From: a virus
IMG/VR virus record: IMGVR_UViG_3300045284_000404
Location: 1 to 50,495 of that record
Length of the DNA: 50,495 bases
Strand: one strand, 5' to 3'
In this document: positions 1 through 50,495 of the stretch, piece by piece
Layout of the letters: every line of letters starts with the position of its first letter
Position numbering within the stretch: the first letter of the stretch is position 1
Notes under the pieces: generated by a model
The model's input: only the letters and a program-made list of their open reading frames with translations
Database searches by the model: none
What the model was told of the DNA's origin: nothing
Made by a program: the position numbers and the translations under genes

Positions 1-19
1 CCGAAGGGCAGACTATCGT

Positions 20-126
20 GGTTGCAGGCTCTCGTTAGAGCACCCTATCTTGCAGGCTTCCGGACCTGGGGCCGGAACACAACCTGTGGGTTGTGCTCGC
101 GCCACGAGCGGCCTTGGAATGCAACC
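20..126 (+). ncRNA. Multi-hairpin structured RNA element, copy 1
   Basis: A 7-bp closing helix (GGTTGCA 20-26 with TGCAACC 120-126) encloses four hairpins. They are GCTCT/AGAGC (28-41), TTCCGG/CCGGAA (58-77), CACAACC/GGTTGTG with a TGTG loop (78-95) and CTCG/CGAG (96-108). A possible inner multiloop stem pairs CAGGC (53-57) with GCCTTG (111-116). Copy 2 differs at four of the 107 bases. One change gives a G-U pair in hairpin 1, one adds a U-A pair to hairpin 4, and two fall in loops or single strands. It is not a tRNA because there is no T-arm. It may be a small RNA or a structured leader; the function is unknown. Confidence 0.7.
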
Positions 127-136
127 AGGAGTCCCC

Positions 137-175
137 ATGATTGTACGGTTTCATACCGAGGAAAATAAATATTGA
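137..175 (+). CDS. 12-residue leader peptide ORF, copy 1
   Basis: The ORF encodes MIVRFHTEENKY and starts 10 bases after the RNA closing helix. A strong AGGAG ribosome site lies 5 bases before its ATG. The nucleotide sequence is identical in copy 2, which suggests constraint, although the surrounding non-coding DNA is also conserved. The TGA stop overlaps a TTGACA motif. It could be a translated leader that couples the RNA element to the downstream gene, or a chance ORF in conserved DNA. Confidence 0.45.
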   Translation: MIVRFHTEENKY

Positions 176-199
176 CATATTGCCCCATGTCTATAGAGT
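172..199 (+). promoter_or_regulatory. Possible promoter before the 195-aa gene
   Basis: A perfect TTGACA (172-177) is followed by TATAGA (192-197) at 14 bases or TAGAGT (194-199) at 16 bases. The spacing is shorter than the usual 17, so this is tentative. Both motifs are unchanged in copy 2 (TTGACA at 49675). Confidence 0.35.
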
Positions 200-201
200 G
201 A

Positions 202-225
202 TGTTGTGGCGATTGGCCACGAACA
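202..225 (+). promoter_or_regulatory. Hairpin before the ribosome binding site
   Basis: TGTT-GTGGC pairs with GCCAC-(G)-AACA around a short loop, ending just before the AAGGAG site of the 195-aa gene. In copy 2 the last C becomes U, giving a G-U pair, so the stem is kept. It could affect translation initiation. Confidence 0.4.
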
Positions 226-240
226 ACAAGGAGTAAGGAA

Positions 241-828
241 ATGTCGGTAGTCATTAAGTCGGAAGGCCAGTCCTTCGATCATTCCGCCGGTCACGTTGGT
301 GATGTGTCTTTCGAATTCCGCGTGGAGTCGGCAAGCATGAACGGACAGGTTTTGTCCAATGATGCCATTGAATATATCATCGAGTACGGCATTAAGCAGA
401 ACCTGACTGACGCATATGCCTCGGCGAAAATCACGGCGGAAAAGAAAGGACTCGTCTTGATTGACGTGGCTCGTGATTTGTTCGCGCGTCGACTCAAGGG
501 AATTTTGGATGGCACGCTTTCCATGCGGGACTCGGTATCGCCATTCGAGCGGATTGTGCATGAACTCGCAATGGCCGCATTCCGCAAGCAAGCCAAAATG
601 ACCTTCGCGGCGTTCGTGAAGTCGGTTGATAGCGAGGAAATTGCGCAAGCGGTTTTTGACAAGTTCGTAGCGGCCAATCGAGCCGAGTTCGAACGTGGCG
701 CGAATGAACGGATCGAGTTGAACAAGTCGATCAAAACGACTTCTTCGATTAATGATCTTCTTCAATCCGTCAAGGCCGAGCAGCCCGTGGCAACGACTGT
801 CATAAAGAAGAAAGGAAAGGCTGCATAG
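241..828 (+). CDS. Unknown 195-aa protein of the duplicated cassette, copy 1
   Basis: The ATG follows AAGGAG by 7 bases. The protein is roughly three-quarters identical by eye to the one at 49744-50340. The most conserved parts are the N-terminal GHVGDV block, the central YGIKQNLTD segment, the ARDLFARRL segment and the last 20 residues. It has no signal peptide or membrane segment and looks largely helical with a lysine-rich end. A weaker relative occurs at 42418-41789 and shares SN(D/E)A, NL and SPFE(R/K) positions. The gene is an isolated unit with its own leader RNA and downstream hairpin, suggesting independent, possibly strong, expression. No family function was recognised. Confidence 0.85.
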   Translation: MSVVIKSEGQSFDHSAGHVGDVSFEFRVESASMNGQVLSNDAIEYIIEYGIKQNLTDAYASAKITAEKKGLVLIDVARDLFARRLKGILDGTLSMRDSVSPFERIVHELAMAAFRKQAKMTFAAFVKSVDSEEIAQAVFDKFVAANRAEFERGANERIELNKSIKTTSSINDLLQSVKAEQPVATTVIKKKGKAA

Positions 829-840
829 TTAGCTAACTAA

Positions 841-878
841 TGATTAGCAGGCTAATGATTTAGTTAGCCTGCTAATCA
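841..878 (+). terminator. Terminator-like hairpin after cassette gene, copy 1
   Basis: A 15-bp perfect stem (841-855 with 864-878) has an 8-base loop and lies 13 bases after the stop codon. There is no clear U-tract, only TCTCCCTC. Copy 2 (50348-50379) shows a compensated C-G to G-C swap in the stem, so the hairpin itself is maintained. It probably ends the transcript or stabilises its 3' end. Confidence 0.65.
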
Positions 879-891
879 TCTCCCTCGCATA

Positions 892-1010
892 CTACCCAGG
901 GTTGCAGGCTTGGGTAGGGTGGGCGGGGACTTCGACTGACCGGGGCACCCCCCTCGTAGGGGGCCACGCAGCGGCGGCGCTTGCAAAAAGTTCGAAGCGC
1001 ACCAGTTGCT
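892..1010 (+). other. GC-rich structured non-coding element, copy 1
   Basis: This is the first part of the gene-free stretch 829-1242. It contains a 7-bp hairpin CTACCCA/TGGGTAG (892-917) whose loop carries GTTGCAGGCT, a motif also present twice in the RNA at 20-126. A CCCCC/GGGGG hairpin follows (about 949-964), then a G/C-rich run and a possible CTTCGA (930-935) with TCGAAG (992-997) pairing. Bases 892-989 are nearly identical in copy 2. From about 1010 to 1140 I see no gene and no clear motif. The element could be a structured RNA 3' end or a packaging/replication site. Confidence 0.5.
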
Positions 1011-1144
1011 CGAGCCCACTCCCCCACCTGTCCTTCCTTAGGGCACTTGACATCCCCTGCGAATGGGCGCAGACTTCCAATCGGCGAGGACTCTGGGAGG
1101 TTTGTAGCTGGACCGAGCGGGATCTCGTCCTAAGCTGGGATTGA

Positions 1145-1167
1145 GCGGGAGCGGAGCGGAGCGGAGT
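1145..1167 (+). repeat. Short GGAGC tandem repeats upstream of small terminase
   Basis: Four tandem G-rich units of the form GGAGC/GGAGT lie about 75 bases before the small terminase gene. Terminase small subunits often recognise repeated sites in or near their own gene, so this is a reasonable candidate pac or cos-associated site. That is inference from position and repetition only. Confidence 0.4.
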
Positions 1168-1213
1168 AGAGGCCAATCTTTATCCTGCCCTGCTCTCCCA
1201 GTGACTGGGACAG

Positions 1214-1227
1214 GGAGCGAAAGCTCC
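1214..1227 (+). promoter_or_regulatory. GAAA-loop hairpin before small terminase
   Basis: GGAGC and GCTCC form a 5-bp stem closed by a GAAA tetraloop, just ahead of the AGAGGA ribosome site at about 1228-1233. It may influence translation of the small terminase. Confidence 0.35.
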
Positions 1228-1242
1228 AGAGGAACCCAAAGA

Positions 1243-2133
1243 ATGGACCTTGACCTGGATGAACTGGTAGCGCAGATTGGATTGCAGCTTCCTTCCGCGA
1301 GAGGACGACGTCCACGGGAGTCCTCTGTGCCTCTGGAGGTTGGAGAACCACGGCCAATAAGGGCCGAGGACGTGGTGGGGCAGAGCTCGAAGACCCTCCC
1401 AACCTCTACCCCACCATCTCTCCAAAAACTGCGGTCCCGGCACCATCAGCTCGCGCAGCAATTGTCCTCCGGGATGACCGATTTCCAGGTCTCGGTATCC
1501 CTCGGCTACAGTTTGAGCCGAATTTCCATCCTCAAGTCGGATCCAACGTTCCGCGAGCTGCTCTCCTATTACGAGAAACAGCACGAAGCGCTGCATCTGG
1601 ACGTTCAGGAGAGGTTGATCAACCTGGGTCTCGACAGTATTGAGACCCTTCAAAGCCGCCTCGACGACGATCCGGACGAGTTCAGCAATAAGGAACTCCT
1701 GGAGGTAGCGGAAATGGCCCTAGATCGGACAGGCCACGGAAAAAGTTCGACCGTATCTGTGATGCACGGCCTGGACGACGAGACTCACGCGCTTCTGATG
1801 GCCCAGCACGAGGCGCGGAAGCAAGGTCGGGTTCTAAATCTGTCCGATGGGGAGTTTATTGATGTTACAGGAGGCCAGGTTCCAGCTGAAGCTGGGAGCG
1901 AAGCGACCCCAACACATGCAAGTGCAGTCCTCGAACAAGGTCCGGACGATCTCGGCATTGCAGGACGCGAAATTCCTTACCAGCCGACCTCACTTCATCC
2001 CTCTTCCGAGACCCAAGAACGGCTCGACGATCGCGAAGGGGCTGGCGTATCAGAGAAAATGGAGCGATTGGATCAAGGTGCGCAGCTTTTGCTGTTTCCA
2101 ACATCGCCTATTCGCCGGGATCGAGAGGAATGA
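1243..2133 (+). CDS. terS: Terminase small subunit-like protein
   Basis: The product is 296 aa. ATG 1243 was chosen because AGAGGA precedes it; upstream in-frame TTG starts lack a site. Roughly residues 65-120 form a helix-turn-helix-like stretch (GMTDFQVSVSLGYSLS, then KSDPTFRELLSYYE) typical of small terminases, which bind phage DNA at the packaging site and recruit the large subunit. A helical segment follows (about 120-180). The C-terminal third is poorly structured and overlaps the next gene by about 270 bp in another frame. The GGAGC repeats upstream and a large terminase at 7881 support the call. Confidence 0.7.
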   Translation: MDLDLDELVAQIGLQLPSARGRRPRESSVPLEVGEPRPIRAEDVVGQSSKTLPTSTPPSLQKLRSRHHQLAQQLSSGMTDFQVSVSLGYSLSRISILKSDPTFRELLSYYEKQHEALHLDVQERLINLGLDSIETLQSRLDDDPDEFSNKELLEVAEMALDRTGHGKSSTVSVMHGLDDETHALLMAQHEARKQGRVLNLSDGEFIDVTGGQVPAEAGSEATPTHASAVLEQGPDDLGIAGREIPYQPTSLHPSSETQERLDDREGAGVSEKMERLDQGAQLLLFPTSPIRRDREE

Positions 2134-2485
2134 GATTGAAATCCTGCCAGAGCAGTGGTTCATATATGCGGATGCGAATGGAGTCGGGTATGCGGAGTCG
2201 GATCTGGTGGTGGTCGTTCAACCTCTTCGGTTGGTCATGCTTTTTGAGTGTAAGCGGACGCACACCGATCGAGGTCTGGTGCAGCTGGGTCAACTCTATG
2301 GTCCGCTCTTGGAATACATTTATCCAGGATTTCGAGTTCATGGTCTTCTTGTCTGCAGAAACCTCGAGCCGGGAGTCAACCGGAAGTACCTGCTCGCAGG
2401 AGTCGACGAATGGTGGACTCGAATTGAGGATTCTCTCATTTCAGGAAGGGAAGTTCCCCTTTATTCCATATGTTGGAGAGGCTAG
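1862..2485 (+). CDS. PD-(D/E)XK-like nuclease
   Basis: The product is about 207 aa. The core has an acidic position in YAESDLVVVV and then LFECKRTH (E-x-K), followed by QLGQLYGPLLEY, matching the usual order in PD-(D/E)XK nucleases. The segment IAKGLAYQRKWSDWIK is an N-terminal helical part. The gene overlaps the 3' end of the terminase small subunit for about 270 bp. ATG 1862 or 1847 could be the start, and a later start would shorten the overlap. Its place beside the terminase suggests a role in DNA end processing or packaging, which is inferred. Confidence 0.65.
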   Translation: MLQEARFQLKLGAKRPQHMQVQSSNKVRTISALQDAKFLTSRPHFIPLPRPKNGSTIAKGLAYQRKWSDWIKVRSFCCFQHRLFAGIERNEIEILPEQWFIYADANGVGYAESDLVVVVQPLRLVMLFECKRTHTDRGLVQLGQLYGPLLEYIYPGFRVHGLLVCRNLEPGVNRKYLLAGVDEWWTRIEDSLISGREVPLYSICWRG

Positions 2486-2515
2486 GGAGGAATCGGAAGG
2501 TGAGGCTGCAGCGAA

Positions 2516-2752
2516 ATGAACCCGTCCGACACAGCACAGATTCTCTCGGCGCTTGGAATCCCGACAGGGCCAGGAATACCCTTACCTGCTGGCGCTGGGA
2601 ACACTTCGATGGCACCCGCGGCGTCGATGGCGGATCCAGCGAGGGCAAATCAGATTCAGCAGCTGATAGCGGGAGCCCTGGGATCGCCGCTGCCGGAAGC
2701 AGCGCAGCTCGGGAAGACCAACAGAGTTCCTCGAGGCGGATTCCCCTCTTAG
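2516..2752 (+). CDS. Small Ala/Gly/Pro-rich protein
   Basis: This 78-aa protein begins MNPSDTAQIL, with a predicted helix (ANQIQQLIAGALG) near its centre and otherwise low complexity. It lies in the same frame as the following gene with a 9-base gap. A longer overlapping reading frame (2470-3279) is Gly/Ser/Pro-rich and looks like a shadow. No family was recognised; a minor virion protein is possible from context. Confidence 0.6.
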   Translation: MNPSDTAQILSALGIPTGPGIPLPAGAGNTSMAPAASMADPARANQIQQLIAGALGSPLPEAAQLGKTNRVPRGGFPS

Positions 2753-2761
2753 GAGTTCCCA

Positions 2762-3361
2762 ATGCCCAGCAGCAATTGGAAAAGACCCCTAGAGCAGCAG
2801 GAGGAATTAGTCCCCCAGGGTCCTCCGATGTCTGCGGCAGTCAACCCCTTCCGAGACGCCCTGGAGCAATACCCGATCCTGCAAAAACTCGGGCTCAGCA
2901 AGATTACTACACCAAACCCCCAGGACTCAAGAAAATTGGAGTTCTGGCCACCGGGGGAGCCAGGGGATCAGGAATTCCCGAGGCCTCAGGAGTTGCCAGC
3001 GGACCGGCCTGGAGTCCAAATCCTGGACCCGTCGGTGTCCTCGGAGGATGTGGCGGCGGACGTAGTCAGTCACTACTTGGTGCACCAGGATCCCAGGCTG
3101 CAGGGTCTGTACAGCCAGTTCTCTGGAACGTTTCAGGACCCTCAACGTCGCCCTCGCCTGGAGGAAGACTACCAATGGTCACAAATCCACGAGGGGGAGA
3201 AGAGGCCATTCGAGGACTGGCTCCAATCTACGAGGGTTCCGGATTACCTCAGGGGATACCTGTTCCACCAGTGGCCTGAGAAGTCCTACTCGCAGATGTA
3301 CTCGCCGGAGCAAAGGGCGATTCTGGAGCAGATGAGATCGGTTTTACAGACGAAGGAATAA
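2762..3361 (+). CDS. Hypothetical protein, 199 aa
   Basis: The protein is rich in Pro, Gln and Glu in its first half (PPGEPGDQEFPRPQELP). The second half has a more structured, Trp/Tyr-rich region (YQWSQIHEGEKRPFEDWL, then RGYLFHQWPEKSY). It has no signal peptide or membrane segment. It sits in the compact run of small genes between the two terminase genes, so it may be a head-associated or packaging accessory protein. No domain was recognised. Confidence 0.65.
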   Translation: MPSSNWKRPLEQQEELVPQGPPMSAAVNPFRDALEQYPILQKLGLSKITTPNPQDSRKLEFWPPGEPGDQEFPRPQELPADRPGVQILDPSVSSEDVAADVVSHYLVHQDPRLQGLYSQFSGTFQDPQRRPRLEEDYQWSQIHEGEKRPFEDWLQSTRVPDYLRGYLFHQWPEKSYSQMYSPEQRAILEQMRSVLQTKE

Positions 3362-3365
3362 CTCC

Positions 3366-3626
3366 ATGCTACCGCTTCTTGGACTTCTTGGACCACTTCT
3401 TGGAGGCCTTGGCGGTGCAGGAGCTGCAGGAGCAGCAGGAGCAGGAGCAGCAGCCGGTGCAGGTGCAGGTGCTGGAGCTGGACTCCTTGGCGGACTCGCT
3501 CCTGCTATCGGGGCTGTCAAGACTCCCTTGATGCTCGCATCACTTCTTGGGGGTCTTGGTGGCGGAGGCGGAGCTGCCCCAATGGCTCCGCCTGCCCGCC
3601 CAATGCAACAATTTGGTCAATTCTGA
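3366..3626 (+). CDS. Gly/Ala-rich hydrophobic small protein
   Basis: The 86-aa product starts MLPLLGLLGPLLGG, then has a long Gly-Ala alternating stretch and a second hydrophobic block (PLMLASLLGGLGG). It could be membrane-active or a virion protein with glycine-zipper segments. Similar Gly/Ala-rich small proteins recur in phage structural regions, but this one belongs to no family I can name. Confidence 0.6.
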   Translation: MLPLLGLLGPLLGGLGGAGAAGAAGAGAAAGAGAGAGAGLLGGLAPAIGAVKTPLMLASLLGGLGGGGGAAPMAPPARPMQQFGQF

Positions 3627-3638
3627 GAGGAGAGAGCA

Positions 3639-4142
3639 ATGGCAGGCGAAAAAGGAGTCCTCATCTACGAAGAGGAAGAGGACATTCGGGAGACTCTAGA
3701 CGAGATCGGCCAGGACGGAGAGGAAGCAGTCCTGACGCCTGGGCCTAACGGCGGCTTCATCCTGACAGGAGAGGACGCCGAGGCCTACGCGAATCACAGA
3801 GGGATTCCCCTCACGGATGTGAGTGACATCGGCACGAAGGGAGGAGAACCGGTTTTGGATTCCATCTCTCCGACCACGGCGGAACTCGGGAGCGCGGATA
3901 TCACTCTGAGCTGCTATGGAACGGGGTTCCGGCCGGAGTCAGTGATCCTGTTCGCCGGGCAACCTGAGCCCATTAACTTCATCTCGAGCCTAGAGATCAC
4001 GACGATTGTGAAACCCTCGCTGGCGTGGGGCGCAGTCACAGTCCCGGTGGCGGTGAAGAACGACGATCTCGTCAGTATGGCGCAGGATTTCACCTTTACG
4101 GAAGCAGCCGCACCGGGCCGGAAGGGATCGAAGCGGAGATAA
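3639..4142 (+). CDS. Ig-like (IPT/TIG-type) domain protein
   Basis: A good ribosome site (GAGGAGAGAGCA) precedes the ATG. The first 65 residues are acidic (EEEEDIRETLDE). Residues about 70-150 begin PVLDSISPTTAELGSADITL and include CYGTGFRPESVILFAGQP, the pattern of an IPT/TIG immunoglobulin-like beta-sandwich. The C-terminus is basic (GRKGSKRR). Ig-like domains are common as capsid or fibre decorations, so a virion decoration role is plausible but inferred. Confidence 0.7.
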   Translation: MAGEKGVLIYEEEEDIRETLDEIGQDGEEAVLTPGPNGGFILTGEDAEAYANHRGIPLTDVSDIGTKGGEPVLDSISPTTAELGSADITLSCYGTGFRPESVILFAGQPEPINFISSLEITTIVKPSLAWGAVTVPVAVKNDDLVSMAQDFTFTEAAAPGRKGSKRR

Positions 4143-4145
4143 CCA

Positions 4146-4715
4146 ATGGCTACGAAGGTCGCAGGAGCAGGCTTGAGAGAGTCCACGAATGTTGTGGATC
4201 TCCAGCTGACTCCGCGACAGCGGGAGCAGATAAGGAATCGGAAAGGCTTCGAAGCACTTAAGAGGCCGAGAATTTTGGCGAAGCCACTTAGTTCTGCACT
4301 CACATATGGGAAGCCGCTGACTAGATTTACTGGGGAAGATCTGGGAGCTCGTAGGGCTCCGGCGTCGTACTGGGCACCAGACTTTGCTCCAGAAGGAGGC
4401 GGCTGGGAGAAGACTTACTCGTATTATCCGAGTACGGCTCAGCGCGTCCGGACGACCTACGGGCAGAACAATCCACCACCAACAAAGTTTGAGCAGCAAA
4501 GTATGGATTTAACTCCATTGTTACAAGTGGATCATCCGGATTTCCAGCCGGTGGTTCAGCCGTTAGGACAAGAGCCGGTGATGCCAGCGTGGGGAGTCGG
4601 ACTGGATCTTTCTCGAGGAGAGCGAACTCGCTGGGGAAACAATCCCATGTCGAGACAGAATCGGCAGATGGAAGAGCTGAAGGCACTTGTGAGAGGACTT
4701 GCTCCTAGTGGCTAA
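4146..4715 (+). CDS. Hypothetical protein, 189 aa
   Basis: The protein is basic and rich in Pro, Gly and Arg. It has a helical N-terminal part (LTPRQREQIRNRKGFEALKR) and a Tyr-rich centre (WEKTYSYYPSTAQRVRTTYG). It starts three bases after the Ig-like gene and overlaps the start of the next gene. There is no signal peptide, membrane segment or recognised domain. A structural or head-assembly role is possible only from position. Confidence 0.6.
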   Translation: MATKVAGAGLRESTNVVDLQLTPRQREQIRNRKGFEALKRPRILAKPLSSALTYGKPLTRFTGEDLGARRAPASYWAPDFAPEGGGWEKTYSYYPSTAQRVRTTYGQNNPPPTKFEQQSMDLTPLLQVDHPDFQPVVQPLGQEPVMPAWGVGLDLSRGERTRWGNNPMSRQNRQMEELKALVRGLAPSG

Positions 4716-5913
4716 CGCGGCGGATCTCAAAGCACGGATCGGAGCGAAGGCTGGCCTCACAGCAAAGCCTACGATCTCTGGTCCTGTGCTTGAGAATTAC
4801 CAGCCGACGTGGGGAGATCGGATAGCCCAGTATATGGGCTCCCTGATGGGGAACTCGAACGCCGGAGTTGCTGACAGCACGAAGTTCTGGCGAGAGAAAA
4901 TCAACCCCATCACTCCCATTATTGGAGAGCAGGAAGCCTTCAAAAGTGCAGCTGGAAAAGCCCACGCTGGAGATCTTCAGGGCGCGATAATGGAGGGAAT
5001 TGGAAGCGTTCCTGGGCCCGGACATGCTGAGGCTATGTTCATCGGGCCAGCGGCCCGAAGTTGGAGCAAATCGGCAGCCAAGGAAGCGAGGCTGATGCTC
5101 AAGGCGAAGGCCGATCCGGAGGAGATCTGGAGAAGGACTCGCACGGCATTTGCCCCGGCGAGTGAAGCACCAGAGGATTGGTTCCCCTTCCAAGAAGTCT
5201 CCTCGAGGAACATGGTGATTGATCCAGACCTCGCGGCGAATATTCCAAAGATCAAAGCTAAGGCAAAGCCAGTCGAGGAGTTCATGGAACACCCGATGTT
5301 CTCGGAATATCCGGGATCGGGGAAGATTCCATTCTGGAGTGATCAGAGGCCGGGAAATGCAGGAGGACTTTACATTGCACCGTTTGGTCCGCCAAGGTCA
5401 CTGAAGTCGATCACCAGTATGGCGATGAATCCGGACGAAGTTGGAGCAAGCACACTCTTCCGAGGGAAACCGACAGGATTGATTGGAGCTGATGTTCACC
5501 CAGATTTGATGTTTCCGGAACAGGTGGCAGAGCACGAGTTCCAGCACGGTGTGACGCATTTAGAGGGTTGGCCAACTGCTCTTTGGTCACATCCAGAGGC
5601 CAATAGGGGAATGATGCAGCCGGGAACTCCAGAGTGGAATCTTTTGGACGCTCTGGAAGGACAGTACGGCAGAGACAGGTATCCAGGGATGCCGAAGCCA
5701 AAGAGGCGGTCTCATGGGTTCTATGAGCACGCAGCAGATGAAACTATGTCGAGGAATTCTGAAAACCGGTTGTTCCTCACAGATGATGAGCGAGGAATGT
5801 ATCCTCCGCACCTGACGCAGGATATTCCCTATAATAAGCAGATCTTGCCGAACCTTGTCCGAGAGCGGCAAGATGCACTGCTGTTGAACGCGCTGGTGGG
5901 ATTGAAGCCATGA
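4708..5913 (+). CDS. Zincin-like (HExxH) protein
   Basis: The product is about 401 aa. GTG 4708 is preferred, placing AGAGGA about 10 bases upstream; TTG 4699 is an alternative. Around residue 275 it has HEFQH followed by GVTHLEGW, the HExxH zinc-protease signature, with several conserved-looking Asp/Glu downstream including EHAADE. The N-terminal 90 residues include a region with DRIAQYMGSLMGNS. It could be a virion or pre-ejection metallopeptidase, but the assignment rests on one short motif. It overlaps the GH25 lysozyme gene by 4 bases. Confidence 0.55.
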   Translation: MANAADLKARIGAKAGLTAKPTISGPVLENYQPTWGDRIAQYMGSLMGNSNAGVADSTKFWREKINPITPIIGEQEAFKSAAGKAHAGDLQGAIMEGIGSVPGPGHAEAMFIGPAARSWSKSAAKEARLMLKAKADPEEIWRRTRTAFAPASEAPEDWFPFQEVSSRNMVIDPDLAANIPKIKAKAKPVEEFMEHPMFSEYPGSGKIPFWSDQRPGNAGGLYIAPFGPPRSLKSITSMAMNPDEVGASTLFRGKPTGLIGADVHPDLMFPEQVAEHEFQHGVTHLEGWPTALWSHPEANRGMMQPGTPEWNLLDALEGQYGRDRYPGMPKPKRRSHGFYEHAADETMSRNSENRLFLTDDERGMYPPHLTQDIPYNKQILPNLVRERQDALLLNALVGLKP

Positions 5914-6662
5914 GCGAGGTTTGGGTGGTCGACCTTTCTCATCACAACACCGTGAAGAGCTTCACGAGTGCCGCTGCTGATGGCCTCGTCGGCGTGATCC
6001 ATAAGGCGACCGAGGGGAGCAGCTACGAGGATTCAACTTACAAGTCGCGGGAGTCAGCGGCTCGAGGAGCTGGACTCCTTTGGTCCTCGTACCACTTTAT
6101 GCGGCCCGGCGATCAGAGGCAGCATTTCGGGCATTATCTGCAGTATGCAGAGCCGAGAGAGGGGGAACGAGTTTGCTTGGATTTCGAGGATTCCTCCCTG
6201 ACACTGAATGACCTCTACGTGGCGATGGACTTCCTATCGGAGACTCGGCCAGATGTTCAGCTAACGATTTACTCTGGCAATCTCCTGAAGGAACTCCTCG
6301 GGAGTAAGAACGATGAGCAATTGGCTAAAGCGAGCCTATGGGTGGCTCAGTACACAAGTGCGGCGTCTCCTAGCTGGCCCAAAGGAACCTGGCCCGTCTG
6401 GAGTCTCTGGCAGTACACCGACGGACGCAATGGCGGGACTCCGAGAGACGTTGCGGGACTTACCTCTCCCATCGACTGTAACCGGTTCAATGGAAGTAGG
6501 GAGGCCTGTGAGTCCTGGCTCGGACCCGCCACAACTCCCGAGCCAGCTCCCGAGCCAGAGCCAGAGCCCGAAGTCAAAGTTACCAAGGTCTCGTACGAAG
6601 TCCCGGAAGGGACAAAGCTCGAAATCACCGTGACTGGTGACGGAGAAGTGGAGATAAAGTGA
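5910..6662 (+). CDS. GH25 family lysozyme (endolysin)
   Basis: The 250-aa protein opens with VVDLSHHN, the strand-1 motif of GH25 muramidases. It has LDFEDSS around residue 95 (catalytic D-x-E type), then TIYSGN and LWVAQYTS, and VWSLWQYTDG near residue 170, all typical of this family. These enzymes cleave the MurNAc-GlcNAc bond of peptidoglycan. The tail is a PEPAPEPEPEPE linker followed by a small beta-rich segment (VTKVSYEVPEGTKLEI). There is no signal peptide, so release would need a holin. The gene lies among head genes, far from the holin-like gene at 27460. Confidence 0.88.
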   Translation: MSEVWVVDLSHHNTVKSFTSAAADGLVGVIHKATEGSSYEDSTYKSRESAARGAGLLWSSYHFMRPGDQRQHFGHYLQYAEPREGERVCLDFEDSSLTLNDLYVAMDFLSETRPDVQLTIYSGNLLKELLGSKNDEQLAKASLWVAQYTSAASPSWPKGTWPVWSLWQYTDGRNGGTPRDVAGLTSPIDCNRFNGSREACESWLGPATTPEPAPEPEPEPEVKVTKVSYEVPEGTKLEITVTGDGEVEIK

Positions 6663-7099
6663 TGGGTGAGAATCTAGGATTGCAAAGCACAGCAGGAGCA
6701 CAAGGCAGCCCTGTTCCCCAGAGGACTCCGGCCGACATGGAAGCCCAGCGGAACAAGATGATGATGGCACTAGCGGGAGACCGAGGCAATGCTGCTGCGG
6801 CGGGAGCCCCAGGTGCACCTCCGGCAGCACCAGCTGGTGCTCCGATGCCCGGTGGGATGCCAGCTGTTCCGACAGGGCAGCAAGCACAGGCAGGAGGCCT
6901 GTCGGCTATGGTCGGCCGTATGCCGAGACCGGCCGGAGCCGGAGCCGGAGGAGCTGGAGGCGTTCCTAACTCGAAGGGCATGGGCGGTCCGGGAGGCCGG
7001 ACCACAAACATGCTCATGGGCCTGAAACAAAGGCCAATGGCGAATCCAGCGGCTGGGATCAGTGCTCCGGGAGCAGGACTCATTCCTGGATTAGCGTGA
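6662..7099 (+). CDS. Ala/Gly/Pro-rich protein
   Basis: The ATG overlaps the lysozyme stop (TGATG). The 145-aa product has a short helix (ADMEAQRNKMMMALAG) and is otherwise dominated by Ala, Gly, Pro and Met. Its composition resembles its neighbours at 3366 and 2516, suggesting several low-complexity virion-associated proteins here. No domain was recognised. Confidence 0.6.
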   Translation: MGENLGLQSTAGAQGSPVPQRTPADMEAQRNKMMMALAGDRGNAAAAGAPGAPPAAPAGAPMPGGMPAVPTGQQAQAGGLSAMVGRMPRPAGAGAGGAGGVPNSKGMGGPGGRTTNMLMGLKQRPMANPAAGISAPGAGLIPGLA

Positions 7100-7329
7100 T
7101 GGGACAGGTTAAGGGAAATCCCGGCACGACGAAAGCTGCGATGAATCAGTATCGGCAGAACTATGGGGGGAACAAGAATTCGACTCAGCCGATTGACTTC
7201 CAGGCCTTGGCAAATATGTTTATGAGGCCTGGACCCTCACAAGCAACCCCGGCTCCGGTGGCACCTCCAGCACCAGCGGGTCCACGGTATGAGAATGCAG
7301 CTGGAGTAATGCCCTGGGCGCTAAAATAG
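7099..7329 (+). CDS. Small hypothetical protein, 76 aa
   Basis: The start overlaps the previous stop. It contains KAAMNQYRQNYGGNKN and a proline/alanine-rich end (PAPVAPPAPAGP). It follows the same low-complexity style as its neighbours. No function was recognised. Confidence 0.55.
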   Translation: MGQVKGNPGTTKAAMNQYRQNYGGNKNSTQPIDFQALANMFMRPGPSQATPAPVAPPAPAGPRYENAAGVMPWALK

Positions 7330-7338
7330 GAGAAAGAA

Positions 7339-7881
7339 ATGGCGACGACGATTAGCAAACCTGGAACTGGACTCGGTGGAGCAACGCAAGAGCCGACTGT
7401 GACTGAACCTCAGCCCTCGCCGGGACCCGTCAAGGCCAAGGATAGTCCCCCGCACGATCAAGAAAGAACTCCGAGGACTGGAGTGGTTGGGGATCCGGTT
7501 GGAACCTGGCCCTCGAAGGAGGCAGTCGATCCGCATCCCCTGACACCGGAGGACACAAGACGGGCTGAGAAGCCAGCGGGCCTAGTAGCTCCCAGCCGGG
7601 AGTATGGCGCTGGGTTTTCGAAGGAGGCTCGAGAGAAACTACAGGCAAAAGCGATGGGAAGAGAATACGATCCGAATGAACCTGCGAACGTCGCGAACAT
7701 TCCGACAGGTGCGGTTCCGGTTGAGACTGAGGACACGACTGGAAATCCCACCGGTGAGCAAAATCCGCCGACACCAGTCCCGGGGACCAATCCACCGACT
7801 AAGAATGTCACGGAACCCGAGAAGCCTCCAGTGGAGCCCTTGGTGAAGTCGAGTTCAACGGCAAAGGATTCGACTTCCTGA
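7339..7881 (+). CDS. Pro/Glu/Thr-rich hypothetical protein
   Basis: The ATG follows AGGAGAAAGAA. The 180-aa product is mostly unstructured (Pro, Thr, Glu, Gly), with one more helical part about residues 90-115 (YGAGFSKEAREKLQAKAMG). Its final A is shared with the large terminase start codon (TGATGG), so the two genes are probably translationally coupled. No domain was recognised. Confidence 0.6.
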   Translation: MATTISKPGTGLGGATQEPTVTEPQPSPGPVKAKDSPPHDQERTPRTGVVGDPVGTWPSKEAVDPHPLTPEDTRRAEKPAGLVAPSREYGAGFSKEAREKLQAKAMGREYDPNEPANVANIPTGAVPVETEDTTGNPTGEQNPPTPVPGTNPPTKNVTEPEKPPVEPLVKSSSTAKDSTS

Positions 7882-9554
7882 TGGCGATCCTGGCTCCCGA
7901 GTTGAAGGAAGAGATCTTTGCGGAAGGACTGGCAGACCCGGTTTACTTCTGCAGAGTGATCTTGGGTGAGTGGTTCCCGAAGGCCATGCCTTGGTTTCAT
8001 CGGGGACTTCTTGCGCTTTTGACTCGGGAGACGGACTTTCTTTTGAGGTTTGGGCGGGAAGAGTGGAAAGCAGAGTCGGGATTTGTCTGGGATCAATCAG
8101 GGCTAGACAAAATAATCAAGCATTTCGTCTGGCGAATGGACCCAAACGACCCAGAGGCACCAGAATTGCCCCTGTTCGTGCAGAAAGAGGGAAAAATCCT
8201 GCTTCAGGTAAGTCAAATTCAGCAGGAGATCATTCCACGCGGCTTCAGCAAGACCACCCTCTGCAATGCCGTGGTCATCCGTGCGGTTGTATACCGGCTA
8301 AAACGGTTTATTGCCTTGATCGCAGAGACTGGACCCCACGCCGCGGCACAGCTTTCCAATGTGAAGACACAACTCGGGGAGAATGAGCTTCTTATTCAGG
8401 TCTATGGGGCATTGGCACCAGACCGGCAGCATCCGAATCCCTGGCGTGAGAACGAGGCTCAGGCACTGAATGGGATCTGGATGATCGCCCGAGGCCGAGG
8501 CGGGCAGATCCGGGGTCTGAATAGGAATGCCAAGCGGCCAGACCTCATCATCGTGGACGACGTTGAGGATGAGGAGTCGGTATTGACTCCAGAACAGCGG
8601 AAGAAGACTGTTAAGTGGATCATGTCGGCTGTTAGACCGGCACTTCCTCGGAATGATCCGAATGCCTTTATCCAGATCCTCGGGACAATGCTGCACCCAG
8701 AGTGTATGTTGGTCACACTGAGCAAGGATCCGACCGTGATCACAGTGAAGTTCGGGGCGATCGACCCAGATAAGGACATGCTCTGGGCTGCGCACATGAG
8801 CCGGAAGGGGTATGATAGTCTGAGGGAATCTTACCGGAGTGTGGGTGCCCTTGCGGACTTCAGCCGGGAATTCGACTCCGCGATTTCTAATGACGAGCAG
8901 CAGATCTTCGATACTTCGAGGATTGTTTACCAGGTAAAGGGAATAAAGCAGTTCGTCGGGCGAGCAATAGCCATTGATCCAGCTATCAGCGAGGAACTCT
9001 CTGCTGACTTCTGTGCCTTCGCCGTGGTGGGGATGGAAGATACCGGGCTCATCCATGTTCTTGACTTCTACATGAAACGAGGAATGAACCCGAGGGAGCA
9101 GATTGACAAGTTCTTCGAGCTGAAGGTAATGTGGGAATGCACAGCTGCAGGAGTGGAGAGTGTTGCCTACCAGAAAGCCCTTGTTCATCTCATTAGAGAG
9201 GAAATGTTCCGGAAGGCACGGCAGTATGGAGATCACTCTTACTTCGAAGTTACGCCAATTACTCACTCGAGGGATGCGGACAAAATCACCCGAGTTCAGG
9301 GCGTCTTGGCTCCTCGGTACTCTGCCGGATACATTACTCATCAGCGTCGGTTCCCAGACCTGGAAGCCCAATTGCAAGATTGGCCGTACGGTAAGGTTGA
9401 TGGACCAGATGCTGTTGCGATGGCCATCACTTTGCTTGACCCGTATGCCGGTACTGCACTCGGCTCGGACGTTCTTGGTAAGAAAATTGGAGAAGATAGC
9501 TGGAACTCAGACGAAGAATTGATCGGTGGGGACTGGAGAGTTAGAGGGATCTGA
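7881..9554 (+). CDS. terL: Terminase large subunit
   Basis: The 557-aa length is normal for a large terminase. The ATPase domain shows a Walker A-like PRGFSKTT (about residues 119-126), a Walker B LIIVDDVEDEE (about 222-232) and a coupling segment (ILGTMLHPECM). The C-terminal nuclease domain has an RNase H-like fold pattern with acidic positions in AIAIDPAISEE (about 357), HVLDFY and GPDAVAMAI. It powers DNA packaging through the portal and cuts the concatemer. It overlaps the portal gene by one base. Confidence 0.93.
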   Translation: MAILAPELKEEIFAEGLADPVYFCRVILGEWFPKAMPWFHRGLLALLTRETDFLLRFGREEWKAESGFVWDQSGLDKIIKHFVWRMDPNDPEAPELPLFVQKEGKILLQVSQIQQEIIPRGFSKTTLCNAVVIRAVVYRLKRFIALIAETGPHAAAQLSNVKTQLGENELLIQVYGALAPDRQHPNPWRENEAQALNGIWMIARGRGGQIRGLNRNAKRPDLIIVDDVEDEESVLTPEQRKKTVKWIMSAVRPALPRNDPNAFIQILGTMLHPECMLVTLSKDPTVITVKFGAIDPDKDMLWAAHMSRKGYDSLRESYRSVGALADFSREFDSAISNDEQQIFDTSRIVYQVKGIKQFVGRAIAIDPAISEELSADFCAFAVVGMEDTGLIHVLDFYMKRGMNPREQIDKFFELKVMWECTAAGVESVAYQKALVHLIREEMFRKARQYGDHSYFEVTPITHSRDADKITRVQGVLAPRYSAGYITHQRRFPDLEAQLQDWPYGKVDGPDAVAMAITLLDPYAGTALGSDVLGKKIGEDSWNSDEELIGGDWRVRGI

Positions 9555-11590
9555 TGGTAGCGAAATTTGGCGTACCTGAGAGCGAGAAGCAGCCTAAGTT
9601 CCGAGAGCCGGATAAGGGCAAGCTTCCCATCGATCTGCTGGCTCCGAACTCTCCAAGACACTCTGCCGTAAAGGATTACTTGATCCAGAGGCTCGAAGCG
9701 TCTGAACGGGCGATGGGGAAGAGGTATTCGAGATGGCGACTCAACGAACTGCAATTCCAGGCGTACATCTCTCTCGCGGAACACGAGAAGATTCTCAAGA
9801 GCGCAAAACTCTCACGGTCTATGCCGGAGATTTCAAGCCTGGTGATCCCTTACTCGTACTCGACTATCATGGCAATTGTCACGTATCTATTGCAGGTCTT
9901 TGCTGGATCAGATCCCATCTTCAAGGTGAACGCAACGAAGTCTTCCTCGATGATGGCCCAAGAGTACATGGAGCTTGCCCTCAAGCACAATACCACGCAT
10001 ACTCGGATGGTCCTGAAAATCTTTCAGTTCCTGTTGGACAGTCAGATCTACAATCTGGGAGTGATGCGGAACCTCTGGAGTGTGGAGGAGCGCTTTACTA
10101 CAGTGCTGAAACCAGCGATGATGCCGGGGCCGATGGGAATGATGCCGGATTTCAGCCAGCCGAGAACAAGGCAGCGGGAGATGGCAGTGGTGTTCGAGGG
10201 GACAAACGTCACGAACGTTGATCCCTTTATGTTCTTCCCGGATCCTCGAGTGGCACCAGTGGAAGTGAGCCGGAAGGGGGAATTTGTCTTCTGGCGGGAC
10301 TTCACCGGGAGGCACATTCTCGAGGAGCAGCAGTCAAAAGGCATGATCAAGTTCCTGGATGACGTTGGAGACCGGCCGAAGGCCTCGATGTACACCGGGG
10401 ACTCAGACGTGCCGAACAGCAATCGGAACTCGGCGGTCAAGGAAGATTCCTCCAATCCGAACCGGCGACCAGACGGAGCACTGGAGGATTTCATCCAGCT
10501 AGATCAGGGATCGATCGCGATCATTCCGAGCAAACTGGGCTTGGCCGACTCTGACGTTCCTGAAAAGTGGCTCTTTACCATTGCGAACAAAAACCAGATC
10601 ATTCAGGCGGAGCCCCTCGACCTCGATCATGGGAACCATCCGGTCTGTGTCACAGAGCCATATTCCATGGGCTACAGTCCGGGTGGAATGTCGATGGTGG
10701 AGATGCTGGAGCCGATTCAGGAAGGCATGTCGTGGCTGCTGAATAGCCACATCCACAATATCAGAGGCATTATCAACAATTCCTTCATCCTCGATCCCAA
10801 CGCCGTGGATATGACGAGTTTCAAAGATGGAAGACCTGGAAAGCTCATTAAGCTCAAGCCATCTGCAGTGGGTCGTGATGTGCGGACAGTCATCCAGCAG
10901 CTGCAAATGTACGATGCGACCGCGCAGCACGTTACGGATATTGAAGTCCTCAGAAGGCTCGGAGATACAATTTCGGCTGTCAATGATAATCTGCGAGGAG
11001 TGCAACAAGCGGGGGGACGTAAGACTGCAACTGAGGTCAGGACGGCAACAGAAAACGGTGCTTCAAGACTGGTTATGCAGGCTCGGCTTATTTCGTCCCA
11101 GGCCATGGTGGACCAAGCGGAGCAGATGTGCATAAACATGCAGCAGCTGACGACAGAGCCATTCTTTATGAAGGTCGTGGGGCCGGAGGGAATGGACAAG
11201 CTGATGCAGATCGGGCCAGAGAACCTGATCGGGGACTTCAACTTCCCGGTTACAGATGGCACGCTGCCACTGGATAAGATCGCGATTCTTGATGTCTGGA
11301 AAGAGATCTTCCAGATCGTGGCGACGAACCCGATGCTCCAACAGCAATACGATCTGAGCCAGATTTTCGACTTCGTGGCGGAATTGAGCGGAGCACGGAA
11401 CTTGGATAAATTCAAAATGGCACCTCCGATGGGGATGCCAGGGATGCCGCCAGGAATGCCTGGGGATCCGAATGCGATGCAGGGACAAGCGGAGGCTGGA
11501 AATGTCGTACCTATCTTTGGTGGGCCTGGACCCAATGGAGGAAGAGGCATTCCTGACTTTGCAGCAGGTGGAGGCGGACCTCCATCGTGA
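9554..11590 (+). CDS. Portal protein
   Basis: The 678-aa protein immediately follows the large terminase, the classic portal position. It has a long helical N-terminal part, a central segment LDLDHGNHPVCVTEPYSMGYSPGG then SMVEMLEPIQEGMSWLLNSHI, and a GGRKTATEV region near residue 490. These resemble large podovirus-type portals, which form the 12-mer head vertex ring. The C-terminus is Met/Pro/Gly-rich (MGMPGMPPGMPGD). The length suits portals with an extended barrel. Confidence 0.85.
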   Translation: MVAKFGVPESEKQPKFREPDKGKLPIDLLAPNSPRHSAVKDYLIQRLEASERAMGKRYSRWRLNELQFQAYISLAEHEKILKSAKLSRSMPEISSLVIPYSYSTIMAIVTYLLQVFAGSDPIFKVNATKSSSMMAQEYMELALKHNTTHTRMVLKIFQFLLDSQIYNLGVMRNLWSVEERFTTVLKPAMMPGPMGMMPDFSQPRTRQREMAVVFEGTNVTNVDPFMFFPDPRVAPVEVSRKGEFVFWRDFTGRHILEEQQSKGMIKFLDDVGDRPKASMYTGDSDVPNSNRNSAVKEDSSNPNRRPDGALEDFIQLDQGSIAIIPSKLGLADSDVPEKWLFTIANKNQIIQAEPLDLDHGNHPVCVTEPYSMGYSPGGMSMVEMLEPIQEGMSWLLNSHIHNIRGIINNSFILDPNAVDMTSFKDGRPGKLIKLKPSAVGRDVRTVIQQLQMYDATAQHVTDIEVLRRLGDTISAVNDNLRGVQQAGGRKTATEVRTATENGASRLVMQARLISSQAMVDQAEQMCINMQQLTTEPFFMKVVGPEGMDKLMQIGPENLIGDFNFPVTDGTLPLDKIAILDVWKEIFQIVATNPMLQQQYDLSQIFDFVAELSGARNLDKFKMAPPMGMPGMPPGMPGDPNAMQGQAEAGNVVPIFGGPGPNGGRGIPDFAAGGGGPPS

Positions 11591-11786
11591 GACGGCATTT
11601 GTGTGGATTTTGCGGTGGCTGGACAAGGTGGACGGTGACCTGAAGGGTCAGATCCTGCACGGAAATTCGATGGAACAGCCTGTGGAGATCGTAAAGTGGC
11701 AGGCAAAACGGGAGCTGATCGAGTCCCTCTTCGGCGAGATCGAGAACATAAGGAACTTGGAAAATGGCAATCAAGGGATTCAGTGA
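11502..11786 (+). CDS. Small protein between portal and scaffold
   Basis: A strong GGAGG site lies 6 bases before ATG 11502, inside the portal 3' end, giving 94 aa; ATG 11535 is an alternative. It is a charged helical protein (VEADLHRETAFVWILRWLDK, later KRELIESLFGEIENI). It overlaps portal by 89 bp and scaffold by 23 bp. The position suggests a head-assembly accessory. No family was recognised. Confidence 0.6.
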   Translation: MSYLSLVGLDPMEEEAFLTLQQVEADLHRETAFVWILRWLDKVDGDLKGQILHGNSMEQPVEIVKWQAKRELIESLFGEIENIRNLENGNQGIQ

Positions 11787-12765
11787 AGAAATCGTACAAG
11801 CGATGGACTTTGACCCATTTGCAGAGCTTGGCTCCGATGGCGGAACCGAGAACAGAGCACCTCGGGCACCAGTCCCAGGAGCGCGGGACGGAACCGGAGG
11901 AGGGCAGCAGCCCCAACAAGTTGCGGTCCCTACCAAAGATCCAGTAACTGGGAGATTCCTGCCTGCAGGAGGGACTCCTACACAAAGGGCGAAAGCCCAA
12001 ACCCTAGGGCGAGATGTCAGCCCTGACGGCGCAAGACAAGGACAGCCGAGGGAAGCCCAACGGGTACCCACTGCCCCGCCTGTGAGGCCGGACGAACCAG
12101 TAGATCCGCAAGGAGGAACTCCTCCGGCTGGGAACTCTGTGCAGGAACTGATGGAGAGGGTGAAACAGGCTGGTCCTGTTATGCCGACTACACCAGTTCA
12201 GCAAGAGCCTGGACCTGGACAGAGACCTCAACCACAATTCCCACGGTATGACTACTCGAAGCCTTGGACTGATCAGAAAGTGCAGTTGCCAGCAGAATTG
12301 CTGGATGCGATCTTTCACGAAGACCGCTCTGTGGCTGCACAGGGGATGGATGTACTCGTGAATACGATGTACAACTCTCTCGCGAATGAGATCCATACCC
12401 GGATCGCTGCCATCGTGCATCAGGTGCCTCAGGTTCTGGAAAATATGACGGACATGAGGATGGGACAGAGGCAACTGAGGGACAAGTTCTATGGGCAGTT
12501 TCCAGAACTTGCCAACCCTCAGGGGATGCAGACGGTCTACAGCATCGCGCAAAATGTGGCGGCGCTGTATCAGAACATGGGCCAGGAAGTAGATCCGATG
12601 TCTGACGACTTTGTGAACTACGTTGGAGAACAGGCCAGGCAAGTGCTTGGGATTGCTCCAGCGCCACAGAGGCAGCCTCGGAGACAGTTCCAGCCGGGTG
12701 GTGGTACTCGGAATGGTGGAGGATCGAACGGGAACCCCTTTATGGAGGCCATAGGTTTGGCCTAA
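11764..12765 (+). CDS. Scaffolding protein
   Basis: The product is 333 aa, directly before the major capsid gene. The first half is disordered and rich in Pro, Gly and Gln. The second half is helical (PAELLDAIFHEDRSVAAQGM, then LYQNMGQEVDPMSDDFVNYV). The C-terminus is basic and Gly/Asn-rich (RQPRRQFQPGGG). This layout is normal for an internal scaffold that guides capsid assembly and then leaves or is degraded. Confidence 0.75.
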   Translation: MAIKGFSEEIVQAMDFDPFAELGSDGGTENRAPRAPVPGARDGTGGGQQPQQVAVPTKDPVTGRFLPAGGTPTQRAKAQTLGRDVSPDGARQGQPREAQRVPTAPPVRPDEPVDPQGGTPPAGNSVQELMERVKQAGPVMPTTPVQQEPGPGQRPQPQFPRYDYSKPWTDQKVQLPAELLDAIFHEDRSVAAQGMDVLVNTMYNSLANEIHTRIAAIVHQVPQVLENMTDMRMGQRQLRDKFYGQFPELANPQGMQTVYSIAQNVAALYQNMGQEVDPMSDDFVNYVGEQARQVLGIAPAPQRQPRRQFQPGGGTRNGGGSNGNPFMEAIGLA

Positions 12766-12777
12766 GGCGAAGCGACA

Positions 12778-14043
12778 ATGGCTATTATTGGACTGAGAGA
12801 CACCTCGGGGTTCACTACAAATGGTGAACGTCCGCAGAACTGGCGGGAGACCTTGCTGCTGCTGTATCCGAACAGCGCCGAAGCGGCGAAGGCTCCTCTC
12901 ACCGCCCTGACATCTCTAATGAAGGAGAAAAGCACAGACGATCCGCACTTTCACTGGTTCACAAAAACGCTCGATGATCGACGGCTTAAAGTCTCAGCCG
13001 CACTCACCGCGGGAACGCCGGGAGCAGCTGCGACTCTTACGATAGACTCGACTTACAAGCCAGCGATTATCACGTATGAGAACACTGTGCTTCTAGTGGA
13101 GCAAACCGGGGAAATGCTGTTGGTGGTTGCAGATCCGACCACGAATACAGCGATTTCCGTGACTCGTGGGTTTGCTGGGTCGACGGCAGCGGCGTGGGAT
13201 CCGGCAGTTGCCGGGACTAACCCCTACGTGCTGATTATTGGTTCAAGCATGGAGGAAGGCTCAATGCCTCCGACGGGCGTGAACTTCGATCCGGCGGAAT
13301 TGTACAACTATACTCAGATCTTCCGGCGGACCCTCGAAATTACCCGTACCGCAGCCAAGACTCGGCTCCGGACTGGCGATGCTGTGAAGGAAGCCAGAAG
13401 GGAGTGCCTGGAATACACCTCGGTGGACATGGAGCGGGCCTTCATTCTGGGCCGCAGATCTTTGAACACCTACAAGGGCAAGCCACAGAGGACGACTGGT
13501 GGTGTGGTCTGGCAGATCCAGCAGGCAGCACCGCAGAACATCTGGACCGTGCCGACGACTGGCCAGATCGACATGAACACCATTGAGACGAAGCTGGAGA
13601 CCTTGTTCCGGTACGGCTCGTATGAAAAGATGGCGTTCGCAGGAAATGGTGCCCTGTTGGCGATCCAGCAGGTCGTGAGGAAGAACACGAACTACCAGAT
13701 CTACGCGAATGAAAAAGAGTACGGGATGAAGATCACTCGACTGACCACTCCCTTTGGGGAACTGGCCATCAAGGTTCATCCCTTGTTCACGCAGAACGCC
13801 GGTGGAACGACTGCGGGTACTGCGTTTACTGCCATGAGCAACTGGATGCTCATTCTGGACATGGAGAGGGTCCGGTATCGGTATCTCACTGACTCGGACC
13901 TTGACTACCAGACCAAGCTTGAGCCGAATGGGCTGGATGGAATGCAATCTGGATACCTGGCGGAATGCGGGATCGAGATTGAGTTCGCTGAAACTTGTCA
14001 CCTGTGGAAGAATCTGGTGGCAGGTATTAAGGACACACCGTAA
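12778..14043 (+). CDS. Major capsid protein (DUF5309/SU10-like)
   Basis: The 421-aa protein has an opening IGLRDTSGFTTNGERPQNW, the helical segment AAKTRLRTGDAVKEARRE followed by SVDMERAFILGRR, and TTGGVVWQIQQAAPQNIW. These fit the SU10-type/DUF5309 HK97-fold capsid family. The segment ERVRYRYLTDSDLDYQTKL near the end matches the family's C-terminal strand region. An extra Ala/Thr-rich stretch about residues 75-150 may be an inserted surface domain. The gene lies after the scaffold and before a head-tail protein. Confidence 0.85.
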   Translation: MAIIGLRDTSGFTTNGERPQNWRETLLLLYPNSAEAAKAPLTALTSLMKEKSTDDPHFHWFTKTLDDRRLKVSAALTAGTPGAAATLTIDSTYKPAIITYENTVLLVEQTGEMLLVVADPTTNTAISVTRGFAGSTAAAWDPAVAGTNPYVLIIGSSMEEGSMPPTGVNFDPAELYNYTQIFRRTLEITRTAAKTRLRTGDAVKEARRECLEYTSVDMERAFILGRRSLNTYKGKPQRTTGGVVWQIQQAAPQNIWTVPTTGQIDMNTIETKLETLFRYGSYEKMAFAGNGALLAIQQVVRKNTNYQIYANEKEYGMKITRLTTPFGELAIKVHPLFTQNAGGTTAGTAFTAMSNWMLILDMERVRYRYLTDSDLDYQTKLEPNGLDGMQSGYLAECGIEIEFAETCHLWKNLVAGIKDTP

Positions 14044-14049
14044 GTTAGC

Positions 14050-14083
14050 GTGGGACCGTTCACATAATGTGAATGAGCCCACT
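14050..14083 (+). promoter_or_regulatory. Dispersed palindromic element, site 1
   Basis: The core TTCACATAATGTGAA is a perfect palindrome, flanked here by GTGGG on the left and CCCAC on the right, so this copy is fully symmetric. It begins 7 bases after the capsid stop. Relatives occur at 26289, 42524 and 49478. It could be an operator, a promoter element, or in RNA form a stem that trims capsid transcripts. Confidence 0.55.
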
Positions 14084-14109
14084 TAACCTGGACTTCTGGG
14101 AGTACCCCG

Positions 14110-14739
14110 ATGAAGTTGGAAGATTTCCACTCGATGGTTAGCTTCGAGCTGAAGCGGGGTACTTCGCAGGACGCGATGATACCAGCATACGTGAAGCAGG
14201 CGGTCAGTTTTTTAGAGCGAAATGCTCCCCTGAAGTATATGGAAGAGATGGTAATGGTGCAGCTGGAGCCTGGGGACCAGCTGGTGGACTTCGTTTGGAG
14301 CTTTAGGAACTGGAGATACCTACGGTATGATGCGGACGGAGAGTGGTGCTATCTGCAGAAGAGAGATCCGCGGGAGGAATTGACTCCGGCGGGACCAGAG
14401 GCACCGACAAGATATTCCCAGATCGGGATGAGGTATATTCGGTTTAATGCACCCTGGAGGGGAACGGTGAACCTCCCCTTGGAGGGAATTGTTTATAAAT
14501 TTACTGATTGGCAAACGACGAGACCAGATTTCCGGCACTTTTTGCTGGAATTCGGTAGTGATCTGCTCCTCTACCAGACCATGTTAAGGATCGGGGTTGC
14601 GATTAAAGACCCTAGGTTGGACGCACTGTATCGGCCCGTCAGGGACGAGGCACTGAAGACATTCATGAGCATGGATACAGATGCGGAGTTTGATGGATCG
14701 ACAGATGACACAATGGTCTACGGGGGCATCTACGAGTAA
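14110..14739 (+). CDS. Head-tail connector/adaptor-like protein
   Basis: The 209-aa protein begins MKLEDFHSMVSFELKRGTSQ, then DAMIPAYVKQAVSFLERNAP, a helical opening typical of podovirus head-tail adaptors that bind under the portal. The middle is beta-rich (DQLVDFVWSFRNWRYLRYD). The C-terminus is helical and acidic. Position right after the capsid supports the assignment; sequence evidence alone is moderate. A 161-bp gap follows with no strong feature. Confidence 0.55.
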   Translation: MKLEDFHSMVSFELKRGTSQDAMIPAYVKQAVSFLERNAPLKYMEEMVMVQLEPGDQLVDFVWSFRNWRYLRYDADGEWCYLQKRDPREELTPAGPEAPTRYSQIGMRYIRFNAPWRGTVNLPLEGIVYKFTDWQTTRPDFRHFLLEFGSDLLLYQTMLRIGVAIKDPRLDALYRPVRDEALKTFMSMDTDAEFDGSTDDTMVYGGIYE

Positions 14740-14900
14740 GCCAGGGATCTGGTATCCAGGGTACTCTTTGGATCGGAAGATGCAAGGAGTGAAATCTCAT
14801 ACCCATATGGTCCCTTTGGGGTTTTGTGCGCTGGCGGTTATGCAGAGAAACCGGTATTTTTCTCTCGCGATAGCGGGTCGAGAGCGGAGCTTGCAATCCG

Positions 14901-17129
14901 ATGGTCTTTCAGCTTCTGAATAATATCAAGTTCTCACTAGCGGTCCCGATGGACCCAGGTGATCTCGAACTCGTCGTGATGGACGATGACCTTTCGGACG
15001 CAGAAAGGTACGATCCGACGAAGGTCTTGAGTCTCACCCTTGTGGGTGATGAAGAGTTGAATGACTACGAGATCGTCTATGCCGTCTCGAGGACCGGCAC
15101 TACCTTCGAGGTAACCCGAGGCGAGGAGACCACAACGGCTGGGAGCTGGCCAGCAGGGACGCAGGTAATTGCGGCGCTCACGAAAGGCGTCCTCGAGGGG
15201 ACGATCTCCGCGCCAACAGCGGCGGATCAGATCACCTATGAGGGAGGGAATTTCGGCACGGCTGGAACGGTCGAAGATACCCTGGATGACATGGGTGATG
15301 CCATTATCACTATGTCAGCGGATACGGACTACTACGACAGTGTGCAACAGAGAGTTGGTGGAGGCTTGTTCTCCGGCGGTGTCATCGATACTGTGAACCT
15401 CCGTTGGCAAGGTTCTGCTAAGAAATTCACCACGGCAGGGCTTGGCGTAGTTGTGAGCACCGAAGCGTCGATTGCTAAACCGACGGTCCCTCCGGACGTT
15501 GTAATCGCGCTTCGGTGCGCTGACATTACGAACTTCGGTTCGATTGTAGTGACGGCGTATAACACGGCTGTTCCGACGAGCACTATGGTCTGGAACATCG
15601 GTGCTGGAGCGATACCACAGAACAATGCGTGGCTGCTGGCCTACGGTGGAGCTGCGGATGCAGCCCTCAGTGGGAACCCTTCCGTCGATCTGCCCGATAA
15701 GATCAAGATCGACTTTAAGGACAATGGGACTGGGGTTCTCGCGGTCTCCATAAACCATGTGGACATTGTGCCGGTCAGGCAATCGTATTTGGGTAGCTTT
15801 ATCCGAGTGCTCTCGGACGCGGACTTTGACAAGGTAAATACCATTGCGAAGTACGGCTTCCAAGTCTCAGCTGTTATCACGGTTGAAGCGTTGGTGGCAG
15901 GTACTCTGAATGTCGGGAAGATCTCCGACGCTAGGCTCGATGGACACCGGTTTTATCTGACGAGCCCGGCGAACTTTAAGGCCCAGGCAGCGAACCAAGT
16001 GACAGTTAAGTTGTTCCAAGGCGTTCGGGAGTCCTTCAATAAGGGATTTGAGCCTTATGGCTGGGTCTACAATAATGCCTATAACGGACCCTTGGACCTT
16101 GATGCAAACACCACGGTTAGGGAGCTAGTGAGTCTGGCGTATCCAAGTGCTGTCGGAGTGGGGAAATTCCGGAGTGCAGTCGAAGTATACCGGTTCACAG
16201 ATCCCCTGTATGTGGCAGCGAATCTTGCCGATGCTACAGCGGTCCTCACGGGCGCAGATAAGAGGGCGATCAATATCGACCTTAGCGCACTCACTGTGGC
16301 GAACCTTGATACTCTCTATGCGGCGATCTTGACCTCGAGGAATTTCTACGTCACGACGCTGGATTACCAGAACGCGGACAACCTCAAGTCAGGTACTGTG
16401 GATCCGGCTCGACTCCCGATTGTCCCTGTGAATAAGGGCGGCACAGGAACCTCTGACCCTGTAGCTGCTGAGGCGTTCTTTGGGGTGGTTCCGATCGGTG
16501 TGCCACTGCCATTTGCCGGGGCGACAGCTCCAGCAGGATGGGTGCTCTGTGACGGACGGTTGCTCATCAGGACAACCTATCCTCGGCTCTTTGCGGTGAT
16601 CGGGACGGTTTTCGGGAGTTCTGGGGCGACGGACTTCAGGGTGCCTGACCTGCGGGGCTTCGTAGTGGCTGGCCGGGACAACATGGGGACCGGAGCGGCA
16701 GGAAGGCTCACGGTTATTGGGAGCGCGCTTGGCACCGTGGGTGGCGAGCAGAGCCACACTTTGAGTGTAGCTGAGATGCCGTCGCACAGTCATGGAGGCG
16801 TTACCGGAAACAACAATACTGATCACGTGCATGGGATCAACCTAAACACTGGCGGAGAGAGTGCTGCCCATGCGCACCTTACACCAATGTACGGTCGCTC
16901 CGATAGTGGCAGTCCTGTTGCTGGGTCATGGGCGCAGGGTGGTAGTGCCAACTCGTACGGAAATCAGGCTACCAGTGGACAGGACACAGGGCACGTTCAC
17001 AATGTCTCGGGAAACACCGGGAACAATACCACGGATCACACTCACAACATCACCGCTCAAGGCAGTGGAACGACGCACAACAATACGCAGCTGACAATGG
17101 TTCTGAACTGGATTATTAGAGCAGTATGA
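14901..17129 (+). CDS. Tail fibre with phage tail collar domain
   Basis: The 742-aa protein has an N-terminal virion-attachment part (about 1-85, with YEIVYAVSRTGTTFEVTRGE), a long beta-rich shaft, and a collar domain starting near residue 530. The collar carries PFAGATAPAGWVLCDGRLL, then FRVPDLRGFVVAG and MPSHSHGG, the pattern of Phage Tail Collar (PF07484). A His-rich end follows (DHVHGI, HAHLTP, DHTHNI), which may bind metal. It probably recognises host surface structures. It overlaps the next gene by 4 bases. Confidence 0.85.
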   Translation: MVFQLLNNIKFSLAVPMDPGDLELVVMDDDLSDAERYDPTKVLSLTLVGDEELNDYEIVYAVSRTGTTFEVTRGEETTTAGSWPAGTQVIAALTKGVLEGTISAPTAADQITYEGGNFGTAGTVEDTLDDMGDAIITMSADTDYYDSVQQRVGGGLFSGGVIDTVNLRWQGSAKKFTTAGLGVVVSTEASIAKPTVPPDVVIALRCADITNFGSIVVTAYNTAVPTSTMVWNIGAGAIPQNNAWLLAYGGAADAALSGNPSVDLPDKIKIDFKDNGTGVLAVSINHVDIVPVRQSYLGSFIRVLSDADFDKVNTIAKYGFQVSAVITVEALVAGTLNVGKISDARLDGHRFYLTSPANFKAQAANQVTVKLFQGVRESFNKGFEPYGWVYNNAYNGPLDLDANTTVRELVSLAYPSAVGVGKFRSAVEVYRFTDPLYVAANLADATAVLTGADKRAINIDLSALTVANLDTLYAAILTSRNFYVTTLDYQNADNLKSGTVDPARLPIVPVNKGGTGTSDPVAAEAFFGVVPIGVPLPFAGATAPAGWVLCDGRLLIRTTYPRLFAVIGTVFGSSGATDFRVPDLRGFVVAGRDNMGTGAAGRLTVIGSALGTVGGEQSHTLSVAEMPSHSHGGVTGNNNTDHVHGINLNTGGESAAHAHLTPMYGRSDSGSPVAGSWAQGGSANSYGNQATSGQDTGHVHNVSGNTGNNTTDHTHNITAQGSGTTHNNTQLTMVLNWIIRAV

Positions 17130-18505
17130 AACCGCTGATTGACATACAACCCGGCGAGGTGATGGGGTCTGGTGTTCTGCCAGATGCCATGAACGAAGAG
17201 ACTGTAGTATGGTCCGAGCTGAACAACGTAGTGATCGAGGCAGCAGGGATTGGGAGGCCTCTGGGAGCAGTTCGGATAGAGGATGTGACGGAGGACATAA
17301 CTCACATCGTTACACAGTCTATCACTGGCGTTGGCCCGCGAGCTACGGTTTCTGGAACCACCGCAGTGTGGGAGTGGACTGGAGGGGCTTCGCTGGCGTT
17401 GATAAATGTTCCCTGGACGACTGGAGGATACCCGGTACTGGAGACCTGGGGCGATTGGACCGTAGGAACCAACAACAAAGAGAAGCCACAGATCCGGAAA
17501 AAGACTGGGACTTTTGGAGATCTGGCCGGGATCAACTTCGCTCGGTGTAAGCAACTTATCAGGAAGTCTCCATATATGCTGGCGCTAAACACGGACATTG
17601 GGGTGACTGAAGTAAAGTGGTGTACAGCTAGCGATGTGGAAACCTGGCTTCCGAAGCCGGAGAACTCGGCTGGGGACTTCGTGATCCGGGATGTTGCAGG
17701 GGAGATCAAAGGTGGGTGTCCCCTAGGGGATGCGATTGCTATCTACTCGGATGAAGCGCTCACTATGGCGACATACGTTGGACTTCCGTATGTCTTCAGC
17801 CTCGTGACTACGCTCTATGGGATCGGTATCTACGGGCCTAAGAGTGTCTGTGCCTTCGCACGGAAGAACTACGGGATTGGACCACAGGGAATCTTTGTCA
17901 CGGACGGTTATACGTTCGAACTCCTCGGTGATGACAACTTCAGAAAGTGGCTCAAGCGGAGTGTCGATGACTCCCTGTGGGACCAGATCACAGTGTTCCA
18001 TAATGAGTTCACAGACACCGTGGAGTTTCACTTTCCAGACAAGGCAAATCCTGGCCTCTACATCACCTTGTACTGGAAGATCGACGCAAACAAGTTCACT
18101 ACTGGAGATCTCCGGATAAACGCTGCCATGGAGCGGGAGGCATTCAAGTTTCCCCTCGTAGCCGTGGGCAAGAGCCTGTGCTATATGACTCGAGATGTTC
18201 CGACGTGGAACGGGATTTTGTTCAAGAGCCGAGCCCAGACGAAGTGGATGGACTGCGGGACAGTGGATAATGACAAATTCCTGGATCATGTGTTCCTGAA
18301 TGGACAGATTGAGAACCTGGACCTTCAGGTAGAGATGGAAGACATGGACCAGGTTCAACGGGAAGTCTTTGCGATGCAGGACGCAGAAAGGAGGAACTTT
18401 ATTCTTCAGGAGGATCACAAGATCCGGGTAACTCTGGAGGCTGATGGGGACTTCCACCTTAGTCGCCTCCGCCTTTTTGGTGACGTTGGTGCCTCTACGA
18501 CATGA
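17126..18505 (+). CDS. Tail hub/nozzle-like structural protein
   Basis: The 459-aa protein is beta-rich throughout, with repeated Trp/Gly motifs such as WEWTGGASLALINVPW and YGIGIYGPKSVCAF. This suits a beta-propeller-type podovirus tail tube or nozzle protein. A sequence match is not certain. It lies between a collar-containing fibre and a small collar protein with ATGA-type overlaps at both ends, so it belongs to the tail module. Confidence 0.5.
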   Translation: MKPLIDIQPGEVMGSGVLPDAMNEETVVWSELNNVVIEAAGIGRPLGAVRIEDVTEDITHIVTQSITGVGPRATVSGTTAVWEWTGGASLALINVPWTTGGYPVLETWGDWTVGTNNKEKPQIRKKTGTFGDLAGINFARCKQLIRKSPYMLALNTDIGVTEVKWCTASDVETWLPKPENSAGDFVIRDVAGEIKGGCPLGDAIAIYSDEALTMATYVGLPYVFSLVTTLYGIGIYGPKSVCAFARKNYGIGPQGIFVTDGYTFELLGDDNFRKWLKRSVDDSLWDQITVFHNEFTDTVEFHFPDKANPGLYITLYWKIDANKFTTGDLRINAAMEREAFKFPLVAVGKSLCYMTRDVPTWNGILFKSRAQTKWMDCGTVDNDKFLDHVFLNGQIENLDLQVEMEDMDQVQREVFAMQDAERRNFILQEDHKIRVTLEADGDFHLSRLRLFGDVGASTT

Positions 18506-18840
18506 CGACAAGGCTTCCAACACCACCAGTAGCGAATGGTTGGGCAGTTCAGCTAACGCAGGCCCTTGGATCTTGGTTCACTCATCTGACGGAGCGGTTG
18601 GGAACCTTGGAGAATAGGACGACGGATGCAGGAAGAATTCAGCTATGCCCTGTACTTAAACCGAAGATTGGAGAACTTACTTGCGATGGTCAACTTGTCA
18701 GTAGAACGGGACAACCCCAGCTCTTCAGAGCCATTGGAACGACGTTTAACACGGGAGGAGAAGCAGCAACTCAATTCAGGGTCCCAGTCCTTGCTAGCCC
18801 TAAAGCCGGATTGGAGTACAGAATTAGTACCGGTTCCTGA
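18502..18840 (+). CDS. Small tail protein with collar-like domain
   Basis: The 112-aa product has a helical N-terminus (GSWFTHLTERLGTLENR) and then a short collar-like unit (KIGELTCDGQLVSRTGQPQL, FRAIGTTFNTGG, TQFRVPVL). This resembles the collar core in the 742-aa fibre but without the His-rich end. It may be a minor tail-tip or fibre-attachment protein. Confidence 0.6.
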   Translation: MTTRLPTPPVANGWAVQLTQALGSWFTHLTERLGTLENRTTDAGRIQLCPVLKPKIGELTCDGQLVSRTGQPQLFRAIGTTFNTGGEAATQFRVPVLASPKAGLEYRISTGS

Positions 18841-18844
18841 GCCA

Positions 18845-19285
18845 GTGTGGGTTCTGACAGAGGTGAATGATCTTGCCCTTGAAGATTTCGAGATCATCGA
18901 TAAGGCAAGAAAGTCCGCTTGGTACGTGTTGACTCCGGAGGAGTTTGCGGACGACATACTGGCAGGGAAGTACGACATCTGGAGGATAGAGGGAATTCCT
19001 GGGTGTCACTGCATCATTATGACGAACTTCGATAACATGCCGAGGACCAGGTTTATCAATGTGCATTTCATGGCTGGGAAGACTGTGGTCCGGCATAAGA
19101 GGCAACTCCTCGAGGCGCTTGGAAGACTGATGGACAAGTGGGAATGTTCTGGAGCTATCTTCACGGCGGCGAATGAGGCATACGGGAAGAGGTTGGGTGG
19201 CCGAAGGTTGACCACTCTCTATATGTTTGAAAGGGAAGATCTCGATGGGCAGCCCGAAGGAAGTCACGAGCACTACCAAGAGTGA
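18845..19285 (+). CDS. Hypothetical protein, possible acetyltransferase-like fold
   Basis: The frame is open from 18626, but its first part lies inside the collar gene and looks like a shadow, so GTG 18845 is a likely start (about 146 aa); the exact start is uncertain. Visible parts are ADDILAGKYDIWRIEGIPG, FINVHFMAGKTVVRHKRQL and LEALGRLMDKWECSGAIF. The alternating strand/helix order resembles small phage proteins of GNAT type, which is a weak guess. Confidence 0.5.
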   Translation: MWVLTEVNDLALEDFEIIDKARKSAWYVLTPEEFADDILAGKYDIWRIEGIPGCHCIIMTNFDNMPRTRFINVHFMAGKTVVRHKRQLLEALGRLMDKWECSGAIFTAANEAYGKRLGGRRLTTLYMFEREDLDGQPEGSHEHYQE

Positions 19286-20156
19286 ACCTTGGTCAGGGTC
19301 TAAGCCCTTCTTCACTGACCTCTACAAGAAGGCGGCAGACGCACTCGGCGCGACGAATAAGAGTGTCTATACAGGGGACCTCTGGGCACAGCCGACGGCT
19401 ACGCAGGTCCAGGCGAACCAGCAGCTGAAGGATGCGTCAGGAGGCTGGGGAAAGACAGCGGGTGGGTGGGACTACGGGGCAGGAACCCTGCGTGGGTATG
19501 GAGACACCCTTGTCAAGAACGCCTCGGATACCAGCTGGCTGAATCCTGATACCAATCCCTTCGTGAAGCAGATGACGGATCAGGCCCTCGGAGAGTCCAC
19601 GAGGAACTTCCAAAGGAATGTGCTCCCACAGATGGGAGACGCTGCGATCAAGGGAGGGGCCTACGGAGGTTCCAGACAAGGCATCATGGAGGGCCTTGCG
19701 GCTGGAGAGTTCGGCAGGGAAACGTCCGATGCTGCCACTCGGATCTATGCGGACAACTATCAGAAAGAGCGGGATCGGATGGGGCAGGCACAGCAGTTGG
19801 CAGCGACGAGTGCACCGGGGCTCTACTCCGGTGCAAACTCTCTGGAGCAGCAGAAGATCGCAGGGCAGCAATATGCCATTGATGCGCTTGGAAAAGCCGG
19901 AGCACAGGAGCAGACGTGGAACCAGCAGCAGAACCAAGAGAACCTGGATCGGTACAAGATGCAGCAAAGTTCCGTATGGGCTGGAATCCCAGAGATGCTC
20001 TCGGTCCTTACGGGTGGTGGGTTCCAGTCCAGCACCTCGACTCAGCCAAACCCAAATTACACGAGCCCGATGCAGGGAGCGATGGGTGTCGGGAGTCTGC
20101 TGACAGGGTTGGCTGATGTGTTCCAGCCTAAGGGCGGCTACAAACTCTTTGCTTAG
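19245..20156 (+). CDS. Tail/internal virion protein, 303 aa
   Basis: ATG 19245 is chosen for MGSPKEVTSTTKSEPW; upstream starts overlap the previous gene. The middle is long helical (NPFVKQMTDQALGESTRNFQ, then RNVLPQMGDAAIKGGAYGGS, RQGIMEGLAAGEF), with Gln/Asn-rich segments after it. Proteins with this NVLPQ...A...G..GGSRQGI pattern are common next to podovirus ejection proteins and probably belong to the tail or internal virion set. Confidence 0.65.
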   Translation: MGSPKEVTSTTKSEPWSGSKPFFTDLYKKAADALGATNKSVYTGDLWAQPTATQVQANQQLKDASGGWGKTAGGWDYGAGTLRGYGDTLVKNASDTSWLNPDTNPFVKQMTDQALGESTRNFQRNVLPQMGDAAIKGGAYGGSRQGIMEGLAAGEFGRETSDAATRIYADNYQKERDRMGQAQQLAATSAPGLYSGANSLEQQKIAGQQYAIDALGKAGAQEQTWNQQQNQENLDRYKMQQSSVWAGIPEMLSVLTGGGFQSSTSTQPNPNYTSPMQGAMGVGSLLTGLADVFQPKGGYKLFA

Positions 20157-20162
20157 GTGATT

Positions 20163-22472
20163 ATGATGGCCAGTTGGGCTGAGCACCAGAAAAGAATTTT
20201 CGGCGGCGAGAGTGGCGGAGACTACGACGCACTCTTTAGGTACTCGAATAGGCCGGGAGGTCGGTTCGCTGGGACGAAGCTGACCGACATGACCGTGAAC
20301 GAGGCGATTGCATTTGCCAATCCTCGAGGAGAGTATGCTCGGTACGTGGCGGCCAACAACAAGGGGACTGTTGCCTCGCCGATGGGTGCCTATCAAATCG
20401 TCGGGAGCACGCTGGCGAAGGCCAAGGACTGGGCTGGACTCACTGGCGAAGAGAGGATGACGCCAGACATTCAAGACCGGCTTGGGAAGGCAGTTCTAGC
20501 GAACCAGGGAACCGGTGCCTGGAAGGGCTACGGCAAGGGTGGAGGTGGCAAATCAGCCATCTCGAAATCCTCTGATGATGGCTCCGTTCAGGTGGCCTCG
20601 CTTGACTCTGACCCCCTGATGGCGGAAATTGCGCTTCGGGGACAGGAGCTGAATCGGCATGGAGAGCCTAAGAGCAAGCTCGCGAAGACCTCGGAGCTGC
20701 TCGCAGATGATGCCGCACTTATGGGACACTCTGGAAGGCCGATGCCCACAGCACCAAGACTGCAGATCCCGATGCCGACAACGCAGATAGATACTCCGCT
20801 CTTCCATAAGCCTGAACCGGCGTCAATGCAGGTGTCGAGTATATTGCCCTTTGCAGATGCGATGGATCGCTGGGGACAGGAACATCTACCAACTCTTTTC
20901 GGAAAGCCTCAGCAAGGTCCGCCTATTGAGGCTAGGCCACCGCTTCCGAAGCCAGTTATCGTGGACGATCAGGGAGAATATCCGGACGTTCCTGCGCAGG
21001 ACTGGTCTACAGTAAAAGACCCCAGACAGAATTTCTTTGTTCCGGACAAGAATGAACATAATTTTAGCTGGAATGCAATTCTCAATGCCTGGAATCAGGC
21101 AAGCATGGGAGCAGCTCCGCCTATGGAGCTAGGGCAAAAAGCAGGGCAATGGGTAGCGGATAAGTTTCTTAACTACTTCTGGCTGCCAGAAAATGAAGGG
21201 GCGAAGCGAGAAGCAGCTGCCGGTGGAGGCACGGTTCAGGACCAGACGAAAGCTCCAATCCTGACCGATGAACAGCTCTTTGGCGGAGTCAAGGAGAAGC
21301 CAGGATCTGGAGGAAGTGCAACGAGCACCTTCTCGAGCATTGACGCTGGGACTACGTTCATTCCGAAGGAGCCGCCGAAGTTCGATCCGCAGCCGTATCC
21401 GACACCGCCGGAGCCTGGAGACGTTCCGGATAAGCCAATGGTAGCGGATCTGGATTGGGGACCCTATCTGAAGAAGATGGAGGAGTACAGGCCAGAGGAC
21501 CTCGATCGACAGTCGTATATGAAAGAACGACTGCTGGGGAACCTGTCCCGTGCCTTGGCTGCTGGCGCTGGTGGATCTGGCTGGAGCGGTTGGGGTGGAG
21601 CTGTCGCTCGAGCTGGTGGTGGCTTTGGCACCGCGCAGGCGGACACGACGGATCAATGGCTCACGGATGAGCAGCAGAGAGAGGAAGCACAGCGGCAGTG
21701 GGGTCTTGGTCAGATCGACCTCGAGATGAAGCTGGCACAGCGGAGTCAAGACATAAAGAACCAGAATGCTGGCATCGGCTACGAGAACCAGCTGGCAGAC
21801 TACACCCAGCAAGAACAGTACAAGAAGGATGTCTACAACGTAGACGCCAAGAACATCGAGGCCATTAATGCCGCGAATCAGCAGAACGCCAAGGATTACT
21901 ACGACTGGCAGAACACTGTTGGGCAGTTGACGCAGACCACGGTGCAGAATGTCACTGACAAAGAGATCGTCCTGAAGAAGGTGAACCCGGAAGGGAAGAC
22001 CACCTTCGAGGTGCATCGGTTCGATTCTCCATACCAAGACATGCTCTCCAAAGATTATCTCGAGACCCTAAAGAGGGTCGAGGAACAGTTCCCGAACTCA
22101 CCGACGGCCTACCAGCTGAAGTATGCCCCATTTATACAGCAGAAGAACACCTGGGGCATACAGGCAGTGATGGCGGAGGAGATGATCAGGAATGGAGCTG
22201 CAGCACAGCTGTTGCCGAACTTCGAGGATCTGCAAAAGCAAGCGACAGACATCATGACGAAACAGGGGTTCGATGCGTCGATGACAGGATACGCGGACAA
22301 GTTCAGCCAGACCTTGGCCACACTGCTTGCACCGAATCTGAACATCCACGATCCGAACTTCCTCCAGCAGGCGGCAGGGATGAATACAGTTGGAGCGGCC
22401 TTGTTGCTGGGTGGGATAGCACCGCCAGCAGGGGCTCCAGCTGCTCCCTCTCCCAATGCGGGACACCAGTAA
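20163..22472 (+). CDS. Ejection protein with lysozyme-like domain
   Basis: The product is about 769 aa. The first 120 residues contain GESGGDYDALFRYSNR, MTVNEAIAFA, ASPMGAYQIVGSTL and LGKAVLANQGTGAWKGYG, which match the transglycosylase/lysozyme domain of virion-associated lysins. Pro-rich linkers follow, then a long Gln/Asn-rich helical part (about 530-700). Such proteins are carried in the virion and open a local hole in peptidoglycan during DNA entry. The gene precedes the 1269-aa internal protein, as in podoviruses. Confidence 0.75.
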   Translation: MMASWAEHQKRIFGGESGGDYDALFRYSNRPGGRFAGTKLTDMTVNEAIAFANPRGEYARYVAANNKGTVASPMGAYQIVGSTLAKAKDWAGLTGEERMTPDIQDRLGKAVLANQGTGAWKGYGKGGGGKSAISKSSDDGSVQVASLDSDPLMAEIALRGQELNRHGEPKSKLAKTSELLADDAALMGHSGRPMPTAPRLQIPMPTTQIDTPLFHKPEPASMQVSSILPFADAMDRWGQEHLPTLFGKPQQGPPIEARPPLPKPVIVDDQGEYPDVPAQDWSTVKDPRQNFFVPDKNEHNFSWNAILNAWNQASMGAAPPMELGQKAGQWVADKFLNYFWLPENEGAKREAAAGGGTVQDQTKAPILTDEQLFGGVKEKPGSGGSATSTFSSIDAGTTFIPKEPPKFDPQPYPTPPEPGDVPDKPMVADLDWGPYLKKMEEYRPEDLDRQSYMKERLLGNLSRALAAGAGGSGWSGWGGAVARAGGGFGTAQADTTDQWLTDEQQREEAQRQWGLGQIDLEMKLAQRSQDIKNQNAGIGYENQLADYTQQEQYKKDVYNVDAKNIEAINAANQQNAKDYYDWQNTVGQLTQTTVQNVTDKEIVLKKVNPEGKTTFEVHRFDSPYQDMLSKDYLETLKRVEEQFPNSPTAYQLKYAPFIQQKNTWGIQAVMAEEMIRNGAAAQLLPNFEDLQKQATDIMTKQGFDASMTGYADKFSQTLATLLAPNLNIHDPNFLQQAAGMNTVGAALLLGGIAPPAGAPAAPSPNAGHQ

Positions 22473-25400
22473 ATGGCGACGACATCTGACAACTATGTCA
22501 ATTACCTAGCCCAGAGTGCAGCTTGGGCCATACCGGAGCTCTTCGGTATTGACGCTCCATCTGCGGTGCAAGAGTGGCGAGCGGACAATCCGGTTGGAGG
22601 CTTCGCGAGTAGCTTTGCCGGGAGTACCGTTCCCTATATCGGGTGGTACAAGTGGGGCAGCCGAGCCCTTAAGATGGAGAAGATACTCGCTGGGCTGGCA
22701 GAGAGCAAGAAGCTTGGCACTGTTGGAGGTATGGCCGCGGCTGAGGCAGTCCGGTTCATGCCCTTGGAGGCAGGACGGATCTTCGGGAACCAGGCATTCG
22801 GATCCCATGGCCTAGGGGAAATGGTCTCGAGTGCTGCTATCAATACGGCGCTGGCTGGTGCAGCAGGCGGTCTTGGTGGCATTGTCAAGACGATGGGGAC
22901 GAGGAAGAAGCTCCCAGAGGAGATCATCCCAGGAGTCAATAGTGTCGATCCTCCGCAGCTGCAACTCCGGGGTATCCAGACAGACTTTGCCACTATTCCA
23001 CCTGCGGACCAACCTGCTGCCTACGGCCGGATGGACAACCTTCGAGTGGCAGTCCGGAGTGAGGATGCTCCCTACGAACACATTGGGGTGATGTCAGGCA
23101 GGGATGGGAATATGCTTCCAGAGCGGAAGCGGGCGGAGCTGAACCGGATCTTCGATACCAGGCGATTGAACAAGGGAGATGTTCGGGCGAGGAAGTTCCT
23201 GGCAGATCCGAAGCACTTCAAAGATGATGTCAGCTGGATGAACAAGCTGGGTGAGTTCGGAGTTGCACCGGGAGGAAAGTTCGAGGATGCAGTGCAGTTT
23301 CCGAGGTTCGTGCAGGGTGTCAATCCGGCAGGACAGCTACGAGCGAGGACTCTGTTCGATGACTATCTGCAGCGGATAGACACAGACACCTACATGGGAA
23401 GAGAGGCTGACGATGGACTCTTCGTGATAGCGAAGAGGAGTCAGAAAGAGCCAGACGATTGGCTCCTCTTTAAGACAGACCAGCCGGACCTCTTCAACCA
23501 AGGAAGTGCTCAGTTCGGAAGCGTGGTAGTAAATGAGAACGCTTGGGCTAGACAGGATCCGAATCTCTACCGGTCTGGCGGAGCCATCGACGATGCCTTC
23601 AATGACCTGCGGCAGAGGATGCCACTGCAGAACTACCGGTTCGGCCTGAAGACCAGCGCGGATGGAATGTCCCTCTCGAAGGCTGGAAGCTGGACCTTCG
23701 ACAAGGCATCAGACCTCATGGGATTCTCGGGGGTCAGGAAGACCCTGGCAGACAGTGAGGCAGTTGCCTCCGTAAAGCGCTTCTTTAACCAGCACTTCAC
23801 ACCGGGGATGTACCAGTTCAAGGGTCGAGTCAGGGCGAACTACATCGATGGGATGATGAGGGCAGGAGTGGACATGGGTAAGGCCCATGCCAATAAGTTG
23901 CTCTACGGAGAGGCCAAGCTCGATCCTGGAAAGGGACTTATCTGGCAGACTCAGACCTATGCCAATAAGAAGGCTGGCGGGGTCATGGACAAGATCCTCT
24001 ACGACTTGAAGGACGAGGAGGTCAAGCAGATCTGGGACGCATGGAGGAACGAGGTCTCGCAGAAGAATCTACCATTGCTGAAGACCCAGGGCAAGCTGAC
24101 CGACAAGGCCTTCGAGGTGGCGAATGAGATGCACACCATTGCGAGGCAGCTGGATCTGGACTCAGTAGCCCAGAAGCACAAGTACGGTGGTGGGGCATTC
24201 CGGCCTCGAGACGATCACATGATGATCGCGAAGCAGTGGAACGGGGATCAGCTCCTGGAGATCCGAGACAAGCGGAACGCTCTAGTGGGTCTGGCATCAG
24301 GAGACTCGGCGAAGCAGGTCGAGAACGAGGCAGCAAGGATTATCAAAGAGGGACCACCAGGAGACGGCTGGCGGACCGGAGCATCATTTCGGTACAGCAG
24401 TGGAGCGAACCTCCCGCCTGACGTGAAAGCGGTTCGGGATCAGGGTATTCCAGGGCACTTCCTCGGTGGAACTCGGGTAAGAGGACACCGGTGGAGCACG
24501 GACGATCAGCCCTGGACACGGAAGGAGATGGCCGAGGAATTTGCCTCAGCTGTCCATGCTCGGGCACAGCAGCAGGTCTCGATGACCCTGGACAATACAA
24601 TGGCCTCGGACATGGACAAGCTCTCCATGGACGACATCGACGCCTTCGGAAACATCGCGACGAGGATGGCGGATCTTCGAGGTGAGCAACGGCCAATGGC
24701 CAAGTGGCTCAATCAGCAAGCGGATACCATTCTTGCGCCGCTGCTGGGTCGGAACTCGGCGAACAAGATCGTCGAGGTCACGAACAAAGCGATGTGGCAC
24801 TTGGAGTTGGGAGGCCTCCGGATAGGGTACACCCTCCTGAATGCGATCACTCCGATCCAGACGGTGCTCCCGCATGTGGCCATGTTGCTGAATGCAGATC
24901 AGGCCATGCTTGGGGACTACTACACTCACTTCGCAGCAATGGGAACCAAGGGTCCAGTGGGGACCGTTGGGTTCCTGAGCCCATGGAAGGTGATGAAAGA
25001 AACCCTCAAGGCGATGAGGAGTCCAGACCAGCAGGAGTTCGAGCTCTACAACTGGGCTATGAACAATGGTGTCATCAGTCCGAGAATTGTGGAGGAGTTC
25101 ATCGGTGGAAATGCCACAGCCATACAGCGCTTGGGCGCAAGTCTCAAGAGTCCTGGAAGTTTCGGAGAGAAGTTCATTCCATTCTTGGGGCAGCTTTCGG
25201 AATTTCTTCCATCTTCCTCTGAAAAGTTCTCCCGTGGGTTCAGTTTTATGGCTGGAATCAAGACGGGACGGCTTATGGGTATCACTGACACCGGAGACCT
25301 TGCACAGTTCGCCAAGCGGTTTACCGAGCGGACGAATTACCTCTACGGGCAGGCAGACAGGGCTGGGATAATGACGGGACCAGTTGGTGGAACCCTGGGC

Positions 25401-26282
25401 CTCTTCAAGAACTGGATGATGCACTACATCGGGAACATGGCGGAGTACGCTGGGGAGGGAATGTACAGGAACAACTGGACTCCGCTCTTGTGGCAGACGG
25501 CGACGACATTCGGGATCGGTGGCTTCGCAGCGACTCCCCTCTATCCGATTGCTCAGACGTTCAATGACTGGGCCTCGGACAAGCCACTCATGGAGAACAT
25601 GTACGAGGCGATGGGCACGGAGGCAGCGGATGACTTCCTCTATGGGCTACCGGCAACCGTGGGATACTCCCTCACCTCCCAAGCGTCCTCCCCGTTCTCG
25701 AACCCGACTCGTGACGCCACGATGTTCTTCTCGATTGTCCACGCTGACCGGATGAAGTACTTCGCGCAGGCTGCTGGAGCTGCGTGGGACAATTGGCAGC
25801 TGACAGGGCAGCATCCAGGAGAGTCAGAGGAAGTCACAAGGGCTCTCAGCAGGGCAGTGCTCCCAAAGGCAATCTACAAGACCATCGACGCGATGATGAA
25901 TGACACAGTGGAGTCGTGGAGCACAGGGTATCCAGTGACGGGGAAGAAAGAGTCTCTGCTGGATCGGAGCATGATGGCGATTGGATTCACCCCTGTGGAT
26001 ATCGAGCGAACCTACGCGGCGACAGACATCCTCTACAAGGACGCCCAATACCGGAGGGCGATGGTAGCAGCAGCTGGGAAAGCATACCTAGAGGCACAAA
26101 AGGCCGGAGACTCTAGGGCGATGTTCGAGGTCATTCAGGGAGCCAAGAACGCAGGGTTGAGTCTGAGCTCGGTCTTCAAGAGTGCCGCTACGAGGAACCG
26201 CTCCGGACGGCAGGACATGATCGATCGGACCTTCTCGCCAATGGCGAAGCAACGGGTCAAGGCGATGCTGTTGGGGGATTGA
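22473..26282 (+). CDS. Large internal virion (ejection) protein
   Basis: At 1269 aa this is the largest protein in the window. It has a glycine-rich, partly hydrophobic N-terminus (GGFASSFAGSTVPYIGWYKW), long amphipathic helical regions and a membrane-prone part around residues 770-830 (LLNAITPIQTVLPHVAMLLN) and about 960-1030. Together with the lysozyme-domain protein just before it, this matches the podovirus pattern of ejection proteins that form a channel across the cell envelope. No catalytic motif was seen. It is the last gene before the palindromic element at 26289. Confidence 0.7.
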   Translation: MATTSDNYVNYLAQSAAWAIPELFGIDAPSAVQEWRADNPVGGFASSFAGSTVPYIGWYKWGSRALKMEKILAGLAESKKLGTVGGMAAAEAVRFMPLEAGRIFGNQAFGSHGLGEMVSSAAINTALAGAAGGLGGIVKTMGTRKKLPEEIIPGVNSVDPPQLQLRGIQTDFATIPPADQPAAYGRMDNLRVAVRSEDAPYEHIGVMSGRDGNMLPERKRAELNRIFDTRRLNKGDVRARKFLADPKHFKDDVSWMNKLGEFGVAPGGKFEDAVQFPRFVQGVNPAGQLRARTLFDDYLQRIDTDTYMGREADDGLFVIAKRSQKEPDDWLLFKTDQPDLFNQGSAQFGSVVVNENAWARQDPNLYRSGGAIDDAFNDLRQRMPLQNYRFGLKTSADGMSLSKAGSWTFDKASDLMGFSGVRKTLADSEAVASVKRFFNQHFTPGMYQFKGRVRANYIDGMMRAGVDMGKAHANKLLYGEAKLDPGKGLIWQTQTYANKKAGGVMDKILYDLKDEEVKQIWDAWRNEVSQKNLPLLKTQGKLTDKAFEVANEMHTIARQLDLDSVAQKHKYGGGAFRPRDDHMMIAKQWNGDQLLEIRDKRNALVGLASGDSAKQVENEAARIIKEGPPGDGWRTGASFRYSSGANLPPDVKAVRDQGIPGHFLGGTRVRGHRWSTDDQPWTRKEMAEEFASAVHARAQQQVSMTLDNTMASDMDKLSMDDIDAFGNIATRMADLRGEQRPMAKWLNQQADTILAPLLGRNSANKIVEVTNKAMWHLELGGLRIGYTLLNAITPIQTVLPHVAMLLNADQAMLGDYYTHFAAMGTKGPVGTVGFLSPWKVMKETLKAMRSPDQQEFELYNWAMNNGVISPRIVEEFIGGNATAIQRLGASLKSPGSFGEKFIPFLGQLSEFLPSSSEKFSRGFSFMAGIKTGRLMGITDTGDLAQFAKRFTERTNYLYGQADRAGIMTGPVGGTLGLFKNWMMHYIGNMAEYAGEGMYRNNWTPLLWQTATTFGIGGFAATPLYPIAQTFNDWASDKPLMENMYEAMGTEAADDFLYGLPATVGYSLTSQASSPFSNPTRDATMFFSIVHADRMKYFAQAAGAAWDNWQLTGQHPGESEEVTRALSRAVLPKAIYKTIDAMMNDTVESWSTGYPVTGKKESLLDRSMMAIGFTPVDIERTYAATDILYKDAQYRRAMVAAAGKAYLEAQKAGDSRAMFEVIQGAKNAGLSLSSVFKSAATRNRSGRQDMIDRTFSPMAKQRVKAMLLGD

Positions 26283-26288
26283 GTGGGA

Positions 26289-26321
26289 GTGGGACTATTC
26301 ACATAATGTGACCGTGGGATT
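26289..26321 (+). promoter_or_regulatory. Dispersed palindromic element, site 2
   Basis: GTGGGACTATTCACATAATG is followed by TGACCGTGGGATTTCAT. The core TCACATAATGTGA is palindromic and is flanked by direct GTGGGA repeats. It lies 6 bases after the 1269-aa gene and 27 bases before the lysis/membrane cluster, a natural place for transcription control. Confidence 0.55.
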
Positions 26322-26347
26322 TCATTCTGTGATTATGGGAGACGAGG

Positions 26348-26521
26348 ATGCCAAGCAAAACCCTGAAACAGCGCCGGTTCATGTCGGCAGCAGCTCACAA
26401 CCCGGAGTTCGCAGCCAAGGCAGGGATCCCTCAGGAGGTAGCCAAGGAGTTCCACAACAAGGACAAGGGCAAGTATGGCCACAAAGGGAAGCCAGCCCTC
26501 AGCAAGAAGAAGGCGCGTTGA
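26348..26521 (+). CDS. Small basic phage protein, 57 aa
   Basis: The protein begins MPSKTLKQRRFMSAAAHNPE and contains GIPQEVAKEFHNKDKGK, matching a common family of small basic phage proteins (M..k...Q.rfm.aaah......gvp..vA.eF...DKGK; DUF3008-like by memory). The ribosome site is GACGAGG. It overlaps a longer frame of the next gene, whose upstream part here is low complexity and probably not used. The function of the family is unknown. Confidence 0.7.
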   Translation: MPSKTLKQRRFMSAAAHNPEFAAKAGIPQEVAKEFHNKDKGKYGHKGKPALSKKKAR

Positions 26522-26958
26522 AATGGCTCGGTGCGGTCAAAGGGCTTTCTCTAGGCAATGTTTTAGTCATTGCCTTGCTTGCTGTGATCGCCGTTCCTGT
26601 GTATGTCATCTACCGGGCACTTGGCGACGAGAAGATTATGAATCGGCTACTGAGCAGGTATGAGGAACTAGATGCTCGTAAGACTGGTTGTACGCTTCGT
26701 CACGTACAGGAACGTGGGGGACCTGATCTATGGGGTGTCAGTGCTGGCTTTTCTTTTACTGGTACTGACCGTTGGTTCATTAATGTAGTGATGGATCACA
26801 ATCCAAGCGAAGAGGAGATGATAAGTTATTGCGAAGCTCTCAAGCTCATTGCGGATCGGATGCTTGATCGTGGCAATGGTCATCCCGACACAGGCAGAGA
26901 CACCGAAATTCAGCGCGGACCAATGCCGGGTACTGAAACAGACGGGCGTGGATACTAG
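26518..26958 (+). CDS. Membrane protein with N-terminal TM segment
   Basis: A TTG start overlapping the previous TGA (TTGA) gives about 146 aa; the frame is open further upstream to 26308, but that stretch overlaps a well-supported gene. Residues 11-33 (LSLGNVLVIALLAVIAVPVY) form one membrane segment with a charged domain after it (EKIMNRLLSRYEELDARK). One TM plus a soluble domain in a lysis region fits an inner-membrane spanin or holin regulator, which is inferred. Its end overlaps a small secreted protein gene. Confidence 0.55.
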   Translation: MKWLGAVKGLSLGNVLVIALLAVIAVPVYVIYRALGDEKIMNRLLSRYEELDARKTGCTLRHVQERGGPDLWGVSAGFSFTGTDRWFINVVMDHNPSEEEMISYCEALKLIADRMLDRGNGHPDTGRDTEIQRGPMPGTETDGRGY

Positions 26959-26989
26959 AGGTATTTGTCCGCAGGCGAAGAAGAAATGA
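26849..26989 (+). CDS. Small secreted Cys protein, overlapping gene
   Basis: TTG is the likely start; the 46-aa product has a short signal-like N-terminus (RIGCLIVAMVIPTQA), and then ETPKFSADQCRVLKQTGVDT and RGICPQ. The last part aligns with residues about 25-45 of the following lipoprotein (EFDEYQCRYLRQRDVNTS, QLC), sharing QCR-x-L-x-Q-x-x-V-x-T and a second Cys. It overlaps the TM gene by 110 bp in another frame and the lipoprotein start by 4 bases. The start codon is not certain. Confidence 0.5.
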   Translation: MRIGCLIVAMVIPTQAETPKFSADQCRVLKQTGVDTRGICPQAKKK

Positions 26990-27447
26990 GGTCAAGTTGG
27001 ATCCTAGTGGCGATTATACTTACCGGCTGCAAGACCAGCACAGCGACGGTGGAGTTCGATGAATATCAGTGTAGATATCTGCGGCAGCGCGATGTCAACA
27101 CGTCGCAGCTCTGCAAGCGCTCACCTAACAGCAGTGCTGCAAGCAATGAGGGAGCCAGCGGTGTCGATCAGGGATCGAATGCGCCGAGCAAAGCAAGCTC
27201 GCCGGGACCGGCTGGTCCAGCAGGCAATCCAGGTCGGCCAGGCACTCCAACGCCTCCGGGAGGCCCAGGGAGCGGATCGGGTTCGGGCGGTGGTAGACCT
27301 CCTGGCAGCGGAGGCAGCTCTGGCGGAGGCGGTGGCAGTCCTGGAGGCGGAGGCGAAGAAGTGAACGTGGATCCGCCAGATCGTATGGGAGACCACACGA
27401 ACTATCCGAATAGACCCTCGGACTGTTGCGAGCCGAAGAACCCATAA
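26986..27447 (+). CDS. Lipoprotein with Pro/Gly-rich tail
   Basis: The 153-aa protein starts MRSSWILVAIILTGC, a lipoprotein signal with lipobox LTGC, so the mature N-terminus is probably Cys-15. A short Cys-containing domain similar to the preceding small protein follows, and then a long Pro/Gly/Ser tail. An outer-membrane lipoprotein with a Pro-rich tail in a lysis cluster fits an o-spanin, but a surface-exclusion role is also possible. Confidence 0.65.
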   Translation: MRSSWILVAIILTGCKTSTATVEFDEYQCRYLRQRDVNTSQLCKRSPNSSAASNEGASGVDQGSNAPSKASSPGPAGPAGNPGRPGTPTPPGGPGSGSGSGGGRPPGSGGSSGGGGGSPGGGGEEVNVDPPDRMGDHTNYPNRPSDCCEPKNP

Positions 27448-27459
27448 AGGAGAAAGGAA

Positions 27460-27675
27460 ATGATACTCGCTCTGATTAATCTCATCATCTACCTCATTGT
27501 ACTCGGCCTCCTGTATTGGCTTGTCCTGTATGTAGTCGATGCCATTCCGATCCCTGACCCACCGAACAGGATCATCAAGATCCTCCTGATGGTGATAATG
27601 GTGATCATCGTCATTGTACTGTTGCTTAATCTGCTGGGGAGCGGCACTGGTATCAACCTGCCGAAGCTTGGATGA
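27460..27675 (+). CDS. Holin-like small membrane protein
   Basis: The 71-aa protein has two hydrophobic segments ([19 protein letters not shown] and [20 protein letters not shown]) joined by a Pro-rich turn [11 protein letters not shown]. This matches small two-TM putative holins of the Thivi_2564 type by memory. AAAGGAGAAAGG precedes the ATG. Holins make the inner-membrane lesion that releases endolysin; the GH25 lysozyme at 5910 is the candidate partner. Confidence 0.7.
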
Positions 27676-29126
27676 GTGAAGTCCTCTTTGGGACTGCGTC
27701 TATTGAGAAGGTGGCTGTGGTTACAGCCCCTCTCATGCAGGTCTCTGTGGCCGAGGCGACAGTTCAGCAGGTAGTGTCCTTTGCGTTCGAGAACCAGAGG
27801 ATAATGCTTGGTGACATCGGGGTTCCAGGACCAAGGGGTCCGACAGGACTTCCCGGTCAAGATGGACTCACAGGCCCAAAGGGAGACAAAGGCGACAAGG
27901 GAGATAAGGGCGACACTGGAGCACAAGGTCCGAAGGGTGACGTTGGACCGCAGGGCTCCATCGGTCTTACTGGGCCACAAGGTCCACAGGGACCAAAGGG
28001 TGATAAGGGTGACGAAGGCGATCAGGGTCCAGTAGGTGCTGACTCTACCGTGCCGGGGCCGCAGGGACCACAAGGCGTTCAGGGACCACAAGGTGATCCA
28101 GGAGTACAGGGTGCACAGGGACCCAAGGGTGATCCGGGAGCACTGGGACCACAGGGTCCAAAGGGCGATCAGGGAGACACTGGACCACAGGGTCCACAAG
28201 GTATCAAGGGTGACACCGGAGCGCAAGGTCCACAGGGAACTATAGGACCACAGGGTCCACAGGGACCGCAGGGACCAATCGGTCCGACTGGACCCACTGG
28301 GACTGCCAGCATGATCGTCTCGGATACGCCACCTGCTAGCCCGCTTCCAGGGCAGCAGTGGTTCGAGTCCGACACCGGCAATACTTTCCTCTGGTACACG
28401 GACGCAGACAGCAGTCAGTGGGTGCAACAGTCTAATGCCGGTACACCTGGCTCCAGTGGCGATGCAGGTGTCGTGCAGATGTTCGCCTGTGCAGCGCCAC
28501 CAGCGGGCTGGCTCAAGGCCAATGGTGCATTGGTGAGTCGCACGACGTACTCTAACCTGTTCGCAGCCATTGGTGTTGTCTGGGGCGCAGGAGACGGCTC
28601 TACGACCTTCGCTCTGCCCGATCTCCGTGGTGAGTTCATCCGTGTCTGGGACGACTCCAGAGGCATCGATGCTGGTCGTACCTTCGGCTCAGCACAGGTT
28701 GGGGATCTAGCTCCGCACACTCACACGTTCACCGGCACAGCTCTGGGCACGCACGATCACACTGTGGGCAACAACAGCGCCAACCACACGCACAGCTTCT
28801 CCGATGCGTCGTCGGCGACCGGCACCGCCAGTGCCAACCACAATCACACTATCCCGGTCTACGGCGGACAGAACGCCAACACTGGCCACGTCAATGCTTC
28901 GGGTGATAGCACTCTGATTCATGGTGGTGTCCCAGACGAAGCACAGAGTGGTGCTGCACACACGCACACTGTCGCCGTCTCCGGCACGACAGGAGCGAAC
29001 TCTGTAGCTCACACCCACGACGTTGTTGCGAACAGCGCTGGAACACCGGCAGGTACAATTGGTTCCTTTGGTGGCACGGAGACACGGCCGAGAAACGTGG
29101 CTCTACTTGCCTGCGTTAAATATTGA
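27672..29126 (+). CDS. Collagen-like tail fibre with collar domain
   Basis: The 484-aa protein has an N-terminal 45-residue anchor. Residues about 49-212 are Gly-X-Y collagen-like repeats rich in Gly-Pro-Gln and Gly-Asp. A short module follows ([20 protein letters not shown], then SSQWVQ) that is shared with the fibre at 29769. A collar-type domain then appears ([32 protein letters not shown]) with a His-rich end (APHTHTF, HDHTVG). Collagen-like repeats form triple helices in phage fibres. It is probably a receptor-binding or decoration fibre. Confidence 0.85.
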
Positions 29127-29134
29127 GGCTCACC

Positions 29135-29425
29135 ATGATCGTATATCATTTCCATCCAGAGACCGGTGCGTTCTTGAATACCTCGTCCGAAGCGGATCCG
29201 AGTCCGCTCGAGCCAGGAGTGTTCCTAATCCCAGCTAACGCCACGGCGAAGTTACCTCCGTCACCGGCGAACCCAAAGAAGCAGCAGGCAGTGTTCCGGG
29301 ATGACACATGGAGCATCGAAGATATCCCAGTGCCACCGGCACTTAAGACAAACATGGAAGGGGCTCCCGTGGGTATGTGGCCTCGCCTTGGTATTAAAGA
29401 AGCTTTGAAAGGTGGTGTGACATGA
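29135..29425 (+). CDS. Tail fibre assembly/chaperone-like protein
   Basis: ATG 29135 follows GAGG. The 96-aa protein begins MIVYHFHPETGAFLNTSSEA, then DPSPLEPGVFLIPANATAKL and DDTWSIED. This order (Y...pe.g..l..s.adp.Ple.g..LIPa.At..pP) is typical of small proteins beside tail fibres, such as assembly chaperones. Its position right after a fibre gene agrees. Confidence 0.65.
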   Translation: MIVYHFHPETGAFLNTSSEADPSPLEPGVFLIPANATAKLPPSPANPKKQQAVFRDDTWSIEDIPVPPALKTNMEGAPVGMWPRLGIKEALKGGVT

Positions 29426-29757
29426 GCCTGAACGTTGTAACTGCAGCGAGTGATCCGGCCTTCTACACAAGGGTCAGCTATCTCGCATTGAAGGTGGCGC
29501 AGATGATTGCCTCGGAGGAGGATACTCATCCCAACCATGCTAACCGCGTGAGCTACTCTAATCGGGTCTTCCGAGGCGATGACAACGCCATCCTTCTGGC
29601 CCAGCACGTCGCCACAAATGCAGCCATCTCAGCTGCCCTCGAGAGTGGTGGACCCGAGGCACCGACAGACGCTGACATCGAGTTCACCTTGACATCGATC
29701 TGGGACGCACGGGCTAATGCCTTTGCGCCCCTGCCAGCAGGTTCGGTTGCAATCTAA
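29422..29757 (+). CDS. Hypothetical protein in fibre cluster, 111 aa
   Basis: The gene overlaps the previous stop by 4 bases. The protein is helical with an exposed Asn/His segment (SEEDTHPNHANRVSYSNRVF) and an Ala-rich centre (LAQHVATNAAISAALESGG). The end WDARANAFAPLPAGS is low complexity. It has no signal peptide. Context suggests a fibre-associated or baseplate-type small protein, without a recognised family. Confidence 0.6.
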   Translation: MSLNVVTAASDPAFYTRVSYLALKVAQMIASEEDTHPNHANRVSYSNRVFRGDDNAILLAQHVATNAAISAALESGGPEAPTDADIEFTLTSIWDARANAFAPLPAGSVAI

Positions 29758-29768
29758 GAGGTTCTGCC

Positions 29769-30683
29769 GTGGCCTTCAACTTCCCTAATGCACCAACTGA
29801 TGGCACCACCTTCACTCCTGCTGGTGGGCCAACCTATACATTCTCCAATGGCGTCTGGAAGCTAACAGGCGGTAGTTCCGCTTCCTTTATTGTGATCTCG
29901 GACACGCCTCCGACAGTACCATTCCCGGGCCAGATGTGGTTCAAGAGTGATACTGGAGGTTTGTTCTTCTGGTACGTGGATTTGAACTCGAGCCAATGGG
30001 TGCAGATTAACTTCACGCCTACTCCTGTACTGCCGATGCTAAGCAATATCGTTCAGACAGTTATCACTACGTCAGGGCCCTACACCAAGCCGCTGGGATT
30101 GAAGTTCATTCAGATTATCTGCTACGGCGGTGGAGGAGCAGGCGGTGGCTCACCTGCCACTGCAGCAGGGCAAGGCTCTGTTGGCGGTACTGGAACCAGC
30201 GGCTCCAAGGCGTCGTCGATACTGGCGGCATCAGCGCTCGGGGCTTCCGAGACGATGACGATCGGTGCCGGTGGCGCTGGCGTTTCAGGGGCTGCAGGCA
30301 ACGCCGGACAGCCAACATCATTTGGAAGCCTTGTTGTAGCGGTAGGTGGCAACCCTGGAGGTTCTCTGGGCGCCAACGCAGCTGCACGCTCAGCGGGGTC
30401 AGGTTCTACGGCGCAGGCAACCGCTGGGCAGATACTTGGCTGGACCATGCGTGGACAGACATCATTTCAGGTTGCGGCGGGAGCAGCAGCTGGCAGCATG
30501 GCTGGTAACGGTGGTGAAACCGATCTGGGAGGGGGAGGCCAGGGTTCAGCGGCTGGAGCCGGAGGAGCCGGAGCACCCAACACAGGAGGTGGCGGTGGAG
30601 GCACTGTCAATGCAGCCTCGTTGGCAGCAGTTACCGGTGGCGCTGGTGGTTCTGGGGTCATCATTTTGAGGGAGTATTTCTGA
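29769..30683 (+). CDS. Glycine-rich tail fibre/adhesin, paralog 1
   Basis: A GTG start gives MAFNFPNAPTDGTTF, an N-terminal module shared with the next protein. Residues about 38-78 carry the SDTPPTVPFPGQMWFKSDTG module also found in the collagen-like fibre. From NIVQTVITTSGPYTKPLGLK onward the chain is Gly-rich (CYGGGGAGGGS; later GNGGETDLGGGGQGSAAGAG). Such glycine blocks can form polyglycine-II type bundles, as known for some phage adhesin tips. It probably binds the receptor. Confidence 0.75.
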   Translation: MAFNFPNAPTDGTTFTPAGGPTYTFSNGVWKLTGGSSASFIVISDTPPTVPFPGQMWFKSDTGGLFFWYVDLNSSQWVQINFTPTPVLPMLSNIVQTVITTSGPYTKPLGLKFIQIICYGGGGAGGGSPATAAGQGSVGGTGTSGSKASSILAASALGASETMTIGAGGAGVSGAAGNAGQPTSFGSLVVAVGGNPGGSLGANAAARSAGSGSTAQATAGQILGWTMRGQTSFQVAAGAAAGSMAGNGGETDLGGGGQGSAAGAGGAGAPNTGGGGGGTVNAASLAAVTGGAGGSGVIILREYF

Positions 30684-31519
30684 TGGCCTATGATTTTCCC
30701 AATGCGCCCTCTGTCGGCACCATCTTTGCTCCTCCCGGCGGGCCGATATGGCAGTGGACCGGCACTGTATGGGCCATTTCGTCACCAGCTGGGATCCCAG
30801 AAGCACCTACCGATGGGCTCCTCTACGGTCGGCAGAATGGGCTGTGGGCGAACATCCTCAACAACATTGTCCAGACGATCATTAGCACGCCGGGAGCTGG
30901 GGTCTATTCGAAGCCTGCAGGGCTGAAGTTCCTCGATGTCATTCTTATTGGTGGTGGTGGAGGTTCCTCTCGGGGTGGCATCTCGGCCGCGGGCACGGCA
31001 TCAGCTGGAGGCGGCGGCGGAGGAGCCGGTGTCTGCTTCAAGCTCTACAAGGCATCCGATCTTGCAGCGACAGAAGCCTACGTGATCGGCGCTGGCGGTA
31101 CGTCACCGGGCGGTACCGGAGGGGATGGCGGTGCCAGCACATTCAAAGGGCTGACAGCGGGAGGTGGCGGAGGCGGTGGCGCACTGATGACGGCGACGGC
31201 AGCGCTTGGTACAGGTTCGACGCGCGGTGCAGGAGCTTCTGCCACTGGTGGCGACCTCAATTTGGATGGCCAGCATGGTGGACAAGGCTGGGCTAATCCA
31301 CATGGGCGAGTTGCCACAGCGATCGGTGGCTTTGGTGGTAGCAATTGCCTTGCCCAGGGTCTTACACCTGGCCTTACAGCAACACTGCTCAGTGGTGGAG
31401 ATGGCAGGTTCCCCGGAGCTGGAGCTTATGGCGGAGCCGGAGCTGGCACGGGCGGTGCTACTGCTGGTACTGGCGGTATCGGCGGCAATGGCGGCCTCAT
31501 TCTCAAGGAGTACTATTGA
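30683..31519 (+). CDS. Glycine-rich tail fibre/adhesin, paralog 2
   Basis: The 278-aa protein aligns with the previous one at the N-terminus (MAYDFPNAPSVGTIF) and in NIVQTIISTPGAGVYSKPAG, LKFLDVILIGGGGGS. It lacks the SDTPP module. Its Gly blocks are longer (AGGGGGGAG, TAGGGGGGG). The pair looks like a duplicated adhesin in which the Gly-rich tips have diverged, a common way to shift receptor range. The ATG shares its A with the previous stop codon (TGATGG). Confidence 0.75.
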   Translation: MAYDFPNAPSVGTIFAPPGGPIWQWTGTVWAISSPAGIPEAPTDGLLYGRQNGLWANILNNIVQTIISTPGAGVYSKPAGLKFLDVILIGGGGGSSRGGISAAGTASAGGGGGGAGVCFKLYKASDLAATEAYVIGAGGTSPGGTGGDGGASTFKGLTAGGGGGGGALMTATAALGTGSTRGAGASATGGDLNLDGQHGGQGWANPHGRVATAIGGFGGSNCLAQGLTPGLTATLLSGGDGRFPGAGAYGGAGAGTGGATAGTGGIGGNGGLILKEYY

Positions 31520-31833
31520 TGGCAACAGATACCATCCTCTACCGCAAGGGCTCAACTTTCGAATATCAAGGAGTCCTACAGGATGCCTCTGGAGCCCCAA
31601 TGCCCATCGAGGCCTCTCTGGTGCTCAAGATCTACGAGACCTTCGGAGCCGGGATGCAGGATTTAGCTATATCGGTGATCGACGGACCTTCAGGGACATT
31701 CAAGGTCTCCCTAAGTGAGGAAGAATCGAAGAAGCTCCCTGAGGGGAGATCTTCCTGGTTCAAGATCCTCTTCGACTACGAGGACACCACGAAGAAGGTG
31801 GTCTTTCCTCCGCTGTGGATCAATGTACAGTAG
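31519..31833 (+). CDS. Beta-rich fibre-associated protein, 104 aa
   Basis: The ATG overlaps the previous stop (TGATGG). It begins MATDTILYRKGSTFEYQGVL and contains a regular strand pattern (SLVLKIYETFG; AISVIDGPSGTFKVSLS; SWFKILFDYED). It resembles small baseplate or fibre N-terminal immunoglobulin-like domains. It is the last rightward gene; a leftward gene ends 1 base further on, with no obvious terminator between. Confidence 0.65.
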   Translation: MATDTILYRKGSTFEYQGVLQDASGAPMPIEASLVLKIYETFGAGMQDLAISVIDGPSGTFKVSLSEEESKKLPEGRSSWFKILFDYEDTTKKVVFPPLWINVQ

Positions 31834-33105
31834 TCATTGTAGGAAGCTGGAGATCTTGGGCAGGGGCGTGAAGGCAGATCCTTCAGCACCGTCCATGTCC
31901 TCCGAGCGGAGGTACTTCGACTTCACCGCCGTGTTTAGAATATGGACGATCCTGTCTGAGGGAACTCTGGTTGAGAGGTACCTCCAAAGCATGTCCCTGG
32001 GAATGGGCTTCTTGTACTTCGTGTGCAGCTGGTAGGCAAAGGTATGAAGTTCATCAAGCAGGTCCGAGTCAGACCTCCCAACCATCGCAGCAAAAACATC
32101 CGGCATCGTCGACTCGGCCTCATGCATCCACTCCACTGCGCGCTGAATGTCCCGCACGGTCATGCGGAGAGAGTTTCCATAGGAAGCACTCGAGATCAGG
32201 CAAAGCTTCAGCAGGATCTGCCTTCGTCTTCTGTTGTAATGCTGCAGTTTCGTGTGACTGGGTATTGGCCTGATCCCTGCAAGGTTGTGTTCCTCGATCA
32301 GAACCTCGGCTTCCGGGGTGAACTCCATCACACCAGCGAGTTCCGTGAGACGGGTCATATCTGCAGAGAGCCCATCACGGAGGTGAGCCATATGCCGTTC
32401 AGCGTTCTTATCCACTATGCTCTTTGACGCGATCCTCCGGACATCAGGCATCACCTCAGAGTAAATCAGGATAAAGCGAGCCATGAAACCCTGGTCCCAC
32501 GCCGTCGGGGGCAACGTGGCGACCAGGGTTCCCGGCTGGGCACCGGCAAGAAGGGTTACTACCGGGCCAACTATGATTTCAGTTTTTCCCCGAGATCTCT
32601 TACTCTCCTTGAACTCTGGAGGACCATCCCAGAGCTTAGTGAGCGATGCCATAAAGCCTTGGTCCATCTGAGAGAGCAGCGTCGAGAACTCGCCAGCAGC
32701 AATGAGAATCGACCTGTATTCATCCATTCGCTCGGGACTTCGCTGGGCAAACTTCTTCGGCGAGTTCTCGAACTCATCGAGCAAGCCCGCCTTAGTCATG
32801 TCATCTCCGGAGACCTTGAGTGCCCTGTTGGGATCCCCTGGATTCACGGATCGCCAGAGCTCTCTGACGGGGTCAATTGCCTGACTTTTCCCGACGCCTG
32901 GCGGAGCCACAAGCATGACGTAGAGGTTCGGATATACCTCACCAAGGTCATTCTCCATCAGAACCCGCCGTTCAAGTGCCCCACCCACGGCAGTTATTGC
33001 AGCCCATTTTCTGAAAACTCTCGGGCTCCCCTTTTGATCGGTGTATTCAAGAAATGACTCTATCCAGTCCGGTAGCATCCGGTTTTGAGTTCCGGACTCT
33101 GCCAT
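31834..33105 (-). CDS. DUF3987-type replicative helicase/primase-like protein
   Basis: The product is about 423 aa. ATG 33105 is chosen (MAESGTQNRMLPDWI); an upstream ATG at 33192 would deepen the overlap with the polymerase gene, and ATG 33078 is also possible. The Walker A is APPGVGKSQAI, and sensor/Walker B-like acidic segments follow (GDDMTKAGLLDEF). This agrees with the DUF3987 family, related to phage and plasmid replicative helicases. It is the final gene of the leftward block. Confidence 0.7.
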   Translation of the reverse strand: MAESGTQNRMLPDWIESFLEYTDQKGSPRVFRKWAAITAVGGALERRVLMENDLGEVYPNLYVMLVAPPGVGKSQAIDPVRELWRSVNPGDPNRALKVSGDDMTKAGLLDEFENSPKKFAQRSPERMDEYRSILIAAGEFSTLLSQMDQGFMASLTKLWDGPPEFKESKRSRGKTEIIVGPVVTLLAGAQPGTLVATLPPTAWDQGFMARFILIYSEVMPDVRRIASKSIVDKNAERHMAHLRDGLSADMTRLTELAGVMEFTPEAEVLIEEHNLAGIRPIPSHTKLQHYNRRRRQILLKLCLISSASYGNSLRMTVRDIQRAVEWMHEAESTMPDVFAAMVGRSDSDLLDELHTFAYQLHTKYKKPIPRDMLWRYLSTRVPSDRIVHILNTAVKSKYLRSEDMDGAEGSAFTPLPKISSFLQ

Positions 33106-34717
33106 CAGTTCCAATGCCTTTCCATGGGATAAGTCCATCAGCATTTTTCTTATCCACTTTCTGAGGACACCAGTTCCAGCCGCATTCGACATCCGCAGGA
33201 ATTTCTACGGTCTCATCGCTGTAATGTAGAGGTATCTTCAGAAGTTCTAGTACCCGAAGGACAATCTTCTCCGATTTCTCCGAGTCTGGATCATCTGGTA
33301 GCTGAAAGACAATGTTGTCATGGACCTGTAGCAGGAGTTCCAGGGGACCCTTAGAAGGTCCCCAGGCATCCAATTCATACCAGACTCTCCATAGGCCCAA
33401 GTTCAGGAGGTCTCCCACAGTCGATTGTGGGTCAAAAGCAATAGCCTTCCTTAGAGTGGAATCATCGTCCGGCCGACCGAAGAAGTGCCGCTGACGACCG
33501 AGGGCAGTGGTCACATAGTAGTCCATCTGCAGCCGGTTCGCCTGCATCATATGATAGGATTTGATCCCCTTGAAGCGACGGAAGTATTTTAGCTGAAACG
33601 TCGCTACAGACTCCTTGTCGATCTTGGTCTGCTTGGCCATGTGAGGAGGCTTACCGAAATAGTTCGATCCATGGCCAAGGCGCTTCGAGGTGTCACGGTA
33701 GGAGAGGGCATGGTAGAATGGACTCTCCGCTAGGGCTTTGTCTGCCTCTTTGTCTCCTGTCCATCCGAGGTCTGGCCAAATTTCTCTGGTGACTCCGGTA
33801 TGTAGATCTCCACTTCGACACGCATCAAGGTACGCACGATCTCGGCCGTCCCTGTAGGCAAGACCTCCAGTGACGAACGACTCTGCCTGGGCCAGGTCAA
33901 CGGACCAAAGCTTCTTCCCTGAATCTGCGACAACACAACGTCGCATTTTCTTAGTCCAGTTTTGGAGGTTATCTCCAGATCCAAAGGGATCTTGACTGGA
34001 CGACCATCGACCAGTTTCAGTTCCAGCCACATTGTAGCTGCAACGCATTCTTCCATCAGCAGATAATGCTTTTGAGAGGACATCAATCTTCTTCTTCAGG
34101 TCTCGCATGGAGATAATGAACCGGGCAAAGGGAGCGGCCCAGTAGTAGGACTGCAGACTCTCCAGTGCCTCCCGGTTCACGGTGATCTTGGCGTTGCCTT
34201 TCTCATAGGTATAGATCGGCTCAACGCCTAGGCTTTCGTAGAAAAACTCTTTCAGCTGTTGAGGAGAGTTGTAATTCAGCGCGAAGGCCCGCTTGGACTC
34301 CGCGTACACATTCAGGGGCTTCTTCCCGCTGTAGGGGATCCCCCAGACCGCCTCAGCAAGGCGTTGGAATTTCGCATCCAAGGCAGCGAGCTGGTTCGAG
34401 AGCTCTGACCGGACAATCCCTCGCCACATCTTATCAACGAGAACACCCCGCCGAGACATCACGAAGCTCGGGGCCTGCATCGCGCGTTCGAACCCGTACA
34501 CCAGCGAGGCATTCTCGGAGTGCTCCACTGTCAGAAGATCCCGCCAGAGACTCTCCCAGACCTCGAACGTAACCGCGCAGTCCAGGCCATTGTAGACTTG
34601 GAGCGCAATCATTTCATCCAGGGATTTTCCTCTGGAGATGGTGGCACTATCGATCCAGGGCACGATGCTCGCTCCAGAACTCCTCACAGCGTGCCGGATA
34701 GCCAGAGCCAAAGTCAA
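33047..34717 (-). CDS. Family A DNA polymerase, with only the end of the proofreading domain
   Basis: The product is up to 556 aa. Motif A reads VDLAQAESF, motif B (O-helix) RDTSKRLGHGSNYFG and motif C LQVHDNIVF, so the polymerase core is intact. The N-terminus begins just before YNGLDCAVTFEVWE, the Exo III motif, whereas Exo I and II are in the gene at 36110-35040. His occupies the O-helix position of E. coli Pol I Phe762. The start is uncertain: TTG 34717, or a GTG near 34661 with GGAG 8 bases upstream. The product probably pairs with the separate exonuclease part. Confidence 0.88.
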   Translation of the reverse strand: MTLALAIRHAVRSSGASIVPWIDSATISRGKSLDEMIALQVYNGLDCAVTFEVWESLWRDLLTVEHSENASLVYGFERAMQAPSFVMSRRGVLVDKMWRGIVRSELSNQLAALDAKFQRLAEAVWGIPYSGKKPLNVYAESKRAFALNYNSPQQLKEFFYESLGVEPIYTYEKGNAKITVNREALESLQSYYWAAPFARFIISMRDLKKKIDVLSKALSADGRMRCSYNVAGTETGRWSSSQDPFGSGDNLQNWTKKMRRCVVADSGKKLWSVDLAQAESFVTGGLAYRDGRDRAYLDACRSGDLHTGVTREIWPDLGWTGDKEADKALAESPFYHALSYRDTSKRLGHGSNYFGKPPHMAKQTKIDKESVATFQLKYFRRFKGIKSYHMMQANRLQMDYYVTTALGRQRHFFGRPDDDSTLRKAIAFDPQSTVGDLLNLGLWRVWYELDAWGPSKGPLELLLQVHDNIVFQLPDDPDSEKSEKIVLRVLELLKIPLHYSDETVEIPADVECGWNWCPQKVDKKNADGLIPWKGIGTDGRVRNSKPDATGLDRVIS

Positions 34718-35039
34718 TGGGCTCGAAGATCGTCACGGGAATGCCCTGATCTTGACAGAAGGCCCTCTCCACAGCGACTCCCTTAGATTCCTCCCAGCCC
34801 TCGAGGCCGAGGACAATCATCTCCTCGGAGCGGTCGATGAAGTGGAGATTGTAGTCTTGCCAAAACTCAAAGTCAACCGGCATCTTTTGCTGGATCGCCA
34901 TGACGTGACAGTGAGCAATAGGGGAGAAGAGCATCTTCCCAGCCTTTATCCCAATGGCGACAAATTCACACACCTTATAGTAGCGGTAATTCATTAGGCT
35001 CTTATCAGTGCTGCTGTAGGGGCTGGCAACGTAGATCAT
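34647..35039 (-). CDS. DUF1937-like protein between polymerase halves
   Basis: The 130-aa protein begins MIYVASPYSSTDKSLMNYRY and continues with GKMLFSPIAHCHVMA, FWQDYNLHFIDRSEEMIV, GLEGWEESKGVAVE. This is the DUF1937 pattern, related to nucleoside 2-deoxyribosyltransferase folds. Its ATG directly follows the TGA of the UDG-exonuclease gene, and its 3' end overlaps the polymerase frame by up to 71 bp. It probably handles nucleotides; here it also interrupts the polymerase reading unit. Confidence 0.75.
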   Translation of the reverse strand: MIYVASPYSSTDKSLMNYRYYKVCEFVAIGIKAGKMLFSPIAHCHVMAIQQKMPVDFEFWQDYNLHFIDRSEEMIVLGLEGWEESKGVAVERAFCQDQGIPVTIFEPIDFGSGYPARCEEFWSEHRALDR

Positions 35040-36110
35040 TCATTCCTCCCTCTTGAAATCATCTCTATTCCTGAAACGCATCATCTTCCATGAGGCCTCG
35101 TCAGTGTGTAGGGAGGCCAGAGTTCCGAGGTCCTTTTTGAGTTCTGGCCAAAGGGCGTGCTGGAGCAGCATGGTATCCTCCGAGCAGTTCCTCAGCGGTG
35201 CTCTCCAATTCTCCCAGAAGTAGGCCATGTCGTACATACCATTCTGGAAAATCTTAGTGACAGAGGAATTCCCTAAGAGTCTCCGGAACTCTCGGACAAT
35301 TCGGCACTCTTCCTCGTGGCTCCAGTAACTGCCGTTCTCCCTTCGGAGATCCATAAACGGAATAACAGCTGCCTCTGTAGGAGAGAGGCCAATACCGCAG
35401 ACGGTGATCTGCCCGGCTTTTGTCTCCACATCGAGAGTAATTTCGTTGGCCCACTGAGCCCGATCAAGAACGTCCAGAGCCTCTCGTAGGGTGGGGTCCA
35501 CCAGAATCTGACGGTGGGGAATTCTGACATCAGGATATAATGACTCTCTTTTGAGCTTGCCGAAGTCAGCGATTGTAATGACTCTATCCTTCCAGTTTCG
35601 CAGTACGTAAGCTGGATGGTAGGCGGGGAGGACCTTGTATTGAACCCCCCTGATTGTACAAATATGGACTCGTCCGCGTAGTGCTGTAATCTTAGGTGTC
35701 TGTTTGAAGACGGCCCAGCAGCTGGAGTTCCCAAGACAGCACAATATGTTTGGACGACAAGCGGAGATCTCGTCGTAGAGGCGTTCGATCTCAAAGGCGA
35801 AGTCTTTAATGACGTACCGCCCTGGGAATAGCGCAGGGAATCCTGAGATTCCATTCTTCATCTCCTGTCGCTGGGTAAAGTTCTCGATCTTATTGTCGGG
35901 AGGCCGAGAGAAGAAGACATTGGTCATGAAGCATTCAGTGGGTTCGATCCCTGCCTGTCTGAGCATCCTCCGCAGCTCCCTCCCGGAGGCCCCCACAAAG
36001 GGAGCCCCCTGCATCATCTCCTCAACACCGGGAGCCTCCCCGATGATGAAGATCCGTGCATCCTTCGGCCCAGAGGGCCGCATGGTGGGATAGACTACAT
36101 TCACAGCCAC
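35040..36110 (-). CDS. Uracil-DNA glycosylase fused to proofreading exonuclease part
   Basis: The 356-aa protein has a family 4-type UDG domain (about 1-200): FIIGEAPGVEE, APFVGASGRELR, MTNVFFSRPPDN and YHPAYVLR. From about residue 215 a DnaQ-type 3'-5' exonuclease starts, with Exo I ITLDVETK and Exo II KIFQNGMYDMAYF. It stops at FRNRDDFKREE before Exo III, which is encoded in the polymerase gene downstream. The family 4 iron-sulfur cysteines are not clearly present. UDG fused to polymerase parts is known in some phages; this three-gene arrangement is unusual. Confidence 0.82.
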   Translation of the reverse strand: MAVNVVYPTMRPSGPKDARIFIIGEAPGVEEMMQGAPFVGASGRELRRMLRQAGIEPTECFMTNVFFSRPPDNKIENFTQRQEMKNGISGFPALFPGRYVIKDFAFEIERLYDEISACRPNILCCLGNSSCWAVFKQTPKITALRGRVHICTIRGVQYKVLPAYHPAYVLRNWKDRVITIADFGKLKRESLYPDVRIPHRQILVDPTLREALDVLDRAQWANEITLDVETKAGQITVCGIGLSPTEAAVIPFMDLRRENGSYWSHEEECRIVREFRRLLGNSSVTKIFQNGMYDMAYFWENWRAPLRNCSEDTMLLQHALWPELKKDLGTLASLHTDEASWKMMRFRNRDDFKREE

Positions 36111-36262
36111 TCCTCATCACCGCATACTACACAGCGATAGATCGTGAATACACTGCCTACAATAACAATAGAGCAGATGCACTCAGCTGGAGGACACTTC
36201 TTTAACAGCACTTTCGATTTGATTGGCTGCGGCTTCTTCAAAGTCTTCATCGGTTTGCTCAT
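36101..36262 (-). CDS. Small Cys-rich (zinc ribbon-like) protein
   Basis: The 53-aa protein begins MSKPMKTLKKPQPIKSKVLL. Cysteines are placed as CPPAEC-I-C, with YRCVVCG near the end, so a zinc-binding fold is likely. Its ATG lies inside the 3' end of the DUF6378-like gene, and its stop overlaps the start of the UDG gene by 10 bases. A longer frame upstream is a shadow. Function unknown. Confidence 0.55.
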   Translation of the reverse strand: MSKPMKTLKKPQPIKSKVLLKKCPPAECICSIVIVGSVFTIYRCVVCGDEEWL

Positions 36263-36605
36263 GATCAAAGACACTCCTTGCCTCTGGTGTTCCCTCCAAG
36301 GCACACTCTCCGGCGATGGCCATATAGGTAGCCCCATCAACGTAGGTGTCCTCATGAGCGACCGTGCCAGTGGCAATACGGCTGATCTTGGTGAGGACAA
36401 GATCGATCGCCTCGTGTTCGCCGGGGCCAATCCTTCTGGAGGATTTCACGGCATACTTCAGAAAGACCCTCTTCAATTCGCCTGCGCAGGCCATGTTTAC
36501 TTTGGGATCTCCGTAGAGGCTATCACGGGTTCCAGAGGTCAGGCGTACTCCCTGGACGAGTATCCTGGCTCTCGGCGTCATCTTAGGCTTCGGCTGATCG
36601 TTCAT
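36183..36605 (-). CDS. DUF6378-like protein
   Basis: The 140-aa protein contains ILVQGVRLTSGTRDSLYGDP, KISRIATGTVAHEDTYVDGA and TYMAIAGECA. This order of R...YGdp, KisRi.tG and Dty.D.a.Y.ai fits DUF6378, often found in phage nucleotide/replication regions and similar to MazG-type helical folds. ATG 36605 overlaps the methyltransferase end by 23 bases. Function inferred as nucleotide-related only. Confidence 0.6.
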   Translation of the reverse strand: MNDQPKPKMTPRARILVQGVRLTSGTRDSLYGDPKVNMACAGELKRVFLKYAVKSSRRIGPGEHEAIDLVLTKISRIATGTVAHEDTYVDGATYMAIAGECALEGTPEARSVFDHEQTDEDFEEAAANQIESAVKEVSSS

Positions 36606-38010
36606 CTCGTATTCCTTCTTTGATTATGAGCTGGTTTAAAGCACGCTTACGCCTGAATCGGTCCAGCTCTGCTACCGCTTCAGAATGGAATTTCTCGTCC
36701 CTTTCAATGCCGAATACCGTCTCTGCTCCGAGGGCCTCGGCAGCCCGAAGCGAGGTACCTGATCCGGCAGTTGGGTCAAGCATCCTGGTTCCACCAGAGA
36801 CAAACATTCGGAAAAAGTGCTCCAGCATGGGTTGGGGTTTCTCGGCTGGATGAATTCCTCTGGATATGGGAGCCGAATATACATCGGAGACGCTTTGAAC
36901 AATCTTTCGATCCCCTCGAGAAATGACAAATGCCGTCTCGTAAATGTGTCTTGCTCGTCGACTTGCATCAGACATCACTCCACTGTTGTCGCTCTTATGC
37001 CAGATAAGGGGTATCCGGAAGATCCGGAAGTCCAAGGGAGCTGCAAAATCTGCAAAGAAGTCATAGGTGCTGTAGATGTTCTCGGTCTGGAACCACAGGA
37101 GTATGTGGGCCGAGGGAGAGACTACATTACTGAAGCAATCAAGGAGGCCTTGGCATAGGTTCCAGTAGATCTCGGGAGAGTCTTCGTACTTGCCGAGATC
37201 ACCTCCAGCATTGATCTGACTGTCACTCCTTCCTGCTCCGGCTCCATACGGGAAGTCACAGTGGATGAAGTTGAACTTCGGCCCGGAGTACGAGGCAGAC
37301 CAAGAGAGGAAGTCGCCAAGCAGAAGGGACTCTTTCCCGGGAAGAATGACTGGAGACTCTGCCAGAGGGGGGACAGTGACAGAGCCTCCAGCGAGAGCAG
37401 GCGAGATAGGGGACCTGCTCTCTGTCGGTGCAGTAGTTGCGAGCTGCACCGATTCCTGTATTCCAACGATCATGTCGTCGAACTTCCGATCCTGTTGTCG
37501 TTGGAGTATAGCGAACGCAGTAGATAGTGACGAAGCCTCCGAGAGGAAAGGGTCTCTTTCCATAGCCTCGGATAGAGCGAGGTATCTAGATACTGATTGG
37601 GTCGTAACACCAAGACGCTCAGCTGTCTTGCTCTGGTTCCATTCCGGGTACTTATCATCCAGTCTACGATGTATGTCGGCTGCTGCATTACAGCGCTCCT
37701 GCCAAGAAAGGTCGCTTCGCTTTACGTTCTCTTCTAGCTCTATGATCTTCGCGTCGTCCTCGGAGAGATCCTCCACATCGAGGGCTGCGATTTCATTCCG
37801 CCCGAGAAAGCGGTGAGCAGTCAGGCGACGTTCGCCTGCCACTAGCACGTTCCCTCCGCGGAGGACAATGGGATTGATGAGGCCTTTCGTGTCAGGAAGC
37901 ACTTCTAGGTTCTGACTAATGGAGGCCATCAGATCAGCTACAGATTCCTGTGTGATCTTCTTGCGCTGACGTTCGTTAACAATGATTTCAGACAAAGGGA
38001 CGAGCCGCAT
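36583..38010 (-). CDS. ParB-like domain fused to DNA methyltransferase
   Basis: ATG 38010 follows AGAGGA closely; a TTG 12 bases upstream is less likely. Residues about 1-95 form a ParB/Srx-type N-terminal domain (INPIVLRGGNVLVAGERRLT). A helix-turn-helix follows (WNQSKTAERLGVTTQSVSRY). The C-terminal half has a catalytic HCDFPYG (about 251-257) before the SAM-binding LDPTAGSGTSLRAAE (about 415), the order of beta-class N6-adenine or N4-cytosine enzymes. It may protect phage DNA from restriction or mark replication sites. Confidence 0.85.
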   Translation of the reverse strand: MRLVPLSEIIVNERQRKKITQESVADLMASISQNLEVLPDTKGLINPIVLRGGNVLVAGERRLTAHRFLGRNEIAALDVEDLSEDDAKIIELEENVKRSDLSWQERCNAAADIHRRLDDKYPEWNQSKTAERLGVTTQSVSRYLALSEAMERDPFLSEASSLSTAFAILQRQQDRKFDDMIVGIQESVQLATTAPTESRSPISPALAGGSVTVPPLAESPVILPGKESLLLGDFLSWSASYSGPKFNFIHCDFPYGAGAGRSDSQINAGGDLGKYEDSPEIYWNLCQGLLDCFSNVVSPSAHILLWFQTENIYSTYDFFADFAAPLDFRIFRIPLIWHKSDNSGVMSDASRRARHIYETAFVISRGDRKIVQSVSDVYSAPISRGIHPAEKPQPMLEHFFRMFVSGGTRMLDPTAGSGTSLRAAEALGAETVFGIERDEKFHSEAVAELDRFRRKRALNQLIIKEGIRDERSAEA

Positions 38011-38021
38011 TTTCCTCTCCA

Positions 38022-38062
38022 ATAAAAAGGGGAGCCTAAGGACCGATCTCCCTTAGGCTCCC
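38022..38062 (-). terminator. Intrinsic terminator in early operon
   Basis: Read leftward, a 12-bp stem GGGAGCCTAAGG/CCTTAGGCTCCC with a 9-base loop is followed by CTTTTTATT. It lies 9 bases after the stop of the 141-aa gene and just before the ParB-methyltransferase. It may reduce downstream expression or act as an antitermination target. Confidence 0.8.
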
Positions 38063-38070
38063 AATGGGAG

Positions 38071-38496
38071 CTACTCAGCCTTCACATAGCTCCGAATGTT
38101 TGCAAAGACCCTCGAGGGATCATTGGTAGAGGTTTCGTGGCCGATTGTAGCCACAACTTGACACCCAATAGAGGCGTCGATGGACTCGCGGGTGGTCTCC
38201 TGCAGACAGCCGACGATCTCGAAGAACTCCCTCAGCCGGTACATCGCGTCCTCGGTCAAGTAGAACTGGTCTCGGAACTTGACCTTGGTGAGGTCAATGT
38301 TTTCAAGAGCTTCTTCTGGAACCGAAGGCATTGCTGATATGACACCGTAGCCGAATTCGACGAAGGGAGTCTTCTTCTGGCTGGACTGTCCATAGGTTTT
38401 ACTCTTAATGACAAGCAGGTATTCTCCTTCCGGTGCCGTCGGGGGACGTTCAAAGGACGTTGGGTCTTTGTCGAGCAGAGCGTTAAAGTCGGGCAT
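38071..38496 (-). CDS. Single-strand binding/DUF669-like protein
   Basis: The 141-aa protein has PEGEYLLVIKSKTYGQSSQK near residue 25, then FVEFGYGV, VKFRDQFYLTEDAMYRLREF and FEIVGCLQET. Phage proteins of this layout (DUF669-like) usually sit with a RecA/AAA ATPase, as here, and take part in recombination or single-strand DNA handling. The assignment is from pattern and neighbours. Confidence 0.55.
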   Translation of the reverse strand: MPDFNALLDKDPTSFERPPTAPEGEYLLVIKSKTYGQSSQKKTPFVEFGYGVISAMPSVPEEALENIDLTKVKFRDQFYLTEDAMYRLREFFEIVGCLQETTRESIDASIGCQVVATIGHETSTNDPSRVFANIRSYVKAE

Positions 38497-38547
38497 TTTG
38501 CTGTTCCTTTGCCGTTAGCGTTGACGTTGAGGGAAGCTCCCTCGGGC

Positions 38548-39339
38548 CTACTTCGATCCGGGACGAACTCCCCGAACATCGAAGAAGTACTTGGCGAGAC
38601 CATCACTCAAAGGATATTTGTCCTTGGCGTTGAGGGTCTCGGTCTTAAGGTCTACGTAGTCGACTGGCTTGGTCCAGATTTCTCTTTTTCCCGCCGCTCC
38701 AGTTCCCGTGTTGCGGACCAAGAGGCAGCTATTAAAGAACCTAGGTACCTTAGGAGAGAAGCTTCGTCCAACTGCTGTAGCTGGGTATCCAATTTTGATA
38801 TCACTATCTCCAGATCCGTGATAGAGAATGTGGCTGGTGCAGATAACATGGCACTTGGTCTCCTCACCGTAGAGTTTAAAGAGAAAGCTTTCGACTAGAT
38901 CCTGAGCTGCGCCCCAGTCTTGGATCTCCTTCGGGGCTGCCAGACGGTTGGCCACGGAGAGAATCCAGTTGAAGGCGGCACGGGTGGCGAAGTTGAGACT
39001 GTCGACCACGATGATATGGTCTAGGCTCTGGTATTCATTGGTCCACTTGGTCAGGGCATCCAGACTCTGTGCCCACGCCTTCACCTTGCTGGGATAGATC
39101 TTCGCTCCGACATTCTTATAGGTGTCGGTGAAGCTGTCCACCTCGATCCGGGACAGGGACTCTTTGTCATCTCGGAGTAGGTTCCGCAGGATAGCGGTTC
39201 CCCGGTCGAAGTCAGCGATGTGGAGTTTGTATCCGGCTTGAGCAAGCGAAGCTAAAGCTCCAGTCTTCCCAGAGCCAGAGTTTCCGACAAGGAGTACCTT
39301 CATCGGGCCTTCGGTTTCAGGACTGTCAAGTGTTGGCAT
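38548..39339 (-). CDS. AAA/RecA-type phage ATPase
   Basis: ATG 39339 has GGGAG nine bases upstream; an earlier in-frame ATG overlaps the upstream gene more. The Walker A is LLVGNSGSGKTGALASL near residue 20, with IIVVDSLNFATRAAFN as Walker B and CHVICTSH as a sensor segment. This is the AAA_24-type nucleotide-binding protein common in phage recombination modules. It lies downstream of a DnaA-like gene and a Cas4-like nuclease. Confidence 0.8.
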   Translation of the reverse strand: MPTLDSPETEGPMKVLLVGNSGSGKTGALASLAQAGYKLHIADFDRGTAILRNLLRDDKESLSRIEVDSFTDTYKNVGAKIYPSKVKAWAQSLDALTKWTNEYQSLDHIIVVDSLNFATRAAFNWILSVANRLAAPKEIQDWGAAQDLVESFLFKLYGEETKCHVICTSHILYHGSGDSDIKIGYPATAVGRSFSPKVPRFFNSCLLVRNTGTGAAGKREIWTKPVDYVDLKTETLNAKDKYPLSDGLAKYFFDVRGVRPGSK

Positions 39340-39637
39340 TGCGGATTGCTCCCAATTTTGCGTGAATGTAGCCGTACGCATGATGGTATTCTGCAGTTCG
39401 TCGGAGGGCATGTTTTCGTCGACGAACTTGTGTAACATACGAGGGGTCCATATTCAGGAAGAGCGATACAGCAAGGTGAGGAACTCCAGCATCCGTCGAG
39501 GACAGCGCGAAGATCTGCCGAGCCTTAGATACCCTACCACGGTTGTAGCTGGAGAAGATTGGCGCGGGTGTGATCGAGAAGTCATCACAGATGAGTTCAA
39601 GGAGTTCCTCCAACGGAGCTTTGTACTGCATGTTCAT
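39326..39637 (-). CDS. DnaA domain IV-like DNA-binding protein
   Basis: The 103-aa protein has LLELICDDFSITPAPIFSSY, RGRVSKARQIFALSSTDAG and VSLFLNMDPSYVTQVRRRK. This resembles the C-terminal DNA-binding domain of DnaA: a helix, R...AR.ia, and a terminal helix after a mismatch to the DHSTV signature. It lacks any ATPase domain. It could bind an origin or act as a regulator. It is in ATGA overlap with the nuclease gene upstream and overlaps the ATPase start. Confidence 0.55.
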   Translation of the reverse strand: MNMQYKAPLEELLELICDDFSITPAPIFSSYNRGRVSKARQIFALSSTDAGVPHLAVSLFLNMDPSYVTQVRRRKHALRRTAEYHHAYGYIHAKLGAIRNANT

Positions 39638-40551
39638 GTGGATTCAGATCGCTCTCTGGTTTTGAGTGGTTCCCAACGATCCACTACGAAATCACTCTTT
39701 ATGACAAGATCCCGGACCGAGGGATCTCGCCCACAGATACCACGGAACTGACAGCCACTGTATACGTGGCAAGCCTCGAAGTTCTGTGGATAGACATCGG
39801 AGTCCCGGTACTGCTCCGCCATCTTGATGTAGAAGTGGGTGTTCTTCAGCCATTCATCAAGTTGTGCTTTGGTATACGAGGCTTTGAACCGGGAGAACGT
39901 GTCCAGGTTCGTGGCAAGATACACTGCATCGATGATGACGCCCTCAATGTGAGGGTAGAACACAATCTTCCCTCCAGAGGTGTACTGCATCATCTGGCCA
40001 CTGGGCTTATAGGACTCCATATAGTCGTAGGCAAAGCTCTTGGAGGTGGTCTTCCGGTCGAGGACGTAGACCTTCTCATCGAACTCCGCGATCCGATCGA
40101 GGTGGCCAGACAGTATGTAGGGATCCCCGAAGGGATTTTGAAGATTGATCTCGAAGCGGAAAGACAGCTCGACTGCAGGCTGCCCATTGTCGAGGATCAC
40201 CGTCTTGGCTGGGTCGATCCGGAAGTGATCCAGGTATCCAGCCACAGCCCGCACGAGCACTCGTCGGTTCTTTATCTTGTGGTCGCTTTCGAAGTCCGCA
40301 GAGATCGTCGCCGCGTACCGGACTGTCTCTCTGACTGCCTCCGGGTACTCCATCCCCTTCGACCGGAGCTGGTCATAGTGTTCAAGGGCCTGGTGGTAGA
40401 GGATGCCAAAGGTCAGGTGAGGGTTCTGCGCCTTGGGCCTGAGCCCGAGGATGTTCTGGTAGTAGTACTTCCGGGCGCAGGTACGGAGAGTGCCGAGGGA
40501 TGTGTTATCCCAGGCAAGCTGGTAGTTGTCTCTGTAGCTAGAGTCAGACAT
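39634..40551 (-). CDS. Cas4/RecB-like PD-(D/E)XK nuclease
   Basis: The 305-aa protein opens with TSLGTLRTCARKYYYQNILG. The catalytic core is GHLDRIAEFDEKVYVLDRKT (D then D-x-K), followed by GQMMQYTSGG. The end CHVYSGCQFRGIC has cysteines placed as in iron-sulfur Cas4/AddB nucleases, with the N-terminal Cys as the fourth. It is probably a DNA-end-processing exonuclease for replication/recombination. It is coupled to a small membrane ORF upstream. Confidence 0.82.
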   Translation of the reverse strand: MSDSSYRDNYQLAWDNTSLGTLRTCARKYYYQNILGLRPKAQNPHLTFGILYHQALEHYDQLRSKGMEYPEAVRETVRYAATISADFESDHKIKNRRVLVRAVAGYLDHFRIDPAKTVILDNGQPAVELSFRFEINLQNPFGDPYILSGHLDRIAEFDEKVYVLDRKTTSKSFAYDYMESYKPSGQMMQYTSGGKIVFYPHIEGVIIDAVYLATNLDTFSRFKASYTKAQLDEWLKNTHFYIKMAEQYRDSDVYPQNFEACHVYSGCQFRGICGRDPSVRDLVIKSDFVVDRWEPLKTRERSEST

Positions 40552-40645
40552 GTGAACACCATGTTAAGTAGAGGATACAGTAAAAGACTGCCACGAGAAC
40601 AATGCCATTGAGGCAGCCTTTGGCGAATTTTGGATCAGGAGTCAT
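40544..40645 (-). CDS. Small membrane ORF, 33 aa
   Basis: The ORF starts at ATG 40645, overlapping the previous stop (ATGA), and ends inside the nuclease start. The product MTPDPKFAKGCLNGIVLVAV continues with a hydrophobic segment (FYCILYLTWC), giving one TM helix. The tight coupling on both sides supports it. Function unknown. Confidence 0.45.
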   Translation of the reverse strand: MTPDPKFAKGCLNGIVLVAVFYCILYLTWCSHV

Positions 40646-40839
40646 GTCCGCTTCCCGACCTCCCAGAGGCGAGACGCCACAAGAAGGTTTACCACTTGCA
40701 TCAGATTGAAGGGGTCATATTGGGCATTGTCGAGACCCCTAAGGTTGGCCAGAAGTTCCGCAGCAAGCTCAACGTTGTCTTTGGACATCTGCATCATCTC
40801 AAGCCACTGATGGACTGGAATTACCTTTGGCTCGCTCAT
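40642..40839 (-). CDS. Hypothetical protein, 65 aa
   Basis: The protein begins MSEPKVIPVHQWLEMMQMSK, is helical and acidic-to-neutral, and ends VASRLWEVGKRT. ATGA-type overlaps at both ends place it firmly in the operon. No domain was recognised. Confidence 0.6.
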   Translation of the reverse strand: MSEPKVIPVHQWLEMMQMSKDNVELAAELLANLRGLDNAQYDPFNLMQVVNLLVASRLWEVGKRT

Positions 40840-41084
40840 GCCGATGGCTCCTTCTTCAGGCCGAGCATCCCGAGGAGTTCATCCACGGTGCCGGTTGGGA
40901 TCTTGGCAGGGCCTTTCGCTTTGGTTGCCTTGGCGAGTTTGAAGTGCGAGCGTTCCGCTCGCAGCCGCGCTACCATCTCGTCGATGTCTGCGTCGGACAG
41001 GGACTCTGGATCTGCCTCAAAGAGGTCATCCAGGCTCCGGGGTTTCGGTTGGGAGAGAGGCGAGAATTCGTTGGAGTTCGTCAT
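40836..41084 (-). CDS. Hypothetical protein, 82 aa
   Basis: The protein has an acidic centre (LDDLFEADPESLSDADIDEM) and a Lys/Ala-rich stretch (HFKLAKATKAKGPAKIPTG). It overlaps the gene upstream by 59 bases and the gene downstream by 4. No family was recognised. Confidence 0.55.
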   Translation of the reverse strand: MTNSNEFSPLSQPKPRSLDDLFEADPESLSDADIDEMVARLRAERSHFKLAKATKAKGPAKIPTGTVDELLGMLGLKKEPSA

Positions 41085-41280
41085 CTGGTATCTCCAGGTT
41101 GATCGGTTTCACTGAAGCAATATGTCGCTCATTTTTCTCGATGAGCGCCCGGACCAATTCACGCACTATAGTGCTTGGGCTGTGATCCGGGTAGTACATT
41201 CTGAGCCGATCGAGGTCACCAGCGTAGAGGATAACATGGTGACGCTCGGTCTTTTCAGAGGTTCTCTTTCTGCGGATCAT
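41026..41280 (-). CDS. Ribbon-helix-helix-like protein
   Basis: ATG 41280 (ATGA overlap with the previous stop) gives 84 aa. The segment TERHHVILYAGDLDRLRMYY, then PDHSPSTIVRELVRALIEKN resembles ribbon-helix-helix repressors: a strand with a two-helix tail. It could be a small regulator of the early operon. Confidence in the fold is moderate. Confidence 0.5.
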   Translation of the reverse strand: MIRRKRTSEKTERHHVILYAGDLDRLRMYYPDHSPSTIVRELVRALIEKNERHIASVKPINLEIPDDELQRILASLPTETPEPG

Positions 41281-41483
41281 GGCTTTGCTTTTGCCTTGTG
41301 AGTGATCCAAAGTTCATTCTCTGGGTCTCGAGGAGAGAGTCTGAACTCAAGACCGCTAAGTTCCTCAATTCCCTCCCGTTCCCTGTAGAGGAGCGTGCGA
41401 AGGCGCTGAGGATCCGAACAGGGAACTACAATCCCAATCTGGTGCCTCAGCGCTTCATACGCCAGATACAGGTAGGAGGTCAC
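41277..41483 (-). CDS. Hypothetical protein, 68 aa
   Basis: GTG 41483 is selected because it overlaps the previous TGA and GAGGG lies 5 bases upstream; a longer start at 41525 would overlap the neighbour more. The protein reads MTSYLYLAYEALRHQIGIVV and ends THKAKAKP. No family was recognised. Confidence 0.5.
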   Translation of the reverse strand: MTSYLYLAYEALRHQIGIVVPCSDPQRLRTLLYREREGIEELSGLEFRLSPRDPENELWITHKAKAKP

Positions 41484-41707
41484 TCTGTCCCTCGTCCCTT
41501 CTTCGTCGCAGCCTTTACTGCCCACATCGCACCGTCTTCGATGTGTGTCATTGCAAGTGCCTTGAGACGCTCTACCTCGCCATCGCCTTCAATTGTTTCC
41601 ACGAGGTCAATGAGATCAGCAGATGCGCGTTTGATGTCTTCCACCATCGCGTTGCCTGATGGATTAAAGCTGATACCAACACGGTATTCACCTAATGACT
41701 CTGGCAT
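41480..41707 (-). CDS. Acb2/Tad1-like candidate anti-defence protein
   Basis: The 75-aa protein reads YRVGISFNPSGNAMVEDIKR, then ADLIDLVETIEGDGEVERLK and THIEDGAMWAVKAATK. This N-terminal hydrophobic strand followed by two long antiparallel helices, with the NPSGN...IK..aA.LID and HIE.gAMWAVKA.T pattern, is how I recall the small Acb2/Tad1 hairpin family (DUF7681). Members sequester cyclic nucleotide signals of CBASS or Thoeris defence. The ribosome site is GGAG. It follows a strong hairpin after the upstream gene. Assignment is from memory of the family. Confidence 0.6.
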   Translation of the reverse strand: MPESLGEYRVGISFNPSGNAMVEDIKRASADLIDLVETIEGDGEVERLKALAMTHIEDGAMWAVKAATKKGRGTE

Positions 41708-41731
41708 AATGCTCTCCTATGGGCAAAGGGA

Positions 41732-41770
41732 ATCAGTACCATACTCTGATCTCTAGAGTATGGCACTGAT
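41732..41770 (-). terminator. 15-bp hairpin after the early paralog gene
   Basis: ATCAGT-G-CCATACTC pairs with GAGTATGG-T-ACTGAT (one G-U pair) around a 9-base loop. Read leftward it lies 18 bases beyond the stop of the 210-aa gene and is followed by TCCCTTTG, a weak U-tract. It probably separates that gene from the small genes downstream, or stabilises its mRNA. Confidence 0.6.
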
Positions 41771-41788
41771 CTTTAAACGCCGTGACAC

Positions 41789-42418
41789 TTATTCGGCCGC
41801 AGCCTCAACAGGCGGAGCGATTTCCTCCGCTTGCTTCGCAGCCTCTGCCTTCACGTCGAAGCCCTTGATGGACAGGCCAGCAAGAGAGTCGAGACGAGCC
41901 TTTGCAGCGGCCTCGACCTCTTCCTTGTTCGCGTCCAGAACGCGGGTGTACAGTGCGTCGTACTTTGCCCGCTCTTCCTTCTGCATCTTCGACGGCGAGA
42001 AGCCGTTGGCCTTGAGCGCCTTGTCCAGCATCTCGGTAACGATGTCCTCGACCGCCTTCTCGAAGGGGGACCGAGCACGGCCTGTGCGGATACCGAACTC
42101 ATAACTAGAAACGTACTCGTCGATTTGTTCCTGGAGTTCGGCGATCTGATCTTCCGACAGGGTGGTTGAGTCAGCTACTGGAGTCATCTGCTCGACCTTG
42201 GCCTCTTTGATCTGCTGATCAGTCCAGCCAGCCGCACGAAGCTTTGCCGCACGGACGACGGAGGCAAGGTTATTCCTGACGTTCTCCGCCAGTAGCTGGT
42301 TCATCGCGGAGGCTTCATTACTCTTGAGGGTGTAGCCCTCAGCATACGGCGAGTCGATGTTGAAGTCCACGCCTTGAATCATCAACCGCTGTCTTTTTCC
42401 ATTCAGTTCGTTAGCCAT
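41789..42418 (-). CDS. Early protein related to the duplicated cassette protein
   Basis: ATG 42418 with AAAGGAAC upstream gives 209 aa; a longer start at 42487 would run through the promoter. Segments DFNIDSPYAEGYTLKSNEA, NVRNNLASVVRAAK and SPFEKAVEDIVTEML align loosely with EFRVESASMNGQVLSNDA, GIKQNLTDAYASAK and SPFERIVHELAMAA in the cassette proteins. The middle has an acidic insertion (LSEDQIAELQEQIDEYV). It has its own promoter and a terminator-like hairpin, like the cassette genes. Function unknown. Confidence 0.75.
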   Translation of the reverse strand: MANELNGKRQRLMIQGVDFNIDSPYAEGYTLKSNEASAMNQLLAENVRNNLASVVRAAKLRAAGWTDQQIKEAKVEQMTPVADSTTLSEDQIAELQEQIDEYVSSYEFGIRTGRARSPFEKAVEDIVTEMLDKALKANGFSPSKMQKEERAKYDALYTRVLDANKEEVEAAAKARLDSLAGLSIKGFDVKAEAAKQAEEIAPPVEAAAE

Positions 42419-42458
42419 TTTCAGTTCCTTTCTAGAGGGAAAATCCCCCAACGGATCG

Positions 42459-42487
42459 AATATATGGCAATCCGCCGGGGTTGTCAA
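42459..42487 (-). promoter_or_regulatory. Sigma70 promoter of the early paralog gene
   Basis: Read leftward, TTGACA (42487-42482), a 17-base spacer and TATATT (42464-42459) precede the 209-aa gene start by about 40 bases. It is the best consensus promoter in the window. Confidence 0.8.
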
Positions 42488-42523
42488 TCGTTTTCTCGGT
42501 GTCTCCGGCGAATTGTAGCCAAC

Positions 42524-42555
42524 GTGGGCCGGATCACATCATGTTACCGTGGGAC
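42524..42555 (+). promoter_or_regulatory. Dispersed palindromic element, site 3
   Basis: GTGGGCCGGATCACATCATG then TTACCGTGGGACTTTA, the same core (TCACAT-N-ATGT) and flanking GTGGGA as sites 2 and 4. It lies upstream of the leftward promoter at 42487 and 7 bases beyond the stop of the Cro/CI-type gene. Given as rightward because its flank matches the others in that direction. Confidence 0.55.
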
Positions 42556-42561
42556 TTTATG

Positions 42562-42807
42562 CTAGGCTACATCCTCCAGTCTTATCCTAACCCGCAGAGC
42601 CTTCATCAGCGGGAACAGTGTTGTAGGTCGGGGCCACCGAGTCTTGCCAGAGGCAATATTTCCGATGGTGGCCTGAGCAACGCCCACGGCTAGCGCGATC
42701 TGCCCCTGGGTCCGCCCATCCATGTGTATCCGCTCTCGGATCTCCTCGAGGACTGCCTCGGCACTAGTAAAGGTCCGAGGCTTTCGCATCTTAATGACGT
42801 TGTTCAT
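42562..42807 (-). CDS. Cro/CI-type helix-turn-helix regulator
   Basis: The 81-aa protein contains RTQGQIALAVGVAQATIGNI, ASGKTRWPRPTTLFPLMKAL, the five-helix XRE pattern. It may bind the palindromic elements, one of which ends 7 bases from its own stop; this link is speculative. It is coupled to the gene upstream by an ATGA overlap. Confidence 0.75.
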   Translation of the reverse strand: MNNVIKMRKPRTFTSAEAVLEEIRERIHMDGRTQGQIALAVGVAQATIGNIASGKTRWPRPTTLFPLMKALRVRIRLEDVA

Positions 42808-43175
42808 GAGGCCTCCTTACGAGCCTGAGCCAGCCGATAGAGCCGGGTGTCCTCGTCCCAGGTAATCACTCCCTGATCCTTCATCTCCTTCAGGGCCTTC
42901 CAGACAGTAGAGTCACTTGTGACAAGCCCTCTGGTCCGGAGTTCCTTGATGATGTCTCGGCTCATGAGCGGGGGCCTCTCAGAGAGGATCGTCGGGATCA
43001 TGAGCTTTGCTTCGCGAAGCGTTGATCGAGACTGAGGCTTCCGGTTTCCCTTCCGCTTCACTACGGGCATCAGAGTAGGCTGCAGACTCAGGAAGACCCT
43101 TCGTGCAACCTGAAGATCCATCAGCTCTTTTCGAAGCTCCTCGAGCTTCCTGTCGATTTCTACTAGGTAATTCAT
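42804..43175 (-). CDS. Winged-helix-like protein, 123 aa
   Basis: The first 35 residues form a probable coiled coil (VEIDRKLEELRKELMDLQVA). A basic linker follows (KRKGNRKPQSRST), then PLMSRDIIKELRTRGLVTSD, STVWKALKEMKDQGVITWD, a winged-helix pattern. It is probably DNA-binding. Overlaps on both sides are ATGA type. Confidence 0.6.
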   Translation of the reverse strand: MNYLVEIDRKLEELRKELMDLQVARRVFLSLQPTLMPVVKRKGNRKPQSRSTLREAKLMIPTILSERPPLMSRDIIKELRTRGLVTSDSTVWKALKEMKDQGVITWDEDTRLYRLAQARKEAS

Positions 43176-43501
43176 TTCGGTAATGCTCCTATGATTGCGA
43201 GGATTTCGTCTACGGTCTTGTCAGTGTACCGAGGGACCGGATCAGAGTTCCGGGCGCGGGAGACGTTTCGAGCGGGACGATGAAGATAATCCCTGACGGA
43301 AATGTCTCTTTGTTGAAGCGCGTCCTCGATTGCAGCGGGAAGAGAGTCCCCGTGTCCGGTTGCATGAAGCCATCCAGAGAAATCGTCGGATGCACCTTGA
43401 GGACTTGGAATGATCCCAAGTCTCCATCGTCCGAGGCTAGAGACGGAGAGATTGCTAAAGCAAACGCCGTCAGGAAGGTTAATTTCGAATACATACTTCA
43501 T
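43172..43501 (-). CDS. Hypothetical protein, 109 aa
   Basis: The protein begins MKYVFEINLPDGVCFSNLSV and has a beta-rich first half (WRLGIIPSPQGASDDFSG) and an HGDSLPAAIEDALQQRDISV helix. The end is helical (DKTVDEILAIIGALPK). No family was recognised. It is coupled on both sides by ATGA overlaps. Confidence 0.6.
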   Translation of the reverse strand: MKYVFEINLPDGVCFSNLSVSSLGRWRLGIIPSPQGASDDFSGWLHATGHGDSLPAAIEDALQQRDISVRDYLHRPARNVSRARNSDPVPRYTDKTVDEILAIIGALPK

Positions 43502-43704
43502 TCCCTTCTTCTCTCAATGTCCGTCCGGCTCAATTGTGAAGCTCGACAGGTCCGGAACACGCCTGTCATGTACTCCACCACGTAGAGGGTCTTGCCTCGT
43601 CGGCTGGTGAAGATTGCTCGGACTTCCCCAGGGATATCATCACGGAGGACTTTGTCCCCAATAGTGAAGATTGGGTCAGTCTGATTCTGGAGTCTCTGCG
43701 CCAT
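43498..43704 (-). CDS. Hypothetical protein, 68 aa
   Basis: The protein has PIFTIGDKVLRDDIPGEVRA, then TSRRGKTLYVVEYMTGVFRT, a small beta-barrel-like pattern seen in SH3-type or DUF2158-like proteins. It begins inside the helicase 3' end. Function unknown. Confidence 0.55.
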   Translation of the reverse strand: MAQRLQNQTDPIFTIGDKVLRDDIPGEVRAIFTSRRGKTLYVVEYMTGVFRTCRASQLSRTDIERRRE

Positions 43705-45268
43705 CTATGTTTCCTTCCAAGGTTATCATGAAAAGGGAGTGCTTAGTTCGTGTTTCGATGACGTAGAGGAGATTTCGTTCCTGCAGCAATTGCCCAGGGT
43801 ATCCCGCTTGGGCTTGGGCCAGAGCATACTTCGAGGGCAGCCGGAAGGGATCGAGGTGGTATACAGTCTTCCACTCGAACCCCTTACTGCGGTGCCCGGA
43901 GGTCAGGACCAATCCCGGCTCAGTCGAGTCGAAGATGGTATCGCAAAGATCCATCGCCTCGCCGAGATTTTCCACCTCCTGCAGGATCATCCGAGCACAT
44001 TCCCGGCGGTCTTTCACTGAGGACAGGAGTTCTCCCTTGCCAGCAGTATTGAGCCGAGAGACCTCCCGTTCATACCACAGAGACAGCTGGGTCAGCAGCT
44101 GGTCCCGGGGGATTGCTTTGTCTGCTACTCGGAGATCCTTCCCGGTAAGGCCAGCGACTTTCTTTACGAGGCCCTTCAGGTTCTTGGCCATGTCTACACC
44201 GAAGTAGGTGAACCCGCGCTTGGAGCGCAAGAGGAGGAAGGCAAGGGACACGAGCGGAGCGTTGTTCCTGCAGATGATGGCAGAGTCGGGAACAATGTCT
44301 GAGACACTCCATGAAGGCAGGGTATCTACGATACCGTCGGGATTGCTCTCGAAGGCCGTAAATTCAGGGTAATGCCTGAGCTGACGCTCCACAACGAGCT
44401 TCGGACAGCGGAAGCTAGTAGCGAGGGGATAGGTATACATCGTAAGTCCGAGCTTGCGCTCGGCTAGCTCTTGCAGATTTCTCATGGAGTTCTGGTCTGC
44501 CCCTCTGAACCCGTAAATCGCCTGCTTTGGATCCCCCACGGCAATGAGCTGCTTAGGGTTACAAAGCATCAGCTGCATATGGTTGGCAGGACTGAGATCC
44601 TGTGCCTCATCCACCAAGACCGTCTCGAACTGATCGTATGGCGCGAAGAAGCTCGTGGTCATGTAGATCTGATCATCGAAGTCGATCAGCTTGTTGTATG
44701 CTTGAGCGATGCTCCAAAGGAGACACTGGTCAGCAAGGCCGAGCAGGCGATCCAGAGGCATCAGGCCTTGGTCCCAATCCTCGAGGATGGAGAACTCGTC
44801 GATGTATTCCTCAGGATTTGGCCCGACGAACCGGGGGCCACGAGAGAGGGCTGCCTTGGGTACCCAGTTATTTCGCCGAAGTAGCTGCACGAAGCGCTTC
44901 AATACCATGAAGCAGCTTCCGTCCTCGTCCCCGCGCTGGATCTCGGGAGCTTGCTCCGAGAGCACGCTCTTGAGAATGGGATTCAGCTTTCCGGGATCAA
45001 CCTCGAGTCGACCTCCTCGTTGCTTGGACCACGCGGCATGGCCGAGACCATTCAGGGTCTTCACGATGACGTGAGGTGGCACGGCTTCCTGAAGATCCTT
45101 GGTGATCCGCTTGTTAAAGGCGACAGCGAGAATTTTCGAGTGAGGCAGCAAAGGAGACAGGAGTTTCAAAGTGGTGGTCTTGGCACTGCCTGCACCCGCG
45201 TATATTGCTAGCGAGTCCCCGCTTGCTGCGGCGGCCTTGATTGCTTCTTGCTCAGGTGTTGGGGTCAT
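43676..45268 (-). CDS. UvrD/Rep-type SF1 DNA helicase
   Basis: The 530-aa protein has a strong GGAGG ribosome site. Walker A is IYAGAGSAKTTTLKLL, near residue 22; motif Ia AVAFNKR; motif II VLVDEAQDLSP, near 220; motif III VGDPKQAIYGFRGAD; motif IV region SFRCPKLV; motif V TSGHRSKGFEWKTVYHLD; motif VI ERNLLYVIETRTK. The length is shorter than UvrD. It probably supports replication or recombination by 3'-5' unwinding. Confidence 0.88.
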   Translation of the reverse strand: MTPTPEQEAIKAAAASGDSLAIYAGAGSAKTTTLKLLSPLLPHSKILAVAFNKRITKDLQEAVPPHVIVKTLNGLGHAAWSKQRGGRLEVDPGKLNPILKSVLSEQAPEIQRGDEDGSCFMVLKRFVQLLRRNNWVPKAALSRGPRFVGPNPEEYIDEFSILEDWDQGLMPLDRLLGLADQCLLWSIAQAYNKLIDFDDQIYMTTSFFAPYDQFETVLVDEAQDLSPANHMQLMLCNPKQLIAVGDPKQAIYGFRGADQNSMRNLQELAERKLGLTMYTYPLATSFRCPKLVVERQLRHYPEFTAFESNPDGIVDTLPSWSVSDIVPDSAIICRNNAPLVSLAFLLLRSKRGFTYFGVDMAKNLKGLVKKVAGLTGKDLRVADKAIPRDQLLTQLSLWYEREVSRLNTAGKGELLSSVKDRRECARMILQEVENLGEAMDLCDTIFDSTEPGLVLTSGHRSKGFEWKTVYHLDPFRLPSKYALAQAQAGYPGQLLQERNLLYVIETRTKHSLFMITLEGNIDGAETPESD

Positions 45269-45600
45269 GCGGATTCCTCCGGAATTGGTGTTTCACTGTC
45301 GATCGCCGGATCTTCCTTCTTCCTACGATCTCGCTTCAGGCCGAGGAAGATCCTCAGCTCCTCGATCATCTCCATGTCATTCAGGGCTCTATAGGAGGCA
45401 GTGACCCCACTCTGCGGGATGTCCATGTAGATCGCCTGGCAGTGAACTTCCAGCGCTCCAGCCACAAGGAGCCCTGTGGTGAACGCCCGTAGCAGGGCCG
45501 CAGCGTCGTCAATGTCCGTGCCCTGGACTCGAAGGCGAGTGGTCCAATAATGTGAGTCCTGCTTCCGGTAGATGCGAATATCGAGAAAGAACTGTCTCAT
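45265..45600 (-). CDS. Hypothetical protein, 111 aa
   Basis: The protein begins MRQFFLDIRIYRKQDSHYWT and continues TTRLRVQGTDIDDAAALLRA. The end is charged and disordered (RDRRKKEDPAIDSETPIPEE). It is coupled to a small membrane ORF upstream and to the helicase downstream (ATGA). Function unknown. Confidence 0.6.
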   Translation of the reverse strand: MRQFFLDIRIYRKQDSHYWTTRLRVQGTDIDDAAALLRAFTTGLLVAGALEVHCQAIYMDIPQSGVTASYRALNDMEMIEELRIFLGLKRDRRKKEDPAIDSETPIPEESA

Positions 45601-45683
45601 GAGTGTCTCCTTATATGTAAGTAGAGGACAATGGCAAGGACAAGCAGAGCAAGCGATTGAATGAAATCCACTGTCTCGCTCAT
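45597..45683 (-). CDS. Small membrane ORF, 28 aa
   Basis: The ORF encodes MSETVDFIQSLALLVLAIVL followed by YLHIRRHS, one hydrophobic helix with a basic tail. Its start overlaps the previous stop and its stop overlaps the next ATG (TCATGAG). It is comparable with the 33-aa membrane ORF at 40645. Confidence 0.45.
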   Translation of the reverse strand: MSETVDFIQSLALLVLAIVLYLHIRRHS

Positions 45684-45868
45684 CCGACGACTCCCTTCAG
45701 GGCATTCCAGATTGCATCTGTGGAAGCCCGCGCCTTCGGCGCCACTCTGAGGTCCTTGATCTTCTGCGCGAGTGCTACGAAGTCCTCTTGCGCGTAGGGC
45801 TCTCTAGAGTCGATGAAGAGAGCAATGAGAGCAGAGAACTCCCCATCTGTGAGCTTAAGCGTTGGCAT
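45680..45868 (-). CDS. Hypothetical protein, 62 aa
   Basis: ATG 45868 (MPTLKLTDGEFSALIALFID) sits inside the end of the upstream gene. The protein is helical, ending DAIWNALKGVVG. An earlier in-frame start (45886) is possible. Function unknown. Confidence 0.55.
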   Translation of the reverse strand: MPTLKLTDGEFSALIALFIDSREPYAQEDFVALAQKIKDLRVAPKARASTDAIWNALKGVVG

Positions 45869-46283
45869 CTGGAAGCTCCCCTTCAAGCTTTGCGAGGAAG
45901 TTGTTGTACATATTGTTGTACTTGGTCCACTGGGTATCCGCCCAGGGCTTCAGCAAGAGGGCAGCTACTCCCCAGTGCATAGAGGATTCTCGCTCTAGAA
46001 GAACAGCCGCCGGGAACTCCTCGTCCACCGGGAATTGCTTATAATAGTGTTTGACTCGGATTTCTTTCTCGTCCTCAGTGATGCTCTTTGCTCCGAGATA
46101 GATCGTGGGGATGGGGCCAGAGAAATGGATCTGGATCACTGTTGAATAGGGGTCCACGAGGAGAGCGACCCGAAGCTCAATGTCCTCGCATGTTTCATCT
46201 GCCCGGGTGAGGCGGATAGTTCGAGAGGACTTTCCTGTCCAAATGACCAAGCGCCAAGGGTCAAGTTCGCCTAGAGTGTTCAT
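45855..46283 (-). CDS. Hypothetical protein, 142 aa
   Basis: ATG 46283 has GAGGAAC upstream; an earlier frame start is a shadow of the membrane ORF. It reads MNTLGELDPWRLVIWTGKSS, later IQIHFSGPIPTIYLGAKSI and an aromatic end (WTKYNNMYNNFLAKLEGEL). No family was recognised. Confidence 0.6.
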   Translation of the reverse strand: MNTLGELDPWRLVIWTGKSSRTIRLTRADETCEDIELRVALLVDPYSTVIQIHFSGPIPTIYLGAKSITEDEKEIRVKHYYKQFPVDEEFPAAVLLERESSMHWGVAALLLKPWADTQWTKYNNMYNNFLAKLEGELPDANA

Positions 46284-46417
46284 CGTCCGTTCCTCATCTC
46301 TGCCCACTCGAGGGCATCTTGAGCCACGGAGACATGTTTGAAGGCATTGCCACTGCCAATGGCAAATGCTGTCAGCCATATGGCAAAGGCGATGAATACA
46401 ACGTTTTCAGGTTTCAT
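46280..46417 (-). CDS. Small membrane/exported protein, 45 aa
   Basis: The protein begins MKPENVVFIAFAIWLTAFAI, a hydrophobic N-terminal segment that could be a TM anchor or signal, followed by a charged end (AQDALEWAEMRNGR). The stop overlaps the next ATG (ATGA). Function unknown. Confidence 0.55.
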   Translation of the reverse strand: MKPENVVFIAFAIWLTAFAIGSGNAFKHVSVAQDALEWAEMRNGR

Positions 46418-46439
46418 TGGGTTTTCCTTTCTTGATTGG

Positions 46440-46477
46440 AGGGAGGGGAGAGGGATTGCTCCCTTGCTCCCCTCCCT
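46440..46477 (-). terminator. Long GC-rich hairpin between early genes
   Basis: AGGGAGGGGAG (46440-46450) pairs with CTCCCCTCCCT (46467-46477), and an inner AGGGA/TCCCT stem extends it to about 16 bp with a small bulge. No U-tract follows leftward. It sits between the acidic 75-aa gene and the 45-aa gene, and may act as an mRNA processing or stability signal. Confidence 0.55.
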
Positions 46478-46486
46478 GATGTTAGG

Positions 46487-46714
46487 TTAGTCTGTGGCGT
46501 CCTCTTCGTCTTCCTCGTCTTCCTCGAGGTCGTCTTTGCTAATGACGGCGAGGACTGGGACGATCATAGCCCATTCGTAGCTGTCCTCTGTAATGATTTC
46601 GTTTGCACGTTCCCTCATTTCCTCTTCGGTCCCCGGCCCTCCAATATATTGCGTGGTCGGATCGTTTGTAGACTCGGCCGCGAGGAGTATGTACTTCTGG
46701 CCTTCGATCGGCAT
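46487..46714 (-). CDS. Acidic protein, 75 aa
   Basis: The ribosome site is GGAGAGG. The protein begins MPIEGQKYILLAAESTNDPT and ends in an Asp/Glu run (KDDLEEDEEDEEDATD). Strongly acidic small phage proteins can mimic DNA, but nothing further supports that here. Confidence 0.6.
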   Translation of the reverse strand: MPIEGQKYILLAAESTNDPTTQYIGGPGTEEEMRERANEIITEDSYEWAMIVPVLAVISKDDLEEDEEDEEDATD

Positions 46715-46747
46715 TGATGCCTCTCCGTTGTTTGGCAGACTCTTCAG

Positions 46748-46792
46748 TAGGGGAATGCCAATCCCCTAGAGGGAGGGGCTAACGCCCCTCCC
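46748..46792 (-). terminator. Tandem GC-rich hairpins at a stop codon
   Basis: Two hairpins are adjacent: TAGGGGA/TCCCCTA (46748-46768) and GGGAGGGGC/GCCCCTCCC (46771-46792). The second carries the TAG stop of the 91-aa gene in its loop. There is no U-tract. They may block the ribosome or exonucleases. Confidence 0.5.
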
Positions 46793-47054
46793 TTTCGTCG
46801 GTCTCGGTGTTCTTGATCTCGGCCCAGGCTTTGTCCCAAGATCCCTGGCCTTGGTACAACTCGTACCACGCTTTAACCGGGAATCCTTTGACGCCGCCGA
46901 ACTCCGCGTAGAAGCAGAATTGCTGCACATCCTTCACCACAGCCATTACAGGAGAGATGGTCTCCCAACGCTCCGGTCCGAACCAGTTCTTGACGTCTTC
47001 TACTGCATCGAAGGCAGGAGTGAGTCGGTTCTTGTAGCTGACATCCGTGTGCAT
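46779..47054 (-). CDS. Hypothetical protein, 91 aa
   Basis: The protein begins MHTDVSYKNRLTPAFDAVED, then WFGPERWETISPVMAVVKDV and WYELYQGQGSWDKAWAEI. It is aromatic-rich and soluble. The stop codon lies in a hairpin loop. No family was recognised. Confidence 0.55.
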   Translation of the reverse strand: MHTDVSYKNRLTPAFDAVEDVKNWFGPERWETISPVMAVVKDVQQFCFYAEFGGVKGFPVKAWYELYQGQGSWDKAWAEIKNTETDEREGR

Positions 47055-47314
47055 TAGGAATTCCTTTCCTCGTCTTTGTCATAGTCTGCGATTGCCTCTT
47101 GCAAGTCTTTGGTACTCTCGTTGAACTCGGCGATGATTTCGGCTAGCTCTGCTAGGGCTGCCTCCTTGGTTGGTCCCCAACCGTAGAGATTGGCACTCTC
47201 TACATCGTTGTCGTAGTAGGCGCACCAATCATTGCTGCGGTCTGGGATCGGAGGATACACGTGGGTCACTATGAGCTTCCCGAGGCCTGCTTTCCATTGA
47301 ATCCTGGCGATCAT
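47054..47314 (-). CDS. Hypothetical protein, 86 aa
   Basis: The protein begins MIARIQWKAGLGKLIVTHVY, with YDNDVESANLYGWGPTKEAA and LAELAEIIAEFN. The second part (YGWGPTKEAALAEL) resembles small HicB-like or DUF1902-type folds, but this is weak. It meets its neighbours with one-to-four-base overlaps. Confidence 0.55.
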   Translation of the reverse strand: MIARIQWKAGLGKLIVTHVYPPIPDRSNDWCAYYDNDVESANLYGWGPTKEAALAELAEIIAEFNESTKDLQEAIADYDKDEERNS

Positions 47315-47493
47315 TGGGATTTCTCCTCATCTTGAGCGATACTGTAGAGAGTGTTCATGTATTTTAGCACGTAGGCCTCTCGACTCCCTCTGTAGAAGCG
47401 ATGTAGAATGAGAGAGTCTGCTATACTATCCCATCCTGGTTTCTTTTCATTAAGAAGCTGATGTAGCCGCTTGGCTACCTCGAGATTGGTCAT
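47311..47493 (-). CDS. Hypothetical protein, 60 aa
   Basis: The protein reads MTNLEVAKRLHQLLNEKKPG, helical with an aromatic middle (LHRFYRGSREAYVLKYM). It is coupled to neighbours by ATGA overlaps. Function unknown. Confidence 0.55.
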   Translation of the reverse strand: MTNLEVAKRLHQLLNEKKPGWDSIADSLILHRFYRGSREAYVLKYMNTLYSIAQDEEKSQ

Positions 47494-47729
47494 TTGACTA
47501 TCCTCAATTTGGGCACGGAGTAGAAGATCCGCGCGTTGATTACTGCGAACGGGGAGAACTCGTCCTCCCGTTCATGAATGTCCACTGTATCGATCTCGAA
47601 GAGATCATCGACTCCGGGGCCATTCGGGTCGAAGTGGCATGTGGATGGATCTGCTGGCCAACAGTTCAAGACCACCTGGGCGTCGCCCGGTAGAGACTTA
47701 AGCATTGCTAATAGCTGGAACTTGGTCAT
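47490..47729 (-). CDS. Hypothetical protein, 79 aa
   Basis: ATG 47729 overlaps the previous stop. The protein begins MTKFQLLAMLKSLPGDAQVV and continues LNCWPADPSTCHFDPNGPGV, then DDLFEIDTVDIHERE. The opening (LL..LK.lP.da.Vvln) is common in small phage proteins. A longer upstream frame is a shadow. Confidence 0.6.
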   Translation of the reverse strand: MTKFQLLAMLKSLPGDAQVVLNCWPADPSTCHFDPNGPGVDDLFEIDTVDIHEREDEFSPFAVINARIFYSVPKLRIVK

Positions 47730-47866
47730 CGGAGTGAGACCCTCTTGAGGAATAGTGGCACGCACTGTGGGTGGAGGTAGTAGAGGTTGAATTTGTACAC
47801 GCCGATCTTGCGGTTGCAGTACTCGCATGGGCGTTTGTTGTAGGCAGGGATTACTGGTTGCTTCAT
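47726..47866 (-). CDS. Small zinc-finger-like protein, 46 aa
   Basis: The protein begins MKQPVIPAYNKRPCEYCNRK and ends YLHPQCVPLFLKR. Its CEYC and HPQC pairs fit a small zinc-binding fold. ATGA overlaps occur on both sides. Function unknown. Confidence 0.55.
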   Translation of the reverse strand: MKQPVIPAYNKRPCEYCNRKIGVYKFNLYYLHPQCVPLFLKRVSLR

Positions 47867-48033
47867 TGAGTCCATCCATAGTAGTTCGGGCTGAGGTCTT
47901 TCTTTTCGATCTGGAGCACGATTGGCACTTGCCCGTGGATGCAGACGATTGCCCACATCTTCTCATCGTGCCAGAAGACTGCAATCGGCACGGACTCCCG
48001 TTCCTCTCCCTCGTGTATCCATGAGACGGTCAT
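47863..48033 (-). CDS. Hypothetical protein, 56 aa
   Basis: The protein begins MTVSWIHEGEERESVPIAVF and has WHDEKMWAIVCIHGQVPIVL, a strand-rich pattern. Starts and stops overlap neighbours by 4 bases. Function unknown. Confidence 0.55.
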   Translation of the reverse strand: MTVSWIHEGEERESVPIAVFWHDEKMWAIVCIHGQVPIVLQIEKKDLSPNYYGWTQ

Positions 48034-48263
48034 AGGTGAGTCCTTTCCTCGAGCACTGGCATCCGGGTAACTGTGCCAGTCTGGACTAAGGTGTCGTCGA
48101 GGCGAAGTTCACAGATCCGAGCAAAGCGATCAGTGTCCCATTCAATGATTGGCTTTACCGATGTGTTGGAGTAGGTGAGCTTCAGAGAAGCCTCAACTAG
48201 CTCCCAATCCTCGAAGAGGTAGTTTTCGTCTGCAATGTGGACTAGATAGAATGCCCTGGTCAT
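48030..48263 (-). CDS. Hypothetical protein, 77 aa
   Basis: The protein begins MTRAFYLVHIADENYLFEDW, followed by SVKPIIEWDTDRFARICELR. Mixed alpha/beta, soluble. Overlaps upstream and downstream genes by 4 bases. Confidence 0.55.
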   Translation of the reverse strand: MTRAFYLVHIADENYLFEDWELVEASLKLTYSNTSVKPIIEWDTDRFARICELRLDDTLVQTGTVTRMPVLEERTHL

Positions 48264-48661
48264 GCCCTTTTTCCTTTCTTGTCCAGCTCCGCGAGGATTT
48301 CTGCCATGTTTGGCTTGACGTTTAGGCCAAGCCTCGCGTACATTTTATCCACAGGAAGGAATTGCAATTCCTGCACTTCCTTCTTCCGTTTAGCTGCAAG
48401 TAATTCAGGTGATGTTGGGGGAATCCGAGTCACCGCGAATGCGCCACTGGCGAGTAGGGCCTTGACATCGATGCTGCTGGCGTAGAAGTTGGCTGCCTCG
48501 CCCTTGCCCTCGGCGATCCGCTTATGGTACTCTGCTCGGCCGATGCTGGCCATTTCCTCGTGGTCCATTGGCCTGGACCACCGGTCTGGTTTGCCCTCTG
48601 TCTTAATGAGGAATTGCCATTTGTTCGATGCTGGATCGAACCTGCTAGTGAAGTAGATCAT
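48260..48661 (-). CDS. Hypothetical protein, 133 aa; first gene of a promoter unit
   Basis: The protein begins MIYFTSRFDPASNKWQFLIK and ends in a Lys-rich helix (AEILAELDKKGKRA). AAGGAG precedes the ATG by 6 bases. It is the first gene behind the promoter at 48735 and its structured leader, so it heads a long early transcript. Function unknown. Confidence 0.6.
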   Translation of the reverse strand: MIYFTSRFDPASNKWQFLIKTEGKPDRWSRPMDHEEMASIGRAEYHKRIAEGKGEAANFYASSIDVKALLASGAFAVTRIPPTSPELLAAKRKKEVQELQFLPVDKMYARLGLNVKPNMAEILAELDKKGKRA

Positions 48662-48684
48662 GATGCACTCCTTGTTGTTCCGCT

Positions 48685-48724
48685 ATTCGGGTAGATGTGC
48701 TGGCCCCTTCGGCCCAGTCCGAAT
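48685..48724 (-). promoter_or_regulatory. Structured 5' leader of the early transcript
   Basis: Downstream of the 48735 promoter, ATTCGG (48724-48719 read leftward) pairs with CCGAAT (48690-48685), enclosing a CTGG/CCAG hairpin with CC/GG pairs. It lies entirely in the mRNA leader. It may protect the 5' end of the transcript. Confidence 0.5.
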
Positions 48725-48734
48725 AACTAACGTT

Positions 48735-48763
48735 ATCGTAACATATTTTCGATGAAATGTCAA
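48735..48763 (-). promoter_or_regulatory. Sigma70-like early promoter
   Basis: Read leftward, TTGACA (48763-48758), 17 bases, then TACGAT (48740-48735; 4 of 6 consensus). It drives the early operon beginning with the 133-aa gene. Confidence 0.7.
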
Positions 48764-48788
48764 TCCCCCACAGCCGAGTGTTTTGGGA

Positions 48789-49211
48789 TTATTTTTGTTC
48801 ACTGGTCCATTGTTTGATCATCTCTGCTAGTGCTGGGTCACTCTCTATTTCCGCATCCAAGGCTGTTGTATCTGCCTTTTGTTTCAGGCTTGGATCTTTG
48901 ACCTCGGCAAGGAATGCTTCAAGCTCTGGGTGGACTATGTAGTCCTGTGTCTTTGTGTATGTCCTCGCTTGGCCACCGCTCAGTGCTTGTCTGTGCGCGA
49001 CGATTGCATCTTGAGCACGCTTAAGTTTCTCGTAGAGTAGGATGATGACGTGCCTGGGCTGTGATCGTGCGCGTGCGTGTTCGATAGCTGCCTCGAGTTC
49101 CATTTCCTCCTTTGTGGCAAGGGTGAGACGACGCATGTGGTAATGGAGGAATTGACTCTTTCGAGCGTATTCTCTTCGGCGCGCCTTGGCTTCGGGGGAT
49201 ACTGCAGACAT
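48789..49211 (-). CDS. Basic helical protein, 140 aa
   Basis: ATG 49211 has GGAG seven bases upstream. The protein begins MSAVSPEAKARRREYARKSQ and is highly helical (TLATKEEMELEAAIEHARAR). The C-terminal part is acidic (LDAEIESDPALAEMIKQW). It is the first leftward gene from the mirrored promoter region. It could be an early regulator or nucleic-acid-binding protein; unknown. Confidence 0.55.
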   Translation of the reverse strand: MSAVSPEAKARRREYARKSQFLHYHMRRLTLATKEEMELEAAIEHARARSQPRHVIILLYEKLKRAQDAIVAHRQALSGGQARTYTKTQDYIVHPELEAFLAEVKDPSLKQKADTTALDAEIESDPALAEMIKQWTSEQK

Positions 49212-49247
49212 GGTGAGTCTCCTTGGTGCTTGTGTGGTGATCATCTT

Positions 49248-49276
49248 ATAATAATCCTAATTCATGTACACCTCAA
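49248..49276 (-). promoter_or_regulatory. Leftward promoter with mirrored operator
   Basis: Read leftward, TTGAGG (49276-49271), a 17-base spacer and TATTAT (49253-49248; 5 of 6). The spacer contains the GTGTACATGAAT arm that is repeated in inverted orientation at 49419-49432. Confidence 0.6.
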
Positions 49277-49432
49277 GTGCAGCTGGGTAGGGCTGACCGG
49301 GAAGTGGGCTCTAAGGCTGTGCCCGCCATAGTAGTAGAAAAAAAAAAAAAAAAAATAAACTCTCACTGATCGCCGCTAACACTCGTCGCCGCACGCCAGA
49401 GTCCGTGGGACTGTCTTTAGGTGTACATGAAT
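49260..49432. repeat. Inverted repeat linking divergent promoters
   Basis: ATTCATGTACACCT (49260-49273) and AGGTGTACATGAAT (49419-49432) are perfect 14-bp inverted copies 145 bases apart. Outside them ATCCTAA (49254-49260) and TTAGGAT (49438-49444) also match, spaced differently. Each arm falls in the spacer of an outward-facing promoter-like sequence. The interval has no gene; it carries the 18-base A tract and a GC-rich part. It is a likely operator pair or origin-type region. Confidence 0.6.
49338..49355 (+). other. 18-base A tract
   Basis: A single uninterrupted run of 18 A lies in the gene-free region 49212-49639, between the two inverted arms. Such tracts bend or open DNA and also cause length errors in sequencing. 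It could be part of an origin or promoter-enhancing element. Confidence 0.6.
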
Positions 49433-49444
49433 AAGCTTTAGGAT
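49416..49444 (+). promoter_or_regulatory. Possible rightward promoter with mirrored operator
   Basis: TTTAGG (49416-49421), 17 bases, TAGGAT (49439-49444). Both hexamers are imperfect (4 of 6 for the -10), but the spacer carries the same GTGTACATGAAT sequence as the leftward promoter. It faces the RNA-containing cassette copy 2. Confidence 0.4.
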
Positions 49445-49477
49445 GATAGAAGCACCCTGTGCGCACCTGCAGGCTAA

Positions 49478-49510
49478 GTGGGACCATTCACATTATGTTA
49501 CCGTGGGACA
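49478..49510 (+). promoter_or_regulatory. Dispersed palindromic element, site 4
   Basis: GTGGGACCATTCACATTATG then TTACCGTGGGACA. It lies immediately upstream of cassette copy 2 and is absent before copy 1. Beyond the palindrome TTCACA at a 17-19 base distance from TAGACT-like sequences gives a weak promoter reading, so it may be an operator or promoter. Confidence 0.55.
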
Positions 49511-49522
49511 TTAGACTATCGT

Positions 49523-49629
49523 GGTTGCAGGCTTTCGCTAGAGCACCCTACCTTGCAGGCTTCCGGACCTGGGGCCGGAACACAACCTGTGGGTTGTGCT
49601 CGTGCCACGAGCGGCCTTGGAATGCAACC
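49523..49629 (+). ncRNA. Multi-hairpin structured RNA element, copy 2
   Basis: Same architecture and length (107 nt) as copy 1: closing helix 49523-49529 with 49623-49629 and four internal hairpins. Hairpin 1 is GCTTT/AGAGC (one G-U pair) and hairpin 4 is CTCGT/ACGAG, one base pair longer than in copy 1. The changes fit selection on structure. A shorter degenerate relative of its 5' part (GCACCCTGTGCGCACCTGCA) lies at about 49452-49471. Confidence 0.7.
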
Positions 49630-49639
49630 AGGAGTCCCC

Positions 49640-49678
49640 ATGATTGTACGGTTTCATACCGAGGAAAATAAATATTGA
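49640..49678 (+). CDS. 12-residue leader peptide ORF, copy 2
   Basis: Identical in sequence and spacing to the ORF at 137-175 (MIVRFHTEENKY) with AGGAG five bases before the ATG. The TGA again overlaps TTGACA. Confidence 0.45.
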   Translation: MIVRFHTEENKY

Positions 49679-49743
49679 CATATTGCCCCATGTCTATAGA
49701 GTGATGTTGTGGCGATTGGCCATGAACAAGAAAGGGAAATGAA

Positions 49744-50340
49744 ATGACTACAGTTGTTAAGTCTGATGGTTGGTCTTTTGATCACGCGACAGGCCACGTT
49801 GGCGATGTCACGTTTGAATTCAACGTTGACTCGGCCGTGTTGAACGGACAGGTTCTGTCCAACGAGGCAATCGAGTACATTGTGGAATATGGCATCAAGC
49901 AGAACCTAACGGACTGCTATGCCTCGGCGAAAGTCACGGCGGAAAAGAAAGACCTAGTCCTTATCGATGTGGCCCGTGATTTGTTCGCACGGCGGCTCCG
50001 TGGCATTCTTGATGGTACGCTTTCCATGCGAGACTCGTTGTCGCCAAAGAAGCGGATTGTGAATGAAATTGCAATGGTAGCATTCCGCAAACTCATCAAG
50101 ATGACGTGGAAGAAATTTGTGGAGTCGCTTGATAGCGAGGAAATTGCACAAGCCGTCTTTGACAAGTTCATCGCGGAAAACATCACCGAGTTCGAGCGTG
50201 CCGCAGATGAGCGGATTGAGATGAGCAAGTCCATCAAGACGAAGACTTCTTCGATCAGTGACTTGCTTCAATCCGTCAAGGCCGAGCAGCCCGTGGCAAC
50301 GACTGTCATCAAAGGAGGTAAGGGCAAAAAGGTTGCCTAA
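49744..50340 (+). CDS. Unknown 198-aa protein of the duplicated cassette, copy 2
   Basis: AAAGG lies 7 bases before the ATG. The protein begins MTTVVKSDGWSFDHATGHVG and shares long blocks with the 195-aa copy: EYGIKQNLTD, DVARDLFARRL, GILDGTLSMRDS, DSEEIAQAVFDKF and the shared end VKAEQPVATTVIK. Differences cluster around residues 110-130 and 145-165. The copy has kept its frame and its end almost unchanged, so both copies are probably used. Function unknown. Confidence 0.85.
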   Translation: MTTVVKSDGWSFDHATGHVGDVTFEFNVDSAVLNGQVLSNEAIEYIVEYGIKQNLTDCYASAKVTAEKKDLVLIDVARDLFARRLRGILDGTLSMRDSLSPKKRIVNEIAMVAFRKLIKMTWKKFVESLDSEEIAQAVFDKFIAENITEFERAADERIEMSKSIKTKTSSISDLLQSVKAEQPVATTVIKGGKGKKVA

Positions 50341-50347
50341 CTAATAG

Positions 50348-50379
50348 TTAGGAGGCTAATCATTAGGTTAGCCTCCTAA
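50348..50379 (+). terminator. Terminator-like hairpin after cassette gene, copy 2
   Basis: TTAGGAGGCTAA pairs with TTAGCCTCCTAA around an 8-base loop. Relative to copy 1 one C-G pair has become G-C, so both sides changed together. No strong U-tract follows (TCATTTCCC). Confidence 0.65.
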
Positions 50380-50397
50380 TCATTTCCCTGCCCTATG

Positions 50398-50495
50398 CTA
50401 CCCAGGGTTGCAGGCTTGGGTAGGGTGGGCGGGGACTTCGACTGACCGGGGCACCCCCCTCGTAGGGGGCCACGCAGCGGCGGCGCTTGCAAAAA
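50398..50495 (+). other. GC-rich structured non-coding element, copy 2
   Basis: Begins with CTACCCA/TGGGTAG hairpin (50398-50423) with GTTGCAGGCT in its loop, then the CCCCC/GGGGG hairpin, and runs to the window end. It is nearly identical to 892-989. Confidence 0.5.

Follow-up and report, generated by a model that had tools for sequence, protein, structure and literature searches.

The gene at 41480-41707 on the minus strand of the window, that is, of the whole 50,495-nucleotide IMG/VR virus record analysed here, encodes a protein of 75 amino acids (MPESLGEYRVGISFNPSGNAMVEDIKRASADLIDLVETIEGDGEVERLKALAMTHIEDGAMWAVKAATKKGRGTE) that, judging by its sequence, is clearly a member of the Acb2/Tad1 family and whose most likely function, by analogy with the characterised members of the family, is the sequestration of cyclic nucleotide immune signals. 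In a Pfam search, this hairpin protein matched PF24729, the Acb2/Tad1 hairpin domain, with 53.6 bits (E 2.6e-14; the curated Pfam cut-off is 27 bits), the match spanning residues 15-68 of the protein and profile positions 3-57 of 58. The same model assigns 70.3 bits to T4 Vs.4 and 65.3 bits to PaP2 Acb2, both above the cut-off, and nothing in 14 control genomes exceeded it; a six-frame search of the window recovered a single gene of the PF24729 type, at 53.2 bits. An earlier note on this DNA had proposed the protein as a candidate sponge of the Acb2/Tad1 type and had named the lack of a profile match as the ground for abandoning that identity. The match exists, and the identity is borne out as family membership, with further evidence coming from the predicted Acb2 topology and the retention of several mapped pocket and interface residues. 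NCBIfam and PADLOC yielded no match to the hairpin protein, and a single-sequence search of the PDB returned chance matches only. Among PHROGs, two unnamed families, 717 and 1454, were hit at significant scores. In phrog_717, an unnamed phage family of 289 positions, the match with the hairpin falls near the C-terminus of the profile (positions 213-284) and, therefore, the domain may also occur fused to a larger uncharacterised protein. At three of the related loci (L005, at positions 4989-5420, as well as L006 and L007), the hairpin gene carries a C-terminal extension of about 70 residues, for a total of 143, a possible domain fusion.

The predicted structure conforms to the Acb2 plan. AlphaFold2 run without relatives produced a hairpin with medium confidence, and run with 17 sequences, it yielded a model (m8e117e3aab55) with a pLDDT of 94.8 that consists of a short N-terminal helix (residues 5-10, the GEYRV segment with Tyr8; 41678-41695, minus strand as for all features of this gene), a long helix 1 (residues 20-37, with Lys26; 41597-41650) and a long helix 2 (residues 44-68, with Arg47, Thr54, Met61-Trp62 and Lys65; 41504-41578). 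Between the short helix and helix 1 lies the FNPS motif (residues 14-17; 41657-41668), whose Phe14, Asn15 and Pro16 show no variation in the alignments of the wider branch. The model thus contains the two long antiparallel helices of the hairpin superfamily and matches the Acb2 architecture, namely, one short N-terminal helix and two long helices (PMC12043709), with no further domain. As for the N-terminal beta-sheet domain of the Tad1 type, AlphaFold2 predicted no strands, and the stretch ahead of the first long helix is only 19 residues long. Foldseek detected no significant match for the hairpin model in the PDB. In VIA-align comparisons, Vs.4 with bound cGAMP (Z 6.0, 61 residues, rmsd 4.1), Acb2 (Z 4.8) and Tad1 (Z 4.7) all scored level with unrelated helical hairpins, of which many were listed. 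The structural searches thus agree with the family assignment without deciding it, and we do not use them as proof.

Closer inspection of the ligand pocket is made possible by a profile-profile alignment of the branch that includes the hairpin protein with the relatives of Acb2 (57 columns, probability 96%, E 2.9e-9), in which Lys26 falls on PaP2 Lys26 and Arg47 on PaP2 Arg67, the same residue in each pair; the Acb2 profile in turn aligns with Vs.4, placing Lys26 on Lys23, so that the chain of mapping is K26 = K26 (PaP2) = K23 (T4). Arg67 of PaP2 presumably plays a role in trinucleotide binding, which we do not count as evidence here. Tyr8 and Phe82 of Vs.4 form stacks with the bases of cGAMP, polar contacts with the ligand involve Tyr8, His11, Lys23 and Arg79, and the hexamer depends on Leu29, Ala66, Ala73 and Ala77 (PMC10097602), and in T4 Acb2, the T68M substitution reduces affinity (PMC12657230; PMC12657218 was the third source of residue facts). 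The counterpart of T4 Lys23 in the hairpin protein is the identical Lys26, invariant in all 66 alignment rows; Arg79 is conservatively changed to Lys65, and Thr68 corresponds to Thr54. At the interface, Leu29, Ala66 and Ala77 correspond to Leu32, Ala52 and Ala63, respectively, and Ala73 to Gly59, a position that is occupied by alanine in 40 of the 66 rows; hence the four hexamer-interface positions are conserved, and the protein may likewise form a hexamer. The stacking residues are less cleanly kept. Phe82 is replaced by Thr68, which is not fatal to an Acb2-like reading because PaP2 Acb2, which was solved with cGAMP (8H2J), has alanine in this position. For Tyr8, MAFFT aligned the N-terminal GEYR of the hairpin protein with IKGYR of PaP2 Acb2, a correspondence that requires the insertion of three residues ahead of helix 1, and this tyrosine is kept only in the sub-branch of the hairpin protein and lost in the wider branch, which weakens the case for Tyr8 as a universal base-stacking residue. 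Because Phe14 does not vary across the wider branch, the residue that stacks on the base may be either Tyr8 or Phe14. The invariant basic residues in the wider branch are Lys26, Arg47 and Lys65.

Compared with Acb2 (anti-CBASS 2) of the Pseudomonas phages PaP2/PaMx33, the hairpin protein thus has in common, besides PF24729 and the short helix with the long hairpin, a YR motif near the N-terminus, Lys26, Arg67 (= Arg47), Thr74 (= Thr54) and Arg85 (= Lys65), but it is shorter (75 amino acids versus 93), has a shorter inter-helix loop and contains three extra residues, the FNPS loop, between the tyrosine motif and helix 1. With T4 Vs.4, it shares Lys23, Arg79 (as Lys65), Met75-Trp76 (= Met61-Trp62) and the interface positions, at about 21% identity in the structural alignment and with a weak profile match to 7uq2 (E 5e-4), whereas Phe82 is missing, there is no clear counterpart of His11, and the structural Z score is not specific. 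Acb4 and Tad2 likewise are phage sponges for nucleotide signals, but they have unrelated folds and are tetrameric (PMC11722364, PMC12043709), and no sequence relation to them was seen.

The reading that we consider probable, from the sequence and the structural model, is that the hairpin protein is a sponge for nucleotide signals with Acb2-like geometry and with CBASS-type signals as the main ligands. This reading is favoured by the PF24729 match, the model on the Acb2 plan, the profile alignment, the mapped residues, the accessory behaviour of the gene and the selection acting on it; what counts against it are the stacking residues, the separation in the tree discussed below and the unspecific structural search. 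In such a scenario, the 75-residue protein would be made early in infection from the replication operon and would assemble into a hexamer of helical hairpins, like Acb2 and Vs.4. As reported for Acb2, the hexamer would bind cyclic dinucleotides at sites shared by two subunits, and its threefold ends would probably take up cyclic trinucleotides, with neither ligand being cut. The effectors of CBASS, whose nucleotides are the most likely ligand, or of a related nucleotide-signalling defence would then stay off, and the death of the cell before the phage replicates would be averted, protecting the phage.

Could the FNPS hairpin proteins instead form a class of their own? In the phylogenetic tree, which is based on 85 columns and comes with a long-branch warning, the branch of the hairpin protein is placed apart from Acb2-proper and Vs.4 with a support of 99/95, so that in this tree, it did not group with the characterised Acb2 and Vs.4. 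From these sequence comparisons, the hairpin protein appears to represent a widespread branch of a known family that the tree sets apart from Acb2 and Vs.4. We regard it as possible, although a good deal less probable than the Acb2-like reading, that this branch is a separate, very common class of sponges distinct from Acb2 and Tad1, with a pocket formed by Phe14, Lys26, Arg47 and Lys65 that would favour some other immune nucleotide, such as cyclic trinucleotides or an as yet undescribed signal.

The main rival to CBASS-type ligands is a sponge for the ADP-ribose signals of Thoeris or for some other nucleotide from outside CBASS, for instance an oligoadenylate of type III CRISPR, that would employ Tad1-like features of the second helix. 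It takes this place because the second helix resembles that of Tad1: helix 2 aligns with CbTad1 with the common pattern R..A.A.TH.E...MW. In addition, PF24729 includes both Acb2 and Tad1. Furthermore, the invariant Lys65 and Lys69 occupy, judging by residue spacing, the positions of the arginines with which CbTad1 contacts gcADPR, which favours this rival. However, the ADP-ribose pocket of Tad1 needs the loops of its N-terminal, four-stranded beta domain, a part of the gcADPR pocket (PMC12043709) for which the roughly 19 residues ahead of the hairpin leave no counterpart, and the profile match to the Tad1 chains is weak (E 0.05). We therefore consider this rival rather unlikely.

Still less likely, in our assessment, is that the Acb2/Tad1 fold performs some other job here, such as binding another protein of the phage or the host, or a nucleotide with a housekeeping role, for instance, c-di-GMP. 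The missing Phe82 and the loss of Tyr8 in the wider branch would be compatible with such a role, as would the location of many relatives next to the terminase and other late or replication genes, and not in an obvious anti-defence island; in Providencia phage PS3, the gene lies between those for internal virion proteins. Against this stand the neighbours, which change between phages, unlike those of a structural gene, and the invariance of Lys26, Arg47 and Lys65 in the wider branch, which is hard to explain by the fold alone and makes it less likely that the protein has lost its function or that the fold has been re-used.

The preferred reading, an Acb2-like sponge, would apply to a large set of genes. 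At least 514 stretches in IMG/VR encode relatives of the hairpin protein, with the closest one, among the matches listed, 79% identical, and the branch is found in genomes of Alphaproteobacteria, Gammaproteobacteria and Bacteroidota, with copies in, among others, Paracoccus, Mesorhizobium, Bradyrhizobium, Endozoicomonas, Spirosoma and Dyadobacter. Among isolate phages, those of Flavobacterium, Providencia, Enterobacter (EcP1) and Pasteurella (Pmp11) have the best relatives. The short FNPS hairpin proteins of this branch, from Flavobacterium phages FCL-2 and FCV-1, EcP1, Pmp11, Providencia PS3 and alphaproteobacterial prophages, are 62-92 amino acids long and share the pattern FNPS...V...K...R....A.T......MW.VKA; those of the isolate phages are 40-44% identical to the hairpin protein and are annotated only as hypothetical protein in the records inspected. 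Because exact peptides, including MWAVKAAT, served to retrieve the IMG/VR loci, conservation of that stretch across these loci is partly an artefact of the search, and we discounted its apparent value of 100%. The claim of conservation therefore rests on tblastn relatives chosen without this pattern (EcP1, Pmp11 and FCL-2), which keep MW.VKA, and on residues outside the searched peptides. The short Acb2 homolog 43 (PDB 9ptq, 76 amino acids) matches the branch only weakly and so, although studied elsewhere, apparently does not belong to it; in the literature searched, we found no published laboratory or biochemical work on the FNPS branch. Acb2 has been described, in a preprint, as relatively rare and restricted to specific phage groups (PMC11722364). 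The FNPS branch occurs in environmental viral contigs that number at least in the hundreds, as well as in three bacterial groups, which suggests that the sponging of nucleotides with this fold may be far commoner than that view holds; if the proposed activity is real, the phage of the window would escape suicide defences by soaking up the alarm signal.

The gene itself behaves as horizontally moved cargo. The nearest isolate found, via the terminase, is Caulobacter phage Kuura, with shared proteins that are 26-46% identical, and the genes for the terminase, portal, capsid, PolA, UDG-exonuclease, AAA and exonuclease proteins occur in the same order in the two genomes (30-46% identity), yet the Kuura genome has no PF24729 gene. 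This absence, together with identity of up to 79% across otherwise unrelated phages, is what suggests mobile cargo. None of the 80 related loci contains a relative of any window gene located up to several kb away from the hairpin gene, only a few genes elsewhere in the window having isolated distant matches there, and the neighbours of the relatives in such loci vary from terminase to ribonucleotide reductase. An IMG/VR search for close relatives with the exonuclease of the window phage as the query found none. A relative, 49% identical, is encoded on two large Providencia stuartii plasmids (NZ_OY979224 and NZ_OY979118), and therefore the gene is not confined to phages. In the Rhodobacteraceae assembly CATOSB01 (L227-L233), a related hairpin gene with an identical protein sequence is found on seven contigs, as if it resided on a multi-copy mobile element.

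The open reading frame of 75 codons that the earlier note had reported is present at exactly 41480-41707 on the minus strand, with all the quoted motif pieces; it runs from ATG to TGA and has a Shine-Dalgarno sequence, AGGAG (41714-41718, minus strand), 6 nt 5' of the start. Compared with eleven relatives, pN is 0.10-0.23 and pS 0.69-0.91, with synonymous sites saturated; the frame is therefore under strong purifying selection, and this is a real, selected gene. The notion of a spurious frame or a chance resemblance, which could invoke its small size, the overlap with a longer frame on the plus strand (41298-41756) and the lack of NCBIfam and PADLOC matches, has a negligible probability and is rejected in view of the Pfam E-value, the hundreds of relatives of conserved length, the selection and the good ribosome-binding site. 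The plus-strand frame has matches at other loci only where it mirrors the hairpin gene in antisense.

With respect to genome context, the placement in an early operon that had been proposed for the gene is confirmed: it lies among replication genes, with the gene for a PD-(D/E)XK exonuclease (39634-40551) to one side and that for a UvrD-like helicase (43676-45268) to the other, and DNA polymerase A is encoded on the same strand. Along with these three, the minus strand encodes the UDG-exonuclease, a ParB-methylase fusion and an AAA ATPase, and the terminase, portal and capsid genes are on the plus strand. The suggestion that the small genes nearby could also serve in anti-defence found no support. 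For the small downstream frames, searches of Pfam, NCBIfam and PHROG yielded nothing above any cut-off (best E 0.05-0.13), and two small neighbours that were searched in IMG/VR, including the uncharacterised 68-residue downstream gene (41277-41483, minus strand), had no relatives there. The GTG start of this downstream gene overlaps the TGA of the hairpin gene, so that translational coupling is possible. Upstream in the same operon is an uncharacterised gene for 209 amino acids (41789-42418, minus strand), with no family above any curated cut-off and no relatives found in IMG/VR. A sigma-70-like promoter, TTGACA-17-TATATT (11/12; 42459-42487, minus strand), might serve both the upstream gene and the hairpin gene, but is only suggestive because one such site was found and 1.2 are expected by chance. 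Between these two genes, at 41739-41763, there is a perfect 9-bp inverted repeat, CCATACTCT-GATCTCT-AGAGTATGG, without a T run, that may act as an operator or form a hairpin in the RNA. Elsewhere on the minus strand, a single open reading frame at 36583-38022 carries both the N-terminal domain of ParB and an N6/N4 DNA methylase domain, and at 35040-36110, beside DNA polymerase A, a uracil-DNA glycosylase superfamily domain is fused to a 3'-5' exonuclease domain, with a similar gene present in the same place in Caulobacter phage Kuura.

Follow-up and report, generated by a model that had tools for sequence, protein, structure and literature searches.

Why should a linear phage record carry the same 1-kb unit at each of its ends, in two versions that are clearly not identical? 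We addressed this question for an IMG/VR virus record classed as linear, whose full length of 50,495 bases is referred to here as the window. Alignment, together with blastn of the contig ends, showed that 10-989 and 49513-50495 form a single collinear direct repeat with 83% identity over 985 nt (Table 1), in agreement with an earlier sequence-only reading that had described a unit of about 980 bp at both ends in the same orientation. That reading took the units for a diverged tandem cassette of structured RNA, leader ORF and conserved protein, made up of old paralogs and not of terminal redundancy; its observation was confirmed, and its interpretation was supported only in part. As set out below, the repeated 1-kb block is most likely a packaging end with one fast-changing gene, a neighbour of the small terminase gene (terS) in many phages, and not a new RNA-controlled cassette. 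No tRNA was found within the window.

Table 1. Features of the two terminal units and of their surroundings in the window.
Feature	Position	Strand	Remarks
Left-end copy of terminal unit	1..989	+	From alignment; clear homology to right copy starts at 10
5' noncoding block, left	20..128	+	Possible long imperfect hairpin; fold z -2.7, reverse complement z -2.95
12-codon ORF, left (putative)	137..175	+	MIVRFHTEENKY; AGGAG ahead of ATG
Sigma-70-like promoter, left (predicted)	172..199	+	TTGACA-16-TAGAGT; 10/12 consensus matches
Terminal-unit gene, left version	241..828	+	195 aa; terS-linked family
Palindrome 3' of gene, left	840..879	.	Perfect; 16-nt arms
GC-rich block, left	892..989	.	98 nt, copies identical; C6-G5 hairpin at 948-963; predicted terminase cut after 989; Kuura terminus context
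Small terminase gene (terS)	1243..2133	+	Homolog of Kuura small terminase; start predicted from G002
Distant paralog of terminal-unit protein	41789..42487	-	Family A6; replication module; 70 IMG/VR loci
Poly(A) run	49338..49355	+	Sole poly(A)/poly(T) run of at least 10 in the record; outside the unit
Palindrome-centred repeated motif	49478..49508	+	GTGGGACNNTTCACATNATGTNACCGTGGGA; one of four sites
Right-end copy of terminal unit	49502..50495	+	Clear homology starts at 49513; ends on last record base; right boundary corresponds to Kuura terminal-repeat end
5' noncoding block, right	49523..49631	+	Fold z -2.0
12-codon ORF, right (putative)	49640..49678	+	Identical to left in sequence
Sigma-70-like promoter, right (predicted)	49675..49702	+	Consensus match
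Terminal-unit gene, right version	49744..50340	+	198 aa
Palindrome 3' of gene, right	50343..50384	.	One compensating C-G to G-C change relative to left
GC-rich block, right	50398..50495	.	Right copy; ends at predicted cut

The left copy occupies the record from base 1-10 and the right copy runs to its last base; the two stand at opposite ends of the record, and neither lies within a tandem array in it. The divergence between them is concentrated in the coding part, as had been noted from the sequence. The noncoding DNA upstream of the gene is 96-98% identical between copies (four differing sites in 10-219 and six further ones in 220-237) and the last 98 nt are identical, whereas the two proteins have 152 of 195 residues in common (78%). 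Third codon positions hold 78 of the 135 nucleotide differences between the gene versions, and by the NG86 method dN was about 0.16, dS about 0.90 and dN/dS about 0.18. The two ORFs are real coding sequence under selection; both versions were selected as proteins, now or until recently, and the same pattern means that the copy differences are not sequencing error. Homology breaks off sharply at 10/49513, and the sequence upstream of the right copy (TGGGACATT) is unlike bases 1-9 (CCGAAGGGC), a mismatch that suggests a true junction. The 98 nt that the ends share might point to a contig broken at a de Bruijn k-mer overlap, but no single k fits both ends and this account was set aside. We note that TTGCAGGCT occurs six times in the record (22, 50, 902, 49525, 49553 and 50408), three times per unit and never outside the units, against 0.44 occurrences expected; a protein may bind the terminal unit at these repeats.

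How the ends of the window belong together is shown by G001 and G002, relatives that come from a single metagenome and whose large terminase is 68% and 78% identical, respectively. In whole-window tblastn, G002 presented homologs of the right half of the window (e.g., 48263-48682), then one copy of the terminal-unit gene (14649-15230), then the homolog of 1243-2133, and G001 has a single gene copy in the same place. Since the left and right flanks meet around one copy in G002, both window ends are, as judged from gene order, one and the same slot adjoining terS. Caulobacter phage Kuura, an isolated relative, has direct terminal repeats of 606 bp as mapped by PhageTerm (PMC9959647), and the ends of OQ067476 carry an exact 606-nt repeat directly upstream of terS. 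The right end of Kuura reads C-run/TTGG/G-run...CACTGTATA^ATGGCACAC, with ATGGCACAC following in the interior copy. The corresponding context in the window is CCCCCCTCGTAGGGGG...CTTGCAAAAA^GTTCGAAGCGCACCAGTT, with GTTCGAAGCGCACCAGTT following in the left copy, and the right copy and the record both stop after CAAAAA. The motif takes the form CCCCCCGTAGGGGGG-ATTGT-CACTGAAAAATTGCACACCAGTT in G002 and GGGGGGTTTACCCCCC-AGCAC-CACTGCTAAATTGCACACAACTT in G001; the match thus involves only four phages, with a gap needed in the window.

The hairpin and GC-rich element described earlier were both upheld, the palindromes 3' of the gene being well beyond chance (z -6.5 on the left and z -4.7 on the right). 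C/G hairpins of five or more C and five or more G number two in the window (one per unit), one in G001 (in the slot), two in G002 (the slot holding one) and one in G046 (adjoining terS), and those of Kuura lie in its terminal repeats only; among the more distant contigs, most have none. In view of this distribution and of the Kuura terminus match, the GC-rich element is a good terminase-site candidate, and the unit is very probably a terminal-repeat (concatemer-junction) region. Among the marks of a genome end of the Kuura/T7 type, a direct repeat is present at both record ends, and the position relative to terS and the sequence context of the right end are those of the mapped Kuura terminus; the two copies are not identical (83% overall, 78% in the protein). 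The block fills the slot of Kuura's mapped terminal repeat, and the earlier exclusion of terminal redundancy is not supported.

On the far side of the gene from terS, 12 of 16 gene-carrying contigs have a poly(A)/(T) run of at least 10, with A on the terS strand, which is usually the sole such run in its genome. Besides the window, such sites lie in G002 (14199), G042 (45997), G039 (31113) and Kuura (43141), where poly(A) precedes the right repeat by 55 nt, and T-runs were seen in G046, G047, G043, G029, G038, G037 and G025. Such a run could be a marker of the left end or of an origin. In the window, the tract is flanked by an inverted repeat (49236-49277 with 49415-49456; core of 26 nt, 85% complementarity). 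An intergenic motif, GTGGG..TTCACATNATGTGA, is present four times (14050-14087, 26289-26319, 42524-42554 and 49478-49508) and twice in G002; its long form is not expected at all by chance. This palindrome-centred motif lies upstream of both the 41789-42487 gene and the right-end unit, and 42562-42807 (-) codes for a small HTH protein. The four sites are possibly an operator set.

The terminal-unit protein had no significant profile match in Pfam or PHROGs and no match among 50,697 phage records, and the protein alignment retrieved no relative from bacterial or archaeal genomes. Of 34 phage records searched with a profile built on six members, 11 contained relatives. Beyond the window, the gene family is represented in 15 contigs, part of them with weak scores (G038, G037 and G025), and all 14 contigs with both genes have terS at a distance of 0.7-1.8 kb from it, in either orientation. 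Among 12 long contigs, 7 had the gene within 2 kb of an end (1.1 expected), an excess that assembly breaks at poly(A) tracts may explain in part. Profile-profile comparison with the replication-module family A6, marginal in single-sequence searches, gave an hhalign probability of 90.7 (E 1.3e-6, single comparison), which by sequence profile makes the two distant paralogs with a common ancestor. The AlphaFold2 model of the right version had a mean pLDDT of 62, and Foldseek found no meaningful match to it in the PDB (best E 2.7). We infer an accessory protein of DNA metabolism or end processing, or else one expressed early: DNA metabolism is suggested by the paralogy, and end processing or early expression by the position. 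One member, G037, was considered as a precedent for side-by-side versions and dropped, as its positions 142-1945, at the left end of the contig, are a 99% identical inverted pair of the gene, either a chimeric assembly or a hairpin-ended intermediate.

Taken together, these data suggest, with a probability of roughly 55%, that the unit is a Kuura-like terminal repeat of ~990 bp whose copies differ because two haplotypes were assembled at opposite ends. A linear, Kuura-like podophage genome would have one unit at each end, with the direct terminal repeat at the concatemer junction. Terminase would recognise the C/G-hairpin block beside terS on the concatemer and cut after ...GCTTGCAAAAA to give the right end, and the left end would form ~1 kb farther upstream, on the downstream side of the poly(A) tract. 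In T7-type packaging the junction is duplicated; here the unit would be copied and so be present at both ends of each virion genome, with its single gene driven by its own sigma-70-like promoter. Two co-existing haplotypes of the terminal locus, assembled at opposite ends, would account for the differing copies, in which case the right flank would join the left version, or the right version would join GTTCGAAGCG. A diverged gene beside flanks of 96-100% identity is what two close strains with swapped alleles are expected to show, and the single gene version in each relative, combined with the near-identical flanks, favours haplotypes. Several points weigh against this. The terminus match is limited to four phages and requires a gap in the window, the C/G hairpin was not seen in most of the remoter contigs, the mismatch of bases 1-9 suggests a true junction, and the nearness of contig ends to the slot may be due in part to breaks at poly(A) tracts. 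Genuine terminal repeats derive from a single junction and stay identical, so that something further must account for the copy difference; in T5, a change introduced into the repeat turned up in both copies (PMC8108384). A strict two-strain model also predicts each allele at both ends, and one allele per contig end is not readily explained. Our claim is that the region is the terminal slot and functions as one, and does not extend to the record showing a normal repeat pair.

It is also conceivable, if rather doubtful, that both versions reside in one genome, either as a tandem-duplicated diverged unit (right then left), formed for example when two genomes were joined end to end, or as non-identical terminal repeats with the cut between them; in a true tandem junction, ...GCTTGCAAAAA would run into CCGAAGGGCAGACT. 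The clean passage of the record from unit edge to unit edge, the sharp stop of homology, the nine dissimilar first bases and the evidence that both versions are selected fit such a genome. However, each gene-carrying relative examined has one version, recombination should remove a tandem repeat whose copies are nearly identical over about 300 nt, the T5 repeat edit was recovered in both copies (PMC8108384), and 96-100% flank identity at a dS of 0.9 needs concerted evolution. Old paralogs, as proposed from the sequence alone, are possible but not the favoured reading. A shade less probable is the stable presence in one phage genome of terminal repeats that are not identical, or of a tandem copy of the unit that has diverged at the packaging junction, with two selected versions and homogenised cis-acting flanks; two versions sharing one genome would contradict the expectation that replication keeps terminal repeats identical.

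We consider it improbable that the repeat is purely an assembly overlap, in which a genome that is circular or permuted, and has no terminal repeat, was left with two strain versions of an internal locus at its ends. G002 did assemble straight across the slot, and imperfect end overlaps occur elsewhere (e.g., 273 nt at 97.8% in G010 and 127 nt at 90% in G043), but such an overlap does not predict a right edge at a site matching the Kuura terminus.

The structured RNA fared least well. The 109-nt fold lies just 2-2.7 sd below shuffles, with the opposite strand of the left copy equally low, and none of its 38 pairs shows a two-sided change between the left and right copies. Rfam covariance models gave no credible match at gathering or permissive thresholds, and an exact 28-mer spanning the RNA/ORF junction had no match in IMG/VR. 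A covariance model of the block, of little reach given its two near-identical training sequences, matched only the two window copies in 477 kb including relatives. An obligate unit of RNA and gene finds no support, the gene being present in G012, G017 and others of its 15 contigs; of the two ways in which RNA and gene could part, RNA without gene and gene without RNA, the second was found, within the reach of this model, in G001 and G002. The 12-codon ORF and its AGGAG exist, but a leader role is unsupported: the promoter match overlaps the stop codon of the ORF, so that the gene can be transcribed without the 5' block or the ORF. Strong conservation of the 5' block is equally expected of packaging or end-formation DNA. 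An old tandem cassette in which RNA and leader ORF control the downstream gene is therefore very unlikely, even though both elements are nearly unchanged between copies beside a diverged gene, because transcripts from this promoter would lack them and the RNA shows neither a distinctive fold nor covariation.

An apparent RNA cassette is thereby recast, most likely, as the packaging end in a group of uncultured phages, ordered as poly(A) run, left end, gene, palindrome, C/G hairpin, cut and terS, and the locus defines an undescribed terS-tied protein family absent from Pfam and PHROGs. The closest parallel is the isolated phage Kuura, which resembles the window in gene order, in a repeat directly upstream of terS, in a C/G hairpin ahead of the right terminus and in a poly(A) run ahead of the right repeat. 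It differs in that its repeats are 606 bp long, are identical copies and contain a small leftward gene, and a profile search of Kuura gave no match to the terminal-unit protein family. T7 likewise has a non-permuted genome with direct terminal repeats (PMC3896407), although T7-like repeats are a few hundred bp. Genes inside direct terminal repeats are also found in T5 and phiCbK (PMC8108384, PMC3556154), which we liken to the window by layout, their repeats being about 10 kb long, with many genes and identical copies.
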